Shown here piece after piece: positions 1 through 64,000 of a stretch of DNA of 64,000 nt; within the stretch, counting starts at the first letter, position 1; the number at the start of each line of letters is the position of its first letter. Under the pieces are notes generated by a model. The model was given only the letters and a program-made list of their open reading frames with translations, made no database searches and was not told the origin of the DNA. This DNA comes from Gammaproteobacteria bacterium. Lineage in GTDB: Bacteria; Pseudomonadota; Gammaproteobacteria; Steroidobacterales; XN24. The position numbers were made by a program, and so were the translations under genes. The stretch covers positions 2,066,707-2,130,706 of the forward strand of contig CP070833.1 in assembly GCA_020341735.1 (NCBI GenBank), written 5' to 3'.

Positions 1-73
1 AGAACCCACGGAATACCCCAACCACGACCGAGATCAGGAGGGCTGCCACCAGGATGTAATCGATTGTGACCAT
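1..73 (-). CDS. cvpA: CvpA family membrane protein, N-terminal fragment
   Basis: Only the first 24 codons are in the window; the gene runs off the left edge. The peptide begins MVTIDYILVAALLISVVVG and continues into an R-G-F, which is the first membrane segment of colicin V production protein. CvpA is an inner-membrane protein usually placed just upstream of purF. The start is the ATG at 73-71. It lies 57 bases downstream of dedD on the same strand, matching the common folC-dedD-cvpA-purF order, and that context is much of the reason for the call. The remainder of the protein cannot be checked here. Confidence 0.8.
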   Translation of the reverse strand, partial: MVTIDYILVAALLISVVVGVFRGF

Positions 74-130
74 GGGATACCGCGGCAAGGGCGGGCAGAG
101 TTTATCAGATGCGGTCGAACAACGGACTTA

Positions 131-784
131 TCAACCCTCGTTTGGAACAACCCGGCCGGTCTGCCCGCCCTTGGCCAGACTGTCTGCCAGAGCCTGTGCG
201 GTCGGCTTATCCTGCACGGGCCCCACACGGACCCGATGCATCACGGCCGAGCCGTCGCCCGTCTGTGACACAAAGACGTCGAATCCTTTATCGCGCAGGG
301 AATCTGCCAGCCTGGTCGCGTTGGCCTTGTTTGAGAAACTGCCGACCTGCACGGCCCACCCCCCGTCTAGGGAAGGCGGTGTCTGTGTAGATCTGTCATC
401 CGCCGGCTTCGACTGAGTTTTGGGCGACGCACTCTCCACAGGGAGCTTCTCTTCAGGTTGTGCGGCGGGTTGTGCCGCCGGCTGTGCCGGCTTTTCCGTC
501 TTGGCATCAGACTTCGGCCGGCGCTGGGTCTCCGCGGGTTCAGCTTGTTCAGGAACTCGCGTGATCGTGCCGGAAGCCGGCGTGGCGGGCCTGCGCGCGG
601 GCACATCAAGCCGGATCGTGTGGCTCCTCTGGTCACCGTCGTCGGTGGACAATTCCAGGCCGACTTCCACAGGCCGATCAGGCGGAGGGCCATCCAGTAA
701 TAGGGGGATCACGAGTATGCCGACTAACACCAGAACACCGGCCCCTACCAGTCGTTCCTTGAGTTGCTGGTCCATTCTTTTCAT
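131..784 (-). CDS. dedD: DedD-like SPOR-domain cell-division protein
   Basis: A 217-residue protein with a short cytoplasmic start, one membrane segment (about residues 12-28, rich in V, L and G), a long Pro/Ala/Lys/Glu-rich periplasmic linker and a C-terminal SPOR domain beginning at the WAVQVGSFS motif and ending with the second repeat (HRVRVGP). SPOR domains bind denuded septal peptidoglycan, and DedD contributes to constriction. The ATG at 784 overlaps the folC stop (ATGA), suggesting translational coupling; a second ATG three codons later (775) is an equally possible start. The linker contains a small repeat of AAQP units. Neighbours folC and cvpA support the assignment. Confidence 0.85.
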   Translation of the reverse strand: MKRMDQQLKERLVGAGVLVLVGILVIPLLLDGPPPDRPVEVGLELSTDDGDQRSHTIRLDVPARRPATPASGTITRVPEQAEPAETQRRPKSDAKTEKPAQPAAQPAAQPEEKLPVESASPKTQSKPADDRSTQTPPSLDGGWAVQVGSFSNKANATRLADSLRDKGFDVFVSQTGDGSAVMHRVRVGPVQDKPTAQALADSLAKGGQTGRVVPNEG

Positions 785-2079
785 CCGGGTTGATCGCCAC
801 CCCGCCCGCTCGCCGGCGAGTATACCGCAAGCCACTCCAAAGCCGGGCCGACAATATGGAATGAACCAAAGGCGATGACCCGATCCCCGACGGTCGATGC
901 GGACGCGGCCCGGCGACATGCCTGTTCGACTGTGTCGCAAGCCTCTATTCGCCGGCCACCCGCCGCCGCAACCTGGGCGGCTACCTCGTCGACCGATGCG
1001 CCCCGACCATCCTGTATGCCGGACAAGAACCACTCGTCGACAACGGATGCCAATTCCTTGACCACGCCGCCGATGTCCTTGTCGGCCAGCATTCCGAAGA
1101 CTGCTCTGGACGTGCCCGCTGAGGTACGCGAAGCCAGGATAGCCGCAAGTGCGCCGGCACCTTCAGGGTTGTGAGCCAGGTCGACGATCCACTCCACGTC
1201 GCCGGGAACAATCTGCATCCTGCCAGGCAACTCGAGCTGGTGGATCGCTCTCCTGACCCCGGCTTCCGATGCGAGCATGTCCGAATCGATCAAGGCCAGG
1301 GCCTGAAGCGCGCAGCCGGCATTCCTGATCAACACGCCGCGCAAGGAGCCGTAAGGCAGCGAATCGATGCCGCCGACAACGCCCGACAGGTGCCATACGT
1401 CCGCATGCGGCTCGATCCACCACTGTTCCTGGTATGAATAAACCGGCGCGCCGAGCGCCCCTGCACGAGACAGAAGTGTCTCGGGCGGGTCGGGATCACC
1501 GATCACGACCGCTCGTTTCGATCTCAAGATTCCGGCTTTCTCGTTGGCGATTGATTCCCGGTCAAATCCGAGCCAGGCCTGATGATCGAGGCCGATGCTC
1601 GTGATCACTGCCACGTCTGCATCAACGATATTGACGGCATCGAGGCGTCCGCCCATGCCCACTTCCAGGACGACAAGATCAGGCGATTCGGCAGCAAATA
1701 TCTCCAGTGCCGCCAGCGTACCGAACTCGAAGTAGGTAAGCGGTGTCCCGCGCCGCGCCCGCTCCACGGCCTCGAACGCACCAACCAGGCGGTCATCGTC
1801 GACGGGTTGGCCGTCGATCCGTATACGCTCGTTGTAGCGATAGAGGTGAGGAGAAGTATAGGTCGCCACCCGCAATCCGGAGGCGATCGCAACAGCTTCG
1901 ATGACCGCCACGCATGTTCCCTTGCCGTTCGTGCCAGCGACCGAAATCACTCTGCTCGTGACTGCCAGGCCCGGCAGTCTGGAGTAGACGGGTCTCAGCC
2001 TTTCCAGACCCAGTTCGATGTCGCGCGGATGCAGGGACTCCTGCCAGCGAAGCCAGCTCTCGAGGTCTCTGGGTCTCAT
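781..2079 (-). CDS. folC: Bifunctional folylpolyglutamate/dihydrofolate synthase
   Basis: A 432-residue Mur-ligase-like protein that adds glutamate to dihydropteroate and to folates in the cytoplasm. The ATP-binding P-loop AGTNGKGT lies at residues 48-55, followed by the typical Y-T-S-P-H segment at about residue 74 and the E-V-G-M-G-G-R-L-D-A motif near residue 140. The C-terminal domain contains DLAHNPEG. Length matches the family. The ATG at 2079 follows accD by 8 bases, and its stop overlaps dedD, so accD-folC-dedD is probably one transcript. This is the first of several folate or one-carbon genes in the window (also folE2, glyA, fhs). Confidence 0.95.
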   Translation of the reverse strand: MRPRDLESWLRWQESLHPRDIELGLERLRPVYSRLPGLAVTSRVISVAGTNGKGTCVAVIEAVAIASGLRVATYTSPHLYRYNERIRIDGQPVDDDRLVGAFEAVERARRGTPLTYFEFGTLAALEIFAAESPDLVVLEVGMGGRLDAVNIVDADVAVITSIGLDHQAWLGFDRESIANEKAGILRSKRAVVIGDPDPPETLLSRAGALGAPVYSYQEQWWIEPHADVWHLSGVVGGIDSLPYGSLRGVLIRNAGCALQALALIDSDMLASEAGVRRAIHQLELPGRMQIVPGDVEWIVDLAHNPEGAGALAAILASRTSAGTSRAVFGMLADKDIGGVVKELASVVDEWFLSGIQDGRGASVDEVAAQVAAAGGRRIEACDTVEQACRRAASASTVGDRVIAFGSFHIVGPALEWLAVYSPASGRGGDQPG

Positions 2080-2087
2080 TAGAAAGC

Positions 2088-2954
2088 TCAGTCGCCGGTG
2101 GGATGCGGTTGTCGTGTAAGAATTGTCAACAGGGACGCAAGCCGCTCACGCATCTCCCGGCGGTCGATGATCATGTCGAGCGCGCCATGCTCGACCAGAA
2201 ACTCGCTGCGCTGGAATCCCTCTGGAAGGGTCTCGCCAACTGTCTGTTGTATTACTCGGGGTCCGGCAAACCCTATCAGCGCTTTGGGTTCCGCGACATT
2301 CAAGTCACCCAGCATGGCAAGGCTTGCTGACACGCCACCGGTTGTCGGGTCCGTCAGTACAGAAATGTAGGGAATACCGGCGTCCGACAATTTCGCCAGA
2401 ATTGCACTCGTCTTCGACATCTGCATGAGTGAAAAAAGCGCTTCCTGCATGCGTGCGCCGCCGCTCGCGGAGAAACAGACAAGCGGGATGCGCTGGGACA
2501 GGGCCAGTTTCGCCGCTCGCGCGAAGCGCTCGCCGGCAACGGAACCCATGGAGCCGCCCATGAATCGGAACTCGAAGGCACAGGCTACCAGCGGTGTCCC
2601 GTATAACTCGCCGCTCATCGCCACGAACGCGTCTCTCTCTCCGGTATCTTTCTGGGCCTGGACAAGCCGATCGCGGTATCGTCGGCTGTCCTTAAAGCGC
2701 AGCGGGTCTTCAGGCGCCAGTCGTTCACCGATTTCAGTCCCGCTGCCCTCATCGAAGAACAACTTGAGGCGGGTGCGCGCGTCGACCCGCATATGGTGAT
2801 TACATTTTGGGCAGACGTATGAGTTCCTCTCAACCTCGGCCCGATAGAGAACTGAGCCGCAATCCGGGCACTTGCTCCAGATTCCCTCAGGCACCGATCG
2901 CCTGCGGCGCTGCGTTTTGATACGCGAGGGCATTAATTTGTCGAACCAATTCAT
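2088..2954 (-). CDS. accD: Acetyl-CoA carboxylase carboxyltransferase, beta subunit
   Basis: A 288-residue carboxyltransferase beta subunit of the heteromeric acetyl-CoA carboxylase, which makes malonyl-CoA for fatty-acid synthesis together with AccA. The N-terminal zinc ribbon uses Cys29, Cys32, Cys48 and Cys51 (CPDC and CPKC). The crotonase-like domain follows, with the [10 protein letters not shown] segment and the PTTGGVSAS segment. The ATG at 2954 (MNWFDKL) is chosen because it gives the family N-terminus; an upstream in-frame extension would run through a palindrome and a promoter-like sequence. trpF, which sits between truA and accD in Pseudomonas, is absent. Confidence 0.95.
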
Positions 2955-2989
2955 CCGCCCTAGTTGCTCCGTTCGTGACTTCCGCAAAC

Positions 2990-3014
2990 CTCTCCGGATC
3001 CGGAGAGCATCATA
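2990..3014 (-). promoter_or_regulatory. Perfect 18-bp palindrome beside a -10-like hexamer upstream of accD
   Basis: CTCTCCGGATCCGGAGAG (2990-3007) is a perfect inverted repeat without a loop. Directly upstream on the minus strand is TATGAT (complement of 3009-3014), a good -10 hexamer; the -35 region is weak (CTGACC 19 bases further upstream). The palindrome would therefore cover the start of an accD transcript, where a repressor operator or a 5' hairpin would sit. No protein is known to bind it from the sequence alone. Confidence 0.45.
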
Positions 3015-3035
3015 GCGCAATCGCCGGTGAGCCGG

Positions 3036-3818
3036 TCAGCCGGCAGGTATGGCCGCCATGTCCGGGACGGGAGTCTCCAGGTCCGCTCCGTAGTCGACCC
3101 TGAGGAGGTAAAGGCCGCAGGCCGGCGCTGTCATCCCGGCCACTCTCCGATCACGGCTTTCTAGCACATCTCCCATCCACCCCGGCTCGGCATCCTGTCG
3201 ACCGATGCGTACCAGGGTGCCCGCGATATTCCGGACCATGTGATGAAGGAACGCGTTAGCCTTGACCTCGATCCAGACGACGTCGCCTGAGCGGCCGACA
3301 TCGACGCTCAGCACGGTTCGAACGGGAGACCGGGCCTGGCACTCCGATGCCCGAAGCGACGAGAAATCATGCTCTCCTATCAGGAAGTTTGCCGCGGCCC
3401 GCATTCGATCTATCTCCAGTCGGCGATGGTGCCACCATGCGCGACGGGCGAGCAGGGCTGAGCGGCTTTTCGCATTGTGGATAACATACCGATAGGTCCG
3501 CGCACGCGCGGAAAATCGCGCATGAAACTCCTCGCCGACCCGGACGGCCCAGCGCACGGACACGTCCTCGGGAAGATTCGAATTGACGCCTATGGTCCAG
3601 GCGCGTTCAGGGCGGTTGGCGTCAGACTCGAAATGCACGACCTGGCCCAGAGCGTGAACACCGGCGTCGGTCCGTCCAGCGCACACCACCGAGGTGGGAT
3701 GATCCGCGACGGTGGAGATCGCCTCCTCCAGAGTCTGCTGGACGCTGCGTTCGTTTCGCTGAGATTGCCAACCGCAGAACCGGGTGCCGTCGTACTCCAG
3801 ACCGAGAACGAATCGCAT
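3036..3818 (-). CDS. truA: tRNA pseudouridine(38-40) synthase TruA
   Basis: A 260-residue protein that isomerises uridines 38-40 in the anticodon arm of many tRNAs. The catalytic Asp51 lies in the signature CAGRTDAGVHALGQ. The N-terminus LEYDGTRFCGWQ and the downstream F-H-A-R-F and H-H-M-V-R-N segments are all as in the family, and the length is standard. The start is the ATG at 3818; the open frame continues upstream into the next gene's end, but only from this ATG does the protein match TruA. Its start is two bases from the stop of the EcfT-like gene, so the two are probably co-translated. Confidence 0.95.
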   Translation of the reverse strand: MRFVLGLEYDGTRFCGWQSQRNERSVQQTLEEAISTVADHPTSVVCAGRTDAGVHALGQVVHFESDANRPERAWTIGVNSNLPEDVSVRWAVRVGEEFHARFSARARTYRYVIHNAKSRSALLARRAWWHHRRLEIDRMRAAANFLIGEHDFSSLRASECQARSPVRTVLSVDVGRSGDVVWIEVKANAFLHHMVRNIAGTLVRIGRQDAEPGWMGDVLESRDRRVAGMTAPACGLYLLRVDYGADLETPVPDMAAIPAG

Positions 3819-3820
3819 GA

Positions 3821-4540
3821 CTAGAAGCGCAGCAAGCCCAGGAGCAACATCAGCACGCAGCCCAAAATCAGCCAATCGGTAAGACTCGGGAGGGGTTGCT
3901 TCGGCAGGTCTGCGTCAGACTGACTCCGCTGCGCTTGATTCTCGATATCACGCACGAGCTCGGCAGCCGCAGTGGCCCAGCCCCCAAAATCACGACCGCG
4001 AATACCGGCCTTGCCTGCGGCATCCGCCACCAGCTCCGCGGTGCGCGGCACCGCGTCCAACGTCAACGCAATTCGGCGAGAAAGCCTTCGTGTATCAAGT
4101 CCCAGCATCCCAAGAGGCCTCAGAAGAGCCGCGAGTGCGCCCGCGATTTCAGGCGCGGGAGTCGTCTGGCGCATGAGCTCAACGGCGGTGACGAGTAACA
4201 CGAGCACGCCGGCGCGCCTGAGCGCGAGTTCGATGTCAGACCAGCCGGGCAGGAACGCGACACCCGAGACTTCGGGTTCGGGCGCCACCAACAGGTAAAT
4301 TACCGCAAGGGACAATAGCAACCAGCGGATGCGGCGAAGAGCTCGCCAGACAAGGGCAAGGGAATCCCCGCCCCGTCGCGCGGCGAACCCGAGCAACACC
4401 GCTGCAACCAGGACCTGGTCAATCAAGCTGTAGCGAAAGACAACGCTTCCCAGAACAATCAGGGCGATCAGCCTGAATACAGGTGGAAATCGCAACTGTC
4501 CCAGCCTGGAGCTCGGCGTCCCGCGGACGCCGCCACCCAA
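3821..4540 (-). CDS. EcfT/CbiQ-like integral membrane protein of unknown role
   Basis: A 239-residue protein with about four hydrophobic helices in the first half (residues 20-115), a conserved-looking cytoplasmic stretch with many arginines, and a final membrane helix (about 222-238). Layout and composition resemble the transmembrane T component of energy-coupling-factor transporters, but no A-component ATPase or substrate-binding S component is nearby, and I see no clean Ala-Arg-Gly coupling motifs. The frame begins right after the fimV stop with a TTG at 4540; a second TTG at 4495 is also possible. It ends two bases before truA. Function unknown; the EcfT relation is inference. Confidence 0.6.
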   Translation of the reverse strand: MGGGVRGTPSSRLGQLRFPPVFRLIALIVLGSVVFRYSLIDQVLVAAVLLGFAARRGGDSLALVWRALRRIRWLLLSLAVIYLLVAPEPEVSGVAFLPGWSDIELALRRAGVLVLLVTAVELMRQTTPAPEIAGALAALLRPLGMLGLDTRRLSRRIALTLDAVPRTAELVADAAGKAGIRGRDFGGWATAAAELVRDIENQAQRSQSDADLPKQPLPSLTDWLILGCVLMLLLGLLRF

Positions 4541-7417
4541 CTATCCCAGCCCGTCTAAGAGCTGCCGGGCTTCTTCTTTTTGAGCTTCGTCGCCCTCCTC
4601 GGCAACCTCTTCGAGGATACTCTTCGCCCCATCTGGATCGCCCATGTCGATATATGCCCGGGCAAGGTCCAGCTTCGTACCGACTTCGCTGAGGGTCACA
4701 TCTGACGGCTTGACCTGCGGCATCTCCTGCGTGGCATCCGCGTCCGAGATATCGGGCAGCACCTCCTCAGGGGATGCAACCTTGGTCGCCTCGTCATCAC
4801 CGAAGATCTCTTCGATCAGCGTTTCTCCATCCGGTCCTTGGCCCGCGATCGGTATCTCCGCAGTCTTGTCGAGGTCGGATTCAGCCTCGGCCGTCAGGTC
4901 CTCGAGATTCAGATCTTCCTCAGACAGCGGGGCCACCTCAACGGTCTCTTCGTCACCGGTGATCATGTCGAGCGCAGGCAATTCCTTGGTCTCGCCCTCC
5001 GCATCCAGACTTATGAGGTCCAGGTCCTCTGCGCTGGCCACGGCGGTCTCGTCATCAGCCGCTTCTTCTACCCTATCCAGCACCTCCGTCAGCCCGGTCT
5101 CTTCAGGGGGCTCTTCGCTTCCAGGCTTGTCCAGCGCCTCGGTTGCGGATACATCCTCCACCGCTTCCTCTACGCCGGACAGATCAAGCGCTTCCGCTTC
5201 GGCAGCCTCTTGTAACCCGGGTTCGGCAAGATGCTCACCGCTGAGCTCGTCCAGGTCGATGTCCAGACCCAGATCCTCTATTTCCAGTTCGGCAGTGGCA
5301 TCCGGACCACCAACCTCAGCTTCCGGGACGACCGGGACCTCGCCTGTTGCGCTCAGATCGAAGTCGAGTGAGCCCGAATCCGAATCCGCTGCCTCTGGGC
5401 CAATGGCGAAATCTACGTCACTCTCATCTCCGCTCGTCTCAGCCGCGGATGCTTCGTCGCCCTCTGCTGTCTCCAAGGCGCCGGCATCACCCTCGGTGGC
5501 AAAAATCGACTCATCGGGGCATATCTGACGCCCCATGATCGCCACACGCTCCCATTCGCTGGAATCGCCCCCGTCAAGGCGGGAGCGGAGATCCTTTGCC
5601 TCGGACAGGAACTCTTCCTGTTTGCCCCACACGAACAGGATATCCAGCAATTTGAGCCGCAGGTCGGATCGATCGGGATCGCGCTCGATGGCCTTGCCGA
5701 CCAGATCGGCTGCCTGGTCATATAGCCCGTAGGCCATGTGAAAGTCGGCTTCTGCGAGAGGATCGGACTGTTCGAGATTGATGCCGGTCGCGCCGGCGAT
5801 CGTATCCTCGAACGGATATGCATACTCACCAGTGGCTGACGGAGGAGAAGGCTCAGTCGGCTCGGCCGGCGGCTTTGGCTCCACATCGATATCCGGTGCG
5901 GCTTCCGATTCTGGTTCCGGTTCGGCCAGTTCGAGATTCCCAGTTTCGTCGACCTCTTCCACTTCGTCGACCTGGATGCCGGAGGCGGGCGCAATCGTCT
6001 TGGCAACGGCGGCTTCAGCAGCACCGCCTGCCGCGGTCGCGGAGGCCCAGCTCTCATACGGAACCTCGGACTCCTCCTGGCGACGCCGCCAGACAAAGGC
6101 CACGCCGCCAAGAATCGCTACGATGATCACCAGCCAGGTCCAAAGAGATGAGAACAAACCGCCCTTTTCATCCTCCTGGGAACCCAACTGGGCCACCGGC
6201 GGCGTTGCCGCCTCGGGTGCTGCCGGCTCGCTTGCCGCTGGCGCCTGAGCCACGGTCGGCTCAGCTGGCACGGATTCAGCCGGAGCCGTCCCCGGCTCTA
6301 CAGCGCCTGGCTCGGCTGCTTCCTGACCGCTGACCTCACCCGTGGCTGGTTGTTCGCGGCCTTGTTCGAGACCGGACAGGCGATCCTGTAGAGCCGCTAT
6401 CTCCTCATCTTTGAGGCCAATGAGTTGGCGGGTTTCTTCGAGTTCGCGGCGCAATGACTGAACAGCCGCCAGTAGTTCTTCGTTCAACGCCTCCTGCTCG
6501 GCCCTGTACTCCACGGGAGCGGCAGAATCGGCAGCCGCCCCCGGGGCCGAGCCGGCGGCCGGTTCGGGCGCCGGCGGCACCAGCTCCAACCGCGTCTCTT
6601 CAGCCCGGGCAGCCGGTGGTAACGCGCTCGGCGCCTGGGCCTTGTCGGAACGCCAGTCGCTGTTCTGCCGGCGGACCTCCGCCGACGCTTGTGCGTTATT
6701 CCGCAGCGTCATCTCGGAGTAGTCCGGCACCCTCAGGGTGGCTCCGGCTCGGAGGCGATTAATGTTGCCGTTAAAGGCGTCCGGGTTAGCTTCATAAAGG
6801 GCAATCATTGCCTGATTGACCGAGATGCTGCTGTCTGGTCTGACCCTTTCGGCGATGCCCCAGAGTGTTTCGTTTCTGCGTACCGGACCGTAGGTGCTGG
6901 CGGTCGGTCGCTGAGCAGGCCTGGTCGCCGGGGGCGGCGTCGACGGTCGCGACACAACGCCGGCAGACGGAACCGGCGCAATCGGCGCAGCCGGAGCCGG
7001 TTCAGGACTCTCTGGTTCGGGCAGGTACAGGGGCGGATCGAGCAGTACCGTGTACTCGCGCAGCAGCCGTCCGCCGCTGGATCGAGCCTCGATCAGGAAT
7101 GTAAGAAATGGCTCAACAACCGGCTGTGACGACCGTACCCGGACGATCGCTCCTCCGGCCTGTCGCTCTACCGTAAAGGTCAGCTGATCCAGGATTGCGA
7201 CCCTTTCTACGCCGAAGCGTTCGAAAACGTCCCTGGACGCGACCTGGACCTGAAGAGTGTCTAGCTCCTCCGCGCCAGCCGCGCTGATCTTTATCTCGGC
7301 ATCTAATCGCTCATTGAGGTATGAGTTGAGGTTGATGTCGCCGAGCCCGAGCGAACTGCCGCTGGTCGGTATCAAGACCAGGGCAACGATGCCGAGCCAT
7401 CGAGATCTTAAGGTCAT
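4541..7417 (-). CDS. fimV: FimV pilus-assembly / polarity hub protein
   Basis: A 958-residue protein: export signal at residues 1-24, the FimV N-terminal domain (about 25-130, starting LGLGDINLNSYLNERLDAE), a Pro-rich linker, a LysM peptidoglycan-binding domain (about 177-232), a coiled coil (about 305-353), one transmembrane helix (about 421-443) followed by W-R-R-R, a very acidic cytoplasmic part, a TPR segment near residues 560-620 and the conserved FimV C-terminus (TKLDLARAYIDMGD) at the end. FimV organises type IV pilus machinery and polar proteins. The ATG at 7417 has a GGGAG Shine-Dalgarno sequence. fimX lies 10 kb away. asd upstream and truA downstream are its usual neighbours. Confidence 0.95.
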   Translation of the reverse strand: MTLRSRWLGIVALVLIPTSGSSLGLGDINLNSYLNERLDAEIKISAAGAEELDTLQVQVASRDVFERFGVERVAILDQLTFTVERQAGGAIVRVRSSQPVVEPFLTFLIEARSSGGRLLREYTVLLDPPLYLPEPESPEPAPAAPIAPVPSAGVVSRPSTPPPATRPAQRPTASTYGPVRRNETLWGIAERVRPDSSISVNQAMIALYEANPDAFNGNINRLRAGATLRVPDYSEMTLRNNAQASAEVRRQNSDWRSDKAQAPSALPPAARAEETRLELVPPAPEPAAGSAPGAAADSAAPVEYRAEQEALNEELLAAVQSLRRELEETRQLIGLKDEEIAALQDRLSGLEQGREQPATGEVSGQEAAEPGAVEPGTAPAESVPAEPTVAQAPAASEPAAPEAATPPVAQLGSQEDEKGGLFSSLWTWLVIIVAILGGVAFVWRRRQEESEVPYESWASATAAGGAAEAAVAKTIAPASGIQVDEVEEVDETGNLELAEPEPESEAAPDIDVEPKPPAEPTEPSPPSATGEYAYPFEDTIAGATGINLEQSDPLAEADFHMAYGLYDQAADLVGKAIERDPDRSDLRLKLLDILFVWGKQEEFLSEAKDLRSRLDGGDSSEWERVAIMGRQICPDESIFATEGDAGALETAEGDEASAAETSGDESDVDFAIGPEAADSDSGSLDFDLSATGEVPVVPEAEVGGPDATAELEIEDLGLDIDLDELSGEHLAEPGLQEAAEAEALDLSGVEEAVEDVSATEALDKPGSEEPPEETGLTEVLDRVEEAADDETAVASAEDLDLISLDAEGETKELPALDMITGDEETVEVAPLSEEDLNLEDLTAEAESDLDKTAEIPIAGQGPDGETLIEEIFGDDEATKVASPEEVLPDISDADATQEMPQVKPSDVTLSEVGTKLDLARAYIDMGDPDGAKSILEEVAEEGDEAQKEEARQLLDGLG

Positions 7418-7538
7418 TTCTACTCCCTGAATGCTTCCCGGGGGGAGGGAAAACGATTCTCTATCTTGACCGAAATTAAGTACTTACACGTCGATGACGA
7501 TCTGATAATTCTCTTTACAAAATCTGTGCAACTATAGC

Positions 7539-8561
7539 TTATAGATAACTTTTCACCAACAATTCAGCGATTTGCACGCTATTGAGTGCGGCGCCCTTCC
7601 GCACGTTGTCCGCGACCACCCACATGTCCAGACCACGCGGATGAGAAATGTCTTCGCGAATTCTGCCGACGAAGACCGGGTCATTACCAGCCGCATCCGT
7701 CACAGGCGTAGGGTAGCCGCCAGATTCCATATGGTCGAGTACCGTGATTCCGGGCGCGTCTCTCAGGATAGCAGCGGCGCCCTCGGCACTGATTTTTTCC
7801 CGGGTCTCGAGATGGATCGCCTCGCTGTGGCCGAAGAACACCGGAACCCGGACCGCGGTAGGGTTAATCATCATCCCGGGTTCATCCAGAATCTTGCGGG
7901 TCTCCCACACCATCTTCATTTCTTCGCGACTGTATCGATTCTTTTCCCAAACGTCGATCTGTGGCAGCAAATTGAATGCGATCTGTTTTGGGGTCGTCAT
8001 CTCGCCTAGCGGTTTTCCACTGAGCAACAGACTGGTCTGCCGCGCGAGGTCCTCGACCAGGCCACGACCCGCACCGGAGACGGCCTGATACGTCGCCACA
8101 TTGATGCGCTCGATGCCTACTGCTGAATGGATCGGACCAAGAGCGACCACCATCTGGATAGTAGAACAGTTGGGATTGGCGATGATGTTTCTGGATCGGA
8201 ACCCGGTGATGGCTTCTGGATTGACCTCCGGCACCACCAGAGGAACATCATCCTCCAGACGGAATCTCGAAGTGTTATCGATGACGACGCAACCGGCATC
8301 ACCCGCTTTCGGTGCATAGATTTCGGAAACACCCGCACCCGCGGAGAATAGACCCACTTGCGCCCTCGAAAAGTCGAAGTCTGAAACATCCTCGACCGTG
8401 TACTCACGATTTCGGAATGTGACCTTGCTCCCTGCCGACCGCTCGCTGGCAAGAGGAAAGAGCTCGCTGACCGGGAACTGCCGTTCTTCCAGAATGGCAA
8501 GCATCGACTCACCCACCAGTCCGGTGGCGCCGAGGATTGCGACAGAATATTCCTGACTCAT
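7539..8561 (-). CDS. asd: Aspartate-semialdehyde dehydrogenase
   Basis: A 340-residue NADP-dependent enzyme reducing aspartyl phosphate to aspartate semialdehyde, on the way to lysine, threonine, methionine and diaminopimelate. The dinucleotide-binding motif GATGLVG is at residues 11-17 and the catalytic Cys132 is in NPNCSTIQ. The C-terminal H-L-E-T-R-E-K and H-P-R segments fit. The length is that of the shorter Asd type. The ATG at 8561 is 30 bases after the stop of the MFS gene. The 121 bases between asd and fimV are A+T-rich and probably hold the fimV promoter. Confidence 0.95.
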   Translation of the reverse strand: MSQEYSVAILGATGLVGESMLAILEERQFPVSELFPLASERSAGSKVTFRNREYTVEDVSDFDFSRAQVGLFSAGAGVSEIYAPKAGDAGCVVIDNTSRFRLEDDVPLVVPEVNPEAITGFRSRNIIANPNCSTIQMVVALGPIHSAVGIERINVATYQAVSGAGRGLVEDLARQTSLLLSGKPLGEMTTPKQIAFNLLPQIDVWEKNRYSREEMKMVWETRKILDEPGMMINPTAVRVPVFFGHSEAIHLETREKISAEGAAAILRDAPGITVLDHMESGGYPTPVTDAAGNDPVFVGRIREDISHPRGLDMWVVADNVRKGAALNSVQIAELLVKSYL

Positions 8562-8591
8562 AATGCTCTAGTCCGTATTACAACCATCTCG

Positions 8592-9737
8592 TTAGTCGGG
8601 TGGGGGCGTGGACGCCCAGGCCACGATGGCCGCCGCCACTGCGACAAGCGCCGCCAGCATCCAGGCATAAACCGGCTCGCCGAATTCCCAGACATAACCC
8701 GCCCACAAGCTGCCAAGCGCACCACCCACGCCGAATCCGAGGCTGCTGTACAGAGCCTGACCCCGGGTCTGCAGCGTTCCACCAAAGTAGCGGTGTATCA
8801 GCACGACGGCTACCGCGTGGAAAACGCCAAAGCTCGCCATGTGCAGTGTCTGTGCCGCCAGCAGAATCGTCAATGACCCGGGAAACAAGCCGGTCATCAC
8901 CCAGCGGATACTAGTCACCGCCAACGCAGCAGTGAGAAGGCCATGTGGAGTCCAGCGATTCAGCAGGCGGGGAGTATATGCAAACACGACAATCTCGGCA
9001 GCCGTGCCCCACGCCCACATGAACCCGGCAGTCAATGAAGAGTACCCGGCGTCTCGCAGATAGATCGTAAAGAACGCCAGGTAGGGACCGAAACTCGCCT
9101 GCAGCAGAATGGCCGCCAGCAACAGGCCGGCCACTTTGCGTTTTCGCAGATGGGCAACCAGACCGGAACCGTCCGATTCATGATGCTGTGATGATGCAGG
9201 TGGTGTGAGCGCTGTCCCGGCAGCTGCCAGCACAAGTAGGCCGATTGTAACCGCGGGGAACCAGAAGATCCGTTCATCGTCGAACAGCATGCCGCCGCAG
9301 ATTACGGCCAGAATAAATCCGGCAGAACCCCACATTCGCAGCCTTCCGTAGGTTTGCGGGCGGTCTCCAAGATGGTTCATTGTGTTGGCCTCGTAAGAGG
9401 GCAACACGCCTGACCACACGGCGCCGAAGATCGCCAATGCAAACGCCAGACTCGACCACTCGGTGGAGATGGCGACGGCCACGAAGCACAATGGTGCGGT
9501 GATGGCAGCGACCCGCAGGAGCATCATCCGCCGTCCACTCACATCTGCCAGCCAGCCCCAGAGAGCAGGCGTCATGATGCGCATCGCCATCAAGATCGCC
9601 AGCAATTGGCCGATGGCTAGTGCGTCGAAACCTCGATGACGAAGATAAAGGCCGATGTACGGAGCCAGAATTCCAATGGCTGCGAAGTAGCTGGCATAAA
9701 AGAATGAGATCCGGGCGTACGGAACGCCGTGACGCAC
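8592..9737 (-). CDS. MFS transporter of the HcaT / PPP-like group
   Basis: A 381-residue protein with about twelve hydrophobic helices. The N-terminal half has the major-facilitator signature between helices 2 and 3 (W-G-W-L-A-D-x-S-G-R-R) and a R-L-R-M-W-G-S-A-G-F segment typical of the MFS_1-like group that includes the E. coli phenylpropionate transporter HcaT. Substrate cannot be predicted. The frame can start at TTG 9743 or GTG 9737; GTG is preferred because the GGG of the preceding aroC end is then at a workable distance. It sits between aroC and asd, a placement common for this protein in Gammaproteobacteria. Confidence 0.8.
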   Translation of the reverse strand: MRHGVPYARISFFYASYFAAIGILAPYIGLYLRHRGFDALAIGQLLAILMAMRIMTPALWGWLADVSGRRMMLLRVAAITAPLCFVAVAISTEWSSLAFALAIFGAVWSGVLPSYEANTMNHLGDRPQTYGRLRMWGSAGFILAVICGGMLFDDERIFWFPAVTIGLLVLAAAGTALTPPASSQHHESDGSGLVAHLRKRKVAGLLLAAILLQASFGPYLAFFTIYLRDAGYSSLTAGFMWAWGTAAEIVVFAYTPRLLNRWTPHGLLTAALAVTSIRWVMTGLFPGSLTILLAAQTLHMASFGVFHAVAVVLIHRYFGGTLQTRGQALYSSLGFGVGGALGSLWAGYVWEFGEPVYAWMLAALVAVAAAIVAWASTPPPD

Positions 9738-9743
9738 CTGCAA

Positions 9744-10835
9744 CTACCCGGGCACGACCGGAACAGAGGCGCGCACATCCGCGTTCTGGGCACGCTGTCG
9801 CAGATAGTGATCCATCAGCACGATAGCCAGCATGGCTTCGGCGATGGGCGTGGCGCGGAGACCGACACATGGATCATGACGCCCGGTCGTAACAACCTCA
9901 ACGGGCTGGCCGTCGTTATCTATTGAGCGGCAGGGAAGACGCAGACTGGAAGTGGGCTTCAGGGCGATGCTCACGCGGATGTCCTGGCCCGATGAAATGC
10001 CTCCCAGCGTCCCGCCAGCGTGATTACTGAGGAATCCCTCAGGGGTAATTTCATCGCGATGCTCGGTGCCCTTCTGCATGACCGAGTCGAAACCGTCTCC
10101 TATTTCGACGCCTTTCACCGCATTGATACCCATCATGGCGTGGGCGATGTCCGCGTCCAGCTTGTCGAAAACGGGCTCACCCAGGCCAGGCGGTACGCCG
10201 GTCGCGATCGCTACTACTCGCGCGCCGACCGAGTTGCCCTCTTTGCGCAACGCGTCCATGTAAGCCTCCAGCTCCGGTACCCGACCGGGATCCGGACAGA
10301 AAAAAGGATTGTCATCGACGCTGGCAGTATCAACCGGGTCGAGTCGTATCGGACCCAGCTGGGACAGATAACCGTAAATCCGTATGCCGGCACGTTCGCT
10401 CAAATATTTTCGTGCAATAGCCCCGGCGGCAACCCGCATAACAGTTTCTCGCGCCGACGAGCGACCGCCGCCACGGTAATCACGAAAACCATACTTGTGT
10501 GCATAAGTGTAATCAGCGTGACCCGGTCGGAACCGGGAGGCGATCTTACTGTAGTCGCGCGGTCGCTGGTCAACGTTTTCAACCAGCATCCCGATCGGCG
10601 CGCCGGTGGTCAGGCCCTCGAAAATCCCTGAGAGGATACGCACCTGATCCGGTTCGCGACGCTGACTGGTGTGCCTGGACTTTCCCGACCGGCGCCGTTC
10701 CAGGTCAGCCTGAATAACTTCCTCGTCGATCTCCATGCCGGGGGGACAACCGTCGACTATGCAGCCCAGCGCCGGTCCATGACTCTCGCCGAAGCTGGTC
10801 ACCGTAAAAACCTTTCCGATTGTGTTGCCTGACAC
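9744..10835 (-). CDS. aroC: Chorismate synthase
   Basis: A 363-residue enzyme of the shikimate pathway that converts EPSP to chorismate with reduced FMN. Signatures are visible: GESHGPALG near the N-terminus, [17 protein letters not shown], and [10 protein letters not shown] followed by [12 protein letters not shown]. The start is the GTG at 10835, which has a GGAG seven bases upstream and gives the family's N-terminus ([10 protein letters not shown]); the longer open frame upstream overlaps prmB and has no family match. It lies four bases after the prmB stop, so the pair is probably one operon. Confidence 0.95.
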
Positions 10836-10839
10836 TTTG

Positions 10840-11784
10840 CTACTCCACGGATCCTTCAGCGTCTTCCAGACTTTCCTTTTGCAGCAAAAACACACCGGAC
10901 CCGCCGCGCGCGAATTCTAACCAGGTCAAGGGCAAATCCGGGAATGATTCGATCATCTGCTGCTTCGAATTTCCGACCTCTACGACAAGGATACCGCCTG
11001 GCTGTAATCGACTCGCCGCGCCTGCGAGAATTCGACGCACGACCGCCAAACCGCGCTCATGGGCCACCAGACCGATCGCCGGTTCATGGCTGTACTCTTG
11101 CGGGAGCGTGGTGTACTCCAGCTGGCTCACGTAAGGGGGATTGCTCACGATGATGTCGTAACGGCCCTCTTCCAGGCCGTCATAGACGTCCGCACAGATC
11201 GCTTGAACACGCCCGCCCAACCCGTGGCTCGCGATATTCTCTCTGGCGACGGCGAGAGCTTCCTCGGAGATGTCTGTCACATCGACACTGGCCTCCGGCA
11301 GATAATGGGCACATGCGATGCCTATGCATCCGCTGCCGGTGCACAGGTCCAGGACACGGTGGACGCGAGACGTTTCTATCCAGGGAGCGAAACCGGTCTC
11401 GATCAACTCTGCGATAGGTGATCTCGGAACCAGTACTCGCTCATCCACGCTGAACGACAGCCCGGCGAACCATGCCTCGCCGGTCAAATAGGCCGCAGGT
11501 TTTCGCTCTATGATTCGCCTTGTGAACAGGGCACTGACGTCCCGCTTTTCACTGCTTGTCAGGTGCGCGGAAAAAAATTCGGGCGCTATCGGCAGCCGAA
11601 GATGCAGGGCATGGGCGACCAGGTGAAGCGATTCGTCCACCGCGTTATCCGCGCCGTGTCCAAAGTGCAGGCCGGCCGCTGCAAAGCGGGTGGCGCCCCA
11701 ACGAACGAAATCGACTATCGTCTGCAGGGTCTCGCCATCCGCGTCCGAGGGCGTCTCCAGTGCCTTTTTCATCGACGGAATCAT
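10840..11784 (-). CDS. prmB: Ribosomal protein L3 N5-glutamine methyltransferase
   Basis: A 314-residue SAM-dependent methyltransferase that modifies a glutamine in ribosomal protein uL3. It shows a helical N-terminal domain, the AdoMet-binding motif [13 protein letters not shown] and the glutamine-binding motif SNPPYVS. The last defines the HemK/PrmB family; the position before aroC and the start of the protein ([17 protein letters not shown]) indicate PrmB rather than PrmC. ATG 11784 is preferred, with another ATG at 11772. The start abuts the -35 box of the divergent sco gene. Confidence 0.9.
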
Positions 11785-11786
11785 AC

Positions 11787-11815
11787 CTGACCGCCCTGGC
11801 GCCGTGTGGGATAAT
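11787..11815 (+). promoter_or_regulatory. Sigma-70 promoter for the sco gene, very short leader
   Basis: CTGACC (11787-11792) and GATAAT (11810-11815) are separated by exactly 17 bases. Only eight bases lie between the -10 hexamer and the ATG at 11824, so the predicted transcript starts at or within about two bases of the start codon. No Shine-Dalgarno sequence is visible before this ATG, which fits a leaderless message. Confidence 0.55.
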
Positions 11816-11823
11816 GAACTGCT

Positions 11824-12447
11824 ATGGGTAGCAGCGGCAAAAAGGTCCTTTTCGTCATCGTTGCGGTACTCGCCAGCGTTCTTGGTGTTGCCGTCGCGCA
11901 CTGGTCTTCGGTGCCTGATTCAACACAGCGCGCGCTGGTGCTGGAGTCCCCGAGAGCGTTGCCGGAATTCAATCTGCAGGATCATCTGGGTGGAGTATTC
12001 GATCGATCGAGCCTCAAAGGCTCATGGACCTTCATGTTTTTTGGTTTCACAAACTGTCCGGATGTGTGCCCAACGACTCTGTATACGTTGGATCAGGCCC
12101 TCGATCGAATTGACGAGAATGATCCCGGCAGCCAGCCGACGGTCGTCATGGTGTCGGTAGACCCGATCAGAGACGATGCCCAGAAGCTCGCCGGCTACCT
12201 GCCCTACTTTGATCAGAGTTTTGTCGGCGTCACCGGAGAAATGCCGGAAATCATGGGCCTGACCAGCGCAATGGGTGTGGCCTTCGCCTACACGCCGATA
12301 CCGGGTGACGACGGTGCCTACACAGTGGACCACACGGCATCGATCTTTCTGGTAGATCCCGAAGGTCGACTGGCGGCAATATTCGGAACACCTCATGAAG
12401 CTTCCGTGCTGGCGGCAGACTACCGGCGCATCGTGGACTCCAGCTGA
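11824..12447 (+). CDS. SCO1/SenC-type copper chaperone / thioredoxin-like protein
   Basis: A 207-residue membrane-anchored protein: an N-terminal hydrophobic anchor (residues 7-26), then a thioredoxin fold with the copper ligands Cys-Pro-Asp-Val-Cys in FTNCPDVCPTTL and the conserved histidine in DHTASIFLVD. SCO proteins deliver copper to the CuA centre of cytochrome c oxidase or reduce it. It overlaps by one base the next gene, a PCuAC-type copper chaperone, which strongly supports a joint copper-insertion role; no oxidase subunit is in the window. Probably translated from a leaderless message (see promoter). Confidence 0.92.
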   Translation: MGSSGKKVLFVIVAVLASVLGVAVAHWSSVPDSTQRALVLESPRALPEFNLQDHLGGVFDRSSLKGSWTFMFFGFTNCPDVCPTTLYTLDQALDRIDENDPGSQPTVVMVSVDPIRDDAQKLAGYLPYFDQSFVGVTGEMPEIMGLTSAMGVAFAYTPIPGDDGAYTVDHTASIFLVDPEGRLAAIFGTPHEASVLAADYRRIVDSS

Positions 12448-12929
12448 TGAGCGGCGCTTCCAGAGTCATTATTGTCAGCATGTTTCTGGCGGCATGTGGG
12501 CCGTCGGCCCCAGAGCCCGGGCCGATCGCCGCCGATGCCTGGATTCGGGCCGTGCCTCCGGGGTCCGGGACGACAGCGGGATACCTGACCATCTCCAACC
12601 CCAGCCATATGGACCTGGACCTTATCGAAGTGGCGTCGCCCGAGTTTGGCGCCATAGAGATGCATTCAACGTTGATGAAGGACGGGATGGCCAGGATGCG
12701 GCGGGAGTCCCGGGTCTCGATTCCCGGCGGGAGCGAAGTCGTTTTCGAACCGGGAGCCCGTCATTTGATGCTGTTCCGACCGGCTGATCCTCTGTCCGTT
12801 GGGGACAGGGTCGGGCTGACGCTGACTTTTTCTCCATCCGGGGTGGAGACCGACGGCGAACGGATTACCATCACCGCGGAAGCCGTCGTGAGACGCGGCA
12901 ACGCGGAGCAAGACAAGCATCATCACTGA
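12447..12929 (+). CDS. PCuAC-family periplasmic copper chaperone, lipoprotein
   Basis: A 160-residue protein with a lipoprotein signal ending in the lipobox LAAC (Cys17). The mature part has the PCuAC copper site: a Met-His pair (I-E-M-H-S), methionines in the next 15 residues, and H-L-M further on. It ends in three histidines, a possible extra metal site. PCuAC proteins hold Cu(I) in the periplasm and work with SCO proteins to metallate cytochrome oxidase. The start ATG overlaps the last base of the sco stop codon. Substrate follows from family and context; metal binding is not shown here. Confidence 0.88.
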   Translation: MSGASRVIIVSMFLAACGPSAPEPGPIAADAWIRAVPPGSGTTAGYLTISNPSHMDLDLIEVASPEFGAIEMHSTLMKDGMARMRRESRVSIPGGSEVVFEPGARHLMLFRPADPLSVGDRVGLTLTFSPSGVETDGERITITAEAVVRRGNAEQDKHHH

Positions 12930-12940
12930 GGGGGTTTGAC

Positions 12941-13822
12941 ATGCAACGCCTGTTCGTAGCCCTTCAGTATCTCCTGCCGCAACATGCGCTTTCCAGGTTG
13001 ATCCATCGGGCAACCAGGGTTGAGGCCGCCTGGTTCAAGAATCTGATCATCCGGCTGTTCATCCGGGGGTTCAAGGTGGACATGTCAGAGGCGCAGGACC
13101 CGGATCCCGGCAACTACAGAAGCTTCAATGAGTTCTTTACCCGCGCACTTGCGGAAGACTCCCGTCAGCTGCCCTCGAAGACGGGACTTCTGGGATGCCC
13201 TGTCGACGGCACAGTCAGCCTGAGCGGTCGAGTGCAACGGGGCACACTCATCCAGGCGAAAGACCGACGTTACAGGGCCGCCGATCTATTGGGCGATGAC
13301 AGGATGGCAAGAGAGTTCGAAGACGGGGTCTTCGTAACCATCTATCTTGCCCCTTATGACTATCACCGGATCCACATGCCTGTGGGTGGCCGGGTCCGGG
13401 AGATGCGTTACATACCGGGGCGACTATTCAGCGTAAATGCCGCTACTGTCCGCAGCGTGCCGCGTCTGTTCGCGCGCAATGAGAGAGTTGTGTGCCGTTT
13501 CGACACACAATTTGGCCAGCTGGCGATGGTTCTTGTCGGTGCGCTGAACGTCGGCAGCATCGAGACCGTCTGGGCGGGCGAGGTAGCGCCGGGACGACCG
13601 CGGGAACCATCCGCTGTTCATTATGGAGAACCCGCGATCGAGTTGCCGTTGGGTGCTGAGATGGGTCGTTTCAACATGGGATCGACGGTGATCCTGCTGT
13701 TGCCCCGCGATCGTATTGAACTCTCGAGCCACCTGAGGCCGGGGACTGTCGTCCGCATGGGCGAGGTCATCGGACGGCTGACGGACACAGCGGTCGATCA
13801 GCGGGATACGGATTCCATATAG
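12941..13822 (+). CDS. psd: Phosphatidylserine decarboxylase proenzyme
   Basis: A 293-residue inner-membrane enzyme making phosphatidylethanolamine. Self-cleavage between Gly247 and Ser248 in the motif MGSTVI would give a long beta chain and a short alpha chain with a pyruvoyl group. The charge-relay residues appear in PVDGTVS and YDYHRIHMPV. Length fits the proteobacterial class I enzyme. A good GGGGG ribosome site precedes the ATG at 12941. Its last 25 bases overlap the convergent msrC-like gene. It follows the copper genes by 11 bases, so co-transcription is possible but no functional tie is known. Confidence 0.95.
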   Translation: MQRLFVALQYLLPQHALSRLIHRATRVEAAWFKNLIIRLFIRGFKVDMSEAQDPDPGNYRSFNEFFTRALAEDSRQLPSKTGLLGCPVDGTVSLSGRVQRGTLIQAKDRRYRAADLLGDDRMAREFEDGVFVTIYLAPYDYHRIHMPVGGRVREMRYIPGRLFSVNAATVRSVPRLFARNERVVCRFDTQFGQLAMVLVGALNVGSIETVWAGEVAPGRPREPSAVHYGEPAIELPLGAEMGRFNMGSTVILLLPRDRIELSSHLRPGTVVRMGEVIGRLTDTAVDQRDTDSI

Positions 13823-14289
13823 CACCCGGCCAGCAGTTCGACGCCAGCAGCGTCTTCCAGATCAAATCGGCCTGACACCGGACTATCGAGATCCAGCACA
13901 CCGATGAGTCGGTCATGGGCGTCGATCAGAGGCACCACCAGCTCCGACCTTGAGGCGGAGTCGCAGGGGATGTGTCCGGGAAACTCATCCACGTCGTCCA
14001 CGACGATGGTTTTCCTGGCTGCCGCGGCCGAGCCGCACACGCCCTGCCCAAGGGGGATTCGGACGCAGGCCGGCTGCCCCTGGAACGGGCCGATAAGGAG
14101 TTCCTGATCCTGCAGGAAATAGATGCCTGCCCAATTGAGATTCGGTAGCTGATGGAATATCAACGCCGCCAGATTGGCGGCGTTCGCAACCGGGTCGGTT
14201 TCGCCCTCCAGCAGGGCCCGGGCCTGGCGGGCGAGCAAGTCATACATCTTCGGTTTGTCCGTAGTCTCCAGACTTTCCATCTCGAACAT
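13798..14289 (-). CDS. msrC: Free methionine-(R)-sulfoxide reductase (GAF domain)
   Basis: A 163-residue single GAF-domain protein. Three cysteines at 75, 85 and 109 have the same 10 and 24 residue spacing as the redox-active Cys84, Cys94 and Cys118 of E. coli fRMsr, in matching contexts (QPACVRIPLGQGVCG and HIPCDS), so it should reduce free methionine-R-sulfoxide using thioredoxin. The ATG at 14289 has a GGGGG ribosome site; further ATGs at 14280 and 14247 are possible. The 3' end overlaps psd by 25 bases on the opposite strand. Confidence 0.9.
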   Translation of the reverse strand: MFEMESLETTDKPKMYDLLARQARALLEGETDPVANAANLAALIFHQLPNLNWAGIYFLQDQELLIGPFQGQPACVRIPLGQGVCGSAAAARKTIVVDDVDEFPGHIPCDSASRSELVVPLIDAHDRLIGVLDLDSPVSGRFDLEDAAGVELLAGCYMESVSR

Positions 14290-14301
14290 GGCAACCCCCG
14301 T

Positions 14302-15276
14302 TCAGGCCCGCGAAAAATCGAATGTAAGCACGTCGCGGATGTCATTGATGCCGGCGAGATACATCAGCAGACGGTCGAGTCCCAGCGCAACCCCGGAGCA
14401 ATCAGGCAATCCCGCTCGAAGAGCCGCCAGCAAAGCATCGTCCCTCGGTGGCACGTGCCGATTGTCTGCGGCACGCCTCTTCAACTCATGATCGAATCGA
14501 CGACCCTGCTCATCGGCGTCAGTCAGCTCATAAAAACCGTTGGCGATCTCCATCCCGCCGAAAAATAATTCGAATCGCTCGGCAAGCGGCGGGTCTCCGG
14601 GCAGAACCCGGGCGAGAGCGGCCTGAGACGCAGGGAAGTGGTAAACGAATACAGGCTGCTCCGGGTCCAGGGCGGGCTCAACCACGGTTGCCAGCAATAG
14701 ATCCAGTAATTCATCGCGTTCCGGCGGATGTCCCGTCGGCGATACGACCCCATGACTGTCCAGTGCATTGATCAGCTCCGGGACAGCCGCCGTAAATGGG
14801 TCTACGCCGGTGATTCCTCGCATCAGATCCCGGTAGCTGGTCTTGCGGAAAGACGGCAGCGGTTTGCTGATACTGCACAAGTCGCTCGTCAGGCTTTCCA
14901 CGTCGGCCATCATGTCTTCCAGCCGCTGACCCAGGCGATACCACTCCAGCATGGTGAACTCGGGGTTGTGCTTTCGCCCTTGCTCGCCCGCCCGAAATAC
15001 GTGGCACACCTGGAAAATATCCCCTGAGCCGCCCGCCAGGAGACGCTTCATCGCAGATTCAGGTGAGGTGTGGAGAAAGTATGCTCGCCCGCCGAGCTCC
15101 GCGCTGATGTTCTCCAGGTGGGGATCGCTGGCGCCGGCCCTGGACAGCACGGGAGTGTCTACCTCCAGGATCCCTCGATCACCGAACCAGGCCCTGAGCC
15201 TGCCCAGCACTGCCGATCTCAGCCGTATCAATTCGACCGATGCGCTCGGTCTCCAGGCCGGGTCTGCGCCGTCCAT
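14302..15276 (-). CDS. epmA: EF-P lysine ligase EpmA (GenX/PoxA)
   Basis: A 324-residue class II lysyl-tRNA-synthetase paralogue lacking the anticodon-binding domain, which attaches beta-lysine to elongation factor P. The catalytic core motifs are present: VDTPVLSRAGASDPHLEN, the FRAGEQGRKHNPEFTMLEWY motif 2 region and the C-terminal GVALGLDRLLMYL motif 3. The length is that of EpmA and well short of LysS. It lies directly downstream of its substrate gene efp on the same strand with epmB divergent, so all three modification components are adjacent. Confidence 0.95.
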   Translation of the reverse strand: MDGADPAWRPSASVELIRLRSAVLGRLRAWFGDRGILEVDTPVLSRAGASDPHLENISAELGGRAYFLHTSPESAMKRLLAGGSGDIFQVCHVFRAGEQGRKHNPEFTMLEWYRLGQRLEDMMADVESLTSDLCSISKPLPSFRKTSYRDLMRGITGVDPFTAAVPELINALDSHGVVSPTGHPPERDELLDLLLATVVEPALDPEQPVFVYHFPASQAALARVLPGDPPLAERFELFFGGMEIANGFYELTDADEQGRRFDHELKRRAADNRHVPPRDDALLAALRAGLPDCSGVALGLDRLLMYLAGINDIRDVLTFDFSRA

Positions 15277-15292
15277 AACGTAAACAGGACTC

Positions 15293-15862
15293 TCAGTCCT
15301 TTACCCGCGAGACGTACTCGCCGGTCCGGGTATCAACACGAATAACCTCGCCCTCCTCTACGAAGAGCGGGACCTTCACGACTGCACCAGTCTCCAGCGT
15401 TGCGGGTTTCACGCCGCCCTGGGCGGTGTCGCCACGGACGCCCGGATCAGTCTCTACTATTTTTAGTTCGACGAAGTTCGGCGGCGTGACGGTGAGCGGC
15501 ACGTTATTCCAAAGGGTGATCTGGCAATGATCCTGCTCTTTCAGCCAGTTTTTCGCATCGACTACGGCATTGCTGTCGGCTGCGTATTGCTCGAACGTAT
15601 CCGGGACCATGAAGTGCCAGAACTCGCCGTCGGAGTACAGATATTGCATCTCTGTATCCATCACATCCGCCGCCTCAACCGACTCTCCTGATTTGTAGGT
15701 CTTGTCGACTACCCTGCCCGTTTTCAGATTACGGATTCGCACGCGATTGAATGCCTGTCCTTTCCCGGGCTTGACGAACTCATTCTCTACGATGATGAAT
15801 GGATCCCCGTCGATAAGGATTTTCAGGCCGGAACGGAACTCGTTGGTACTATAGCTCGCCAT
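15293..15862 (-). CDS. efp: Translation elongation factor P
   Basis: A 189-residue factor that relieves ribosome stalling at polyproline. The lysine modified by EpmA/EpmB is Lys34 in the motif PGKGQ. The KOW-like N-terminal domain and the two OB domains are complete. ATG 15862 is preceded by a good GGTGG site and gives the family start (MASYSTNEF). The longer open frame upstream overlaps the divergent epmB and is spurious. Only 23 bases separate the efp and epmB starts, so at least one promoter must lie inside the other gene. Confidence 0.97.
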
Positions 15863-15885
15863 ATTTCCACCGCCTTGACGGTCGC

Positions 15886-16971
15886 TTGATTCGAGTGGGC
15901 ACAGACAAGTCATCAATAATAACCCGCCGGACATCGGCGAGTCAGCCAGACTGGCGCGGCGAACTCTCCGCATCGGTGACCGACCCGGAGACGCTGCTGC
16001 GCCTCCTCGGTCTCGACTTGTCCCTGCTGCCCGCGGCACGTGCAGCCGCGAGAAAATTCGGATTACGCGTGCCCCGAGGCTTCATCGCAAAAATGGTATA
16101 TGGCGATCCCCAGGATCCCTTGCTACGTCAGGTCCTGCCGCTGCAAGCCGAACTCGATCAGATCGGCGGCTATAAGGAGGATCCTGTCGGAGACCAGAAC
16201 GCTGAACTCCGGCCAGGGCTATTGAGAAAATATGCCGGTCGCGCCCTCCTTATTACCAGCGGCGCCTGCGGAATCAATTGCCGCTATTGTTTCCGACGGG
16301 CTTTCCCATACGCCAGGCACTCGGCCGCGATGGGCAATTGGATGACATCGCTTGAAGCCATCAAGGCAGACCCGACGATGCGTGAGGTCATCCTCAGCGG
16401 TGGAGATCCCCTGGTGCTGCCGGACAGACGGCTTGCTGAACTGACCGGTGCACTGGCTGAAATACCCCACGTACGCAGTCTCCGCATTCACACCCGGATG
16501 CCCGTCGTGTTGCCGGCAAGAATCGATGGGGAATTCGTCAGCTGGCTCGAGTCGATCAAAGGGCCGATCACGGTAGTCGTGCACGCCAATCACCCTGCAG
16601 AAATCGACGAGACGACGGCCTCGGCGCTGCGGAAAATTCGCGCCGCGGGCTGCCATGTTCTCAATCAGTCGGTTCTTCTCCACGGCGTCAATGACGATCC
16701 GGAAACGCTGGTCTCGCTGAGCGAGGCACTGTTTGACGCTGGTACCCTGCCCTACTATCTGCACCTTCTCGACAAGGTCACCGGCGCGGCCCACTTCGAC
16801 GTGAGCGAGGACAAGGCACGCAGGCTCTTGTGGGAAGTAGCCAGACGGCTTCCCGGCTACCTGGTGCCGCGGTTGGTCAGGGAGACGGCAGGACAGCCGT
16901 TCAAGGCACTGATCTCCCCGCTGGCGCCAGATGCGGCCATTGAGGCTGAACCATTGCGCCGCCCGTTGTAG
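15886..16971 (+). CDS. epmB: EF-P (R)-beta-lysine 2,3-aminomutase EpmB
   Basis: A 361-residue radical-SAM enzyme that converts lysine to beta-lysine for EF-P modification. The [4Fe-4S] cysteines are Cys128, Cys132 and Cys135 (CGINCRYC). Other aminomutase features are SGGDPL and the PLP-region segment [17 protein letters not shown]. It starts at TTG 15886 or GTG 15895; no ATG is available near the family start. It is divergent from efp, as in E. coli, and downstream of it lies fimX in the same direction. Confidence 0.93.
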
Positions 16972-17035
16972 AATCGCCGCGAGACTGTCAGTGGAGGCCT
17001 AGATCATCGAATCTGTCCAGCCTGTCGGCCAAGGG

Positions 17036-19129
17036 ATGGCCGAGCTTCCAAGCGATGCCAGCAAGACGCTGAGCTCGAACTCTGTCCGCGTGCTCGTCGT
17101 AACCCGTCACCAGGACCGGGCGGAGCTCATCAACAGCATCCTTCGCAACGGTGGCATCCCGTTCCATTATCGCCGCGTCGATGAGGCTGGCACTGCATCG
17201 GAAGTCCTGGAAGTCGGATTCGATCTTGGCGTTGTTTTTGCTGACGAGAATCCGGATGTTCTACGTTCGGTCCTGGACGCCAGGGACCGTTTGGTCCCGG
17301 ATCTGCCGATCATCAGCTGCCGAGCCGAGCTGGACCCGGATCAGCTCAGCGCCGATATCATCGCCGGCGCCTCCGATCTCGTTTCGCAAAACCAGCGCCA
17401 GCGTCTGCTGAGGGTGTTCAGGCGCGAGCTAAGAGCCGCAAGGATGGGACGTGCCCTGCGCGAAGCTGTCACGACAGCGGCATCTTATCGAGAACAGCTC
17501 CAGACATTCATGGCCGGCTCGGCTGACGCGATCTCGCATGTTCAGGAAGGCGTGATCCTTGACACAAACCCCGCCTGGAACCAGCTTTTCGGTTTCGAGG
17601 ATGACACCGAACTGCTCGGCACCCCGATCATGGATATCTTCGCCGAAGATTCTCATGCAACGCTAAAGGGCGCCCTTGTCGCCTGCGCTCAGGAACGTTG
17701 GCCAGGGGACTCTCTGCGCTGCGCCGGCATGGACCGGTCAGGAAGCCTGCTGGATGTCGAGTTGAATTTGGAAACGGCGCAGTTCGAGGGAGAACCATGC
17801 ATCCGGATCAGCATCGTCCCCACGTCCCGCGACGATACCTTGCTGCTGCGCGAACTGCGTGATGCAGTTAACAGGGACCCGGTCACTGGGCTTTTCACCC
17901 GACAATATCTCATTGAGAGCCTTCAGGAGGCAATCAAAGAGCCTCTGAAGGGGGGCGTTCGCGCACTGGCGATCCTGCGACCCGATGCCTTCGCGAATAT
18001 CGTCGAGTCGGTCGGAAGCGTCGCCAGCGAGGACATCCTCGGTGGACTGGCAAGGATCCTGAAGGAGCACGTGCAGCCGAAGGACGTCTATGGGCGATTC
18101 GGCGGCACCCTGTTCGCGGCGCTTGTCTCCCGCGGGAACGTCGGCGATCTGAAAGCCTGGGGTGAGAGTTTCTGCCGCAAGGCCGGCAGCCATTTGTTCG
18201 AGTTCGGCGAGAAATCGGTGTCGGTCAGCTGCACTGTAGGAATGGCATTGGTAGACGGGAAGGACGCGAATATCGACGAGGCCGTGTCCCTGGCCATGCA
18301 TGCCTGCGCCGGCGGACGACTCAAGGGGGGCGACCGGTTCTCATTGAGTTCAGCCGACAAGGAATCCACGGAGATCGAGGAAAATGATCGTCTCTGGGTG
18401 CCGCGGATCAAGCAGGCGCTGATAGAAAAACGCTTCCGGCTGGCTCATCAGCCGATCGCAAGCCTGGCGGGGACCGGCGAGGGCTTTTACGACGTCTTGG
18501 TAAGGATGGTTGACGAACAGGGCGATGAGGTGCTGCCCGGTCAATTCATGGCCGCTGCCGAGCGCAATCAGCTGGTGAAGAATATTGATCGTTGGGTAAT
18601 AGGCGCCACCGTAGCGTGGATGGCGGAGGGCAAAGCCAATCGGGCATTCGTGCGTCTCTCCCAGCCCAGCGTGGGCGACGACACGCTGACGCGATGGCTG
18701 CTGGAGCAGCTCGAATCCGAAAAAATTGCGCCAGACAAACTGGTGCTGCAGGTTCCCGAGATTGTGGCGGACAAGCATCTCAAGGCGACGCGCGATCTGG
18801 CAGAGGAAGCTCGATCGCTGGGATTCGGGTTTGCCATCGAACACTTCGGCGTAGGCGCCCGACCGGCGCAGGTGCTGAGCCACGTGCCCATGGAGTTTCT
18901 CAAGATCGACGGCTCGCTGATGCAGGGCATGGCCAGCGAATCCCATCTGCAGGCCAAGGTGGCCGATCTCGTTGCAGAAGCGCGCGAGAAAGGCATCTCC
19001 ACGATTGCAGAGCGAGTGGAAGACGCCAACACGATGGCCGTGCTCTGGCAACTGGGCGTCGAGTACATCCAGGGATACCAGGTGCGTGAGCCTGAGGTCG
19101 TCCTCGAGGAAGAACCCCCGCTAGGCTGA
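17036..19129 (+). CDS. fimX: FimX-like degenerate GGDEF/EAL cyclic-di-GMP effector
   Basis: A 697-residue protein with a receiver-like domain (about 17-130), PAS domain (about 155-265), GGDEF domain (about 280-440) and EAL domain (about 455-690). Both enzyme motifs are degenerate: GGTLF (356-360) replaces GGDEF, YDVLVR (485-490) replaces E-A-L-x-R, LQVPE replaces L-E-x-T-E and EHFGVG replaces D-D-F-G-T-G, so no cyclase or phosphodiesterase activity is expected. The C-terminal Q-G-Y-Q-V-R-E-P is kept. This architecture matches FimX, a c-di-GMP receptor for polar type IV pili. ATG 17036 is used. A GGAGG lies about 40 bases upstream without a standard in-frame start, so the true N-terminus may differ. 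Confidence 0.82.
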   Translation: MAELPSDASKTLSSNSVRVLVVTRHQDRAELINSILRNGGIPFHYRRVDEAGTASEVLEVGFDLGVVFADENPDVLRSVLDARDRLVPDLPIISCRAELDPDQLSADIIAGASDLVSQNQRQRLLRVFRRELRAARMGRALREAVTTAASYREQLQTFMAGSADAISHVQEGVILDTNPAWNQLFGFEDDTELLGTPIMDIFAEDSHATLKGALVACAQERWPGDSLRCAGMDRSGSLLDVELNLETAQFEGEPCIRISIVPTSRDDTLLLRELRDAVNRDPVTGLFTRQYLIESLQEAIKEPLKGGVRALAILRPDAFANIVESVGSVASEDILGGLARILKEHVQPKDVYGRFGGTLFAALVSRGNVGDLKAWGESFCRKAGSHLFEFGEKSVSVSCTVGMALVDGKDANIDEAVSLAMHACAGGRLKGGDRFSLSSADKESTEIEENDRLWVPRIKQALIEKRFRLAHQPIASLAGTGEGFYDVLVRMVDEQGDEVLPGQFMAAAERNQLVKNIDRWVIGATVAWMAEGKANRAFVRLSQPSVGDDTLTRWLLEQLESEKIAPDKLVLQVPEIVADKHLKATRDLAEEARSLGFGFAIEHFGVGARPAQVLSHVPMEFLKIDGSLMQGMASESHLQAKVADLVAEAREKGISTIAERVEDANTMAVLWQLGVEYIQGYQVREPEVVLEEEPPLG

Positions 19130-21385
19130 TCAGGTCTTACTGTCGACAGCCAGTGCGTCCACCTTGCGCCAACCCCGAGGCAGGAGAGCACCACGACGCC
19201 CGCGAGTCCCGGAATACTTCTCGAGGTCCTTGGGTCTCAGCGTCATAACTCGCTGACCGCAATGGACGAGGACGCGAGAATCCGGAGGTGAAGCGACAAT
19301 CGAGGTCATTCTCTCCTCACCGGACTTCACGCGCGCCGGTGGTATGCCAATGATCTTGATGCCCTTGCCACGGGCCAGTTCCGGCAAATCCTCGATCGGG
19401 AACACGAGCATTCGACCCTCGCTGCTGACCGCCACTACTCTGACCCCGTCTCCGTCCGGCACCCGGGACGGGATAAGGACCTCGCAGCCGACCGGCACCT
19501 TGAGAACGGCTTTTCCAGAACGGTTCCTCGAGTACAGGTCTTCTATCTTGGCTATGAATCCGTAGCCGGCGCTGCTGGCAAGCAGCATCCTGTCTTGTGC
19601 CTGGCCGGTCAATACGCCGGCGAATCCGGCTCCGTCGGGAGGATTCACCCGGCCGGACAGCGGCTCGCCCTGGCCGCGTGCCGACGGCAGTGCGTGGGTG
19701 GGTACGGTGTAAGCACGTCCGGTGGTGTCCAGGAAAACCGACGGCTGGTTGCTCCGCCCAAGGGCGGACGCAAGGTAAGCGTCGCCGGCCTTGTAGCTGA
19801 GCTGCTCGGGATCGATCTCGTGGCCCTTTGCTGCGCGGATCCAACCGTGGCGGGACAGGACCACTGTGACCGGGTCACTCGACACCAGCGCGGACTCGTC
19901 CATCGCCTGGGCCGCCTGACGTTGTACGATTGCGGTTCTGCGTGGATCGCCGAATCGTTCGGCATCCGCATTGATCTCATCGCGAACCAGGCGCTTCAGA
20001 CGTGCCTTGCTGCCGAGCACCTTGGACAGATCCTTCCTCTCGTCATCGAGCTCTTCCTGCTCGCCCCTGATCTTCATCTCCTCGAGTCGAGCCAGGTGGC
20101 GCAGTTTGAGCTCCAGGATGGCTTCAGCCTGCACATCCGTGAGGTCGAAGGTCTCCATCAGCACACCCTTCGGTCGGTCTTCATTGCGGATGATCCGGAT
20201 GACTTCATCGATGTTCAGGTAGGCGACGAGCAATCCGTCGAGGACATGCAGACGGGCTTCCACCTTGTCGAGGCGGAAGCGCAAACGCCTCGTCACGGTG
20301 TCGAGTCGGAATGCCAGCCATTCCTTCAGCAGCGCCCTGAGATCATGGACTCTCGGTCGCCCGTCGAGACCGATCACGTTCATGTTGATCCTGACGGTTC
20401 GTTCCAGATCAGTGGTGGCGAACAGGTGATCCATCAGCGAATCCGTGTCGACGCGATTCGAGCGCGGAACAATGACCAGGCGGGTCGGATTCTCATGATC
20501 TGACTCATCGCGCAAGTCTTCTACCATAGGGAGTTTTTTGGCACGCATCTGCGAGGCTATCTGCTCCAGTATCTTGGCCCCCGATACCTGATGCGGTAGC
20601 TCGCCGACGATTATCTCGCCTGCCTCGCGGCTCCAGGTGGCACGCAGACGCAGGGTGCCCGTCCCGGTCTCGTAGATCCGGCGTATATCCTCGGGCGGAC
20701 TGACGATCTCAGCGCCGCCAGGGAAATCTGGCCCCTGGATATGCTCACAGAGTTCCTGGATCGTGGATTTGGGCGATTCCAGGAGCCGGATGCACGCTGC
20801 CGCTACCTCGCGAAGATTGTGAGGCGGTACATCGGTCGACATACCGACTGCGATGCCGGATGCGCCATTGAGGAGAACATTTGGCAAACGTGAGGGTAGT
20901 CTGCATGGCTCCTTCAGGGTGCCATCGAAGTTCGGAACCCAGTCCACGGTCCCCTGGGCAAGTTCGGCGAGCAGAACCCCAGCATAGGGCGTGAGTTTTG
21001 CCTCCGTATATCGCATGGCTGCAAAGGACTTTGGATCGTCCGGAGAGCCCCAGTTGCCCTGACCGTCAACGACCGGATAGCGAAAACTGAATGCCTGCGC
21101 CATCAGCACCATAGCCTCATAGCAGGCGGCATCACCATGCGGATGATACTTGCCGATCACGTCTCCAACTGTGCGCGCCGATTTCTTCGCCTTCGATCCC
21201 GAGCCGAGGCCCAGTTCGCTCATGGCGAAGATGATCCGTCGCTGTACGGGCTTCAGACCATCACCGATATGCGGTAAGGCGCGGTCCAGGATGACGTACA
21301 TCGAGTAGTCGAGGTAGGCCTTCTCGGCGAACGCCTTCAGTGGCTTTTGCTCGATCCCTTCCAGATCCAGTTCTAGAGTTTCCAT
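19130..21385 (-). CDS. parC: DNA topoisomerase IV subunit A
   Basis: A 751-residue subunit that cuts and rejoins DNA to decatenate chromosomes. The catalytic tyrosine is Tyr126 ([10 protein letters not shown]). The protein follows the E. coli ParC sequence closely through the breakage-reunion domain and the beta-propeller C-terminal domain. In the quinolone-determining region [10 protein letters not shown] the residue matching E. coli Ser80 is Ala86, while the Glu84 equivalent (Glu90) is present. It follows parE by 31 bases on the same strand. Its stop codon abuts the fimX stop (TGATCA) with no spacer. Confidence 0.97.
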
Positions 21386-21416
21386 CAGTTATCACTCAGC
21401 GGGCGGAATCGTCCAC

Positions 21417-23303
21417 TCAAACTTCGGCAAGATTGCCTTTCTTCTGAAGCCATTCCCGTCGGTCGCCGGAACGCTTTTTAGCCAGCAGCATGTCCATCAA
21501 TTGATCTGTGTGATCCTTGCCGGATACGGTCAGGCGCACCAGGCGGCGCGTCTCGGGGACCATGGTCGTTTCGCGCAGCTGCAGCGCGCTCATCTCGCCC
21601 AAGCCCTTGAAGCGCGTGATCGCGACCTTGCCCTTGAGCTTTTCGGCTTCTATCCGGTCGAGGACACCCTGTCGCTCCGCATCATCGAGAGCGTAGAAGA
21701 CCTTTTTGCCAACGTCGATCCGATACAGCGGCGGCATCGCGACGTAGACATGCCCAGCCTCGACCAGCGGCCTGAAGTGCCTCAGGAACAACGCGCACAG
21801 CAAAGTTGCGATGTGTGCGCCGTCAGAATCCGCGTCGGCGAGTACGCAGATCTTGCCGTAACGGAGCCCGTCCAGATTACCCGATCCGGGATCCACGCCA
21901 ATGGCGACGCTGATATCGTGCACCTCCTGTGAGGCGAGGACCTCTGCAGGGTCCACCTCCCAGGTATTCAGGATCTTGCCGCGCAGAGGCATGATGGCTT
22001 GGAACACCCTGTCCCTCGCCTGCTTGGCAGAGCCGCCGGCCGAGTCGCCTTCTACCAGAAACAACTCCGTAAGCTGCATATCCTGGCTGGTACAGTCAAC
22101 GAGCTTCCCCGGCAGCGCCGGGCCGGTCACCACCCGCTTTCGAACAACTTTGCGACCGGCCTTCAGCCTGCGCTGCGCGTTGCTGATCGCCAGACCGGCG
22201 ATCCGGTCGCCTGCCTCCGGATGCTGATTGAGCCAGAGTCCGAGACAGTCCTTCACGGTCCCGGAAAGGAAGGCCCCACACTCGCGGGACGACAATCGCT
22301 CCTTGGTCTGACCCGAGAACTGCGGATCCTCCATCTTCACGGACAATACGTAACTCACAGATTCCCAGACATCGTCAGGCGTCAGACGCACGCCGCGGGG
22401 CAGAAGATTGCGAAACTCGCAAAACTCCCGCAGAGCGTCGGTCAGGCCCGCGCGCAGACCGGTTACGTGTGTACCGCCTTGGGATGTGGGGATCAGGTTG
22501 ACGTAGCTCTCTGCGGGTTGCCCGCCAGACCCCGGCACCCACATGACCGCCCAGTCCGCACTCTCGCTGCCGCCCTGGACCGAACCTACGAATGGGGTCT
22601 CCGGGATGCACTCGGCCTCGCCGACAGCCTCATCGAGATAGTCGGCAAGGCCTCCTTCATACAGCCACTCCTCTTTCTCTCCGGTAGACTCGACCGCCAT
22701 CCGGACTCTCAAACCCGGGCAGAGAACCGCTTTTGCGCGCAACAGGTGGCGTAGCTTCGGCACCGAAAATTTTGCCGAATCAAAGTAGCCGGAATCTGGC
22801 CAGAATCGCAGCGTCGTCCCGGAATTGCTTTTGCCGACCTTTCCCACTTCCTCCAACGGTGTGCGACGCTCCCCGCCTGAGAAGCTCATGTTGTAGTCCT
22901 TGCCGCCCCGCCTGACCCAGACCTCAAGACTCTTGGAGAGGGCATTGACTACGGAAACACCGACGCCGTGGAGTCCGCCGGCGAAACGATAATTCTTGTT
23001 GGAGAACTTCCCGCCCGCATGAAGACGGGTGAGAATCAGCTCAACGCCCGGCATTTTCTCCTGCGGATGCATATCCGTGGGCATCCCTCGCCCGTCATCG
23101 GCTACCTGCAGCGAGCCATCCTTGAACAGGGTGACGTCGATTCTGCGGCAATGACCCGCAAGCGCCTCGTCGACGCTGTTGTCAATGACTTCCTGCGCAA
23201 GATGATTGGGTCGGGCGGTGTCCGTATACATGCCCGGTCGTCTTCTGACCGGGTCCAGGCCACTGAGGACCTCGATGTCTGATGCGTTGTAAGCCTGGCT
23301 CAT
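21417..23303 (-). CDS. parE: DNA topoisomerase IV subunit B
   Basis: A 628-residue ATPase subunit paired with ParC. The GHKL ATP-binding motif EVIDNSVDEALAGH is near residue 40, the G-x-G region VADDGRGMP and HGVGVSVVNAL follow, and the TOPRIM domain contains VEGDSAGGSAKQ and the D-x-D motif DADSDGAHI. The ATG at 23303 (MSQAYNASDIEVLSG) gives the usual start; a GTG seven codons upstream is possible. It comes directly after a terminator, so transcription probably begins between that terminator and the start. Confidence 0.97.
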   Translation of the reverse strand: MSQAYNASDIEVLSGLDPVRRRPGMYTDTARPNHLAQEVIDNSVDEALAGHCRRIDVTLFKDGSLQVADDGRGMPTDMHPQEKMPGVELILTRLHAGGKFSNKNYRFAGGLHGVGVSVVNALSKSLEVWVRRGGKDYNMSFSGGERRTPLEEVGKVGKSNSGTTLRFWPDSGYFDSAKFSVPKLRHLLRAKAVLCPGLRVRMAVESTGEKEEWLYEGGLADYLDEAVGEAECIPETPFVGSVQGGSESADWAVMWVPGSGGQPAESYVNLIPTSQGGTHVTGLRAGLTDALREFCEFRNLLPRGVRLTPDDVWESVSYVLSVKMEDPQFSGQTKERLSSRECGAFLSGTVKDCLGLWLNQHPEAGDRIAGLAISNAQRRLKAGRKVVRKRVVTGPALPGKLVDCTSQDMQLTELFLVEGDSAGGSAKQARDRVFQAIMPLRGKILNTWEVDPAEVLASQEVHDISVAIGVDPGSGNLDGLRYGKICVLADADSDGAHIATLLCALFLRHFRPLVEAGHVYVAMPPLYRIDVGKKVFYALDDAERQGVLDRIEAEKLKGKVAITRFKGLGEMSALQLRETTMVPETRRLVRLTVSGKDHTDQLMDMLLAKKRSGDRREWLQKKGNLAEV

Positions 23304-23333
23304 CCGGAATGATCTGACCTGCACACGGATACG

Positions 23334-23370
23334 AAAAAACGCCCGGCGCGATTCTATCGCGACCGGGCGT
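23334..23370 (-). terminator. Rho-independent terminator of the rubrerythrin-DUF3501 operon
   Basis: On the minus strand ACGCCCGG (23370-23363) pairs with CCGGGCGT (23346-23339), extended by an inner TCGCGA/CGCG match, and is followed by a run of six T (23339-23334). It lies 28 bases after the DUF3501 stop and just before parE. Confidence 0.85.
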
Positions 23371-23397
23371 CAGACTCTACGCGGACAACTTTCCGGT

Positions 23398-23985
23398 TCA
23401 ACCAAGATCAGCTACGAGCGAGTCCCTCGTCCCGTCGGCAAGGGGAGAGACCATCACCGACAGGTTCGGGTGATCACTTCCTGCGGCGAGGGCGGCCCCG
23501 TTCTTCAGCGCAGCGATCATCTCCTCAGTGAACTCAAAACGCATGAAATGGACCGAGGAGGTCTTCTCCTCAGTCTCCCTATCCATGTCTTCGTCCGCGA
23601 TAGCCCATACCCGATCATAACCTTCGACCTGCATCCAGATACGGTCTTCGACCCCGACCAGACGAGCCAGCGCCGCTCGCCGTTCCTCGGCGTCTGGATA
23701 TTCAAGCATGAAGGTCGCCTTAAGGTTGGTCCCGTCGGGAATCAGCGGATTGTAGGCCTGCAGTTCCTCGTCGATGCCCTCCGCTTCAAAAATCCTTTCG
23801 GCGCGCAGCATCTCCTGGACCTGATATTGCATTGTGAGCCGGTCTTCGAAGTAAAGAGTGGCATGCTCTCCAAGCGGTAGACGCCGGGGTCTCTTATGCT
23901 CCATCACTTTCTGGCGAAAGTCCGAGCGCAGGCGCGCGTAGTCTTCGAGTGAAAAGAGATCATCTCTCGTGAGAGCGGTCATCAT
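23398..23985 (-). CDS. DUF3501 family protein
   Basis: A 195-residue cytoplasmic protein with the hallmark stretch LPLGEHATLYFEDRLTMQY followed by Q-V-Q-E-M-L-R and YNPLIPDGTNLKATFMLEYPD. The biochemical function of DUF3501 is not known. The family regularly occurs with a rubrerythrin and a GlpC-like Fe-S protein, as here, and that link suggests oxidative-stress or peroxide metabolism. ATG 23985 has an AGGAGAGG ribosome site; the ATG at 23982 is an alternative. It is 30 bases downstream of the Fe-S gene and ends at the terminator. Confidence 0.88.
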   Translation of the reverse strand: MMTALTRDDLFSLEDYARLRSDFRQKVMEHKRPRRLPLGEHATLYFEDRLTMQYQVQEMLRAERIFEAEGIDEELQAYNPLIPDGTNLKATFMLEYPDAEERRAALARLVGVEDRIWMQVEGYDRVWAIADEDMDRETEEKTSSVHFMRFEFTEEMIAALKNGAALAAGSDHPNLSVMVSPLADGTRDSLVADLG

Positions 23986-24015
23986 GCAAGCCTCTCCTGC
24001 CAAAAATTGTTGTCG

Positions 24016-25359
24016 TCAGATTCCGTAAGCCTGTCTGAGCAGACTGTGCGGATGTTCCGCCGTGACGCCTTCTCCGGCGCCGTGAGCTATCTGATCTCCC
24101 GCCATGGGACAATCACTGGAGAAATGGTCCGGACCAGCCTCCTTTACCTTCCTGACCACTGGGCGCGCAATCTTCACGGACGCCTGCCGAAATTCGGTCT
24201 TCACGGCATAGGTGCCGTCATGACCCGAGCATCGTTCGATGGCATCCACTTCGGTTTCCGGTACCAGCTGCAGGCAGTCGCGAGTCTTCAGACCGATGTT
24301 CTGAACCCTGAGATGACACGGGACCTGATAAGAGATTTTACCCAACGGCTTGCGGAAATCGGTTCGTAATTTGTCTTCCTTGTGCCGCAACATGAGGTAC
24401 TCGAAGGGATCGAAAATCGCACGGGCGACTTTCTGGACCTCGGCATCATCGGGGAACATTAACGGGAGTTCCTGCTTGAACATCAGCACACATGACGGCA
24501 CGGGCGCGACGATGTCCCATCCGTCGTCGATCATCTTTGCCATCACGGGGACATTGGATTCCTTCGCTTTCTCTACAGAATCCAGATCGCCAAGCTCCAG
24601 CTTCGGCATGCCGCAACAGCGCTCTGAAGGCAGCAGCGTCACGGGGATCCCATTGTGTTCGAAGACCGCTACGAGATCCTCCCCGACTTCAGGGACATTG
24701 CGATTACCGTAGCAGGTGGCGAACAGCGCAACCCGCCCCCGCGTCGGCCCCACCGCCTCCACGTTGCCGGAGGGACGATGGTTCGCGAGACGTTTCCTGA
24801 GTGTCTTGCTGTGGTACTCCGGCACCGGTGCGTCGCGATCGACACCCAGGACCTTCTCCAGCACGCGCCTGCCCGCCCCGCTACGGTTGACCGCGTTAAC
24901 GGCCGTGGAGATGACGGGGATCCCGGCCAGCGTTCCCACCCTGTCAGTGGCGGACAGAATCTTGTCCCTGGCGCTGGCCCCGTACTGGCGAAATCGTACT
25001 GCCTTGGCCCGCAACATGAGGTGTGGGAAATCGATATTCCAGGGATGCGGCGGGACATAGGGACATTTCGACATGTAGCACATGTCGCACAGATAGCAGT
25101 GATCGACGACGTCCCAGTAGACCTCTTTGGCGACGCCATCCAGCTCCAAGGTGTCGGACTCGTCGATGGCATCAAAAAGGGTGGGAAAAGAGTTGCACAG
25201 GCTGAAGCAGCGTCTGCAGCCGTGGCAGATATCGTAGACCCGCTCGAGCTCCACGAACAGGTCTTTCTCGTCGTAGAAATTATCGGACTTCCAGTCCAGC
25301 GGATGGCGCGTGGGCGCCTCCAGGCTGCCCTCCCGGCGGTCACTTATATCGCCACTCAT
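24016..25359 (-). CDS. GlpC / heterodisulfide-reductase-like Fe-S oxidoreductase
   Basis: A 447-residue protein with two N-terminal [4Fe-4S] cysteine clusters, C-H-G-C-R-R-C-F-S-L-C and C-Y-L-C-D-M-C-Y-M-S-K-C-P, separated by about 45 residues. Two C-terminal cysteine-rich (CCG-type) domains follow: the first has the standard SERCCGMPKLELGD, whereas the second reads ERCSGHDGTYAVK, with serine in place of the second cysteine. Such proteins move electrons between a quinone or thiol donor and a partner. Co-occurrence with rubrerythrin and DUF3501 suggests it feeds electrons to the rubrerythrin; the partner is inference. ATG 25359 is preceded by GGGAG. Confidence 0.88.
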   Translation of the reverse strand: MSGDISDRREGSLEAPTRHPLDWKSDNFYDEKDLFVELERVYDICHGCRRCFSLCNSFPTLFDAIDESDTLELDGVAKEVYWDVVDHCYLCDMCYMSKCPYVPPHPWNIDFPHLMLRAKAVRFRQYGASARDKILSATDRVGTLAGIPVISTAVNAVNRSGAGRRVLEKVLGVDRDAPVPEYHSKTLRKRLANHRPSGNVEAVGPTRGRVALFATCYGNRNVPEVGEDLVAVFEHNGIPVTLLPSERCCGMPKLELGDLDSVEKAKESNVPVMAKMIDDGWDIVAPVPSCVLMFKQELPLMFPDDAEVQKVARAIFDPFEYLMLRHKEDKLRTDFRKPLGKISYQVPCHLRVQNIGLKTRDCLQLVPETEVDAIERCSGHDGTYAVKTEFRQASVKIARPVVRKVKEAGPDHFSSDCPMAGDQIAHGAGEGVTAEHPHSLLRQAYGI

Positions 25360-25380
25360 CGGAACTCCCGGATCAATGCC

Positions 25381-25404
25381 AGGGGCTGCCGGACGGCAGC
25401 CCCT
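25381..25404 (-). promoter_or_regulatory. Perfect stem-loop between rubrerythrin and the Fe-S gene
   Basis: AGGGGCTGCC (25381-25390) and GGCAGCCCCT (25395-25404) pair perfectly around a four-base loop. No T-run follows on the minus strand, so it is not a classic terminator. It lies between two genes of one operon and could stop exonucleases or partly terminate, raising rubrerythrin message over the distal genes. Confidence 0.6.
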
Positions 25405-25420
25405 GAATCAAGATATCTGC

Positions 25421-25843
25421 TCAGTCTTCGAGGTTATCCAGGGCCTTCTGGAAGCGATTCGCATGGCTCCGCTCTGCCTTGGCCAATGTCTCGAACCAGT
25501 CCCCGATTTCGTCAAAACCTTCATCCCGGGCGGTCTTGGCCATGCCCGGGTACATATCGGTGTATTCGTGCGTCTCTCCGGCAATGGCTGCCTTGAGGTT
25601 GTTCGCGGTACCGCCGATCGGCAATCCGGTAGCCGGATCCCCTACCGCCTCGAGATACTCGAGATGACCGTGCGCATGTCCGGTTTCGCCTTCGGCAGTC
25701 GAGCGGAACACTGTTGCTACATCGTTGTAGCCTTCCACGTCTGCCTTCGACGCAAAGTAAAGATAACGACGATTGGCCTGAGATTCGCCAGCAAACGCAT
25801 CTTTCAAATTCTGTTCAGTGTTTGAGCCCTTCAAATCAGCCAT
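25421..25843 (-). CDS. Rubrerythrin-family diiron protein without rubredoxin domain
   Basis: A 140-residue four-helix protein. Diiron ligands are seen in [16 protein letters not shown], in the [11 protein letters not shown] pair, in [13 protein letters not shown] and in [11 protein letters not shown], each carrying the E or E-x-x-H needed. The C-terminal rubredoxin domain of classical rubrerythrin is absent, so electrons must come from another protein, plausibly the Fe-S protein encoded next. Rubrerythrins reduce hydrogen peroxide. The ATG at 25843 has GGAG nearby. It is the first gene of the operon, with a strong promoter and two inverted repeats upstream. Confidence 0.92.
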
Positions 25844-25871
25844 TTGCTTTCTCCTGCATCAGAACAAGCGA

Positions 25872-25912
25872 GGGAAGAGGGTTTGTCTTCCCGTTAATTA
25901 GATCAGTTCTAA
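25872..25912 (-). promoter_or_regulatory. Two inverted repeats in the rubrerythrin 5' leader
   Basis: TTAGA-N5-TCTAA (25898-25912) starts about six bases after the predicted transcription start, a position typical of repressor operators. GGGAAGA-N7-TCTTCCC (25872-25892) follows in the leader and could form an RNA hairpin 30 bases before the start codon. I cannot match either to a named regulator with confidence. Confidence 0.45.
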
Positions 25913-25924
25913 ATTGAATTCACG

Positions 25925-25953
25925 ACTCTAGTGCGCGTGACAGAAGCTGTCAA
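25925..25953 (-). promoter_or_regulatory. Sigma-70 promoter of the rubrerythrin operon
   Basis: On the minus strand TTGACA (25953-25948), a 17-base spacer and TAGAGT (25930-25925) form a near-consensus promoter. Predicted transcription begins near 25918, giving a leader of about 75 bases. Confidence 0.7.
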
Positions 25954-25977
25954 CAGATCAAAGTGTAGCAGGCTAAA

Positions 25978-26006
25978 TTGACCGTTTGGATACGCGTCGG
26001 TAAGGT
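25978..26006 (+). promoter_or_regulatory. Possible promoter of xseB-ispA-dxs
   Basis: TTGACC (25978-25983), 17 bases, then TAAGGT (26001-26006). The -35 is good and the -10 is weak. It faces away from the rubrerythrin promoter 25 bases to the left and would start a leader of about 20 bases before xseB. Confidence 0.4.
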
Positions 26007-26034
26007 ATCGCAGCCCAATAGTTCGGACCGGATA

Positions 26035-26274
26035 ATGGCGTCGAAGAAAGACTCTCCTCCTGAATTTGAAGCAGCGCTCGATGAACTCGAGAAGCTTGTA
26101 GCTCTTATGGAGGAAGGTGATCTTCCCCTCGAAGAGACGCTGAAGCAATTCGAGAAAGGCATCAAGCTGACCAGGCAATGTCAGAAGTCGCTGGCCGAGG
26201 CAGAACAAAAAGTCGAGATTCTGGTCGAAAAATCCGGGCGGTTGGAGCCCGAGCCTTTCGAACCCGGCCAGTGA
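26035..26274 (+). CDS. xseB: Exodeoxyribonuclease VII small subunit
   Basis: A 79-residue helical protein of the ExoVII complex, which degrades single-stranded DNA with XseA (not in this window). The family core FEAALDELEKLVALMEEGDL and LPLEETLKQFEKGI is intact. The ATG at 26035 gives the normal length; an upstream extension of the frame would begin within the promoter. Its TGA overlaps the GTG of ispA (GTGA), the arrangement known from many Gammaproteobacteria where xseB-ispA-dxs form one operon. Confidence 0.95.
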   Translation: MASKKDSPPEFEAALDELEKLVALMEEGDLPLEETLKQFEKGIKLTRQCQKSLAEAEQKVEILVEKSGRLEPEPFEPGQ

Positions 26275-27161
26275 GTCTGGAGCATCGCCTCAAGACCTTC
26301 AGGGGCCGGATCGAGGACTATCTGGACAGCAAGCTGCCGCGGGAAGACACGGCGCCCGAAAGGTTGCACGCTGCCATGCGGTATGCCGTCCTCGGCGGCG
26401 GCAAGCGAGTCCGACCCACGCTGGTGTATCTGACCGGAGAAACCCTCGGAGTTCAGATCGAGCGCCTCGACGCACCGGCAGCAGCGGTCGAGATTATCCA
26501 TGCGTATTCGCTGGTCCACGACGATCTTCCCGCCATGGACGATGACGACCTGCGTCGCGGCCGCCCCACCTGCCATCGGGCTTTCGATGAGGCCACGGCG
26601 ATCCTTGCCGGAGACGCATTACAGATACTGGCATTTGAACTGCTTTCCGGTGACACGGCCATGATAGGCAACCCTCGGAACCGGCTGGCGATCATCCGAG
26701 AGCTGGCCGTGGCCAGCGGAACAGCAGGCATGGCCGGCGGGCAGGCGATCGACCTCTGGGCACAGGGACGGGCACCCGATGTCGCTACCCTGGAAACAAT
26801 GCATTCGCTCAAGACCGGGGCGTTGATCAACGCTTCGGTCCTCATGGCCGCGTGGAGCGCCGATCACCCGGACCCTGCGCTCATCGACGCGCTGGGCCGC
26901 TTCGGCCGAGCGATCGGATTGGCTTTTCAGATTCAGGACGACATTCTGGACATCGAAGGTGACACCGAAACGCTGGGCAAGACGGCTGGTGCAGACAGCG
27001 CTCGCGACAAACCGACATATCCGAGCGTCGTGGGTCTGGAGCGGGCCAGGCAACGTGCGGCAGAATTGTGCGATGCCGCCATCGACGCCTTGTCGGGTTT
27101 GGGCGAATCTGCAACGGCTCTGCGTCAGATGGCCGCCTACATCGTCAGGCGCGACTACTAG
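26271..27161 (+). CDS. ispA: Farnesyl diphosphate synthase
   Basis: A 296-residue short-chain prenyltransferase making farnesyl diphosphate from IPP and DMAPP. The first aspartate-rich motif is D-D-L-P-A-M-D in SLVHDDLPAMDDDDLRRG, and the second is QIQDDILDIEGD. GGGKRVRP (about residues 43-50) binds the diphosphate. The start GTG 26271 overlaps the xseB stop, and the resulting length is the same as E. coli IspA within a few residues. It is followed by dxs, so the operon supplies isoprenoid precursors. Confidence 0.95.
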   Translation: MSLEHRLKTFRGRIEDYLDSKLPREDTAPERLHAAMRYAVLGGGKRVRPTLVYLTGETLGVQIERLDAPAAAVEIIHAYSLVHDDLPAMDDDDLRRGRPTCHRAFDEATAILAGDALQILAFELLSGDTAMIGNPRNRLAIIRELAVASGTAGMAGGQAIDLWAQGRAPDVATLETMHSLKTGALINASVLMAAWSADHPDPALIDALGRFGRAIGLAFQIQDDILDIEGDTETLGKTAGADSARDKPTYPSVVGLERARQRAAELCDAAIDALSGLGESATALRQMAAYIVRRDY

Positions 27162-27289
27162 TTTCCGTCCGCACTGCGGCCGCCGCTTGGACAAGGCCCG
27201 GCATCTCCACGATAATGCCGAAGTAGTTCAGAGTGCAGGGCATCCGCTCATCAACAACGGCCCATCGGCTTGCGGGCATCGACATCTTC

Positions 27290-29182
27290 ATGGTTAACGC
27301 GAAGAGATATCCACAGCTTGCCCGGATCAATTCCCCGGCGGATCTGCGTAAGCTGCCGGAGGATCGCCTGGCGTCAGTGAGCGATGAGATCCGCGATTAC
27401 CTGATCCAGACCATGAGCCACACAGGCGGGCATTTCGCTGCCAACCTGGGAACGATCGAACTGGCCACAGCACTGCACTACGCCTTCGAGACTCCTCACG
27501 ATCGCATTGTCTGGGACGTCGGTCATCAGGCCTACCCACACAAGATCTTGACCGGGCGGCGCGACCAGCTGTCAAGCATCCGGCAACTGGAGGGGCTGGC
27601 GCCGTTCCCCAGCAGAGCCGAGAGCGAATACGACACATTCGGGGTGGGTCATTCCAGTACCTCGGTGAGCGCAGCGCTGGGTATGGCGATCGCCGCCGCT
27701 TCCAGAGACGAGTCCCGCCGGGTAGTGGCGGTCATTGGCGACGGCGCGATGACCGCAGGATTGGCCTACGAGGCGTTGAATCACGCCGGTAGTCTCAACG
27801 TTGACCTCCTCGTCATCCTCAACGACAACGACATGTCGATCTCGGAAAACGTAGGCGCCATGTCGAACTATCTGGCCAAGATTCTCTCCGGCAAGCTGTA
27901 CTCAACCATCCGCGAGGGCAGCAAGAACCTGATCCGTCGAATGCCAACGGTCTGGGAACTCGCACGGCGTTCGGAGGAACACGTCAAAGGTATGGTGCTT
28001 CCCGGCACCCTGTTTGAGGAACTGGGCCTCAATTACATAGGCCCGATCGACGGCCATGACATGGATGCGCTTCTTTCCACTTTGCGGAATCTTCGCGATC
28101 TGAAGGGCCCCCAGTTCCTGCACGTGATGACCCGCAAGGGCAAGGGTTACGAACCCGCTGAGGCCGACCCCATCAAGTGGCATGGCCCGGGCCCGTTCGA
28201 CCCCGAGAAAGGAGAGCTGATCAAGAAGAAGAGCGGCGGACCCAGTTACTCCAAGGTGTTCGGCGACTGGTTGATCGACATGGCCGAGGCCGACGAGCGC
28301 ATCGTCGGGATCACGCCTGCCATGCGGGAGGGGTCCGGCATGGTCGATTTCGAGAAGCGATTCCCGAATCGGTATTTCGACGTCGGCATAGCGGAACAGC
28401 ATTCGGTCACGCTGGGCGCCGGGCTGGCCTGTGAGGGCATGAGGCCGGTCGTGGCAATCTATTCGACCTTCCTGCAGCGAGCCTATGACCAGTTGATCCA
28501 TGATGTGGCGCTACAGAACCTGCCTGTAGTTTTCGCCATCGATCGTGGTGGTCTGGTGGGCGCCGACGGGCCGACCCATCACGGAGCATTTGATCTCAGT
28601 TACCTACGGTGCGTGCCCAATATGGTCGTCATGGCGCCGGCCGACGAGAACGAGTGCCGGCAAATGCTCTACACGGGTGTGACGCTCGACCAACCATCCG
28701 CCATCCGCTACCCGCGCGGCACGGGCCCCGGGGTCCAAATCGATCGACAGATGAAGGAACTCCCCGTCGGTAAGGCGAAAATCTGTCGCGAGGGGACACA
28801 GGTAGCCTTGCTGGCCTTCGGCGCAATGGTTCCGACGGCTCGGATCGTCGGCGATACTCTGGATGCGACCGTGGTCAATATGCGCTTCATCAAGCCGCTG
28901 GATGAAGATCTCTTACTCCGGCTTGCGGGCAGTCACAGAGCCCTGGTAACGATCGAAGACAACGCGGTGGCCGGTGGAGCTGGCAGCGGTGTCAACGAAT
29001 GCCTGGCCCGACTCGGCGTAGCATCGCCGGTTCTGAATCTCGGCATTCCCGACCGCTTTATCGAACATGGCTCGCGCGAGCAATGTCTCTCCGCGGCTGG
29101 TCTGGATCATGAGTCAGTCTTGCGGGCTATCCGTACCTGGCTCGGAGAGACCACGCGATTCCATGCAGGTCACAGCGCCTGA
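27290..29182 (+). CDS. dxs: 1-deoxy-D-xylulose-5-phosphate synthase
   Basis: A 630-residue thiamine-diphosphate enzyme, the first step of the MEP isoprenoid pathway. The ThDP motif is [18 protein letters not shown] with N-D-N-D-M-S-I following, [16 protein letters not shown] is near the N-terminus, and [15 protein letters not shown] lies in the pyrimidine-binding domain. The ATG at 27290 aligns with the E. coli start; there is no clear ribosome site, and an upstream GTG at 27233 would add 19 residues. The 128 bases after ispA hold nothing else that I recognise. Confidence 0.97.
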
Positions 29183-29223
29183 GACCTGCCCGAACGAATT
29201 CCGGCAGTCGGTTAACTACAAGT

Positions 29224-29232
29224 TGGTATAAT
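29224..29232 (+). promoter_or_regulatory. Extended -10 promoter upstream of folE2
   Basis: TGGTATAAT combines a consensus TATAAT (29227-29232) with the TGn extension; the -35 region is poor, as is usual for this class. The start would be near 29240, giving a leader of almost 100 bases before folE2. I see no clear zinc-regulator (Zur) palindrome in it. Confidence 0.55.
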
Positions 29233-29335
29233 CGCAGGCCGCGTTGGAGCCGGGGGAGTCCAACGGACTTCTGTCGCCGTGAAACCGGCCGGACTTTCAG
29301 GGCGAAACTCCCGCCATACAGTCAGGAATTTATCA

Positions 29336-30169
29336 ATGCGTCAGCACCCCGAGACAGGCACTGCGACCGTGGATCCCATCGAAGATGTGCAAGGTAGCGC
29401 AGACCTCCGGCGGATACCGATCAACAAGGTCGGCATCAAGGATATTTATCACCCGGTTCGGGTTCGGGATCGAAACGGCGGCGAGCAGCAGACCGTTGCC
29501 AACTTCAACATGTACGTCAACCTGCCCCATGATTTCAAAGGGACTCATATGTCCCGATTCGTGGAAATTCTCAACAATCACGAGCGCGAGATTACAGTAA
29601 AGTCGTTCCGGGACATGTTGTCCGAACTCACCGACCGCCTCGACGCGGATTCCGGCCACATCGAGATGAGCTTCCCCTATTTCATCTCCAAGAAAGCCCC
29701 GATCAGCAACGTGGAGAGCCTGCTGGACTATCACGCCAGCCTCATCGGCGAACGGAAGGAGGGGCGCAACACCATTTACATCAAGGTCGTTGTCCCGGTG
29801 ACCAGCCTGTGCCCCTGTTCCAAGAAGATCTCGGATTATGGCGCCCACAACCAGCGGTCTCACGTGACGATCAAGGCTCGGATCGACAGCTTCATGTGGA
29901 TCGAAGAACTCATCGACATTGCCGAGAAAGAAGCGTCATGCGAACTGTACGGCATCCTCAAACGCCCGGACGAAAAGTACGTCACCGAGCGCGCTTACGA
30001 GAACCCGAAATTCGTGGAAGACATCGTCCGTGACATCGCCGTGCGCCTCAATGCGGACGGGCGCATTCGTGGCTACGTAGTGGAATCGGAGAATTTCGAG
30101 TCCATCCACAATCACTCTGCCTACGCATTGATTGAGAAGGACAAGGATCTGGACGAAACTGCTGCCTGA
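29336..30169 (+). CDS. folE2: GTP cyclohydrolase FolE2 (type IB)
   Basis: A 277-residue GTP cyclohydrolase I of the zinc-independent IB family, making dihydroneopterin triphosphate for tetrahydrofolate. Family signs are the catalytic-site cysteine in [22 protein letters not shown], the stretch [19 protein letters not shown] near residue 60 and the conserved H-N-H in the last 20 residues. ATG 29336 has AGGA eight bases upstream. In many bacteria folE2 is induced on zinc starvation beside a zinc-dependent FolE; no folE is in this window, so whether this is the only one is open. Confidence 0.93.
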
Positions 30170-30267
30170 TCTGGGCAATCCAGACGGTCCCTGGCTGCTG
30201 CATCCGCCGATCGCCATGACCTCCAGACGGTCAAGTAACATCACCGGCTATGGATGGATATGCCTGT

Positions 30268-31536
30268 TCAGTCGGGACTAGCGCTGCCGCCCTGGAGTCG
30301 ACTGATAAGACTGCGCAGGAAGACCCGATTGAAACGCAGCTGGCACGCCGTTGACAGGGTCTCGAGCATAGTCGAGCTGAGCCGTAGTAGCGTAACGGCA
30401 TCGTGGGCATTGATGCTGGCGGCTCGCGTGGCTTCGGTGACGTAGCTGGTCTCGCCGAAGCATTCCCCGGAAGACATGCTGCCGACGACGCGGCCTCCAG
30501 TATTCACGTTAACGCGACCCTCGACGATGATGTAAAACCTGTCGTCGAGATCCCCTTCCTTGACGATCTCCTGACCGGCCTCGAACATGCGCCACTCTCC
30601 GGCGCGCATCAGTTCGCGGATCTCACCATGAGAAAAGTCGTGAAAGAATCGCAATCCGCGCAGCAGGTCGAAATGCTCTTGTTCGTCGAGCTTGCTTTGC
30701 TGTTTGCGCAACTGCTGGTGCACCCGGGTTAGTTCCGCTGCGAACTCTAGCCCTGTGGCGTAACGTTCCTCCGGTTTCTTCCGCAGCGCACGCATCACGA
30801 CCTCTTCCATGTCTTCGGTGACGTCTTCCCGTAACTGGTGGATCGGGACGGGCGTTGAGTAAACGATCTTGTGCAGGAGTTTGGCCAGACTGTTCGCCTT
30901 GAACGGGCGCTGGCCGGTCAGCAACTCGTACATGACTACGCCAAGCGAATAGACGTCGGAAGCAGCGGTGATCTCTTCAGATTTTATTTGTTCGGGCGAC
31001 ATGTAGCTGGGTGATCCGGCAATCCCCTCGATCCTGGAGATTTCGGAATCGGCGCATAAAGCTATACCGAAGTCGATAATTCGGACCTGGTTGTCCAGCG
31101 TCAGAATGATGTTACTCGGCTTGATATCCCTGTGGATCACCTTGCGCGAGTGGGCGTAATGCAGCGCTCTTGCACACGTAAAAACTATCCTCAGAGCGTC
31201 GTCCAGAGGCAGCAGGTTCCCCGCTCGGCAGTAGGTGCTTAGGGTTCGCGCGCCATGCACGTGCTCCATTGCCACGTAGTAACGATCCTGTTCCACGCCG
31301 GCGTCGAAAATCGGAAGGATGTTCGGGTGCTGAAGGCGCCCCACCATCTGCGCCTCGGTGAAGAACATTTTTTTCGCCGTGCGGGCGCGGACATCATCGT
31401 CCCCATCGATCTCCGAGTTGTAGAGTTTTATGGCGACGTCGCGGCCGTAGAAGGGATCATGAGAAAGGTAGACCGTGCCGGTACTGCCCTGGCCGACCTC
31501 TTTGATGATCCGATATTTTCCAATCTTGTCAGGCAA
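30268..31536 (-). CDS. Ser/Thr protein kinase fused to a cyclic-nucleotide-binding domain
   Basis: A 422-residue protein. Residues 8-265 form a complete Hanks-type kinase: G-loop GQGSTG (15-20), Lys37, Glu62, HRDIKPSN (135-142) with Asp137, DFG (155-157) and SPEQ. A short basic helix (about 268-290) leads to a CRP/PKA-type domain (about 299-395) whose phosphate-binding cassette GECFGETSYVTEATRAAS keeps the Glu362 and Arg371 used to hold a cyclic nucleotide. There is no transmembrane segment, so it should be cytosolic. The start is TTG 31536, with GAGGGAG upstream. It follows pgpA by 27 bases and converges on folE2. Its targets and ligand are unknown. Confidence 0.9.
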   Translation of the reverse strand: MPDKIGKYRIIKEVGQGSTGTVYLSHDPFYGRDVAIKLYNSEIDGDDDVRARTAKKMFFTEAQMVGRLQHPNILPIFDAGVEQDRYYVAMEHVHGARTLSTYCRAGNLLPLDDALRIVFTCARALHYAHSRKVIHRDIKPSNIILTLDNQVRIIDFGIALCADSEISRIEGIAGSPSYMSPEQIKSEEITAASDVYSLGVVMYELLTGQRPFKANSLAKLLHKIVYSTPVPIHQLREDVTEDMEEVVMRALRKKPEERYATGLEFAAELTRVHQQLRKQQSKLDEQEHFDLLRGLRFFHDFSHGEIRELMRAGEWRMFEAGQEIVKEGDLDDRFYIIVEGRVNVNTGGRVVGSMSSGECFGETSYVTEATRAASINAHDAVTLLRLSSTMLETLSTACQLRFNRVFLRSLISRLQGGSASPD

Positions 31537-31563
31537 ACACGTGCTCCCTCGCGTCAGGCCCTA

Positions 31564-32046
31564 TCAGGCCGGAATCAAGTAGCGGACTCCGAGCAACACT
31601 GCGGCAGCGTATACGCCAGCCATGATGTCGTCGAGCATAATACCCAGACCGCCGGACAATCCGTGATCCATGTCCCGTATAGGCCAGGGCTTGAGGATGT
31701 CGAAAAACCGAAACAGGCAGAATCCGGCCAGCATCCACGGCCAACCCGGGGGCGCGGCCAACATCGTCAGTAGATAGCCGGCTATCTCATCCCACACGAT
31801 TCCCGGGTGATCGTGCTCACCTAGTCGCCTGGCGCTCTCCCCACAGATCCAGATTCCAACCAGGGATACGACCAACACGACAAGCGCATTCGGAATAAGG
31901 CCCAGCGGTTGGAGAATGATGCCGATGACGACGCCGACTACGGTACCGAACGTTCCGGGGGCGACTGGAGCCAGGCCCGCACCGAACCCGAAGGCCAGAA
32001 TGTGGACCGGGTCCCGGAAAACGACGCTGGCTGAGACCTTGCTCAA
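31564..32046 (-). CDS. pgpA: Phosphatidylglycerophosphatase A
   Basis: A 160-residue inner-membrane phosphatase that makes phosphatidylglycerol from its phosphate. The family motif FGFGAGLAPVAPGTFGT lies at the start, followed by D-E-x-A-G (VWDEIAGYLL) and the segment FRFFDILKPWPIR. Four hydrophobic helices are present. The start is TTG 32046, which overlaps the thiL stop (TTGA), and gives the normal size. thiL-pgpA is a common gammaproteobacterial pair. Confidence 0.93.
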   Translation of the reverse strand: MSKVSASVVFRDPVHILAFGFGAGLAPVAPGTFGTVVGVVIGIILQPLGLIPNALVVLVVSLVGIWICGESARRLGEHDHPGIVWDEIAGYLLTMLAAPPGWPWMLAGFCLFRFFDILKPWPIRDMDHGLSGGLGIMLDDIMAGVYAAAVLLGVRYLIPA

Positions 32047-33008
32047 GAGCTGGCCTTGGGGAAATGCTGCCAGGTCTGAACAGAGGTGTCCGGGCAAGGC
32101 TTGCCATCCCTGAGCAGAACCACGCCCTCGCCGACCTCGACGTAACCAATCCGGGTAATCCCGCAATCCCAATCAGCGGCCATGTGGTCAAGCGCCGGAA
32201 CCCGGCCGGGTTCTACCGTAAAGCACAATTCGTAGTCATCACCACCGCCGAGCGCGTGCTCCAGCGCGCGTCCCGCGCCCATCAGGTCGACGAGAGCTTC
32301 CGACAGAGGGAGATCCCGGAGTTCCACCACGAGGCGGACACCGCTGGCGGCAGCCAACCTGCCGAGGTCCGTTACAAGCCCGTCTGATATATCGATGGCG
32401 GCGCTTGCCACGCCAGCGATGGCGCGCCCGATATCCGTGCGCGGCTGCGGTCGCAGGAATCGATCCGTCAACCTGTTATCGCCACCGCCCGACTGCAGGA
32501 CGGCCAGTCCAGCAGACGCATCACCCGGGTGTCCTGTGACGAATACGGAGTCACCCGGTTTCGCGTTTCCCCGGGCCAGGAATCGGCCAGGATCGACGAA
32601 TCCCACAACCTGCACACACACGCTGAGTGGACCGCGCACCGTGTCTCCACCGACGATCGCCACGTCGTGACGCCTTGCCAGACGCCGGGCTCCCTCCGCA
32701 AATCCGCTCACCCAGTCTGCCTCTGCCGTGGGCATCGACAGGGACAGCAACGCCCATGCCGGTGTCGCCCCCATCGCGGCGAGGTCGCTGAGGTTGACAG
32801 CCACTGCACGATGCCCGAGGTCGCGGGGCTCGATGTCCTTGGGAAAGTGAACCCCCTCGTTGAGAGTATCGACGGCAAGAACCATGAGTTTGCCTGGCGG
32901 TGGCTGCAGCACCGCGGCGTCATCGCCGATACCGAGGAGGATGTCGGATCGGGGCAGTTCGCCGCAGGCGATAAGCTCAATGACTCCCGCCTCGTCCAGA
33001 CCCGACAA
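32043..33008 (-). CDS. thiL: Thiamine-monophosphate kinase
   Basis: A 321-residue enzyme that phosphorylates thiamine monophosphate to the active diphosphate. Visible motifs are LLGIGDDAAVLQPP, VDTLNEGVHF, VGGDTVRGPLS and the C-terminal GGGDDYELCFTV, each in the order expected of the AIR-synthase fold. The start is TTG 33008 with AGGAG upstream, just after the DUF2889 stop. The order nusB, (DUF2889), thiL, pgpA is the standard cluster with the DUF2889 gene as an insertion. Confidence 0.95.
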   Translation of the reverse strand: MSGLDEAGVIELIACGELPRSDILLGIGDDAAVLQPPPGKLMVLAVDTLNEGVHFPKDIEPRDLGHRAVAVNLSDLAAMGATPAWALLSLSMPTAEADWVSGFAEGARRLARRHDVAIVGGDTVRGPLSVCVQVVGFVDPGRFLARGNAKPGDSVFVTGHPGDASAGLAVLQSGGGDNRLTDRFLRPQPRTDIGRAIAGVASAAIDISDGLVTDLGRLAAASGVRLVVELRDLPLSEALVDLMGAGRALEHALGGGDDYELCFTVEPGRVPALDHMAADWDCGITRIGYVEVGEGVVLLRDGKPCPDTSVQTWQHFPKASS

Positions 33009-33011
33009 GGC

Positions 33012-33557
33012 TCAGCTCCTGTACCAGCGGGGATAAAGCTCCTGGACGATCGGCCCGTCACTCCGCAAAGCGTGGCAGGTATCCAGGTGGGGCGGTCGGC
33101 GATCTGAATTCTCAAGTTGCCGCTCACGGCTCAACACCGGATAGACCGTCTGAACAGCCACGACGGCCATCTCTTGCAGCAGCCGGGTCTGATGAGTGCA
33201 GCCCCTAGCGCCGCCGAGCCGTTCGCGGACAATTTTGCTCCACCCTGGTCTTATCTTGGTACCGATCATTGCGCCGTAGTCGGGCGTGATATCGGGGCAG
33301 TTTGGGAATGGGTGATAATCCGTCGCCGCCTCCAGATCGGTAATCTCCAGAGAATCCGTGAGCGTCATCCTGATCCACATTTCGTGGACCGGCACTCCGG
33401 CCTGGACCTCTCCACGGAAACGATTGTCAAAAGCATAGGTCTTTGTATCGACGAGCCGGCCCTCTATGTCCCAGAGCCCATCGTCCCGCCGATAGCCGCG
33501 ACATTCGATGTCGCGGCTGTGGATGTGCTGCCTCTCTGATGGCTGGCTCAACGGCAT
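33012..33557 (-). CDS. DUF2889 family protein
   Basis: A 181-residue protein of unknown function. The signature is R-D-I-E-C-R-G-Y-R-R-D-D-G-L-W-D-I-E-G, followed by MWIRMTLTDSLEITDLEA and GARGCTHQTRLLQEMAVVAVQ, with conserved Cys and His residues that could bind metal. The ATG at 33557 has a strong AGGAGG site, located inside the end of nusB. It lies between nusB and thiL, three bases before thiL. DUF2889 is usually found near aromatic or CoA-ester metabolism genes elsewhere, so this operon position is not typical to my knowledge. Confidence 0.85.
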   Translation of the reverse strand: MPLSQPSERQHIHSRDIECRGYRRDDGLWDIEGRLVDTKTYAFDNRFRGEVQAGVPVHEMWIRMTLTDSLEITDLEAATDYHPFPNCPDITPDYGAMIGTKIRPGWSKIVRERLGGARGCTHQTRLLQEMAVVAVQTVYPVLSRERQLENSDRRPPHLDTCHALRSDGPIVQELYPRWYRS

Positions 33558-33571
33558 GAGGCCTCCTGGCG

Positions 33572-34024
33572 TCAACTCTGCACTGACGTTTCGGGCTGCC
33601 GGTATTTGCGCGCAGCCCGATCAAGCAGGGCGTTGACAAACTTGTGACCATCCTCTGCCCCGTAGGCCCTGGACAGCTCGACTGCCTCGTTGATTACAAC
33701 CCGGAATGGCACATCAGTCCGATGCTTCAATTCGTACATGGCCATCAGGAGGATGCCGTGCTCCACAGGGTCAAGCTGGTCTGTCGATCGGTCTGATATC
33801 TCGCCGATGTCTCGATCCAGAGCCTCGCGGTCTTCGATGACTTCCCGGACGAGTTCCCGAAACAGTTCATGGTCTGCCCGCTGATGATCTTCCTCAGCGG
33901 CAAACTGCAGGATGATGTCCTTGCTACCCTGACCCGTGAGTTGCCACTGATATAGAGCCTGCATGGCCCGCCGCCGGGCAAGAGTGCGGGCGCCAGCCGA
34001 GCCACCGCTGCGGCGCCTGGCCAT
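33572..34024 (-). CDS. nusB: Transcription antitermination factor NusB
   Basis: A 150-residue all-helical protein that binds boxA RNA with S10 (NusE) in rRNA antitermination. It starts with a basic tail (ARRRSGGSAGARTLARRRA), then M-Q-A-L-Y-Q-W-Q-L, and carries the family segments LDPVEHGILLMAMYEL, VPFRVVINEAVELSRAYG and KFVNALLDRAARK. It is three bases downstream of ribH, which is the classic ribH-nusB arrangement. Confidence 0.96.
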   Translation of the reverse strand: MARRRSGGSAGARTLARRRAMQALYQWQLTGQGSKDIILQFAAEEDHQRADHELFRELVREVIEDREALDRDIGEISDRSTDQLDPVEHGILLMAMYELKHRTDVPFRVVINEAVELSRAYGAEDGHKFVNALLDRAARKYRQPETSVQS

Positions 34025-34027
34025 CCG

Positions 34028-34504
34028 TCAACCCTCCAGTTTACGCAGCAGGTTGACCATCTCGATTGCGCTGGCGGCGGCCTCGGCACCCTTGTTGCCG
34101 GCCTTCGTGCCGGCGCGTTCAATGGCCTGCTCGATCGTATCCGTGGTCAGGACGCCGAAGGCCACAGGAACATCGTGCGCATGAGACGCCTGAGCGACAC
34201 CCTTCGCGCACTCTCCTGCGACATATTCGAAGTGGGGGGTAGCCCCGCGAATTACCGCGCCCAGCGCGATGACTGCGTCATAACGCCTCGAGGCAGCCAT
34301 CTTCTTTACGGCCAGCGGCATCTCCCACGCGCCGGGCACCCTGGCGAGGGTGATGTCTCTCTCCCTGACACCATGTCGAATCAGCGCGTTCACGGCACCG
34401 CGAACCAGCGAATCCACGACGAATTCGTTGAAACGGGCGGCGACGATCCCGACTCGAAGATCTCTCGCAATGGCCGCTCCCTCGACTGTCTTGATTTCGT
34501 CCAC
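34028..34504 (-). CDS. ribH: 6,7-dimethyl-8-ribityllumazine synthase
   Basis: A 158-residue subunit that condenses dihydroxybutanone phosphate with the ribityl-pyrimidine. Substrate-binding segments are [33 protein letters not shown] and [16 protein letters not shown] with the catalytic His, then [17 protein letters not shown]. The start is GTG 34504 with AGGGAG upstream, nine bases after the ribBX stop. Confidence 0.97.
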
Positions 34505-34513
34505 GGTGTCTCC

Positions 34514-35644
34514 CTAATCCACGTACTCGACAACTTCGAGGCCAAATCCGGAGATTGCCGACATCTGCTTGGGTGCACTGAGCACCCGCATCCTGTGCAC
34601 GCCGAGATTTCGCAGAATCTGGGCGCCGATGCCGTGGGTCCGCAGCACGGTGGACTCCCGACCATCCCTCAGCCGGAATCCGGTACGACCATGGAGCCGT
34701 TCGACGGCGTCCATCAGATCTCGCGGCGTCTCGCTGCCACGCAGAATGACCACCACGCCACAACCGTCTTCGGCGATGCGTCGCAACGCATCACGCAGTT
34801 GCCATCCACCGCCATCCGAGTGGATACCGACGACGTCGCGAAGTGTGTCCATCAACTGCACACGGACCAGCGGCAATTGCTGCCCAATCTCCCCACGGAT
34901 CAGTGCCAGATGCACATCCTGATGGACATGATCCTCGAACACGGCAAGTCGGAATTGCCCAAATTCAGTTTCCACGACATCGTCCGAAATGCGTTCGACC
35001 GACTCTTCCTTCTGCAGCCGGTAACGGATCAGGTCGGCTATGGTGCCGATTTTCAGCTGGTGCTGGCGAGCGAACTCAACGAGATCGGGTCGACGCGCCA
35101 TGCTGCCGTCCTCGTTCAGGATCTCGACGATAACCGCGGCGGGCTCGAGCCCGGCCAATCGAGTGAGATCACAACCGGCCTCCGTATGTCCCGCTCGAGT
35201 CAGAACGCCGCCCGGTTGGGCCATCAGCGGAAATATGTGCCCCGGCTGACGCAGATCTTCCGGACTGGCATCCATCGCTACGGCGGTCTTGATAGTGTGG
35301 GCTCGATCGTGTGCGGATATACCGGTGGTAACACCCTCGGCCGCTTCAATAGATACCGTGAAATTGGTGATTCTGTCGTCGTCGGTATTTGTCACCATCA
35401 ATGGCAGCCGCAACTGTTTGCAGCGTTGACGGTTCAGCGTCAGACAGATCAACCCACGTCCGAAGCGGGCCATGAAATTGATGTCTTCCGCCGTGGCCAT
35501 GGTTGCAGCCATGACGAGGTCTCCCTCGTTCTCCCGGTCCTCGTCGTCCATCATGACAACCATCCGCCCGGAGCGGATGTCGTCGAGAATCTCGTCGATC
35601 GTGTTGTAGTGGACCTCGGTCCGCAGGTCAGTGACTTTCTGCAA
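34514..35644 (-). CDS. ribBX: DHBP synthase fused to an inactive GTP cyclohydrolase II-like domain (RibBX)
   Basis: A 376-residue protein. Residues 1-205 are 3,4-dihydroxy-2-butanone-4-phosphate synthase, with the Mg-binding [11 protein letters not shown] and the G-H-T-E-A-G-C-D-L catalytic region. The C-terminal 165 residues align with GTP cyclohydrolase II, but the three zinc cysteines of E. coli RibA fall in the stretch [20 protein letters not shown] and all are missing, so this half should not act on GTP. Such RibBX forms are known in proteobacteria and need a separate RibA, which is not in the window. TTG 35644 with GGAG upstream is the best start and lies 17 bases inside ribC. Confidence 0.92.
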
Positions 35645-36278
35645 AACCAGTCTCCTTCAGTTTCTCGAGGCTTAGACCGCGGGACGAATCGTCGCCCAGC
35701 AGCCGCTCGAGATATCGGGCCACGATATCGACCTCGACGTTGACGGGAACTCCTTCCATCCACTCGTCAAGGGTCGTGACCTCCAGGGTGTGCGGCACGA
35801 TATTGACCCCGAACCTGTCTCCCGACACATCATTCACTGTAAGGCTCACGCCGTCCAGGCAAACAGAGCCCTTGCGGGCCACATAACGCGACAATTCGCC
35901 AGGTACGCGGATCCCGAAACGGATAGAACGGGCGTCGTCCCGCCGATCCAGGACTTCTCCGATGCCATCGACATGGCCGGTCACCAGGTGTCCGCCCAAA
36001 GGCGTCGCCAAGGTCAGCGCCTTCTCGAGATTGACTCGCCCGCCAGGCTTGTATCGCCCAAGGGTTGTATGATCCAGCGTCTCGCGAGAGACATCGGCGC
36101 TGAAGCCGTTCTCATCCAACTCGATCGCGGTCAGACAGACACCGCCCACCGAGATGCTGTCTCCGACAGTGCCACAAGCGGCGCCCAGCTCGGGACAGCG
36201 CACAGCGAGGCGAACGTCGCCGCCGCGTGGCGTCAGCGCTTCTATGGTCCCGGTTGTCTGCACGATTCCTGTAAACAT
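35628..36278 (-). CDS. ribC: Riboflavin synthase alpha subunit
   Basis: A 216-residue enzyme that dismutates two lumazines into riboflavin. Its two similar lumazine-binding halves are visible: MFTGIVQTTGTIEALTP with D-S-I-S-V-G-G-V-C-L-T at the front, and G-H-V-D-G-I-G-E followed by KGSVCLDGVSLTVNDV in the second. The ATG at 36278 overlaps the ribD stop; a TTG one codon upstream is less likely. It is called ribE in some species. The 3' end overlaps ribBX by 17 bases. Confidence 0.96.
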   Translation of the reverse strand: MFTGIVQTTGTIEALTPRGGDVRLAVRCPELGAACGTVGDSISVGGVCLTAIELDENGFSADVSRETLDHTTLGRYKPGGRVNLEKALTLATPLGGHLVTGHVDGIGEVLDRRDDARSIRFGIRVPGELSRYVARKGSVCLDGVSLTVNDVSGDRFGVNIVPHTLEVTTLDEWMEGVPVNVEVDIVARYLERLLGDDSSRGLSLEKLKETGFAESH

Positions 36279-37396
36279 CAATCAGCCCTTGCGCCTTTCC
36301 GGGGAAGAGCCCGCACACGCAGGTCGGGTCCCACGGATCGGACCTCGACAAACTCCAATTGTACCTTGTCCGCCATCTTTTCCAGACCCGGCAGATCGAA
36401 CATCCCTCTGGCTGCAGAGCCCAACAGGCTTGGCGCCAGATAAAACACAAACTGGTCGACCAGGCCCTCGCGAACAAACGAGCCCGCCAGGCAGGGTCCG
36501 GCCTCAACCAGAACGTCGTTACACTCACGCTCGCCCAGCTCGAAAAGAAGCCTTTCGAGATCAACCCTTCTGTCGCTACCCGGAAAGCTGAGGATCCCTG
36601 CACCGGCAGCCATCAGTGCATCTGCTGACGGGCTTGCCCCGTCTCCGGCGCATACGATCAAAGTGTTCCCGGGCAGGCTGAGCACGCGCGCCGAGGGCGG
36701 CGTCCTCAATCGGCTGTCGATGAGCACCCGGAGCGGCTGTCTGCCCCCGGTTTCATATTTTTCAGATCGCACGTTAAGGGACGGGTCATCCGCGAGGACC
36801 GTGCCTGCCCCTGTCAGTACAGCGGAGCTCTCGGCACGAAGCCGCTGGACATCTTCGCGAGCGTCGATCGAAGTGACCCACTGGCTTTCTCCGCTCGCCA
36901 TTGCGGTGCGACCGTCCAGACTGGCGCCCAGCTTGATCGTGACCCGCGGACGGCCCCGGGTCATGCGGCTGACGAACCCCGCATTCAGCGTCGTAGCCTC
37001 GTCGGCAAGCAGACCGGTCTCGACCTGGACACCGGCCTTCTCGAGGATGTGCTTCCCATTGCCGCCGACCCTCGGGTTCGGGTCTTGCATTGCTATCACG
37101 ACGCGAGACACGCCTGCCTGCACCAGCACCGGGGCACAGGGCCCGGTGCGGCCTGTATGACTGCAGGGCTCCAGCGTCACGTAGACAGTGCTTCCGGACG
37201 CTTGCGCGGCGGCGCATTGCAAAGCCTCGATCTCCGCATGAGCATCGCCGGCACGTCGATGCCAGCCCTCGCCTACAACCTGTCCTTCCCGGACGATGAC
37301 ACAGCCGACGCGTGGATTGGGATCTGCCGAGTATTTGCCGCGCTCCGCCAGGGCGAGTGCTCTCGCCATATGACGGTGATCAACCGGATCGAACAT
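36278..37396 (-). CDS. ribD: Bifunctional pyrimidine deaminase/reductase
   Basis: A 372-residue fusion for two early riboflavin steps. The N-terminal deaminase has the zinc motif H-A-E (GDAHAEIEAL) and PCSHTGRTGPC; the C-terminal NADPH-dependent reductase carries KLGASLDGRTA, GAGTVLADDPSLNVR and the VEAGPCLAGSF segment. It lies six bases after nrdR, the usual nrdR-ribD order. No FMN riboswitch could fit in that gap, and I see none upstream of nrdR. Confidence 0.96.
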   Translation of the reverse strand: MFDPVDHRHMARALALAERGKYSADPNPRVGCVIVREGQVVGEGWHRRAGDAHAEIEALQCAAAQASGSTVYVTLEPCSHTGRTGPCAPVLVQAGVSRVVIAMQDPNPRVGGNGKHILEKAGVQVETGLLADEATTLNAGFVSRMTRGRPRVTIKLGASLDGRTAMASGESQWVTSIDAREDVQRLRAESSAVLTGAGTVLADDPSLNVRSEKYETGGRQPLRVLIDSRLRTPPSARVLSLPGNTLIVCAGDGASPSADALMAAGAGILSFPGSDRRVDLERLLFELGERECNDVLVEAGPCLAGSFVREGLVDQFVFYLAPSLLGSAARGMFDLPGLEKMADKVQLEFVEVRSVGPDLRVRALPRKGARAD

Positions 37397-37402
37397 GACC
37401 CC

Positions 37403-37900
37403 TCAATCCCCATCACGCAGCAGTGACATCTGCTCGCGGCTGTCGGCGGCGGACTCCTGCAGTCGCTCTACCTCTTCGCGGAATTCGACCACGTCCTGGA
37501 ACCTTCTGTATACGGACGCGAAGCGTACATACGCAACTTCGTCGAGCTCTCGCAGTTCATCCATTACCAGATCGCCGACAAACCGGGCCGGTATTTCCCG
37601 CTCGCCCGTGGTGCGCAGGCGGTGAACGATCCGCGCCAGCGCTGCCTCGATCTGTTCGGCGCTCACTGGGCGCTTCTCTAATGCTCGGGTAATCCCTGCC
37701 CGCAGTTTTTCTTCGTCGAAGGGTTCGCGGCGATCGTCGCTCTTTATCAGGCGCGGCATGACGAGCTCAGCGGATTCGAATGTCGTGAATCTTTCGCTGC
37801 AGTCCAGGCACTCACGTCGTCTGCGCACCTGGCGGCCCTCTCCTGCCAGCCGGGAGTCTATTACCTTGGTTTCAGGATGGCCGCAGAATGGACAGTACAC
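37403..37900 (-). CDS. nrdR: Transcriptional repressor NrdR
   Basis: A 165-residue nucleotide-sensing repressor of ribonucleotide reductase genes. The N-terminal zinc ribbon is C-P-F-C at residues 3-6 with the second pair in C-L-D-C, then the basic R-R-R-R-E-C stretch; the ATP-cone domain follows from about residue 48 ([18 protein letters not shown]). It is 18 bases downstream of glyA and six bases before ribD, which is the standard glyA-nrdR-ribD gene order. Confidence 0.96.
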
Positions 37901-37918
37901 GGCTTCAGTCCGGTCGTA

Positions 37919-39175
37919 TCAGCCGGGATAGACCGGAAACCGGCCGCAAAGGTCCAATACCTGGCCCCGGACGCGTTCGATACACGCCTCGTTCTCGACG
38001 TCATCGAGCACATCCGCGATCCAGCCTGCAAGCATGTGGCACTCTTCTTCCCCGAACCCCCGAGTCGTGATCGCGGGAGTGCCCATCCTGAGTCCGCTGG
38101 TGACGAACGGCGAGCGCGGATCATTGGGTACCGCATTCTTGTTCACGGTTATGTAGGCGCGGCCGAGAGCCGCATCGGCGTCCTTTCCCGTAATGTCCTT
38201 GTCGATCAGATCGACGAGGAACAGATGGTTGTCGGTCCCGCCGGATACGATCTTGTAGCCCCGACCCATCAATGTATCGGCCATCATCCGCGCATTGGCG
38301 ACCACCTGCTCCTGATATGACTTGAACCCGGGCTCGAGTGCCTCTTTGAACGCCACGGCCTTGGCCGCAATGACGTGCATCAGTGGACCGCCCTGGGTAC
38401 CGGGGAAGACAAGGGAATTGAACTTGCGCGTCAGTTCGTCGTTCTCGCGGGCGAGGATGAGGCCGCCTCGCGGACCTCGGAGCGTCTTGTGTGTGGTCGT
38501 CGTCACGACATCGGCGAACGGCACCGGATTCGGATAGACTCCGGCCGCAATCAATCCCGCAACGTGGGCGATATCGGCCATCAGGTAAGCGCCGACGCTA
38601 TCGGAGATGGCTCGGAAGCGCTCCCAGTCCACGACCCGTGAGTATGCTGAGAAGCCAGCGATAATAAGACGCGGTTTGTGCTCTCTGGCCAGAGACTCGA
38701 CCTGGTCATAATCGATCTCTTCGCCAGTCTCGGTAAGGCCATACTGATGAGCCTGATAGAAGCGGCCCGAGAAATTCGGCTTGGCCCCGTGGGTAAGGTG
38801 CCCTCCATGCGCCAGGCTCATGCCGAGAATGCTGTCACCAGGCTTGAGCAGGGCGGCAAAGACGGCCACATTGGCTTGACTTCCCGAGTGAGGCTGGACA
38901 TTGGCATAGTCGGCCCCGAAGAGCTGTTTGGCGCGGGAGATGGCCAGGTCTTCGGCAATATCGACATTCTCGCAACCGCCGTAGTATCGCCGGTGGGGAT
39001 AGCCCTCCGCATACTTGTTGGTCAACACGGACCCCTGGGCCTCCAGGACACGCGGACTCGCATAATTCTCGGAAGCAATGAGTTCGACGTGCTCTTCCTG
39101 ACGGCGTCGCTCCGCCCGCATGGCATCGGCCAACTCGTCGTCGTATCCGGCGATGGACATATCGGGGCTGAACAT
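37919..39175 (-). CDS. glyA: Serine hydroxymethyltransferase
   Basis: A 418-residue PLP enzyme that interconverts serine and glycine and loads one-carbon units on tetrahydrofolate. The PLP lysine is Lys230 in [14 protein letters not shown]. Other active-site stretches are [18 protein letters not shown] and [13 protein letters not shown]. The ATG at 39175 has GGAGAG at good distance; the ATG at 39160 would remove only five residues. With Fhs and HutF/HutG elsewhere in the window it is the centre of one-carbon supply. Confidence 0.97.
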
Positions 39176-39247
39176 GAACAGGCTCTCCGGCACAGTTGAA
39201 ACAGGCGCGCATTGTACCGCAGCGAAGCGCTATGCGGTCCGGCCGGA

Positions 39248-40213
39248 TCAGGTGTTTTCGACCATTTCCTGCACCACCCTCGACCATCCCACGGCGATGT
39301 TTCGGCGGTTGTATCCACCTCCACCCAGAGCGACCAGCCGGCCGTCGGCGAAACGATCCGCAATCTCGCACAGGCTGGCCGCCGCAGTCCCGTGCGCGTC
39401 CTCGGAGAACTGCAGGTGCGTGATCGGGTCTCCGGCGATGCTGTCAGCTCCACACTGCAGGATGATGAATTCGGGGCGCGCGTCAGTCAGATAGGTCTCG
39501 ACCTCACTCCAGGCTGCACGGAATTCCTCGTCACCGGACCCGGGCAACAAGGGGATGTTCAGCTTAGTTCCGACCGCATCACCGTCCCCGGTCTCGTCCC
39601 GGTGCCCCGTGCCCGGGAACAGGAAGCGACCGTCTTCATGGATGTCCGCAACAAGCACGTCGGGATCGTCTGCAAAACCGTAGAACACCCCGTCTCCGTG
39701 ATGTGCATCGATATCTACGTAGGCAATCCGGCGGATTCCGTGCCGCTTCCGGAGTGCCTCGATGAGTACGGCGCAGTCATTGAAGACACAGAATCCGGAC
39801 GTCCGGACGCGGGCCGCATGATGCAGGCCGGCTATCGGTACGAACGCCCGCCGGCACTGACCGCGCATGACCATTTCTCCGGCGCGGAGAGTTGTTCCGA
39901 CCACAGACCTCGCGGCATCGAAAATACCCGGGAATGCGGGCGTGTCGCCGAAATCCAGAAACCCTTCACCCGCCATGGACATCTGCTCGACGAATTCCAC
40001 GTGGTGGGGCGAGTGGAATAGCTCGACGTCTGCCCGGGTTGCATCCTCCGGGCCCTCCAGGGTCACTTTTCCGGGTAGACCGCGCTCGTCCAGACCGCGC
40101 AGGAACACAGCCTGGCGATCGGGGCCGAAAGGATGCCCTTCTCCGAACCCATACCGGGCGATCGCATCCCCGGCCAGAACGGTGACGGGTGGGTTTTTGC
40201 CTTGATGACTCAT
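39248..40213 (-). CDS. Histone-deacetylase-fold (AcuC-like) deacetylase
   Basis: A 321-residue zinc amidohydrolase of the class II HDAC / AcuC / acetylpolyamine amidohydrolase fold. Active-site signs are A-G-L-H-H-A (catalytic His pair), the zinc motif DIDAHHGDGVFYGF with Asp and His ligands, a second aspartate in QCGADSIAGDP, and the C-terminal G-G-G-G-Y motif. The substrate could be acetyl-lysine on a protein, an acetylpolyamine or another acylamide. It is 72 bases upstream of glyA on the same strand and divergent from ettA. A TATGAT lies in its upstream region. Confidence 0.85.
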   Translation of the reverse strand: MSHQGKNPPVTVLAGDAIARYGFGEGHPFGPDRQAVFLRGLDERGLPGKVTLEGPEDATRADVELFHSPHHVEFVEQMSMAGEGFLDFGDTPAFPGIFDAARSVVGTTLRAGEMVMRGQCRRAFVPIAGLHHAARVRTSGFCVFNDCAVLIEALRKRHGIRRIAYVDIDAHHGDGVFYGFADDPDVLVADIHEDGRFLFPGTGHRDETGDGDAVGTKLNIPLLPGSGDEEFRAAWSEVETYLTDARPEFIILQCGADSIAGDPITHLQFSEDAHGTAAASLCEIADRFADGRLVALGGGGYNRRNIAVGWSRVVQEMVENT

Positions 40214-40324
40214 CGTGGCTGGAATCTATCATAGTGGCACTGACTGGGGTCGGCTATGGTGCTGCAGGCGCGCTTGCCGGATAATCTGCGGCCCCTCACG
40301 CACCCACAGGTTCGCAGCCAGGAA

Positions 40325-41992
40325 ATGGCCCAGTTCATCTACACCATGAATCGTGTCGCCAAGATCGTGCCGCCGAAGCGGCAGATCATCCGCGACATAT
40401 CACTGTCCTTCTTTCCGGGAGCCAAAATCGGCGTGCTGGGCCTGAACGGGGCCGGCAAGTCGACCCTGTTGCGGATCATGGCGGGGATCGACACGGAGAT
40501 CGAAGGCGAAGCACGTGCGCAACCAGGCATCAAGATCGGCTATCTGTCCCAGGAGCCGAAACTGGATCCCGCGAAAGACGTGCGCGGCAATGTGGAAGAA
40601 GGCGTCGCTGAAGTCAGGACCGCCCAGGCGCGGCTGGAAGAGGTCTATGCGGCCTATGCCGAACCGGACGCAGACTTTGACAAGCTCGCCGAGGAGCAGG
40701 CTCGTCTGGAAAACATCATCCAGGCATCCGACGGCCACAGCCTGGATCGTACCCTCGAGATGGCGGCGGACGCTCTGCGCCTGCCGCCGTGGGATGCGGC
40801 CGTCGACCAGCTATCTGGAGGCGAGAGACGTCGGGTCGCATTGTGCCGACTGATCTTGTCCCGGCCGGACATGCTGCTGCTTGACGAGCCCACCAATCAC
40901 CTGGATGCGGAATCGGTGGCCTGGCTTGAGCACTTCCTGGACGACTACCCGGGCACCGTCATCGCCGTAACTCACGATCGCTACTTCCTGGACAACGTAG
41001 CCGGCTGGATACTCGAACTGGATCGGGGATTCGGCATTCCCTGGGAAGGCAATTACACATCCTGGCTGGAGCAGAAAGAACAGCGACTCGAGATGGAGGA
41101 AAAGCAGGAAGCAGCCCGGGTCAAGACGATGAAACGCGAGCTCGAGTGGGTCCGCTCGAATCCGAAGGGGCGCCACGCCAAGGCCAAGGCCCGCCTGCAG
41201 CGATTCGAGGAACTCTCATCCCGCGATTACCAGAAGCGCAACGAGACGAACGAAATCTATATTCCGCCGGGACCGCGCCTGGGCGATCTGGTGGTAGAGG
41301 CGAACGGTCTGCGCAAGTCTTTTGGCGACAAGATTCTGTTCGACGATCTGTCATTCACCCTGCCACCAGGGGGGATCGTAGGCGTCATCGGTCCCAATGG
41401 CGCGGGCAAGACGACGCTCTTCCGTATCATTGCGGGTCAGGAAAATCCTGATGATGGCGCTGTCCGGTTGGGTGAGACTGTCCAGCTGGCCTACGTGGAC
41501 CAGAGCCGCGACTCTCTGGATGGCACGAAAACGGTGTGGGAGGAAATCTCCAACGGTCAGGACATGATCCGCGTCGGCAATTACGAGACACCTTCGCGCG
41601 CCTACGTCGGTCGCTTTAATTTCAAGGGCACGACGCAACAACAGCGGGTGGGCGATCTCTCCGGCGGCGAGAGAAACAGGGTTCATCTGGCGAAGCTGCT
41701 GAGGTCTGGTGGCAATTTGCTGCTGCTGGACGAACCGACGAATGACCTGGACGTCGAGACGCTCCGGGCACTCGAGGAAGCTTTGCTGAATTTTCCCGGG
41801 TGCGCGGTCGTGATCTCGCACGATCGCTGGTTTCTCGATCGTATCGCAACCCATATCCTCGCCTTCGAGGGCGATAGCGAGGTCGTGTGGTTCGAGGGAA
41901 ATTATGCTGACTACGAGCAAGACCTGAAGCGGCGCAAGGGAGATGACGCCCTCCAGCCGCATAGAATCCGGTATCGGCGCCTCAAGGGCTGA
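40325..41992 (+). CDS. ettA: Energy-dependent translational throttle protein EttA
   Basis: A 555-residue ABC-F protein, the same length as E. coli EttA, that binds the ribosomal E site and gates the first peptide bond according to ATP/ADP. Two ABC cassettes are complete: Walker [10 protein letters not shown] and GPNGAGKTT, signatures [11 protein letters not shown] and [11 protein letters not shown], and Walker [12 protein letters not shown] and [11 protein letters not shown]. The P-site-tRNA interaction motif region is between the cassettes (rich in K/R, about residues 250-300). ATG 40325 ([20 protein letters not shown]) is the family start; upstream frame is spurious. Confidence 0.97.
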
Positions 41993-42730
41993 TCAGGTGC
42001 GGGCCGAGAGGTACTTCTCCCTACGGATCGACTTGATGCCCAACCCGGCTTCTTTCAGCAGAGCGGCAGCTTCGTCGACCATGCCGGGGTTACCGCACAG
42101 GTAGGCGATATCGGTTTCTGAATCGACGCCGAGGTCCGCCAGTCTCGCCTGCACGTATCCTTTGACTTCCCATGCGGAAGACGACTCTGGTGGTCGTCGA
42201 CTGTAGCAGGCGTGGAAATTGAAATTCTCGAATTCTTCCGCGACCTCACGAAATTCAGTGCCGTAGAGCAATTCGTCGGGACCGCGCACGCCGAGCAGGA
42301 GATCGACCCGATAGTCACCGCTCTCCAGCAAGTCCCGTAGTCTCGGCAACATTGATCGGTATGGAGTCACTCCGGTACCGGTCGCTACCAGCAGGTAACG
42401 ACAACCGGGATCATCACGCAGCACGAAGCGACCGTACGGGCCACTCGCCTCCACCATGTCGCCAGGCTCGAGGCTCAGTAACTTACCGGTCGCGAAACCG
42501 CCTTCAACAGGGGCCATGGCGATTTCGACAATCTCCGACTCCCCAGGCGGATTGGCCACGCTGTAGCTACGATGAGTGCGTTTGCCGTCTCGTTCCCAGT
42601 GAAGATTGATGAACTGGCCAGCAATGTACTGAAACGGTTCCTGATCGGCACGACGAAATGCGAAGTGCCGCACCGTAGGAGTGATTTCAGAGATCCATTC
42701 CAGGACCAGGGGAAAGGTGTTCCAGGTCAT
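41993..42730 (-). CDS. fpr: Ferredoxin/flavodoxin-NADP reductase
   Basis: A 245-residue FAD enzyme. FAD-binding R-S-Y-S-V-A-N in the N-terminal barrel, the NADP-binding segment VATGTGVTPYRSML and the C-terminal C-G-N-P-G-M-V are all present. The C-terminus is that of the bacterial class with extra residues (K-S-I-R-R-E-K-Y). It probably passes electrons between NADPH and ferredoxin or flavodoxin. The stop abuts that of ettA with no spacing. Its start at 42730 is divergent from the methyltransferase gene. Confidence 0.9.
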   Translation of the reverse strand: MTWNTFPLVLEWISEITPTVRHFAFRRADQEPFQYIAGQFINLHWERDGKRTHRSYSVANPPGESEIVEIAMAPVEGGFATGKLLSLEPGDMVEASGPYGRFVLRDDPGCRYLLVATGTGVTPYRSMLPRLRDLLESGDYRVDLLLGVRGPDELLYGTEFREVAEEFENFNFHACYSRRPPESSSAWEVKGYVQARLADLGVDSETDIAYLCGNPGMVDEAAALLKEAGLGIKSIRREKYLSART

Positions 42731-42845
42731 AGTTCGATTTCCGCGTGCAGGAGGCCTTGTATCACAGCGTTTCGGACCGTAACAGTTTCCGGAGTCAGAC
42801 CGGCATTGCTAGACTGCACACCACGATCTACACCGGAGCCTTACG

Positions 42846-43682
42846 ATGCTTGCCAAATTCCTGATCCTAGTCTCGACTGCCTCAGTAATTCCAGGCGCTC
42901 TGACTGCCGCTTCGGCTACCGAAAACAAATCATCCGCGCCTGCCCTGGAAGCGGCTCTGGCGGCGCCGAACCGTTCTGACGAGAACCGCAGACGGGATGT
43001 CTTTCGGCATCCGGGAGAGACCCTGGAATTCTTCGGTTTCCGGCCGGACATGACCGTCATCGAGCTTTGGGCTGGAGGCGGATGGTACACGGAAATCCTG
43101 GCCCCCGCGCTGCGGGACAGCGGTCGATTGATCGTGACCACTTACGGCGAGACGGACGATCCTGAAGCCTACCGCAGCAGATCTCACCGCATGCTGGCCG
43201 AGAATCTGGCTAAAGCTCCTGAAGTCTATGACCAGGTCGAGGTGCTGACATTCTGGCCACCGGAGGCGGATTCTCTCGGTGAGCCCGCCAGCGCAGATTT
43301 GTTGGTCACCTTCCGCAATATCCACAGTATGACGAGGCGCGGCCAGCAACGAGCGTTCTTCGCCGCAGCCTACGATGTTCTCAAGCCCGGCGGTATTCTG
43401 GGCGTGGTCCAGCACCGCGCACCCGAAGGTGTTGATCCGGTCGACAACGCAGAGACTGGCTACATCCCCCAAAGTTACGTCGTCAGCCTGGCCGAGGACG
43501 CCGGATTCCGGCTGGACGGGACAAGCGAGATCAACGCCAACCCGAAAGATACGAAAGACCATCCTGAAGGTGTGTGGACGCTGCCGCCGCGACTGCGCGG
43601 TAAAGATCCGGACAAGTCCCGCTACATCGCCATCGGTGAGAGCGACCGAATGACGTTACGGTTCGTCAAGCCAGCCGGCTGA
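42846..43682 (+). CDS. Exported SAM-methyltransferase-like protein (COG4798 type)
   Basis: A 278-residue protein with an N-terminal signal peptide (about residues 1-24, probable cleavage near ASA-TE) followed by a class I methyltransferase fold. Motif I is VIELWAGGGWYTEILAP (71-87), and the post-motif segments VLKPGGILGVVQHRA and DAGFRLDG are in order. S-adenosylmethionine is normally cytosolic, so an exported methyltransferase is odd; either the signal is retained as an anchor or the domain binds something else. GGAG precedes ATG 42846. It is followed by the convergent hutG with 37 bases between. Function unknown. Confidence 0.8.
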   Translation: MLAKFLILVSTASVIPGALTAASATENKSSAPALEAALAAPNRSDENRRRDVFRHPGETLEFFGFRPDMTVIELWAGGGWYTEILAPALRDSGRLIVTTYGETDDPEAYRSRSHRMLAENLAKAPEVYDQVEVLTFWPPEADSLGEPASADLLVTFRNIHSMTRRGQQRAFFAAAYDVLKPGGILGVVQHRAPEGVDPVDNAETGYIPQSYVVSLAEDAGFRLDGTSEINANPKDTKDHPEGVWTLPPRLRGKDPDKSRYIAIGESDRMTLRFVKPAG

Positions 43683-43719
43683 TGCGCGTTCAGTCGGGAC
43701 CCGACCTACTGGACCCCGA

Positions 43720-44523
43720 TCAGCTGACTCGGGCGGCCAGTGTCGTGAACACCCTCTGCAGGGCATGGCGCGCGACCCCAAACCGGGGATGCTCCGGTCC
43801 TCCTCCGGGATCGGACTCGTCCATGTAAACACGCTGGCACATCTCGATCTGGATGGACTCCACGCCCTCCATCCGGCCGTAGTGATCCGTAATGTAACCG
43901 CCCTTGTAGGGGTCGTTAACGCTAACCGAGTAGCCCTCGACTTCGAAGCCTGTTTGCAGGCAGCTGCACAACCATCGGCCGCAGGTCTCTCCGTCCCGAT
44001 CGCCGAGATAGATCTCCTGGCTCAATTCGGCGTGTAGCCGGCTGGCGCCACTTCCGACACTGTGCGCGTCCACCAGGACCACCCGACCATGTTCGGCGAT
44101 ACGGGCCTCCAGCAGGCTGCACAGAGCATCGTGGTAAGGCGCGTGGAACGCTTCCCGCAGGCCTGGCGTTTCATCCGCCCCCGGCGGATCCGCAAAAATG
44201 CTCTCACCCTGGAACGTTTCCAGCGGCACGAGCCCGGTCTCGAACCGACCCGGATACAGCGGCCGACCATCCGGTGGCCGATTGAGATCTACCACGAAAC
44301 GACTGTAGACCGCATGGATAATCGTGACGCCCATGTGGGGAAGAAAGTCGTAGAGCCGATGCAGATGCCAGTCGGTCATCGGCTGCTCGCGCATCCTGTC
44401 TGTCGCCAAACGGACGGAAGTGCTCTCCGGCAGCAGCGTACCGGTATGGGGAATACTGACAACCAGAGGAATACCGGGGACCTGGGGACTCTGGATCAAA
44501 TAGGGTTCTGGCGCGACTTTCAC
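43720..44523 (-). CDS. hutG: N-formylglutamate deformylase
   Basis: A 267-residue zinc amidohydrolase, the last step of the five-step histidine pathway: N-formylglutamate to glutamate and formate. The family start LVVSIPHTGTLLPE, the D-W-H-L-H-R-L-Y segment and VVLVDAHSVGSG with YGGYITDHYG-like segment (KGGYITDHYGR) are present. The start is GTG 44523 overlapping the hutF stop (GTGA), so translation is coupled to hutF. Its formate product could be recaptured by Fhs at 58 kb. Confidence 0.92.
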   Translation of the reverse strand: MKVAPEPYLIQSPQVPGIPLVVSIPHTGTLLPESTSVRLATDRMREQPMTDWHLHRLYDFLPHMGVTIIHAVYSRFVVDLNRPPDGRPLYPGRFETGLVPLETFQGESIFADPPGADETPGLREAFHAPYHDALCSLLEARIAEHGRVVLVDAHSVGSGASRLHAELSQEIYLGDRDGETCGRWLCSCLQTGFEVEGYSVSVNDPYKGGYITDHYGRMEGVESIQIEMCQRVYMDESDPGGGPEHPRFGVARHALQRVFTTLAARVS

Positions 44524-45857
44524 AGCGAATTCCTCAAGCGGCCCATTACGACGCCGTACTCATCTGTCGTGGCCAGTCCGCGCTCATGCTCTCCATTGTC
44601 GACGACACGCCGGCCGCCGACATAGACGGCCGCGAGATCCTGCGCGCAGCCCGCCGTAATGAGAGCGTCCAGTGCCTGGGCATCCTCCAATGCCGAAAGA
44701 ACGACGCTATCCTTCCGCAGGACCACGAGGTCGGCAAAGGCACCGGGCTCCAGCCTGCCTACCGGCTGCCCCAAAGCATGCTCACCACCACGACATGCGA
44801 GCTCCCACAGCGGCCGACCGAGACCGGTTTCGTCCGCCAGACATGCGCGACGGTGCAACCGCAGGCGTTGACCGTACTCCAGCAGACGGAGTTCCTCGAT
44901 CGCATCGATCCGCACATTGCTGTCAGATCCGATGGCGATCCTGCCACCAGCCTCGCGGAAGGCCGCCGCATGGAACAGTCCGTCTCCCAGATAGGCCTCG
45001 GTCAGCGGGCAAAGGACAGCCGTCACGCCGGCCCGATTCATCTCCTCGGTCTCCACTTCGGTCGCATGGGTCGCGTGGACCAGGCTCCAATGATGGTCTA
45101 GTGAGACATGCTCGGCCAGCAGCTCGATAGGAGTCTTGCCGTAAAACTCCAGACACTCCTCTACCTCGATGAGCTGTTCGGACACATGGATATGTCGCGG
45201 AAATACATCGCCGAGAATCTCTCTGGCGCCGGATTCCACATCGGCGATCGCAGCGGGCTCGACGGCCCGGACCGAGTGCGGCGCGATGCCCAGCGGCACA
45301 CCCGAAAGTCTATCCAACAGGTCCAGGAAATCGTCGATGCGTTGATGCACGAACCGCCGCTGCCTCGATGCCGGGACTGCGTCGAAACCACCCCGCTGGT
45401 ACAGGACCGGCAGGAGGGTCAGTCTGATGCCCGCCAGGCGGGCGCCCTCGATGACAGCTTGCGCCATCTCCGTGCCCGCACTGCCGTCGGGCAAATGATG
45501 TAGATAGTGGAATTCCGCGACGCTGGTGAAGCCACCCCGCAACATGTCCGAGAACGCTCGAGTCGCAATCACTTGCAGGTCTTCAGGCCCGATACGGGTC
45601 GCCAGCTGGTACATCGCTTCCCGCCAGCTCCAGAATGAATCCTCACCGGCCGCAGATTCCCCAAGGCCGACCATCGCACGCTGGAAACAGTGGCTGTGGG
45701 CATCAGGCATCCCCGGCAGGGCAAGCCAGCCGTCGAATGCATCGCCGGCCTCGTCCTCGATGGAGTCGATCCTGCCAATGTCATCGATCACGAGTCGCTT
45801 CTGGCGCTCGAAGCCTTCCGGAGTGAGAATATGTTGAAAACGCAGGACTGTATTCAC
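44520..45857 (-). CDS. hutF: Formimidoylglutamate deiminase
   Basis: A 445-residue amidohydrolase that turns N-formimidoylglutamate into N-formylglutamate and ammonia. The metal-binding H-x-H is in GMPDAHSHCFQRAM; E-F-H-Y-L-H-H, G-I-A-P-H-S-V-R-A-V and the aspartate in I-G-S-D-S-N-V-R follow in order. The start is GTG 45857. With HutG this defines the HutF/HutG branch used by Pseudomonas rather than direct HutG formiminoglutamase. Only 28 bases separate it from the divergent hutI. Confidence 0.93.
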   Translation of the reverse strand: MNTVLRFQHILTPEGFERQKRLVIDDIGRIDSIEDEAGDAFDGWLALPGMPDAHSHCFQRAMVGLGESAAGEDSFWSWREAMYQLATRIGPEDLQVIATRAFSDMLRGGFTSVAEFHYLHHLPDGSAGTEMAQAVIEGARLAGIRLTLLPVLYQRGGFDAVPASRQRRFVHQRIDDFLDLLDRLSGVPLGIAPHSVRAVEPAAIADVESGAREILGDVFPRHIHVSEQLIEVEECLEFYGKTPIELLAEHVSLDHHWSLVHATHATEVETEEMNRAGVTAVLCPLTEAYLGDGLFHAAAFREAGGRIAIGSDSNVRIDAIEELRLLEYGQRLRLHRRACLADETGLGRPLWELACRGGEHALGQPVGRLEPGAFADLVVLRKDSVVLSALEDAQALDALITAGCAQDLAAVYVGGRRVVDNGEHERGLATTDEYGVVMGRLRNSL

Positions 45858-45885
45858 ACTTTCGCGACCTCGAGTTCATATCGCC

Positions 45886-47064
45886 TTGCACGACGTCATA
45901 TACGAAAACTTGCGGCTGTACCCAATGGTAGCCGACACGGAGTGGAGCGGTGAGAGCTGTTTCGCCGTCAGTGACGGCCGCTTCTCGGCCATAGGAGAAG
46001 ATGTCGCTGCCGCCCATCGGGTCGACCTCGGCGGCGCAACTGTCTTGCCCGGGCTCGTCGACTGCCACACGCACCTGGTCTACGCCGGGGACCGCTGCAG
46101 TGAACACGTGTTGAGGCTGGGCGGGGCCAACTACGAGGAGATCGCACGGGCCGGCGGCGGTATTTTGTCCACCGTAGAAGCCGTTCGCGCGGCCGCCGAA
46201 TCCGACCTTGTGGATGCTGCCCTGCCCCGAGCGCATGCGCTCATGCGCGAAGGCGTTACCCTTCTCGAGATCAAGAGCGGTTACGGTCTTGACCTCGAAA
46301 ATGAGCTCAAGCTGCTCAAGGCGATCCGCCGACTGGGTGAGCAGCTGCCCATCAGAGTCCGCGCTACGTTCCTTGGAGCGCATGCGGTGCCGCGAGGGCG
46401 GGATCGTAGCGGCTACGTGAGGGAAGTCATCGACCAGATGCTGCCGGTCGTGGCGGCTGAGAGGCTGGCGGATGCAGTCGACATCTTTGTGGAGACCATC
46501 GGTTTTGACCTTACCGATCTCAGAGATCTCGCAGAGGCCGCTGAAAAATACGGCCTGCCCTTGCGCGTTCATGCCGAACAGCTGTCTGCCATGGGCGCAT
46601 CGGGGATGGCCGCCAGACTTGGCGCGACCTCGTGCGATCACCTTGAATTCGCGCAACCAGACGACGTCGCGGCAATGGCCACACATGGCTCCGTGGCTGT
46701 GCTGCTCCCCGGTGCCTTTTATTTCCTGAGAGAGAAGCAGCGTCCACCGGTTGAAGCCTTTCGCAAGGCAGGCGTCCGCATGGCTGTTGCAAGCGACATG
46801 AACCCGGGTTCTTCGCCGATTGCAAGCCTGTTGATCTGCATGCATATGGCCTGCACGCTATTTGGGCTCAAGGCTTCCGAGGCGTTAACAGCAGTTACCC
46901 GCCACGGGGCGGCGGCGATGGGAATGGAGAGGAAAGCAGGTAGCATCGACGTCGGTCGGCCGGCAGATTTTACGGTCTGGAACCTGCCCTCGCCCGAGCA
47001 CCTCATTTATCAACTGGGAGGCGTGTCTCCGACTGCAGTGTACGCCGGGGGAAACAGGTTGTGA
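45886..47064 (+). CDS. hutI: Imidazolonepropionase
   Basis: A 392-residue metal-dependent amidohydrolase, step three of histidine degradation. The metal site is V-D-C-H-T-H-L-V-Y, followed by R-A-G-G-G-I-L-S-T, FLGAHAVPRG, the LRVHAEQLSAMG histidine and a late S-D-M-N-P-G-S. The best start is TTG 45886, which gives the family's N-terminus (NLRLYPM); an ATG at 45925 would cut it. It overlaps hutH by four bases. Confidence 0.95.
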   Translation: MHDVIYENLRLYPMVADTEWSGESCFAVSDGRFSAIGEDVAAAHRVDLGGATVLPGLVDCHTHLVYAGDRCSEHVLRLGGANYEEIARAGGGILSTVEAVRAAAESDLVDAALPRAHALMREGVTLLEIKSGYGLDLENELKLLKAIRRLGEQLPIRVRATFLGAHAVPRGRDRSGYVREVIDQMLPVVAAERLADAVDIFVETIGFDLTDLRDLAEAAEKYGLPLRVHAEQLSAMGASGMAARLGATSCDHLEFAQPDDVAAMATHGSVAVLLPGAFYFLREKQRPPVEAFRKAGVRMAVASDMNPGSSPIASLLICMHMACTLFGLKASEALTAVTRHGAAAMGMERKAGSIDVGRPADFTVWNLPSPEHLIYQLGGVSPTAVYAGGNRL

Positions 47065-48599
47065 GTGGACTGGAAATCTCAGGTCGTGACCTGACCCTGG
47101 CGCAAGTGCTCGCTTTCGAGAACGACCGTCCGGAAGTCGTACTGTCTGCAGATGCCAAGGGACGAATGCAGCGAAGTGTGCAGACCGTGGCCGATGTCGT
47201 GTCCACCGGTCGCGTAAGTTATGGGGTCAACACGGGCTTCGGCGCATTCGCCAACAGGCAGATATCCGCCGCCCAGGTCAAACAACTCCAGCTCAATCTG
47301 GTGCGCAGCCATGCGGCGGGAGTCGGTGAGCCTTTCCCCCCCGACCTGGTTCGCCGCATCATGCTTCTCAAATGCAACAGTCTCGCGGCCGGATTCTCCG
47401 GAATACGCGTCGAGGTTGTGGAGACGCTTCTCGCGATGCTCAATGCCAATATCCTGCCGCTGATCCCGTGCAGAGGCTCAGTAGGAGCATCCGGAGACCT
47501 GGCGCCTCTGGCACATCTCGCGCTCTCCCTGATCGGCGAGGGGGAGGCCCGCCACGGCGACCGCCTGTTGGAGGGACCTGAAGTTCTGCAGGAGATCGGC
47601 CGCGATCCGATAGAGCTGGAGGCGAAGGAGGGGCTGGCGCTTCTGAACGGTACGCAGGCCAGCGCGGCCCTGGCCATCGCAGGACTGCAGCAGGCCGAAA
47701 GACTGCTGGGCACGTCGATATTGGCCGGAGCATCCACGGTCGAAGGGCTGGCGGGCAGCTTTGCGCCTTTCGATGGTCGAATCCACGAGGCGCGAGGCAT
47801 GTATGGACAACGCCACGTCGCGGCCCTGTTCCGAGGACTTCTTGACGCAAGCGAGATCAATCATAGCCATGAGGACTGCGACCGGGTGCAGGATCCCTAC
47901 GCCGTCCGCTGCATGCCCCAGGTGCTCGGGGCGGTCTGGGACACGCTCAGCCATGCCGCCAGCATACTGGCGCGGGAATGTAACGGCGTCTCCGACAATC
48001 CCCTGATCTTTGACGAAGATGTGTTGTCGGGCGGCAACTTCCATGCCGAACCGCTGGCGTTTGTCAGTGATTTCATGGCCATCGCAGTTGCGGAGATCGG
48101 CGCCATGTCCGAGCGCAGAACGGACCTTCTCGCTCGCCGCATCAATCCGGATCTGAACATGTTTCTGACCGAGGAGCCGGGTCTGGAATCCGGGATGATG
48201 ATCGCCCATGTGACGGCGGCTGCGCTGGCGTCAGAGAACAAGACACTCGCGCATCCCGCATCGGTAGACAGTATGCCGACCTCGGCGGGTCAGGAAGATC
48301 ACGTAAGCATGGCGCCATGGGCAGGATTGAAATTACTGCAGATCTGCGAGAACACCGCCTCGATCCTGGCCATCGAACTGCTGGCGGCGGTATTGGCCTT
48401 GGACGATCAGCGGCCATTGCGTTCTACGGTCCGCGTCGAAGAGCTGCACGCCAGACTCAGGTCGGCGGTACCGGTCGAACCCGGCGACCACCGACTCGAT
48501 CGGGACATACGCACGGTATCCCGGCTCATCTGTGAAGGAGCGCTTGCGGACATCCTCCCGAACGGCGAAACAGGCGCACTGAATCGTGCCACCGACTGA
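47061..48599 (+). CDS. hutH: Histidine ammonia-lyase
   Basis: A 512-residue lyase releasing ammonia from histidine to give urocanate. The MIO cofactor forms from Ala143-Ser144-Gly145 in GSVGASGDLAPLAHL. YGVNTGFG, the LLNGTQAS segment and QDHYS-type loop, here SAGQEDHVSMA, fit the family. The start is GTG 47061, overlapping the hutI stop. Urocanase (hutU), which must act between HutH and HutI, is not in this window. Confidence 0.96.
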   Translation: MSGLEISGRDLTLAQVLAFENDRPEVVLSADAKGRMQRSVQTVADVVSTGRVSYGVNTGFGAFANRQISAAQVKQLQLNLVRSHAAGVGEPFPPDLVRRIMLLKCNSLAAGFSGIRVEVVETLLAMLNANILPLIPCRGSVGASGDLAPLAHLALSLIGEGEARHGDRLLEGPEVLQEIGRDPIELEAKEGLALLNGTQASAALAIAGLQQAERLLGTSILAGASTVEGLAGSFAPFDGRIHEARGMYGQRHVAALFRGLLDASEINHSHEDCDRVQDPYAVRCMPQVLGAVWDTLSHAASILARECNGVSDNPLIFDEDVLSGGNFHAEPLAFVSDFMAIAVAEIGAMSERRTDLLARRINPDLNMFLTEEPGLESGMMIAHVTAAALASENKTLAHPASVDSMPTSAGQEDHVSMAPWAGLKLLQICENTASILAIELLAAVLALDDQRPLRSTVRVEELHARLRSAVPVEPGDHRLDRDIRTVSRLICEGALADILPNGETGALNRATD

Positions 48600-50175
48600 A
48601 GGAAGCAGTGAGCAGCTCCCTGTCCGGGCACTCCTGTCCGCAGACTGCTACCCCCACGAAGCCACCCGGATCGATTTAATTGAAACCCACATCTCCTGGG
48701 TGGTACTCGCGGGGGAATTCGCCTACAAGATCAAGAAGCCGGTTGACCTCGGGTTCCTCGACTTCACAGACCTGACACGCAGGAAACACTACTGCGAGGA
48801 AGAAGTGCGTCTCAATCGGCGCCTTGCGCCGGAGCTCTATCTCGACGTCGTCAGCTTGCGCAAGAAAGATGGCAGGCTGCTCTTCGGAGATGACGGTGAG
48901 ATCATCGAGTATGCGGTCCGCATGCGGCGTTTCGAACAGGCGAATCAGCTGGATAGACAGCTGCAATTGGGGCTTCTGGCCGAGGGCGATATGGATGAGA
49001 TCGCATGCCTGATCGGCGAATTCCATGACGAATCACCGAGTGCGGATAACGAGGACCCATGGGGGACGACCGATGCCATCGTCTCTCCGGCCAGGGAGAA
49101 CTTTCTGCACCTGGGCAATGCGCTCAGGTCAGGCCGACGCGGAGCTCTGGTCGAAAGACTTCGAGACTGGACTGAATCAAGGATCCCGCTCCTGGCGCCC
49201 GCCTTTGACGCGCGCAAGAAAGCCGGACGAGTTCGAGAGTGCCACGGAGACCTGCATCTCAGAAACATGGCCCGCGTCAATGGCCGGATCGTGGCTTTCG
49301 ACGGCATCGAATTCGACCCCGCACTCCGCTGGATAGATGTGATATCGGATGCCGCCTTTCTCGTCATGGACCTGGATTCCCGCGGACGTCACGATCTGGC
49401 GTGGAGATTCCTGAACGGGTGGCTGCAGGCGACCGGAGATTACGAGTCCCTGGGGCTGCTCCGCTGGTACCTCGTCTATCGCCACATGGTACGAGCCAAG
49501 GTGGACGCCATTCGCATATCCCAGCCGGGGACCGACTCCGGCGAGTCGACGATCCTTAGAGACCGGATCGATGCTCATCTTTCTCTCGCGTTCGGTGAAA
49601 CAGAGCAATCCAGCGCCGCGATGCTTGTCACCTGTGGCGTATCCGGGTCCGGAAAGAGCTGGCTCGCCGAGCGGCTCGCCACCCGAATACCTGCGGTCTG
49701 GGCACGCTCGGACATCGAGCGTAAACGCCTGTTCGGGATGCCCCCGAGGGAAAGACCAAGTCAGTCTCAGGTAGAGGAGATCTATGGGGACGAAGCGAGT
49801 CGGCGCACGTACGAGCGGTTGGTGACGATCGCAAAAACAGCGACCGCGGCGGGCAGGTGGATCATCGTTGACGCAACCTTCCTGGCTCGAAACAGGAGAA
49901 CCTTGTTTCTTGACGCTGCGCGGCAAACCGGCGTCCCGGCGCTCATCCTTGCATGCGAAGCGGGAACATCGACGCTGGAGGATCGCGTGCTCACCAGGCA
50001 AACCAGAGATCAGGACCCGTCCGATGCCGGTATCGAGGTACTGCGCAAACAGCTGCAGGAGCGAGATCCTTTCGGAGAAGATGAGCCTGTCATGGAGATC
50101 CGTACCGATCAGGAAACAGACCTGGACGAGCTCTCGGCCCGGATCCGGGAACGGATTGCAAGCGCACCCTTATGA
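48586..50175 (+). CDS. Aminoglycoside-phosphotransferase-like domain fused to a P-loop kinase
   Basis: A 529-residue two-domain protein. The N-terminal part (to about 330) has a kinase-like fold with the catalytic HGDLHLRN and the metal-binding F-D-G-I-E-F-D; the C-terminal part has Walker A GVSGSGKSW (about 350) and a distal aspartate motif IIVDATFL, as in nucleoside or gluconate kinases. The combination (COG2187 plus COG0645 type) is known in many bacteria but its substrates are not. GTG 48586 overlaps hutH by 14 bases, so it may be co-expressed with hut genes. Despite the name, drug resistance is not implied. Confidence 0.88.
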   Translation: MPPTEGSSEQLPVRALLSADCYPHEATRIDLIETHISWVVLAGEFAYKIKKPVDLGFLDFTDLTRRKHYCEEEVRLNRRLAPELYLDVVSLRKKDGRLLFGDDGEIIEYAVRMRRFEQANQLDRQLQLGLLAEGDMDEIACLIGEFHDESPSADNEDPWGTTDAIVSPARENFLHLGNALRSGRRGALVERLRDWTESRIPLLAPAFDARKKAGRVRECHGDLHLRNMARVNGRIVAFDGIEFDPALRWIDVISDAAFLVMDLDSRGRHDLAWRFLNGWLQATGDYESLGLLRWYLVYRHMVRAKVDAIRISQPGTDSGESTILRDRIDAHLSLAFGETEQSSAAMLVTCGVSGSGKSWLAERLATRIPAVWARSDIERKRLFGMPPRERPSQSQVEEIYGDEASRRTYERLVTIAKTATAAGRWIIVDATFLARNRRTLFLDAARQTGVPALILACEAGTSTLEDRVLTRQTRDQDPSDAGIEVLRKQLQERDPFGEDEPVMEIRTDQETDLDELSARIRERIASAPL

Positions 50176-50819
50176 GTTTGTCCGGGATCGCGACAGGCCT
50201 GTTGCTGACGGCGCTCACACTTCTGTGGTTAGCCGTGCGGGGATGGAAGCGAGGCAGCCGGACGACAGCCGGAGCCACGAGCCTGCTCGGTCTGATGACC
50301 GCGTTAATGGGCGGTGCCGCGATGGGGCTGGCAGCGGGGTTTACTGCCATAGACCGATTGTCGGACGAATCGCCCGTCGGCACGATCGAATTCAGCGCGC
50401 TCGATTCGAACACATACATGGCGCGTCTGACGCTCGAAGATCGCGATCCTGCCCACTACCGGATCGCCGGAGATCACTGGCAGCTGGACGTCCGATTCCT
50501 GAAGTGGCAATTGCCTGCATCCCTGATGGGCGCAGAGAAACTATTCCAGCTGGATCGTTTATCCGGGCGCTACGCGGATGTCTCGGCCTTGAAGGTGGCC
50601 GAGATCACAGCCTATGGACTTTCCAACCAACCTGGCCGCTGGATGTGGTCGCTGACAACCCGGACGGAACGTTGGATTCCCTGGCTGGACGCCTCCTACG
50701 GAAATGCCGTCTACCTGCCAATGGCGGATGGTGCACGCTTCCGCATCTCGGTCGCCGGTGCAGGACTGGTTGCGCGTCCGGACAACTCCCAGGCTCGTGA
50801 GGCGACATCGTCCTGGTGA
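50172..50819 (+). CDS. Membrane-anchored protein of unknown function
   Basis: A 215-residue protein with two N-terminal membrane helices (about residues 5-22 and 34-58) and a soluble remainder of about 150 residues rich in Trp and in beta-prone segments (W-Q-L-D-V-R-F-L-K-W, W-M-W-S-L-T-T-R-T-E-R-W-I-P-W-L). The ATG overlaps the stop of the kinase fusion (ATGA), so the two are likely to work together. Homologous proteins are sometimes labelled as cation or multidrug efflux proteins, but nothing here supports transport. Function unknown. Confidence 0.7.
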   Translation: MSLSGIATGLLLTALTLLWLAVRGWKRGSRTTAGATSLLGLMTALMGGAAMGLAAGFTAIDRLSDESPVGTIEFSALDSNTYMARLTLEDRDPAHYRIAGDHWQLDVRFLKWQLPASLMGAEKLFQLDRLSGRYADVSALKVAEITAYGLSNQPGRWMWSLTTRTERWIPWLDASYGNAVYLPMADGARFRISVAGAGLVARPDNSQAREATSSW

Positions 50820-50963
50820 GCCTTTTGTTCAGTTTGACATAACTGCCAGGTTAGCCTCGAGCCACACCATTGGATACACTCGATCGGTGGGGGGATATCA
50901 ACGGCTGGCTGCGGCCATCCGGGCGATTTCCCGGGTATAAGAAAGTTCTGGGAAAAGAACCAG

Positions 50964-51674
50964 ATGTCCATCTTTGTTGATAGGGACGATGAGTTTCATC
51001 ATGCTCATGGTCAGCATTTTGCGCTGGTGTGCCCGACCTGTGTGGTGCTCTCACACATCTCGCCCGTATCTACGCCCCGGTATGTCGACCTCGAACGCTA
51101 CAAGCCGAAGGAAGTCGGCGTGGTTTTCCGGTGCGATGCCTGCAACGCTCCAATATTTCTCAAATATCTGGTTAAGAACTACGGCGATGATCAGGTAGAA
51201 CTTTCATCCAACTACCTGGAGATCGAGCGGCCCGCGGAACAGTTCGACTTCACCTACCTGCCTGAAGACAGCGAAATGCTGTTCCGCGAGGCCCTTGCTT
51301 GCTTCTCGCAGAGCGCGATGAACGCCTTCGCATCAATGTGCCGACGAACAATAACGCTCGTATTTCATGACCTCGGCGAAACCGGCAAGATGCAGATTTT
51401 CGATCAGTGTAATGACATTCGCGAGATGGCCGAGATCGACGACGAGACCTTCGAGATAGTCAGGCGCGTATTGTTCGACTCAGAAGAAGGCCGCGATTCC
51501 ATACCGCTGATCACGCCAACCCAGGCCGGCGCCCTGCTGGAGTTCATGCGAGACATCCTCTACCAGGCCTACGTGCGCAAGGGTAAGCTGCAGCAAGCCA
51601 TGATGATGCGGCGCTACCTGGCCGAGGAACCGTCCGAAGCCAAGCCTACCGAGGAGCATCGCTCGGCGGGCTGA
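50964..51674 (+). CDS. Zinc-ribbon protein with a DUF4145-like helical domain
   Basis: A 236-residue protein. The N-terminal part has two cysteine pairs, CPTC and CDAC, about 35 residues apart, in the style of a zinc ribbon. The helical part (about 95-215) contains EMLFREALACFSQSAMNAFA and the later LLEFMRDILYQAYVR, the arrangement seen in DUF4145 proteins often linked to restriction enzymes or other defence genes. Here there is no such partner except perhaps the convergent gene at 51678. GGAAAAG precedes ATG 50964. Upstream TATAAG and an inverted CCGGG-N6-CCCGG may be a promoter with operator. Confidence 0.72.
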   Translation: MSIFVDRDDEFHHAHGQHFALVCPTCVVLSHISPVSTPRYVDLERYKPKEVGVVFRCDACNAPIFLKYLVKNYGDDQVELSSNYLEIERPAEQFDFTYLPEDSEMLFREALACFSQSAMNAFASMCRRTITLVFHDLGETGKMQIFDQCNDIREMAEIDDETFEIVRRVLFDSEEGRDSIPLITPTQAGALLEFMRDILYQAYVRKGKLQQAMMMRRYLAEEPSEAKPTEEHRSAG

Positions 51675-51677
51675 CCT

Positions 51678-52202
51678 TCAGAAACTGATCTGCCGCGGGT
51701 CCTGATCCAGAAGAGCCGGAATCACGGCGCGGTGATTTTCCGCTACAAACTGCAGGGTCCGCAGGATCGGATATTGTTGCGGCACCGGGGAGCCACCCTC
51801 GAAACCAGCCCTGAGTTCACGCAGAATCTCCACCAGAAAGTCAGCCAAGGACAACAGTTCGCCGCCGCCAAGCGTCGGATGATTGGTACTGCTTCCCAGA
51901 CCGATGAGGGCAATCTGTCTTAGTTGGTCCGCATTGGCAGCACTGCCGACCAGCCCTGCTACGAACCTTCGTCCGAGACTGAACCGGGCCGCGTAACGTT
52001 TTTCCCGGATCTCCCAGCTATGGGCGTCCATCGAGGGCTCGACCTGGATCACCTCTCCTCGATCCAGATGCACGGCCAGGATGGTCAGTTCGCCCTCATG
52101 ACCACCGGCCGCGCGGGGCCCCACCATGACCTGACGTCTGACAAAGTAACCGCGGAACACGTACCACACCGCAGCTAGTTGTTCCAGGTAATTAGAACTC
52201 AC
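51678..52202 (-). CDS. Unrecognised protein, possible restriction-endonuclease-like fold
   Basis: A 174-residue soluble protein beginning SSNYLEQLAAVWYVFRGYFV. The stretch EGELTILAVHLDRGEVIQVEPS has the layout beta-hairpin plus acidic residues of the PD-(D/E)XK nuclease fold, but threonine stands where the aspartate is expected and no lysine follows, so catalysis is doubtful; the fold assignment is inference. GTG 52202 has GGAGAAG just upstream and is preferred to the GTG at 52217. Its stop lies three bases from the stop of the zinc-ribbon gene. The gene is downstream of the cupin gene by 72 bases. Confidence 0.6.
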   Translation of the reverse strand: MSSNYLEQLAAVWYVFRGYFVRRQVMVGPRAAGGHEGELTILAVHLDRGEVIQVEPSMDAHSWEIREKRYAARFSLGRRFVAGLVGSAANADQLRQIALIGLGSSTNHPTLGGGELLSLADFLVEILRELRAGFEGGSPVPQQYPILRTLQFVAENHRAVIPALLDQDPRQISF

Positions 52203-52274
52203 AGCACTTCTCCACACCAGCGGATGCCTTGATTGTAGCGCTACTACCGCGTCAGCGACCTCCGAAGAGGCAAT

Positions 52275-52625
52275 TCACTCGGCTGGCGTATGTACCGCCA
52301 GCCACACCGTTGCTTCCGTCGCGTGCGTGGCGGCTACCCTGTGGCGAACATGCGCCGGAATATCGAGCCAATCTCCAGGCCCGAGCTCGACGCGATTACC
52401 GTCCTCGAATTCCAACACCCCGCGGCCGCGCAAGACGGTGACCCATTCGTCGTCCGGCTGGTCGTACCAGAAGCCGTCGGGCGATGAATAGTCCAGCGAA
52501 ACAATTCGTTCGACACGCAACGTATCGCGGTCAAGCAGCACTTCGACACTCTCTTCACCTGGTGTCGGGTCTGCTCCGGGCCCCGGCCCCGTGCAGACGA
52601 CCGGTCTGTACGCTCGTCGTGTCAT
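52275..52625 (-). CDS. Small single-domain cupin
   Basis: A 116-residue protein with one cupin barrel. The first motif is E-W-V-T-V-L-R-G-R-G-V-L-E-F with G-P-G-D-W-L-D-I-P-A in between and H-V-R-H-R-V-A at the second; histidine number is low in the first motif, so metal binding may be weak. The ATG at 52625 overlaps the pepQ-like stop (ATGA). Substrate cannot be guessed. It belongs to a minus-strand run with the TauE-like gene, a GNAT pseudogene and the peptidase. Confidence 0.8.
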   Translation of the reverse strand: MTRRAYRPVVCTGPGPGADPTPGEESVEVLLDRDTLRVERIVSLDYSSPDGFWYDQPDDEWVTVLRGRGVLEFEDGNRVELGPGDWLDIPAHVRHRVAATHATEATVWLAVHTPAE

Positions 52626-53956
52626 AAGAGTGCAGCAAACGCATCTCGGGTAAGGTTTTCGGGACCAGCCTCGGAGACGTGAACGTCATCCTCGATGCGG
52701 ATGCCACCGTAGGGCATGAGGTTAGATACGAGACCCCAGTCGACCGCCCTGCCCTCGGCCTTAGAGCGCAGAGGCTCCAGCAGCTGCCTGATGAAGTAGA
52801 CGCCCGGTTCAATAGTGAAGACATTGCCGACGCTGACCGGGCGTAGATTGCGCAGGAAGGGAAACGACGGAGGCTGATCGATCACAGTGCCTTTCGGATC
52901 TGAATTCTTGCCGCCGACGTCGTGGACCTGGAGACCGATATGGTGGCCCAGACCATGCGGAAAAAAGACCGAAGTCACCCCACTTTCCAGCATCGCCTCC
53001 GGAGTCATATCGACGATGAGGAAGCGCTTCAATAATTCGGCAATCGACAGATGCATCGCCGCATGCAGATCGATATAGGACATGCCGACTTCTATCGACG
53101 CGATCAGCGAATGCTGGGCTTCATCCAACTGCTCCGTCAACTCGGAAAACAACCCATCCGCCGCCGCGTAAGTTCGCGTGATGTCCGCCGCGTAGCCTAG
53201 ATAATCAGCCCCGGCGTCGATAAGAAAGGACAGAGATTCCGGCGGTGCTTGCGTGTCGTAAACGTCGTAATGCAGTGTTGCGCCATGCTCGTTGAACGCA
53301 ACGATGTTGGGATAAGGCAGTCTGGTCTCGGACTGCCTAACGGCCGCCATGTAGGCGAGATGGGCATCCAGCTCGGCCTCCCCCGCTCGGAAGGACTGCA
53401 ACGCAGCCCGGTGTCCGGCGACAGCGATCCGGTTGGCCCGCCGCATACACTCGACTTCATACGGCGTCTTCACCGTGCGATGAAAGTCCAGCGCGCTGAC
53501 CAGAGCATCCGGGTTGATGCCCCCAAAACCCCTGCTCTGCACGTCTGCGCTCGGCTCACCCAGGAATGCCCAGCGTGATAGGGATCCGGGCAAGGCTTCG
53601 GCAGCCGCGACGCTGGTCGAGACACAATCCACATCGAAGTGGTCAGTCCAGATTCCGGACGGCGGCGTTGGGGAGACGTGCCAATAATCTTCCGGCTGGT
53701 GACATATCAGACGTGGGCGGTGTCCCGGCCTGATGACGAGATAGGAACTCGTGTGATCTCCGCACGGGATCCATTGGCGATATCCGGGGCTGACCCGAAA
53801 GGGATGAAACTGGTCATCCCCGAATACTGCACAGGGAGACCCTGAGGCCAGAACGACACCGTCCCAACCGGCCTCCTCGAGTAGGGACTCATAGTGAGTT
53901 ACCAGGTAGGCGTGATGATCGGCATAAAGCCGCTCTAGCAACCCATCTTTTTCCAC
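52622..53956 (-). CDS. pepQ: Xaa-Pro dipeptidase PepQ-like
   Basis: A 444-residue M24 metallopeptidase, the same size as E. coli PepQ, that cleaves dipeptides with C-terminal proline. Metal ligands are visible in order: DAGADYLGYAADITRT (two Asp), H in HGLGHHIGLQVHDVGG, Glu in F-T-I-E-P-G-V-Y and Glu in GGIRIEDDVHV. The N-terminal domain with W-D-G-V-V-L-A-S-G and DQFHPFRVSP is typical. GTG 53956 is the start. The 430 bases upstream are occupied by a broken acetyltransferase gene. Confidence 0.92.
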   Translation of the reverse strand: MEKDGLLERLYADHHAYLVTHYESLLEEAGWDGVVLASGSPCAVFGDDQFHPFRVSPGYRQWIPCGDHTSSYLVIRPGHRPRLICHQPEDYWHVSPTPPSGIWTDHFDVDCVSTSVAAAEALPGSLSRWAFLGEPSADVQSRGFGGINPDALVSALDFHRTVKTPYEVECMRRANRIAVAGHRAALQSFRAGEAELDAHLAYMAAVRQSETRLPYPNIVAFNEHGATLHYDVYDTQAPPESLSFLIDAGADYLGYAADITRTYAAADGLFSELTEQLDEAQHSLIASIEVGMSYIDLHAAMHLSIAELLKRFLIVDMTPEAMLESGVTSVFFPHGLGHHIGLQVHDVGGKNSDPKGTVIDQPPSFPFLRNLRPVSVGNVFTIEPGVYFIRQLLEPLRSKAEGRAVDWGLVSNLMPYGGIRIEDDVHVSEAGPENLTRDAFAALL

Positions 53957-53989
53957 GATCTGACGCCTCTAACGGGGAGTTGGACTCTA

Positions 53990-54390
53990 TCACGCTTCGA
54001 CAGTGGCCGAATCACCATCAACGGGCTGCTCGAACCACGCAACGTCGCAGTAGTGTCCGAACTTAGAACCCACCTGGCCCCAGGTGCCTAATAATCAAGA
54101 TAGAGGGTCGTCTCGACTGAACTGTCTTACGTGGGCCTGAAGCGTAGCTCTGTACTGCAGGCGTAACCATGAATGCTGGTCTCATTCTCCGCGACAAACA
54201 GGATTTGCGGCCCACGCGTGCTGAATTACGACAGCCATTCGGCACGTTGCTCCAACGACCAGACTTCCGCGTCGAAGGTCGGGTAGGACGTTTCCACTCA
54301 ATGGTTGTAGATCGCCGACAGTCTCTCCAGATCAGCTTGATCTCCGGGGCGAATTCTCAGCCCTGCCCGAGACACGTCTACATCGCTCAT
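53990..54390 (-). pseudogene. Broken PAT-type GNAT acetyltransferase gene
   Basis: Read on the minus strand from ATG 54390, one frame gives RIRPGDQADLERLSAIYNH, stop, VETSYPTFDAEVWSLEQR, A-E-W-L-S, stop, FSTRGPQILFVAENE with I-H-G-Y-A, then ELRFRPT, stop, DSSVETTLYLDY, stop. Stops fall at 54300, 54228, 54129 and 54090 (first base, minus). After a frame change near 54062 the C-terminus S-K-F-G-H-Y-C-D-V-A-W-F-E-Q appears and ends at TGA 53992-53990. This is the phosphinothricin-acetyltransferase pattern (IYNHYV, then KFGxYxDVxWFE) with about 45 middle residues deleted. Its ATG still overlaps the TauE-like stop (ATGA), so it was once part of that operon. Confidence 0.85.
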
Positions 54391-55169
54391 ATCAACCCCG
54401 TGGCGAGAGCAGTGCCGGTCAGCAGTAGCAACACCCCGGTCACGCGACGGATGCCCTCCATTGTGGTCTTGTGCAACAAACGCTTGCCGGCGTAAGACCC
54501 GGCAAAAGCCGCCAGTGTGACGGCCACCAAGGGCCTGGCGTCCGCAGCGTTCTGCAGGCCGGAAGACATAAACGCGCCTCCATAGACAAGCACCCTCGTC
54601 GCATCGACCACGACAGCGATAGCAGCCTGTGTACCTGCCCAGGCCCCCGGCGAAAGACCGAGAGGACCCAAGAACGCGGCCCTGAACGCCCCCTGATGTC
54701 CCGACAGGCCGCCAAAGAAACCTGAGACGATTCCGCCCAGCGGTAGCCAGCGCCTGTTGATCTGCAATCGTTTCACCACCGCCGACAACTCCAGCCAGGC
54801 GAAGAACAAGATAAGCATCCCCAAAGCAGACTTGATGGCCGTTACTTCGCCGTTAAGCGCACCCAGTTGCCACGATAGTGAACCACTCAGTTCCGCCAGG
54901 TGGGTCAGGAGCCTCGCTCCCGGAATCGCCGCCAGCACAGCCGGAAAACCAAACACGAACAATACGCGGCGGTCGACATTGCGCCACAGCAGGGTGAGCT
55001 TGAAGAGATTGTTAAGCCCGTGAACTACGGCTGTTGCCGCGACCGCGGCCAATGGCGGGAAAACGAGAGCGAAAGCCGGCAGCAGCAACGTGCCCAGACC
55101 GAAGCCGGTAAAGAGAGTGAAAAACGCGACCAGGAAGGCCGCGAACATCAGCAGTGCGGTACCGAGCAC
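54387..55169 (-). CDS. TauE/SafE (TSUP) family membrane transporter
   Basis: A 260-residue protein with about eight hydrophobic helices in two related halves; each half holds the family's glycine-rich turn (FTLFTGFGLGTLLLPA in the first and GGIVSGFFGGLSGHQGAF in the second). Members export sulfite, sulfoacetate or other organosulfur anions, or take up related compounds; the substrate here is not known. GTG 55169 or ATG 55148 could be the start. The next gene in the operon is a broken GNAT gene. Confidence 0.88.
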   Translation of the reverse strand: MLGTALLMFAAFLVAFFTLFTGFGLGTLLLPAFALVFPPLAAVAATAVVHGLNNLFKLTLLWRNVDRRVLFVFGFPAVLAAIPGARLLTHLAELSGSLSWQLGALNGEVTAIKSALGMLILFFAWLELSAVVKRLQINRRWLPLGGIVSGFFGGLSGHQGAFRAAFLGPLGLSPGAWAGTQAAIAVVVDATRVLVYGGAFMSSGLQNAADARPLVAVTLAAFAGSYAGKRLLHKTTMEGIRRVTGVLLLLTGTALATGLI

Positions 55170-55266
55170 GACGCTAGAGGTTCCCGTTGCCGATAGCGGG
55201 TGTCATCAGATTGCGATCATGGTCCTAAGAGCCTCGTTCCCTGCTAGCAGTCGCGCATTGACTCTC

Positions 55267-55605
55267 TTACGAGACAATCCCGGGGCGGACCGCCTCAATC
55301 TGCAGATCGGCCCATGCCACGGTGGTCAGCCCCAGAATCGCCGCGCAATCGGCCAGCTCTATCTTGTTCGCTTTCCCATCCCCCCAACGCTGCGCTCCCG
55401 GACCCTGAGTGGCCCTGAAATCCGCGCAGTAATTGAACCATAGACCCCGCATCGACAAAATCCCCTCGCGCTGCAGCAATTTCGCAACGCGACGTCTCAG
55501 GAAGTCCGGATCGCCCGACTATGCAGCAGGTTTCGGAATACGATCCCGGACTGTGGCGAACCAATCACCCACCCTGATCGCCGGTGCGTCCAGGACAAAA
55601 AAAGG
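55267..55605 (-). pseudogene. Possible gene remnant of unrecognised family
   Basis: Between the TauE-like gene and the DsrE gene (55170-55677) the minus strand carries a frame that reads FFVLDAPAIRVGDWFATVRD and R-I-P-K-P-A-A, one TAG, then S-G-D-P-D-F-L-R-R-R-V-A-K-L-L-Q-R-E-G-I-L-S and R-G-L-W-F-N-Y-C-A-D-F-R before ending at TAA 55269. The composition looks like real protein and only one stop interrupts it, but I do not recognise it and there is no good start or ribosome site. It could be chance in G+C-rich DNA. I see nothing else in this interval except the DsrE promoter. Confidence 0.25.
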
Positions 55606-55634
55606 GCTGCCGGAGTGGTGAATTTTGATACTGC

Positions 55635-55643
55635 TGATATATT
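55635..55643 (+). promoter_or_regulatory. Extended -10 promoter of the DsrE gene
   Basis: TGATATATT is a TGn extension plus TATATT (55638-55643). Transcription would start near 55650, 28 bases before the ATG at 55678; this rules out the longer frame that opens at 55615. Confidence 0.5.
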
Positions 55644-55677
55644 CAGGGTTCGAGGTCAGGTCATGAGGGGAAGGGAA

Positions 55678-56163
55678 ATGAGAGTGATATCAATGATTCG
55701 GATTGCCGCTATCGTACTCGCGGCATCGCTTTTGGGGGGGCAAGCGCTGGCCGGGGAAGGCTACGGCAAGCAGAAGGTCGTCTACCACATCAACTACGAC
55801 AACCCGAAGATGCAGGCAGGCGCGATGCGCAATGTGCAGAATCACATTAACGCCGTCGGCGCTGAGAATCTCGAGTTGAAAGTGGTCGTCCACGGCAATG
55901 GACTGGCGCTGCTGCTGGAGCCCGATTCGCTAGATCATCTGCCGAAGTTCAAGCACGCCAATGCTACCGAAGAGATGGCTGCGAAGATCGACGGTCTCAA
56001 GGAACAGGGCGTTTCTTTCTCGGTCTGCCAGAATACTATCAACGGCCGCAAGGTAGACATCGAGAACGATCTGTATAACGTGGAGCCAGAGGACATCGTG
56101 CCAAGCGGTGTCGCCGAAGTGGCACGCCTTCAGGCGTTGGGGTATTCGTACATCAAGCCCTGA
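55678..56163 (+). CDS. Exported DsrE/DsrF-like protein
   Basis: A 161-residue protein with a signal peptide (about residues 1-24, after basic MRVISMIR, cleavage near A-L-A-G). The mature part has the DsrE fold: a start K-V-V-Y-H-I-N-Y-D, VKNH-type helix, here VQNHINAVGAENLELKVVVH, and a single late cysteine (F-S-V-C-Q-N-T) at the sulfur-carrier position. Periplasmic DsrE proteins are common beside sulfur or copper genes, and roles are poorly known. GGGGAAGGG precedes the ATG. A strong terminator follows, so it is a single-gene transcript. Confidence 0.85.
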   Translation: MRVISMIRIAAIVLAASLLGGQALAGEGYGKQKVVYHINYDNPKMQAGAMRNVQNHINAVGAENLELKVVVHGNGLALLLEPDSLDHLPKFKHANATEEMAAKIDGLKEQGVSFSVCQNTINGRKVDIENDLYNVEPEDIVPSGVAEVARLQALGYSYIKP

Positions 56164-56184
56164 CCGGTTGGCGCAAACCGACAG

Positions 56185-56218
56185 AGCTCGGGCTGGCGCG
56201 ATCAGCCCGAGCTTTTTT
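56185..56218 (+). terminator. Rho-independent terminator of the DsrE gene
   Basis: AGCTCGGGCT (56185-56194), a nine-base loop and AGCCCGAGCT (56204-56213) form a perfect ten-base stem followed by six T. It lies 22 bases after the stop codon. Confidence 0.9.
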
Positions 56219-56286
56219 CTGTCCGGATCGGCATCCGGCGCCCTTACGCTGCAACATTCTTTTGTTCCGCGGCGGAGCCTGCTCCG

Positions 56287-57357
56287 TTAACGACTTGCCC
56301 GCGGCGGCGGTAACGAAAGTCGGCAGACATGTCCCATGACAATGCTGCCCATGAACAGGCTGCCACCCAGATCGTTGGCGCTGGTGACGCTGTAACAACG
56401 CCCACTCGTATCCTTCAGGCTGTAAACGACGTCACGCTCGACGTCTATCGCCAAGACCCACGCAACGGGGGGCAGGTCGACTTCGGTAAAGGCTGCGGGC
56501 AGTCGCATAAGGATCGATCTCAGCAGTGGCTTGCCGGCAAGATTTTCCATTTTCTCCTGCCGTGGGGACGGTAGAGCTATCCAGAACAGCCTGTCTCCGT
56601 CGAATGACAGGTTGTCGGGATAACCCGGCAGACCAGCGACGAAAATCTCAGACTCACCCGCACGCGGGCCTTTCAGCCATAGTCGTTGTATCCGCCGGAG
56701 CCACGTTTCTGACACAAGTACGAAAGCGTCATCCGGGCCCAAGGCTACTCCGTTGGCGAACATCAGGCCGTCGAGTCTTACAGTCACCTCGCTGGTCTTC
56801 GGATCGTAGCTCAGGAGTCGGCCGGTGGCGCGACCCTCCATCATGTCCAGCTTCCAGTTCCCCTGATCGAACCGCCGCGAGGCATCGCTGAACCAGATAG
56901 TGCCGTCGGCCGCGATGTCAAGGTCATCAACGAACTTCATCGGTTCGCCGTCCACTTCGAAAGCCAGGATCCGGATCGCGCCATCCGGATCGATGGACAA
57001 CAGCCCCTTGAAGGCATCCGCGACGATCAGGTTGCCCTGGGAGTCGAACTGCATTCCCAACGGACGGCCGCCCGTATCGGCGAACTCCTCCCACTGGTAT
57101 CCCCGGAACCGCAGGATGCGGCCATCCTGCAAGCCGGTGTAGAAGTCGCCGCCAGGGCCACGAGTCACATCCTCCGGTCCGGGGCCTACCCCGCCCGCCA
57201 GTATCTCGGCGACTCCCAATACGTCGTCGGCCGCGAAAGTGACTTTGTCGGGAACGATGCCCGGCCGCCACGAGACCGGATCGATCGGCACCGGCCATGC
57301 CAACAGATAGGCTGCGATCAATACGAGCAGAACTGCAGAGAATTTGATCCACTTCAT
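56287..57357 (-). CDS. SMP-30 / strictosidine-synthase-like beta-propeller, membrane anchored
   Basis: A 356-residue protein with one N-terminal membrane helix (about residues 5-23) and a six-bladed propeller in the strictosidine-synthase-like group: GPEDVTRGPGGDFYTGLQDG, the D-A-F-K-G-L segment, FVDDLDIAADGTIWFSDAS, FANGVALGPDDAFVLVSET and PGYPDNLSFDGDRLFWIALP are the blade strands. Bacterial members are thought to be lactonases or esterases; the Ca-binding Glu and Asn of such enzymes are kept. The ATG overlaps the stop of the small gene upstream by four bases. Substrate unknown. Confidence 0.85.
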   Translation of the reverse strand: MKWIKFSAVLLVLIAAYLLAWPVPIDPVSWRPGIVPDKVTFAADDVLGVAEILAGGVGPGPEDVTRGPGGDFYTGLQDGRILRFRGYQWEEFADTGGRPLGMQFDSQGNLIVADAFKGLLSIDPDGAIRILAFEVDGEPMKFVDDLDIAADGTIWFSDASRRFDQGNWKLDMMEGRATGRLLSYDPKTSEVTVRLDGLMFANGVALGPDDAFVLVSETWLRRIQRLWLKGPRAGESEIFVAGLPGYPDNLSFDGDRLFWIALPSPRQEKMENLAGKPLLRSILMRLPAAFTEVDLPPVAWVLAIDVERDVVYSLKDTSGRCYSVTSANDLGGSLFMGSIVMGHVCRLSLPPPRASR

Positions 57358-57572
57358 TCGGAGGATCCTCCTCTATCTTCGCGTTCAAGCCTGCGGCGGA
57401 GAAACGCCGCAATGACGATATCTCCCGCCCCGGCGAGGATCATCGCGATTCCGATCATGGGCCGCTCGACAAACAGCCACACGAACAGTCCCGCTACGGC
57501 CAGTGCGTAACCGATCGCACGAGTCATGCCGGCCACCTTTTCCCGCGCTTCCCGCGTCGCCCGGTCAGTCAT
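57354..57572 (-). CDS. Small membrane protein with two helices
   Basis: A 72-residue protein with a basic, polar start (MTDRATREAREKVAGMTRA), two hydrophobic segments (about 21-38 and 42-58) separated by a short E-R-P-M turn, and a charged tail. The ATG at 57572 overlaps the end of the broken GNAT gene (ATGA), and its own stop overlaps the propeller gene (ATGA), which supports it as a real operon member. I do not recognise the family. Confidence 0.6.
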   Translation of the reverse strand: MTDRATREAREKVAGMTRAIGYALAVAGLFVWLFVERPMIGIAMILAGAGDIVIAAFLRRRLEREDRGGSSE

Positions 57573-58053
57573 CGTCTGCACACCCTATATTGACGTCGAT
57601 CGATCGTATACACGCCATGGATCATGTCACGGAATTCGACATCGCGCCCGTGCAGCAATCCGTTCTTGAGGGCGACTCGCTGTGAGGCAGTTTTATCAGG
57701 GCGCATGAGCGAGACGATGCGCTCATGCCGAGACTCCAGGAATGCATAGCCCAGCAGGGTTCTTGAGGCCCCCATTGCGATTCCATGCCCGCGAAATTCC
57801 GTGAGCAAATGATAGTCCACTTCGACCTTGATGCCGTGCCCAAGTCGTTGCCGAAATAGACCGCAGATTCCGCAGAACTGACCGGCCCTGCGTCACTCCA
57901 CAGCCAGAAATCCATAGGGCCCGCCTCCCCGATGTATCGGGTCATGATACGCACCTTATCGAGCCATTGAAGCCCGACTACAGATGCACGATCTGAATTT
58001 CTCAGACGACGAAGATCAAGCCTGTTGGATTGAATGATGCAGTCCTCGGGCAC
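57569..58053 (-). pseudogene. Broken RimJ/RimL-type GNAT acetyltransferase gene
   Basis: From GTG 58053 the first frame gives CIIQSNRLDLRRLRNSDRAS and, after 15 residues, M-T-R-Y-I-G-E; a +1/-1 shift near 57920-57930 is needed to continue as G-G-P-Y-G-F-L-A-V-E, then TGA (57895-57893), then AGQFCGICGLFRQ, VEVDYHLLTEFRGHGIAMGA, R-T-L-L-G-Y-A-F, RIVSLMRPDKTASQRVALKN with G-L at the end. That order (LRRL..D, R-Y-I-G, GxCGL, Y-x-L, R-G-x-G-x-A, S-L-I-R-P, S-x-x-V-x-x-K-N-G) is GNAT acetyltransferase. One frameshift and one stop therefore break it. Its end overlaps the small membrane gene (ATGA). Sequencing error cannot be excluded. Confidence 0.82.
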
Positions 58054-58116
58054 CGTTGGCCTCCCGGAATTGTTCGACACTCGCCCGGTCCGTTGCGGCG
58101 ACTGGCCGTGAGCGCA

Positions 58117-58146
58117 TTGGACGCATCGGGCCTTGTCGCCTAGGAT
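58117..58146 (+). promoter_or_regulatory. Possible promoter of fhs
   Basis: TTGGAC (58117-58122), 18 bases, then TAGGAT (58141-58146); each hexamer matches consensus at about four of six bases. The leader before fhs would be near 28 bases. Confidence 0.4.
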
Positions 58147-58180
58147 TTCCGCCACAACAACCATAACCCGGAGCAAGTCA

Positions 58181-59818
58181 ATGAGCGGAACTCGACCCAT
58201 CCAGGAAGTCGCCGCGCAACTCGGCATCACCGAAGACCACCTGCTTCCCTACGGCACGGACAAAGCCAAAGTCAGGCTAGAGGCGCGGGAAGCGAGTGGC
58301 CGAGCGCCTGGAAAATTGATCCTCGTTTCCGCTATCACGCCGACGGGAGCCGGCGAAGGCAAGACAACCACCACTATCGGTCTGGCGCAGGGCATGGCCA
58401 GACTGGGGCTCAATACCTGCATCGCCCTCCGGGAACCGTCACTGGGTCCGACCTTCGGCATGAAGGGCGGTGCCACCGGCGGAGGCAAATCGGTACTGGT
58501 ACCCGGCGAGGACATCAACCTGCACTTCACCGGAGACCTGCACGCGATCACGGCAGCTCACAATCTGCTGGCGGCACTTTTGGACAACCACATCCATCGG
58601 AACAAGCCGCCGCATCTGGATCCTCGACGGATACTGTGGCCGAGGGTAATGGATCTTAACGATCGTTCGCTCCGGCACCTGGTGGTCGGTCTCGGCGGCG
58701 CGCTTCAGGGTATCCCGCGCGAAACACGCTTCGAGATCACTCCAGCGTCCGAGGTCATGGCTGCGCTTTGTCTGGCAGAAGGACATGATGACCTGCGGTC
58801 CCGGCTCGAGCGGCTGATCGTCGCAGAGACAGATAACGGCAAGCCGTTCACAGCAGCCGAGCTGGGTGCCGTAGGATCGATGATGATCCTTCTTCGGGAT
58901 GCGGTGCTACCCAATCTCGTCCAGACTCGCGAGGGAGTGCCGGCATTCGTCCACGGCGGGCCCTTCGCCAACATCGCCCACGGCTGTAATTCGATCCTGG
59001 CGACAAAAATGGCGATGGCCCACGCAGACTGGACCGTGACCGAGGCCGGCTTTGGTTTCGACCTGGGCGGCGAAAAGTTTTTCGATATCAAGTGTGCCTC
59101 TGCGGGCCTCGACACGGCCGCGGTAGTCCTCGTAGCGACAGTGCGCGCCCTCAAGCGTCATGGGGGTATTCCCAAGGATCGTCTGACGGAGCCCGATGCC
59201 GAGGCGGTTCGCTGGGGCCTGGGGAACCTGCGCAAGCATGTGGAGTCAGTGCGGATATTTCAGGAGACGCCGATCGTTGCCATCAACCGATTTGCCACGG
59301 ATTCAGATGAGGAAATCGCCGTCATCCGCGAAGCCTGCGACGATATGCGGGTCCCCAATGCCGTCGCAGATCATTTCCGGGATGGTGGCGATGGCGCGGT
59401 CGCGCTGGCCGAAGCTGTCGTCAAGCATGCGGAACAGGAATCCAGACCTTTCGATCCGCTCTACGCCTGGTCGGAACCGGTCAAGGAAAAGCTTCATCGT
59501 ATCGCCAGTGCAATGTACGGAGCCGCTCACGTCACTTACGGGTATCCGGCAGAGCAAGACATCGACCGTATCGAACGCTTGGGTTATGCGAACCTGCCCT
59601 TGTGTGTTGCCAAGACTCCGCTGTCTTTTACGGGTGACGCGAAGATCGCGGGTCGTCCGAGAGACTTCGAACTGAAGATCCGTCGGGTGCTACTGTCCGC
59701 CGGCGCTGGCTATCTCGTTCCTATGGTGGGCGACATCGTCAGAATGCCTGGACTTCCCGCGGATCCGCAGGCCGTCCGCATGGATCTGAAGGACGGGAAG
59801 ATCATCGGCATGACTTGA
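58181..59818 (+). CDS. fhs: Formate-tetrahydrofolate ligase
   Basis: A 545-residue ATP-dependent enzyme that loads formate on tetrahydrofolate to give 10-formyl-THF. The P-loop is TPTGAGEGKTTTTIGLAQG, with E-P-S-L-G-P-T-F-G-M-K-G-G-A-T-G-G-G following and F-V-H-G-G-P-F-A-N-I-A-H-G-C-N-S and TEAGFGFDLGGEKFFDIKC downstream. ATG 58181 has GGAG nine bases upstream; the longer frame starts before the promoter -10. No folD or purU neighbour is seen. In this genome it could recover formate made by HutG. Confidence 0.96.
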   Translation: MSGTRPIQEVAAQLGITEDHLLPYGTDKAKVRLEAREASGRAPGKLILVSAITPTGAGEGKTTTTIGLAQGMARLGLNTCIALREPSLGPTFGMKGGATGGGKSVLVPGEDINLHFTGDLHAITAAHNLLAALLDNHIHRNKPPHLDPRRILWPRVMDLNDRSLRHLVVGLGGALQGIPRETRFEITPASEVMAALCLAEGHDDLRSRLERLIVAETDNGKPFTAAELGAVGSMMILLRDAVLPNLVQTREGVPAFVHGGPFANIAHGCNSILATKMAMAHADWTVTEAGFGFDLGGEKFFDIKCASAGLDTAAVVLVATVRALKRHGGIPKDRLTEPDAEAVRWGLGNLRKHVESVRIFQETPIVAINRFATDSDEEIAVIREACDDMRVPNAVADHFRDGGDGAVALAEAVVKHAEQESRPFDPLYAWSEPVKEKLHRIASAMYGAAHVTYGYPAEQDIDRIERLGYANLPLCVAKTPLSFTGDAKIAGRPRDFELKIRRVLLSAGAGYLVPMVGDIVRMPGLPADPQAVRMDLKDGKIIGMT

Positions 59819-59852
59819 TGGTAGCGACGATGTCGGAGTGACGATAACGACA

Positions 59853-59935
59853 AAAAAGACTTCACTTAATTGCTATAAAACAATAATTTAAAAACTTTAC
59901 TTAAGATTGTTTATGAAATTTTCAAGAAGAGAAAA
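59853..59935. other. A+T-rich spacer between convergent genes
   Basis: About 80 bases that are strongly A+T-rich compared with the surroundings, between the ends of fhs and the methyltransferase-like gene. It holds an inverted pair AAACAAT (59878-59884) and ATTGTTT (59906-59912) and a repeated ACTTAA. No G+C-rich terminator stem is seen. It may act as a simple transcription-end region or a protein-binding site. Confidence 0.5.
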
Positions 59936-60410
59936 AGCGCGGGAAGAACCGGCCGGTTCGCGACGCATAGTCTCGCCAGGCCTGACCAAACTGATGTTCC
60001 ATCTCCCGCTCCTCTTTGCGTATCACGTAGTGCCACAACGGGTGCAACGACAGAGCCCACGCGACGAAGGCCCAGTGGCCAAGATAGATTGCAAAGCCGA
60101 AATCGAACCAGCTGAGGAAAGATGCGTATAGAGGGTGACGGACGTATCTGAAAGGTCCTGTCGTGCACAGCCGGTGACCCCTCTCTTTTGGCCTCAAGGT
60201 CTTCACGCTCCACCAAACCAGCAGGAACGCGCCTACGACTCCTACGTTGAGCGCGACGGTCTTCGTCATCTGCGAGACCTGCATCCAGCCACCCGGCGTC
60301 TCGCGGGCCAGCAAGACCGCGACGAACAGAAGACCGACCGAGAGAACCGACCCGTAGGGTCCGACACCGAAAAGCCGCTGAACGGCGCTTTGTTTCTTTT
60401 TCCCCGCCAT
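59922..60410 (-). CDS. Isoprenylcysteine/phospholipid methyltransferase-like membrane protein
   Basis: A 162-residue membrane protein with about four helices and the C-terminal SAM-binding signature of the ICMT/PEMT superfamily: GPFRYVRHPLYASFL, then K-E-E-R-E-M-E-H-Q-F-G-Q-A-W-R-D-Y. The methyl acceptor could be a lipid or a small molecule. The ATG at 60410 has GGAG seven bases upstream and overlaps the stop of the upstream 550-residue gene (ATGA), so the two proteins are made together. Confidence 0.85.
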   Translation of the reverse strand: MAGKKKQSAVQRLFGVGPYGSVLSVGLLFVAVLLARETPGGWMQVSQMTKTVALNVGVVGAFLLVWWSVKTLRPKERGHRLCTTGPFRYVRHPLYASFLSWFDFGFAIYLGHWAFVAWALSLHPLWHYVIRKEEREMEHQFGQAWRDYASRTGRFFPRFFSS

Positions 60411-62062
60411 CAGTATCTCCAACTCGTCAGATCCGCGCCGTCCGGAGCACTGACGTCAATCCGCTTCACGATCTTGTCCATGTAAAAAAGGTTGTAGCGT
60501 AATCGGGAGATCGCTATCGGGTTGTCATGATCGCCGTTCCAGCAGTGCTCTGCCCGGTCTCCATAATCTATCTCACCTTCGTAATACGGCTCCCGGGTAC
60601 CCTCCAGGAATTGCTCCAACAGATAGACGGCATTATTGAGATAGAAATTATCCATGTCGCCACAGTAAACATGAATCTTGCCAACGAGCTTCGGGCCGAG
60701 CGTTTCCCAGTCGCGCTCGAGGATGTAGCGGAGGTCATAGTTTTCGCGCCAATACTTCGCGACCTCTCGATCGATCTGGCCACTTCTCTTGTCCCATAAA
60801 CGCCGCGGATAGCCGTCTTCCCCCTGTGGTGAATAGACCGCTTCCCATACGTCGAACTGCTCGCCTGAACGATTCCGTGTTCCCAAAACCAGCTCGAGAT
60901 GGTTGTCGTCTTCCATGGTTGAGCTCACCTCGCCGAGATAATTGCGAAACGATGGCTTCCGCATCCTCCGGAAAGGGCCCTGCCGATAGTAGGCATTTTC
61001 GTCCTCGTAGATATTTGCCTGAACAAAGGCCCTGAAATCCACCGGGTCCGGACAGGCGGCGAAGCAGCCGTTGTATTCCTCCGGATAGAAGACCTGAGTG
61101 GCCAGTGACTCCCATCCGCCAGTGGAACCGCCATACAGAAACCTGGCCCAGCCCTGGCCTATCCCGCGGAATCGCTCTTCGATGTACGGGATCAGCTCGT
61201 ACTGGATGGCGTCCCCGTAGGGGCCCAGATTCGCGGAATTCACCGCATATGAGTCATCGTAGTAGGGATTGGCGTGCTGAATCTCGATGATCAGCATCCG
61301 CGGCACATCAGGCCCGGTCCACTTGCGAAAGAACCGCCAGGCTTCTTCCTGCTCGATTCGGTTGTAGCCGTCCAGTCCAAAACGTTCGCTAAATTCCGGC
61401 TCCAGGTCTGGATCCGGCGGCTGCTCCCGCCAGTTGGACAGGTCCGCAGGGAAATGCCCGTGGAAAACGACGAGTGGATATCTCGCTTGTGGGTGCTCAT
61501 CGAAACCGGCCGGTAACAGGACATGGGCGCCAAGATAAGTCGGACGCCCCCAAAAACGCGTCAGACGTTCGCTCTGGATCCGGACATGCTTGACGTATTG
61601 CGTGTCTGCAGGAGCTTCCACTTCCGGGATCGCTGCCTCCATCCACAACTTGTGTACCTGGTCGGTCGACGGATCCAGCGTCAGATGCACCGGCTCGCTG
61701 TGGAAGTTGCCCGGCTTCTTGTTCCACTTCTGCCCTTCACCCCTGTCGGGTGGCAGCTTTACTTGGTGCCCGCTTGAAAGTCGGAACGTTTCATACCGAT
61801 TAAGGACGGCCTGCACGACATACTCTCCGGGCGGAAGTTCGCCAACAGACCGATGTGGGTAGCCTGGGACCGCTTCATCGATGAACACCGGCACCCCTGG
61901 GGCCAGTTGGCTGACATCGATCCCGAATACTGCAATCGCCTTTAGGCCGGATCGGACCTGGAACCTCGGTTCCGGATCGTCGTTTTTCGAAATCATCAGC
62001 AATACGCGGCCGTCGACCGGGCCGCCGCTTAGCGCTGCGTCGAAATAGATCGCAAATTTCAT
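60410..62062 (-). CDS. Large esterase-like alpha/beta hydrolase of unknown substrate
   Basis: A 550-residue protein with a beta-rich N-terminal part (about 1-160, starting M-K-F-A-I-Y-F-D) and an enterochelin-esterase-like hydrolase part. The probable nucleophile is the serine in YGGSTGGWESLATQ, a G-x-S-x-G variant; Y-P-L-V-V-F-H-G-H-F-P forms the oxyanion-side strand, the acid may be in Y-C-G-D-M-D-N-F-Y, and the histidine in H-C-W-N-G-D-H-D-N. No signal peptide is visible. GGGGAGGAG precedes the ATG. It is translationally coupled to a membrane methyltransferase-like protein. Not recognised further. Confidence 0.75.
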   Translation of the reverse strand: MKFAIYFDAALSGGPVDGRVLLMISKNDDPEPRFQVRSGLKAIAVFGIDVSQLAPGVPVFIDEAVPGYPHRSVGELPPGEYVVQAVLNRYETFRLSSGHQVKLPPDRGEGQKWNKKPGNFHSEPVHLTLDPSTDQVHKLWMEAAIPEVEAPADTQYVKHVRIQSERLTRFWGRPTYLGAHVLLPAGFDEHPQARYPLVVFHGHFPADLSNWREQPPDPDLEPEFSERFGLDGYNRIEQEEAWRFFRKWTGPDVPRMLIIEIQHANPYYDDSYAVNSANLGPYGDAIQYELIPYIEERFRGIGQGWARFLYGGSTGGWESLATQVFYPEEYNGCFAACPDPVDFRAFVQANIYEDENAYYRQGPFRRMRKPSFRNYLGEVSSTMEDDNHLELVLGTRNRSGEQFDVWEAVYSPQGEDGYPRRLWDKRSGQIDREVAKYWRENYDLRYILERDWETLGPKLVGKIHVYCGDMDNFYLNNAVYLLEQFLEGTREPYYEGEIDYGDRAEHCWNGDHDNPIAISRLRYNLFYMDKIVKRIDVSAPDGADLTSWRY

Positions 62063-62097
62063 CGCTCCTCCCCGATGGCTGGTCTCATGCCCTCTCG

Positions 62098-62568
62098 CTA
62101 GTCCTGCAGGTAGAGTTTCAGGCCATGGTGAGAATCCACGAAGCCGAGTCGCTCGTAGAAGTGGAGAGCCTGGGGCCGCTGTCTGTTGGTGGTTAGCTGA
62201 AGAATATGGCAGCCGGCTTCGACCGCCATCTCTTTGGCACGCTCCATCAGGTGACGCCCAACGCCACGCCCTCTGCGATCCATGGCAATCCGAACACCCT
62301 CGACCTGAGCCCGACGCCGGCCTTCATAGGTGAGATTGGGGATAATCGAAAGCTGAAGCGTGCCAACTACGACACCGTCCATCTCTGCCACAAGCAGCGT
62401 TTGGCGCGAGTCGGCACTGATCTCGGCAAATGCGGCGCGGTAAGCAAACGGCAGCGGATCGATTAATGACTCACGCTCAGCGGCAATGGGATCCTCCGCC
62501 AGCAGACCTACGATCGCCGGCAGATCTTCCTCCACCGCCTCTCTGATAATGGCCGATCGGTCTGTCAT
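62098..62568 (-). CDS. GNAT-family N-acetyltransferase
   Basis: A 156-residue acetyltransferase. The acetyl-CoA loop is D-R-R-G-R-G-V-G-R-H-L; the preceding strand is AQVEGVRIAMD, the N-terminus IIREAVEEDLPAIVGLLAED is typical and A-L-H-F-Y-E-R-L-G-F closes the fold. Substrate unknown. It is intact, in contrast to two broken GNAT genes within 9 kb. ATG 62568 has GAGGTGAGAG upstream. It lies 35 bases upstream of the esterase-like gene. Confidence 0.9.
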   Translation of the reverse strand: MTDRSAIIREAVEEDLPAIVGLLAEDPIAAERESLIDPLPFAYRAAFAEISADSRQTLLVAEMDGVVVGTLQLSIIPNLTYEGRRRAQVEGVRIAMDRRGRGVGRHLMERAKEMAVEAGCHILQLTTNRQRPQALHFYERLGFVDSHHGLKLYLQD

Positions 62569-62625
62569 GCTCTCACCTCATGCGGCTCCGGAGCGGGCAG
62601 CATACCGTTGTCGGTCTCGGTGGCG

Positions 62626-63372
62626 CTAATAGCCAGCCCCGACAATCGCCGCCGCCGCCAAAATCCCTGCTCCCAATGTCCACCAGAGCGTGTTCGAGAG
62701 AGCCGACTCGCCACCCCGGACTGCTTTGAACTGAGGGACAAGATCGACCGCCCCGATATAAAGAAAATTACCGGCCGCGAAGGGTATCAGGAAGTCAATG
62801 TCTATCCATGCGGACGCAGACCAGGCCACCAGCCCCCCCAGCGGAAACGTCAATGCCGTGATGAAGTTGGCGATCAAGGCGCGACCTCTCGACCAGCCTG
62901 AGTGCAGCAGGACGCCGAAATCGCCCAGTTCCTGTGGGACTTCGTGAATGGCTGCCATCGCCCACGCCAGGACGCCCAGGCGGAAATCGACGATGAATAT
63001 GGCGCCGATGGCAAGACCACCAACGAAATTGTGCAACCCGTCTCCGATCAGAAGCAGCACACCCATGGGCTGACGGTGTTCCAGCGCGGGGCGATGACAG
63101 TGGTGCCAGTAAAGCAACTGCTCCAGGATCAGGAACGTCAGGAATCCACCGGCGACACAGACATAGACCAGTGGCGTATTGCCCAGCCTGGCGACCGCAT
63201 CGGGCATGAGGTGGAATAGCGCCCCGCCGATAAGTGACCCTGATGACACGGCCACGAGCGGCAGGATAATCCGCTGAATCGTATCGGCGCCGAGTAATAG
63301 CACGAGGCTGCCAGACAATGCGATAAGGCTCATCGCCAGTCCAAACACCAGGATGGCAGTCAGCGGCTCCAT
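62626..63372 (-). CDS. ZIP-family divalent metal transporter
   Basis: A 248-residue membrane protein with eight predicted helices. The metal-binding helices carry D-G-L-H-N-F-V-G-G in helix four and I-H-E-V-P-Q-E-L-G-D-F in helix five, which are the ZIP signatures; a short His-rich loop (W-H-H-C-H-R) lies between helices three and four. Zinc, iron or manganese import is likely. ATG 63372 follows the small gene's stop by four bases; the upstream frame is spurious. Confidence 0.92.
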   Translation of the reverse strand: MEPLTAILVFGLAMSLIALSGSLVLLLGADTIQRIILPLVAVSSGSLIGGALFHLMPDAVARLGNTPLVYVCVAGGFLTFLILEQLLYWHHCHRPALEHRQPMGVLLLIGDGLHNFVGGLAIGAIFIVDFRLGVLAWAMAAIHEVPQELGDFGVLLHSGWSRGRALIANFITALTFPLGGLVAWSASAWIDIDFLIPFAAGNFLYIGAVDLVPQFKAVRGGESALSNTLWWTLGAGILAAAAIVGAGY

Positions 63373-63376
63373 CCAC

Positions 63377-63625
63377 TCAGCTCCGTGTGGCGTTGCGGCG
63401 ATACCTTGCGCCGACCCACTGTCCCGCGAAATACGCGGCCACAAGCAGTGGAAGGATGGCGAAGCTCCACTTGATACCGGCCAGGAGCCGCATCAGGATC
63501 ACCAGCGGGACTGCTGCATGAACGGCTACGAACCAGGCGAGCGAAAACTTGCGAACGCCCTCGCGCCAGAACCCGAAAGGCAGGTTTACCGCGAATATGC
63601 CGACAAGCAGTAGAAGCAGTTCCAA
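63377..63625 (-). CDS. Small hydrophobic membrane protein
   Basis: An 82-residue protein with three hydrophobic segments (about 1-18, 29-48, 53-70), a N-L-P-F-G-F-W-R turn and a basic end (G-A-R-Y-R-R-N). Proteins with this start and the W-F-V-A-V-H-A-A-V-P-L-V segment occur as unnamed genes in other Gammaproteobacteria as far as I recall, but no function is known. The start is TTG 63625. It ends four bases before the ZIP gene, suggesting one transcript. Confidence 0.65.
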   Translation of the reverse strand: MELLLLLVGIFAVNLPFGFWREGVRKFSLAWFVAVHAAVPLVILMRLLAGIKWSFAILPLLVAAYFAGQWVGARYRRNATRS

Positions 63626-63678
63626 AGTCGTTCAGCCTGTGGGAATACGGCAGGGAGTATAGCCGCTCTAGCCGGCGC

Positions 63679-64000
63679 TCAGATCGATATCGATCCTTCG
63701 CGGAATTCGCTGCGATCGAGCATGGCATTTACCAGGACCGGGTGACCGCTGGCAGCGATCTCGCGGGCTTGCGAAAGGACATCTTCGATCTCCTCATCCG
63801 AATGGATGACAAGTCCGCTGGCGCCGAAGCCGGCAGCCACCCGATGGTAGTCCGTCCGGGCGAGCATGACGGCTGTGTCGTCCTGCAGGACCTTGACCTG
63901 CTCACGTGCGATCTGGCTCCAGCAGGCGTCGTTCCCGACCACCGCAATGACCGGTATCTTGTGTCGTACAAACGTATCCAGCTCTGACAGGCTGTAGCCG
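63679..64000 (-). CDS. Thiamine-diphosphate-dependent enzyme, C-terminal part (acetolactate synthase-like)
   Basis: The last 107 codons of a gene that enters from the right edge. The peptide GYSLSELDTFVRHKIPVIAV continues V-G-N-D-A-C-W-S-Q-I-A-R-E-Q-V and later ARTDYHRVAAGFGASGLVIH, the C-terminal ThDP domain of acetolactate-synthase-like proteins. The V-G-N-D-A-C-W...R-E-Q-V wording resembles the ILVBL / 2-hydroxyacyl-CoA lyase group more than biosynthetic IlvB. The rest of the protein, including the G-D-G motif, lies outside the window. Confidence 0.85.
   Translation of the reverse strand, partial: GYSLSELDTFVRHKIPVIAVVGNDACWSQIAREQVKVLQDDTAVMLARTDYHRVAAGFGASGLVIHSDEEIEDVLSQAREIAASGHPVLVNAMLDRSEFREGSISI

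Follow-up and report, generated by a model that had tools for sequence, protein, structure and literature searches.

A gammaproteobacterial Ser/Thr kinase with a C-terminal cyclic-nucleotide-binding domain, probably switched by cAMP, at the end of a conserved rib-nusB-thiL gene run

The window, a stretch of 64,000 nucleotides from a gammaproteobacterial genome, encodes a protein that is probably a soluble, single-chain, cyclic-nucleotide-dependent protein kinase switched by cAMP, with ligand, switch and targets as its predicted elements. The cAMP would be made by the class III cyclases of the cell, in kinase-bearing relatives most often by an adenylate-type cyclase with an FHA domain, and would bind to the C-terminal cyclic-nucleotide-binding (CNB) domain via Glu362 and Arg371. 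The C-terminal helix of this domain and the long helix that joins it to the kinase would then move and change the activity of the PknB-type kinase, which in turn would phosphorylate Ser/Thr targets. This reading is preferred because of the domains present, the catalytic and ligand residues, the structures matched by the CNB model, the co-occurrence of the kinase with cyclases, and the cyclase genes that lie beside related kinases in one family. The initial annotation of this gene is confirmed as an observation, with small corrections, and its interpretation is partly supported.

The gene for the kinase-CNB protein and its parts are arranged as follows:

30268..31536, minus strand: open reading frame of the kinase-CNB protein, 422 aa, TTG start
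30757..31515, minus strand: PknB-like Ser/Thr kinase domain, residues 8-260, with Lys37, Glu61, the HRD Asp137 and the DFG Asp155
30658..30753, minus strand: long helix joining the kinase to the CNB domain, residues 262-293, the least conserved part
30289..30654, minus strand: CNB domain, residues 295-416, whose C-terminal helix is strongly conserved
30409..30468, minus strand: phosphate-binding cassette, residues 357-376, holding Glu362 and Arg371
30544..30546, minus strand: codon of Asp331, at the PKA Gly169 position in the beta2-beta3 loop

Read on the plus strand, the same interval contains many stops. The minus-strand frame is not a chance one, since 28 loci align with it over about the full length at 60-76 % identity (L001-L028, the close group among the best 80 of 577 matching loci taken from a scan of species genomes) and the AlphaFold2 model of the full protein reaches a mean pLDDT of 88. 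The one-chain soluble architecture that had been proposed stands, with both Pfam domains above their cut-offs (Pkinase, 172 bits over residues 8-260, cut-off 31.7; cNMP_binding, 55 bits over residues 316-393, cut-off 27.5) and with PknB on the one side and PKG and the PKA regulatory subunits on the other as solved relatives. In the alignment, Lys37, Asp137 and Asp155 keep the numbers first given to them, and the alpha-C glutamate, earlier taken to be Glu62, is Glu61. These four residues (VAIK Lys, alpha-C Glu, HRD Asp, DFG Asp) are kept in 80/80 aligned rows that have a residue there. By fold and catalytic residues, the protein is thus a Hanks-type Ser/Thr kinase with predicted phosphotransfer activity. 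It is also a member of the CNB superfamily, as the domain model scores above its cut-off and the CNB fold is present.

The AlphaFold2 model contains both folds with the long helix 262-293 between them, and the relative placement of the two domains is not to be trusted at its pTM of 0.66. Its kinase part superimposes on PknB with a Z of 34 over 258 residues at 1.8 A, and mycobacterial PknB is also the closest solved sequence to this part. As VIA-align of the whole model returns kinases only, it is silent on the CNB part, and the CNB domain was folded alone (pLDDT 87). This model matches many CNB structures bound to cAMP, cGMP or cUMP with Z values of 15-18. The closest solved sequences to the CNB part are those of the Plasmodium cGMP-dependent kinase (PKG), which is the best match, and of the PKA regulatory subunits.

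The search for this architecture and its neighbours across Gammaproteobacteria, which had been suggested as a check, led to an orthologue group at a conserved locus. In the order of the window's genome, 320/396 genomes match the protein at E 1e-80, a figure that includes some kinase-only genomes; 12 of the 320 have a best E weaker than 1e-100, the kinase-only range, which leaves about 308 by hand count. In the class sample, 125/369 genomes match at 1e-80, many through the kinase part only, and outside the order at least 67/364 match across the full length (hand count). E. coli genomes gave no near DNA match to the gene. Second matches at E 1e-80, which many genomes of the order show, were considered as paralogues and dropped; that of G015 covers only the kinase part (5-276) in an 831-residue frame. 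Twenty out-of-order loci were fetched, and in five genomes (G574, G680, G512, G542 and G434) the kinase is in the same rib-thiL-pgpA locus, with six copies from five families. The other fetched loci hold paralogues elsewhere, often paired beside a gene that by eye is glucose-6-phosphate isomerase-like. At L132, L135, L151 and others, such kinase-CNB pairs flank a CBS-domain-like protein together with the isomerase-like gene, again by eye.

A single branch with an SH-aLRT of 97 separates the 35 locus-linked kinases from the rest of a 104-row tree, from which five truncated rows were left out (shuffled mean, 29 changes); there are long-branch warnings among the six out-of-order copies. The reading that fits is a single inherited kinase-CNB locus that would be old in the class. 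The protein belongs to a gammaproteobacterial orthologue group.

The genes around the kinase in the window, as identified by profile, include the following:

31564..32172, minus strand: pgpA, the upstream neighbour, with a 27-base gap to the kinase gene
32043..33008, minus strand: thiL
33572..34024, minus strand: nusB
34028..37396, minus strand: ribH, ribBA-type gene, riboflavin synthase and ribD
29279..30169, plus strand: folE2, convergent, downstream of the kinase

Profiles confirmed glyA, nrdR and dxs in the window as well as these genes, and the 27 bases reported between the pgpA stop (31564) and the kinase gene are correct. Between thiL and nusB lies an ORF of 187 aa (33012-33575, minus strand) that has no NCBIfam match at 1e-10; L001 has a gap of similar size.

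The kinase had been placed at the end of a rib-thi-pgp run. Its position at the end of the rib-nusB-thiL run holds in 28/28 close relatives and in the five out-of-order families, but the pgpA part of the claim does not, as pgpA is absent from the junction in 15/28. In these cases 115-241 bases separate the thiL stop from the aligned kinase start, which is too short for pgpA. Upstream of the kinase, 27/28 have thiL, and L003, where thiL was not found, has nusB as the direct neighbour; pgpA stands between thiL and the kinase in 13/28. What is conserved is thus the attachment to the end of the rib-nusB-thiL run and not to pgpA as such. In 30 further loci from the scan of the order, pgpA is upstream in 29 and one stops at a contig edge; at least three of these 30 coincide with the contigs of L007, L018 and L019. 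Downstream, a convergent folE2 is found in 16/28 close relatives, and in two more the contig stops too soon to judge. A dedicated promoter, which had been named as evidence against the link to pgpA, did not appear: promoter and terminator scans of the kinase region gave no more sites than shuffled sequences, and one weak promoter match starts at the kinase start codon.

For the proposed expression together with cofactor and lipid genes, the shared position is kept, but shared position is not shared function. It is likely that the kinase sits at this locus by vertical descent only and has no functional tie to the riboflavin, thiamine and lipid genes, as would fit the missing pgpA and the related kinases found in quite different places, for instance beside pgi. 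On the other hand, the retention of the same place over several families suggests that co-transcription is tolerated or useful. This question concerns the neighbourhood and is compatible with a cAMP-switched kinase.

Clustering of the genes that neighbour the kinase in 52 further relatives (L029-L080) brought out no common functional partner; by eye these neighbours include valine-tRNA ligase-like, DnaK/DnaJ, ferrochelatase-like and M48 protease-like genes. As for a partner phosphatase, the window's genome has three PP2C genes, two of which adjoin other kinases and none of which is at the kinase-CNB locus. The same genome has five kinase domains in all. At L162:1975-4359, a kinase, a PP2C-type phosphatase and an FHA protein are encoded by three adjacent same-strand genes, and at L164:517-1764 a kinase has an N-terminus that by eye resembles a response-regulator receiver and is possibly a receiver-kinase fusion.

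The locus also bears on a role in anti-phage defence of the PD-T4-6 or MAD6 kind. The PADLOC models for PD-T4-6 match the kinase domain with up to 274 bits, but the matches end at about residue 286 and cover kinase domains generally, and the gene, instead of being patchy as defence genes are, occupies a conserved housekeeping locus and occurs in most of an order. The PADLOC-based role was rejected as domain-level similarity, and a defence kinase is very unlikely.

Glu362 and Arg371, which had been named as the residues holding the cyclic phosphate, are present at those numbers, and in the close copies this FGE...R cassette keeps both of them in 29/29. In the wider alignment, Glu362 is present in 81/81 rows and Arg371 in 63/81, the rest having Gln (11), His (6) or Asn (1), all outside the close group. 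Of the 35 locus-linked copies, 34 have Arg in the aligned column, and L142 has an Arg one residue earlier. A consistent loss of the cassette in homologues had been put forward as evidence against the proposed cyclic-nucleotide-gated kinase; the orthologues show no such loss, and the 18/81 rows without the Arg are all outside the orthologue group.

These counts can be set against the idea that the CNB domain serves structure or dimerisation, leaving the kinase free of ligand control. Conservation is 0.85 in the cassette compared to 0.78 in the whole CNB domain and is higher still in the C-terminal helix, which is the most conserved 20-residue stretch of the domain; this and the Arg lost in some distant relatives would suit such a module. 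However, a Glu362 common to all rows and an Arg371 common to all close copies would not, and neither would the co-occurrence of the kinase with cyclases described below, which makes a purely structural domain improbable. As a separate observation, L038, L056, L059, L061, L062, L064, L066-L070, L072, L075 and L077-L080 keep Glu362 and carry Gln or His at Arg371. This Arg-losing set (within L038-L080) comes from Rhodocyclales-type genomes and one labelled Moraxellaceae and may be a natural ligand-changed or ligand-free branch; betaproteobacterial relatives are among those in which Arg371 is lost.

In place of the small Gly169 of PKA, the canonical residue at this position, the protein has Asp331, which counts against the cAMP reading. 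The column holds Asp in 53/81 rows and Gly in 21, and Asp occurs together with the kept Arg in 36/81; among 28 further copies, 23 have the Asp and 26 the Arg. In cAMP-type domains, the phosphate-binding Arg co-varies with the Gly of the beta2-beta3 loop, and two bacterial families with the Arg and without the Gly are named in the same work (Kannan 2007, PMC2246266). When the pocket is empty, Asp331 could form a pair with Arg371. In the nucleoside-binding PKA of trypanosomes, the A202 position is occupied by Glu and the R209 position by a residue other than Arg (PMC10959531). The kinase-CNB protein has Ser364 and Arg371 at these positions, a pattern other than the nucleoside-binding one of trypanosomatids, and therefore a cyclic-phosphate-type ligand is expected.

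Nevertheless, the CNB domain could be a real sensor of a ligand other than cAMP, for which Asp331 would reshape the pocket; this could be cGMP, cUMP/cCMP or some further small molecule. Asp331 is found in 34/35 locus-linked copies, the top structural match of the CNB model is a cUMP-bound CNB domain (Z 18.5), and the residue following Arg371 varies between T, Q, N, A, S and M, all of which would be in keeping with another ligand. However, fold rank tells little about the ligand, the common cyclase has adenylate-type residues, and cAMP-binding CRP-type domains are likewise without the Gly. One of the nine CNB matches in the window's genome is such a CRP-like protein, with Pro at the Gly169 position and an intact cassette, and its presence is counted for the preferred reading. 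Another ligand is thus conceivable but rather unlikely, and the evidence points to cAMP as the putative ligand.

The source of cAMP can be sought among the cyclases, for which the searches covered class I and class III. In the window's genome, seven class III cyclase domains score above the cut-off and one below it; class I cyclase was sought there and none was found. For the order, 20 kinase-bearing genomes, chosen by hand for their completeness, were compared with 20 listed without it (of 76 that lack it), and class III cyclase is present in 20/20 of the former vs 1/20 of the latter (Fisher p 1.5e-10). The counts are 20/20 vs 1/11 in genomes of 2 Mb or more and 8/9 vs 0/4 within family f6. 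The kinase-less genomes are confined to families f12 (7), f13 (8, small genomes), f6 (4) and f11 (1), which implies few independent losses, perhaps three to five. In the class, taking one genome per family, 28/30 genomes with the kinase have a cyclase of class I or III vs 22/39 without (p 0.0005), or 23/24 vs 16/23 in genomes of at least 2 Mb and 90 % completeness (p 0.02); the genomes compared are hand-picked and related, and a general loss of signalling could mimic co-loss.

Four exceptions are counted against cAMP. G512 and G542 have the kinase and neither class I nor class III cyclase, both kinases being locus-linked but diverged; G071, a genome that is 88 % complete, carries the kinase but gave no class III match; and G073 has cyclases without the kinase. 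The positions of the genes give a divided picture as well. In family f125, a class III cyclase gene follows a kinase-CNB paralogue in the same orientation, 29 bases downstream in L208 and 192 bases downstream in L206, and in L207 the two genes are divergent and about 690 bases apart. Four loci had been selected for a cyclase on the same contig, or for kinship with a genome of this kind, and in these three of the four a cyclase is near the kinase. None of the 100 kinase loci (of 104) that were not chosen for cyclases has one close by, which again counts against the cAMP reading.

The cyclase that most often accompanies the kinase is a cyclase-FHA protein. That of the window's genome (L097:1096-1998, minus strand; region G000:C1:2357741-2358643) has 300 aa, with a class III cyclase domain (Pfam, 70 bits) and a C-terminal FHA domain (45 bits). 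Homologues aligning across both parts are found in 19/20 kinase-bearing genomes of the order as well as in the window's genome; in the one genome left, G049, the five cyclase frames differ from it in length. Among the 20 kinase-less genomes of the order, no cyclase-FHA protein was found: 19 are without class III cyclase, and of the two cyclases of G073 one (L195) has no similarity to cyclase-FHA and the other, an 819-residue frame, was outside the comparison. Outside the order, cyclase-FHA is present in 12/14 fetched loci from genomes with the kinase, chosen mostly for frame length, and one of the remaining two (L205) has an N-terminus that is FHA-like by eye. It is also present in 4/5 fetched class genomes without the kinase, a further point against cAMP as the switch. 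Lys and Asp, which we take to be the adenine-specifying cyclase residues, are present in the window genome's cyclase-FHA and in most homologues read, and they point to cAMP as the probable messenger.

FHA domains want phospho-Thr. Binding of the FHA domain to the activation loop of the kinase itself is unlikely, as residues 155-182 hold Ser and no Thr. As a speculative extension, the two proteins might form an old gammaproteobacterial PKA-like circuit in which cAMP from cyclase-FHA would switch the kinase on and phospho-threonine, made by this or another kinase, would recruit the cyclase via its FHA domain in a local feedback. The pair would then be inherited and lost together in the order, and cAMP would feed into protein phosphorylation across the class.

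A literature search, mostly of papers outside subscription, found no characterised member of the kinase-CNB family and no study of the family itself, of its locus or of a tie to cyclases. The passages of PMC1262709, PMC2877116 and PMC6213207 reached by term searches do not mention a CNB domain on bacterial kinases. Bacterial CNB-kinase fusions are listed as 'Other_bacterial' by Kannan 2007 (PMC2246266), where CNB is joined to kinase as here; the passages of that paper on these fusions give no orthologue group, locus, cyclase link or function. The architecture is therefore already in print in passing, and what appears new, within the papers searched, is the orthologue group, the conserved locus and the cyclase co-occurrence. 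A conserved kinase of this kind, with its pocket intact, present in most of an order and missing where cyclases are missing, would make direct cAMP control of bacterial protein phosphorylation testable with few assays. Comparisons within the family are at hand, between Asp and Gly at the allosteric position and between Arg-keeping and Arg-losing branches.

In well-studied bacteria, cAMP is chiefly known via CRP-type transcription factors. The mycobacterial acetyltransferase Pat, which is cAMP-regulated, is like the kinase-CNB protein a bacterial modifying enzyme with a fused CNB domain, and its NCBIfam model matches the CNB part weakly; the difference is in the enzyme, an acetyltransferase vs a kinase. 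The Hanks kinases PknB and StkP resemble the kinase domain (34-36 % identical, Z 34), but the kinase-CNB protein has neither a transmembrane nor a PASTA part, and the NCBIfam PASTA-kinase model gives 281 of the 450 bits required, through the kinase part only; the protein is not a PASTA kinase. With PKG, of which the Plasmodium protein is the best solved CNB sequence match, the kinase-CNB protein shares the union of CNB and Ser/Thr kinase in one chain. PKG carries N-terminal CNBs, in contrast to the single C-terminal CNB here, and the kinase is of the PknB type rather than AGC. The protein is therefore not a member of the PKG family but most likely works as a one-chain analogue of PKG with the domains in reversed order.
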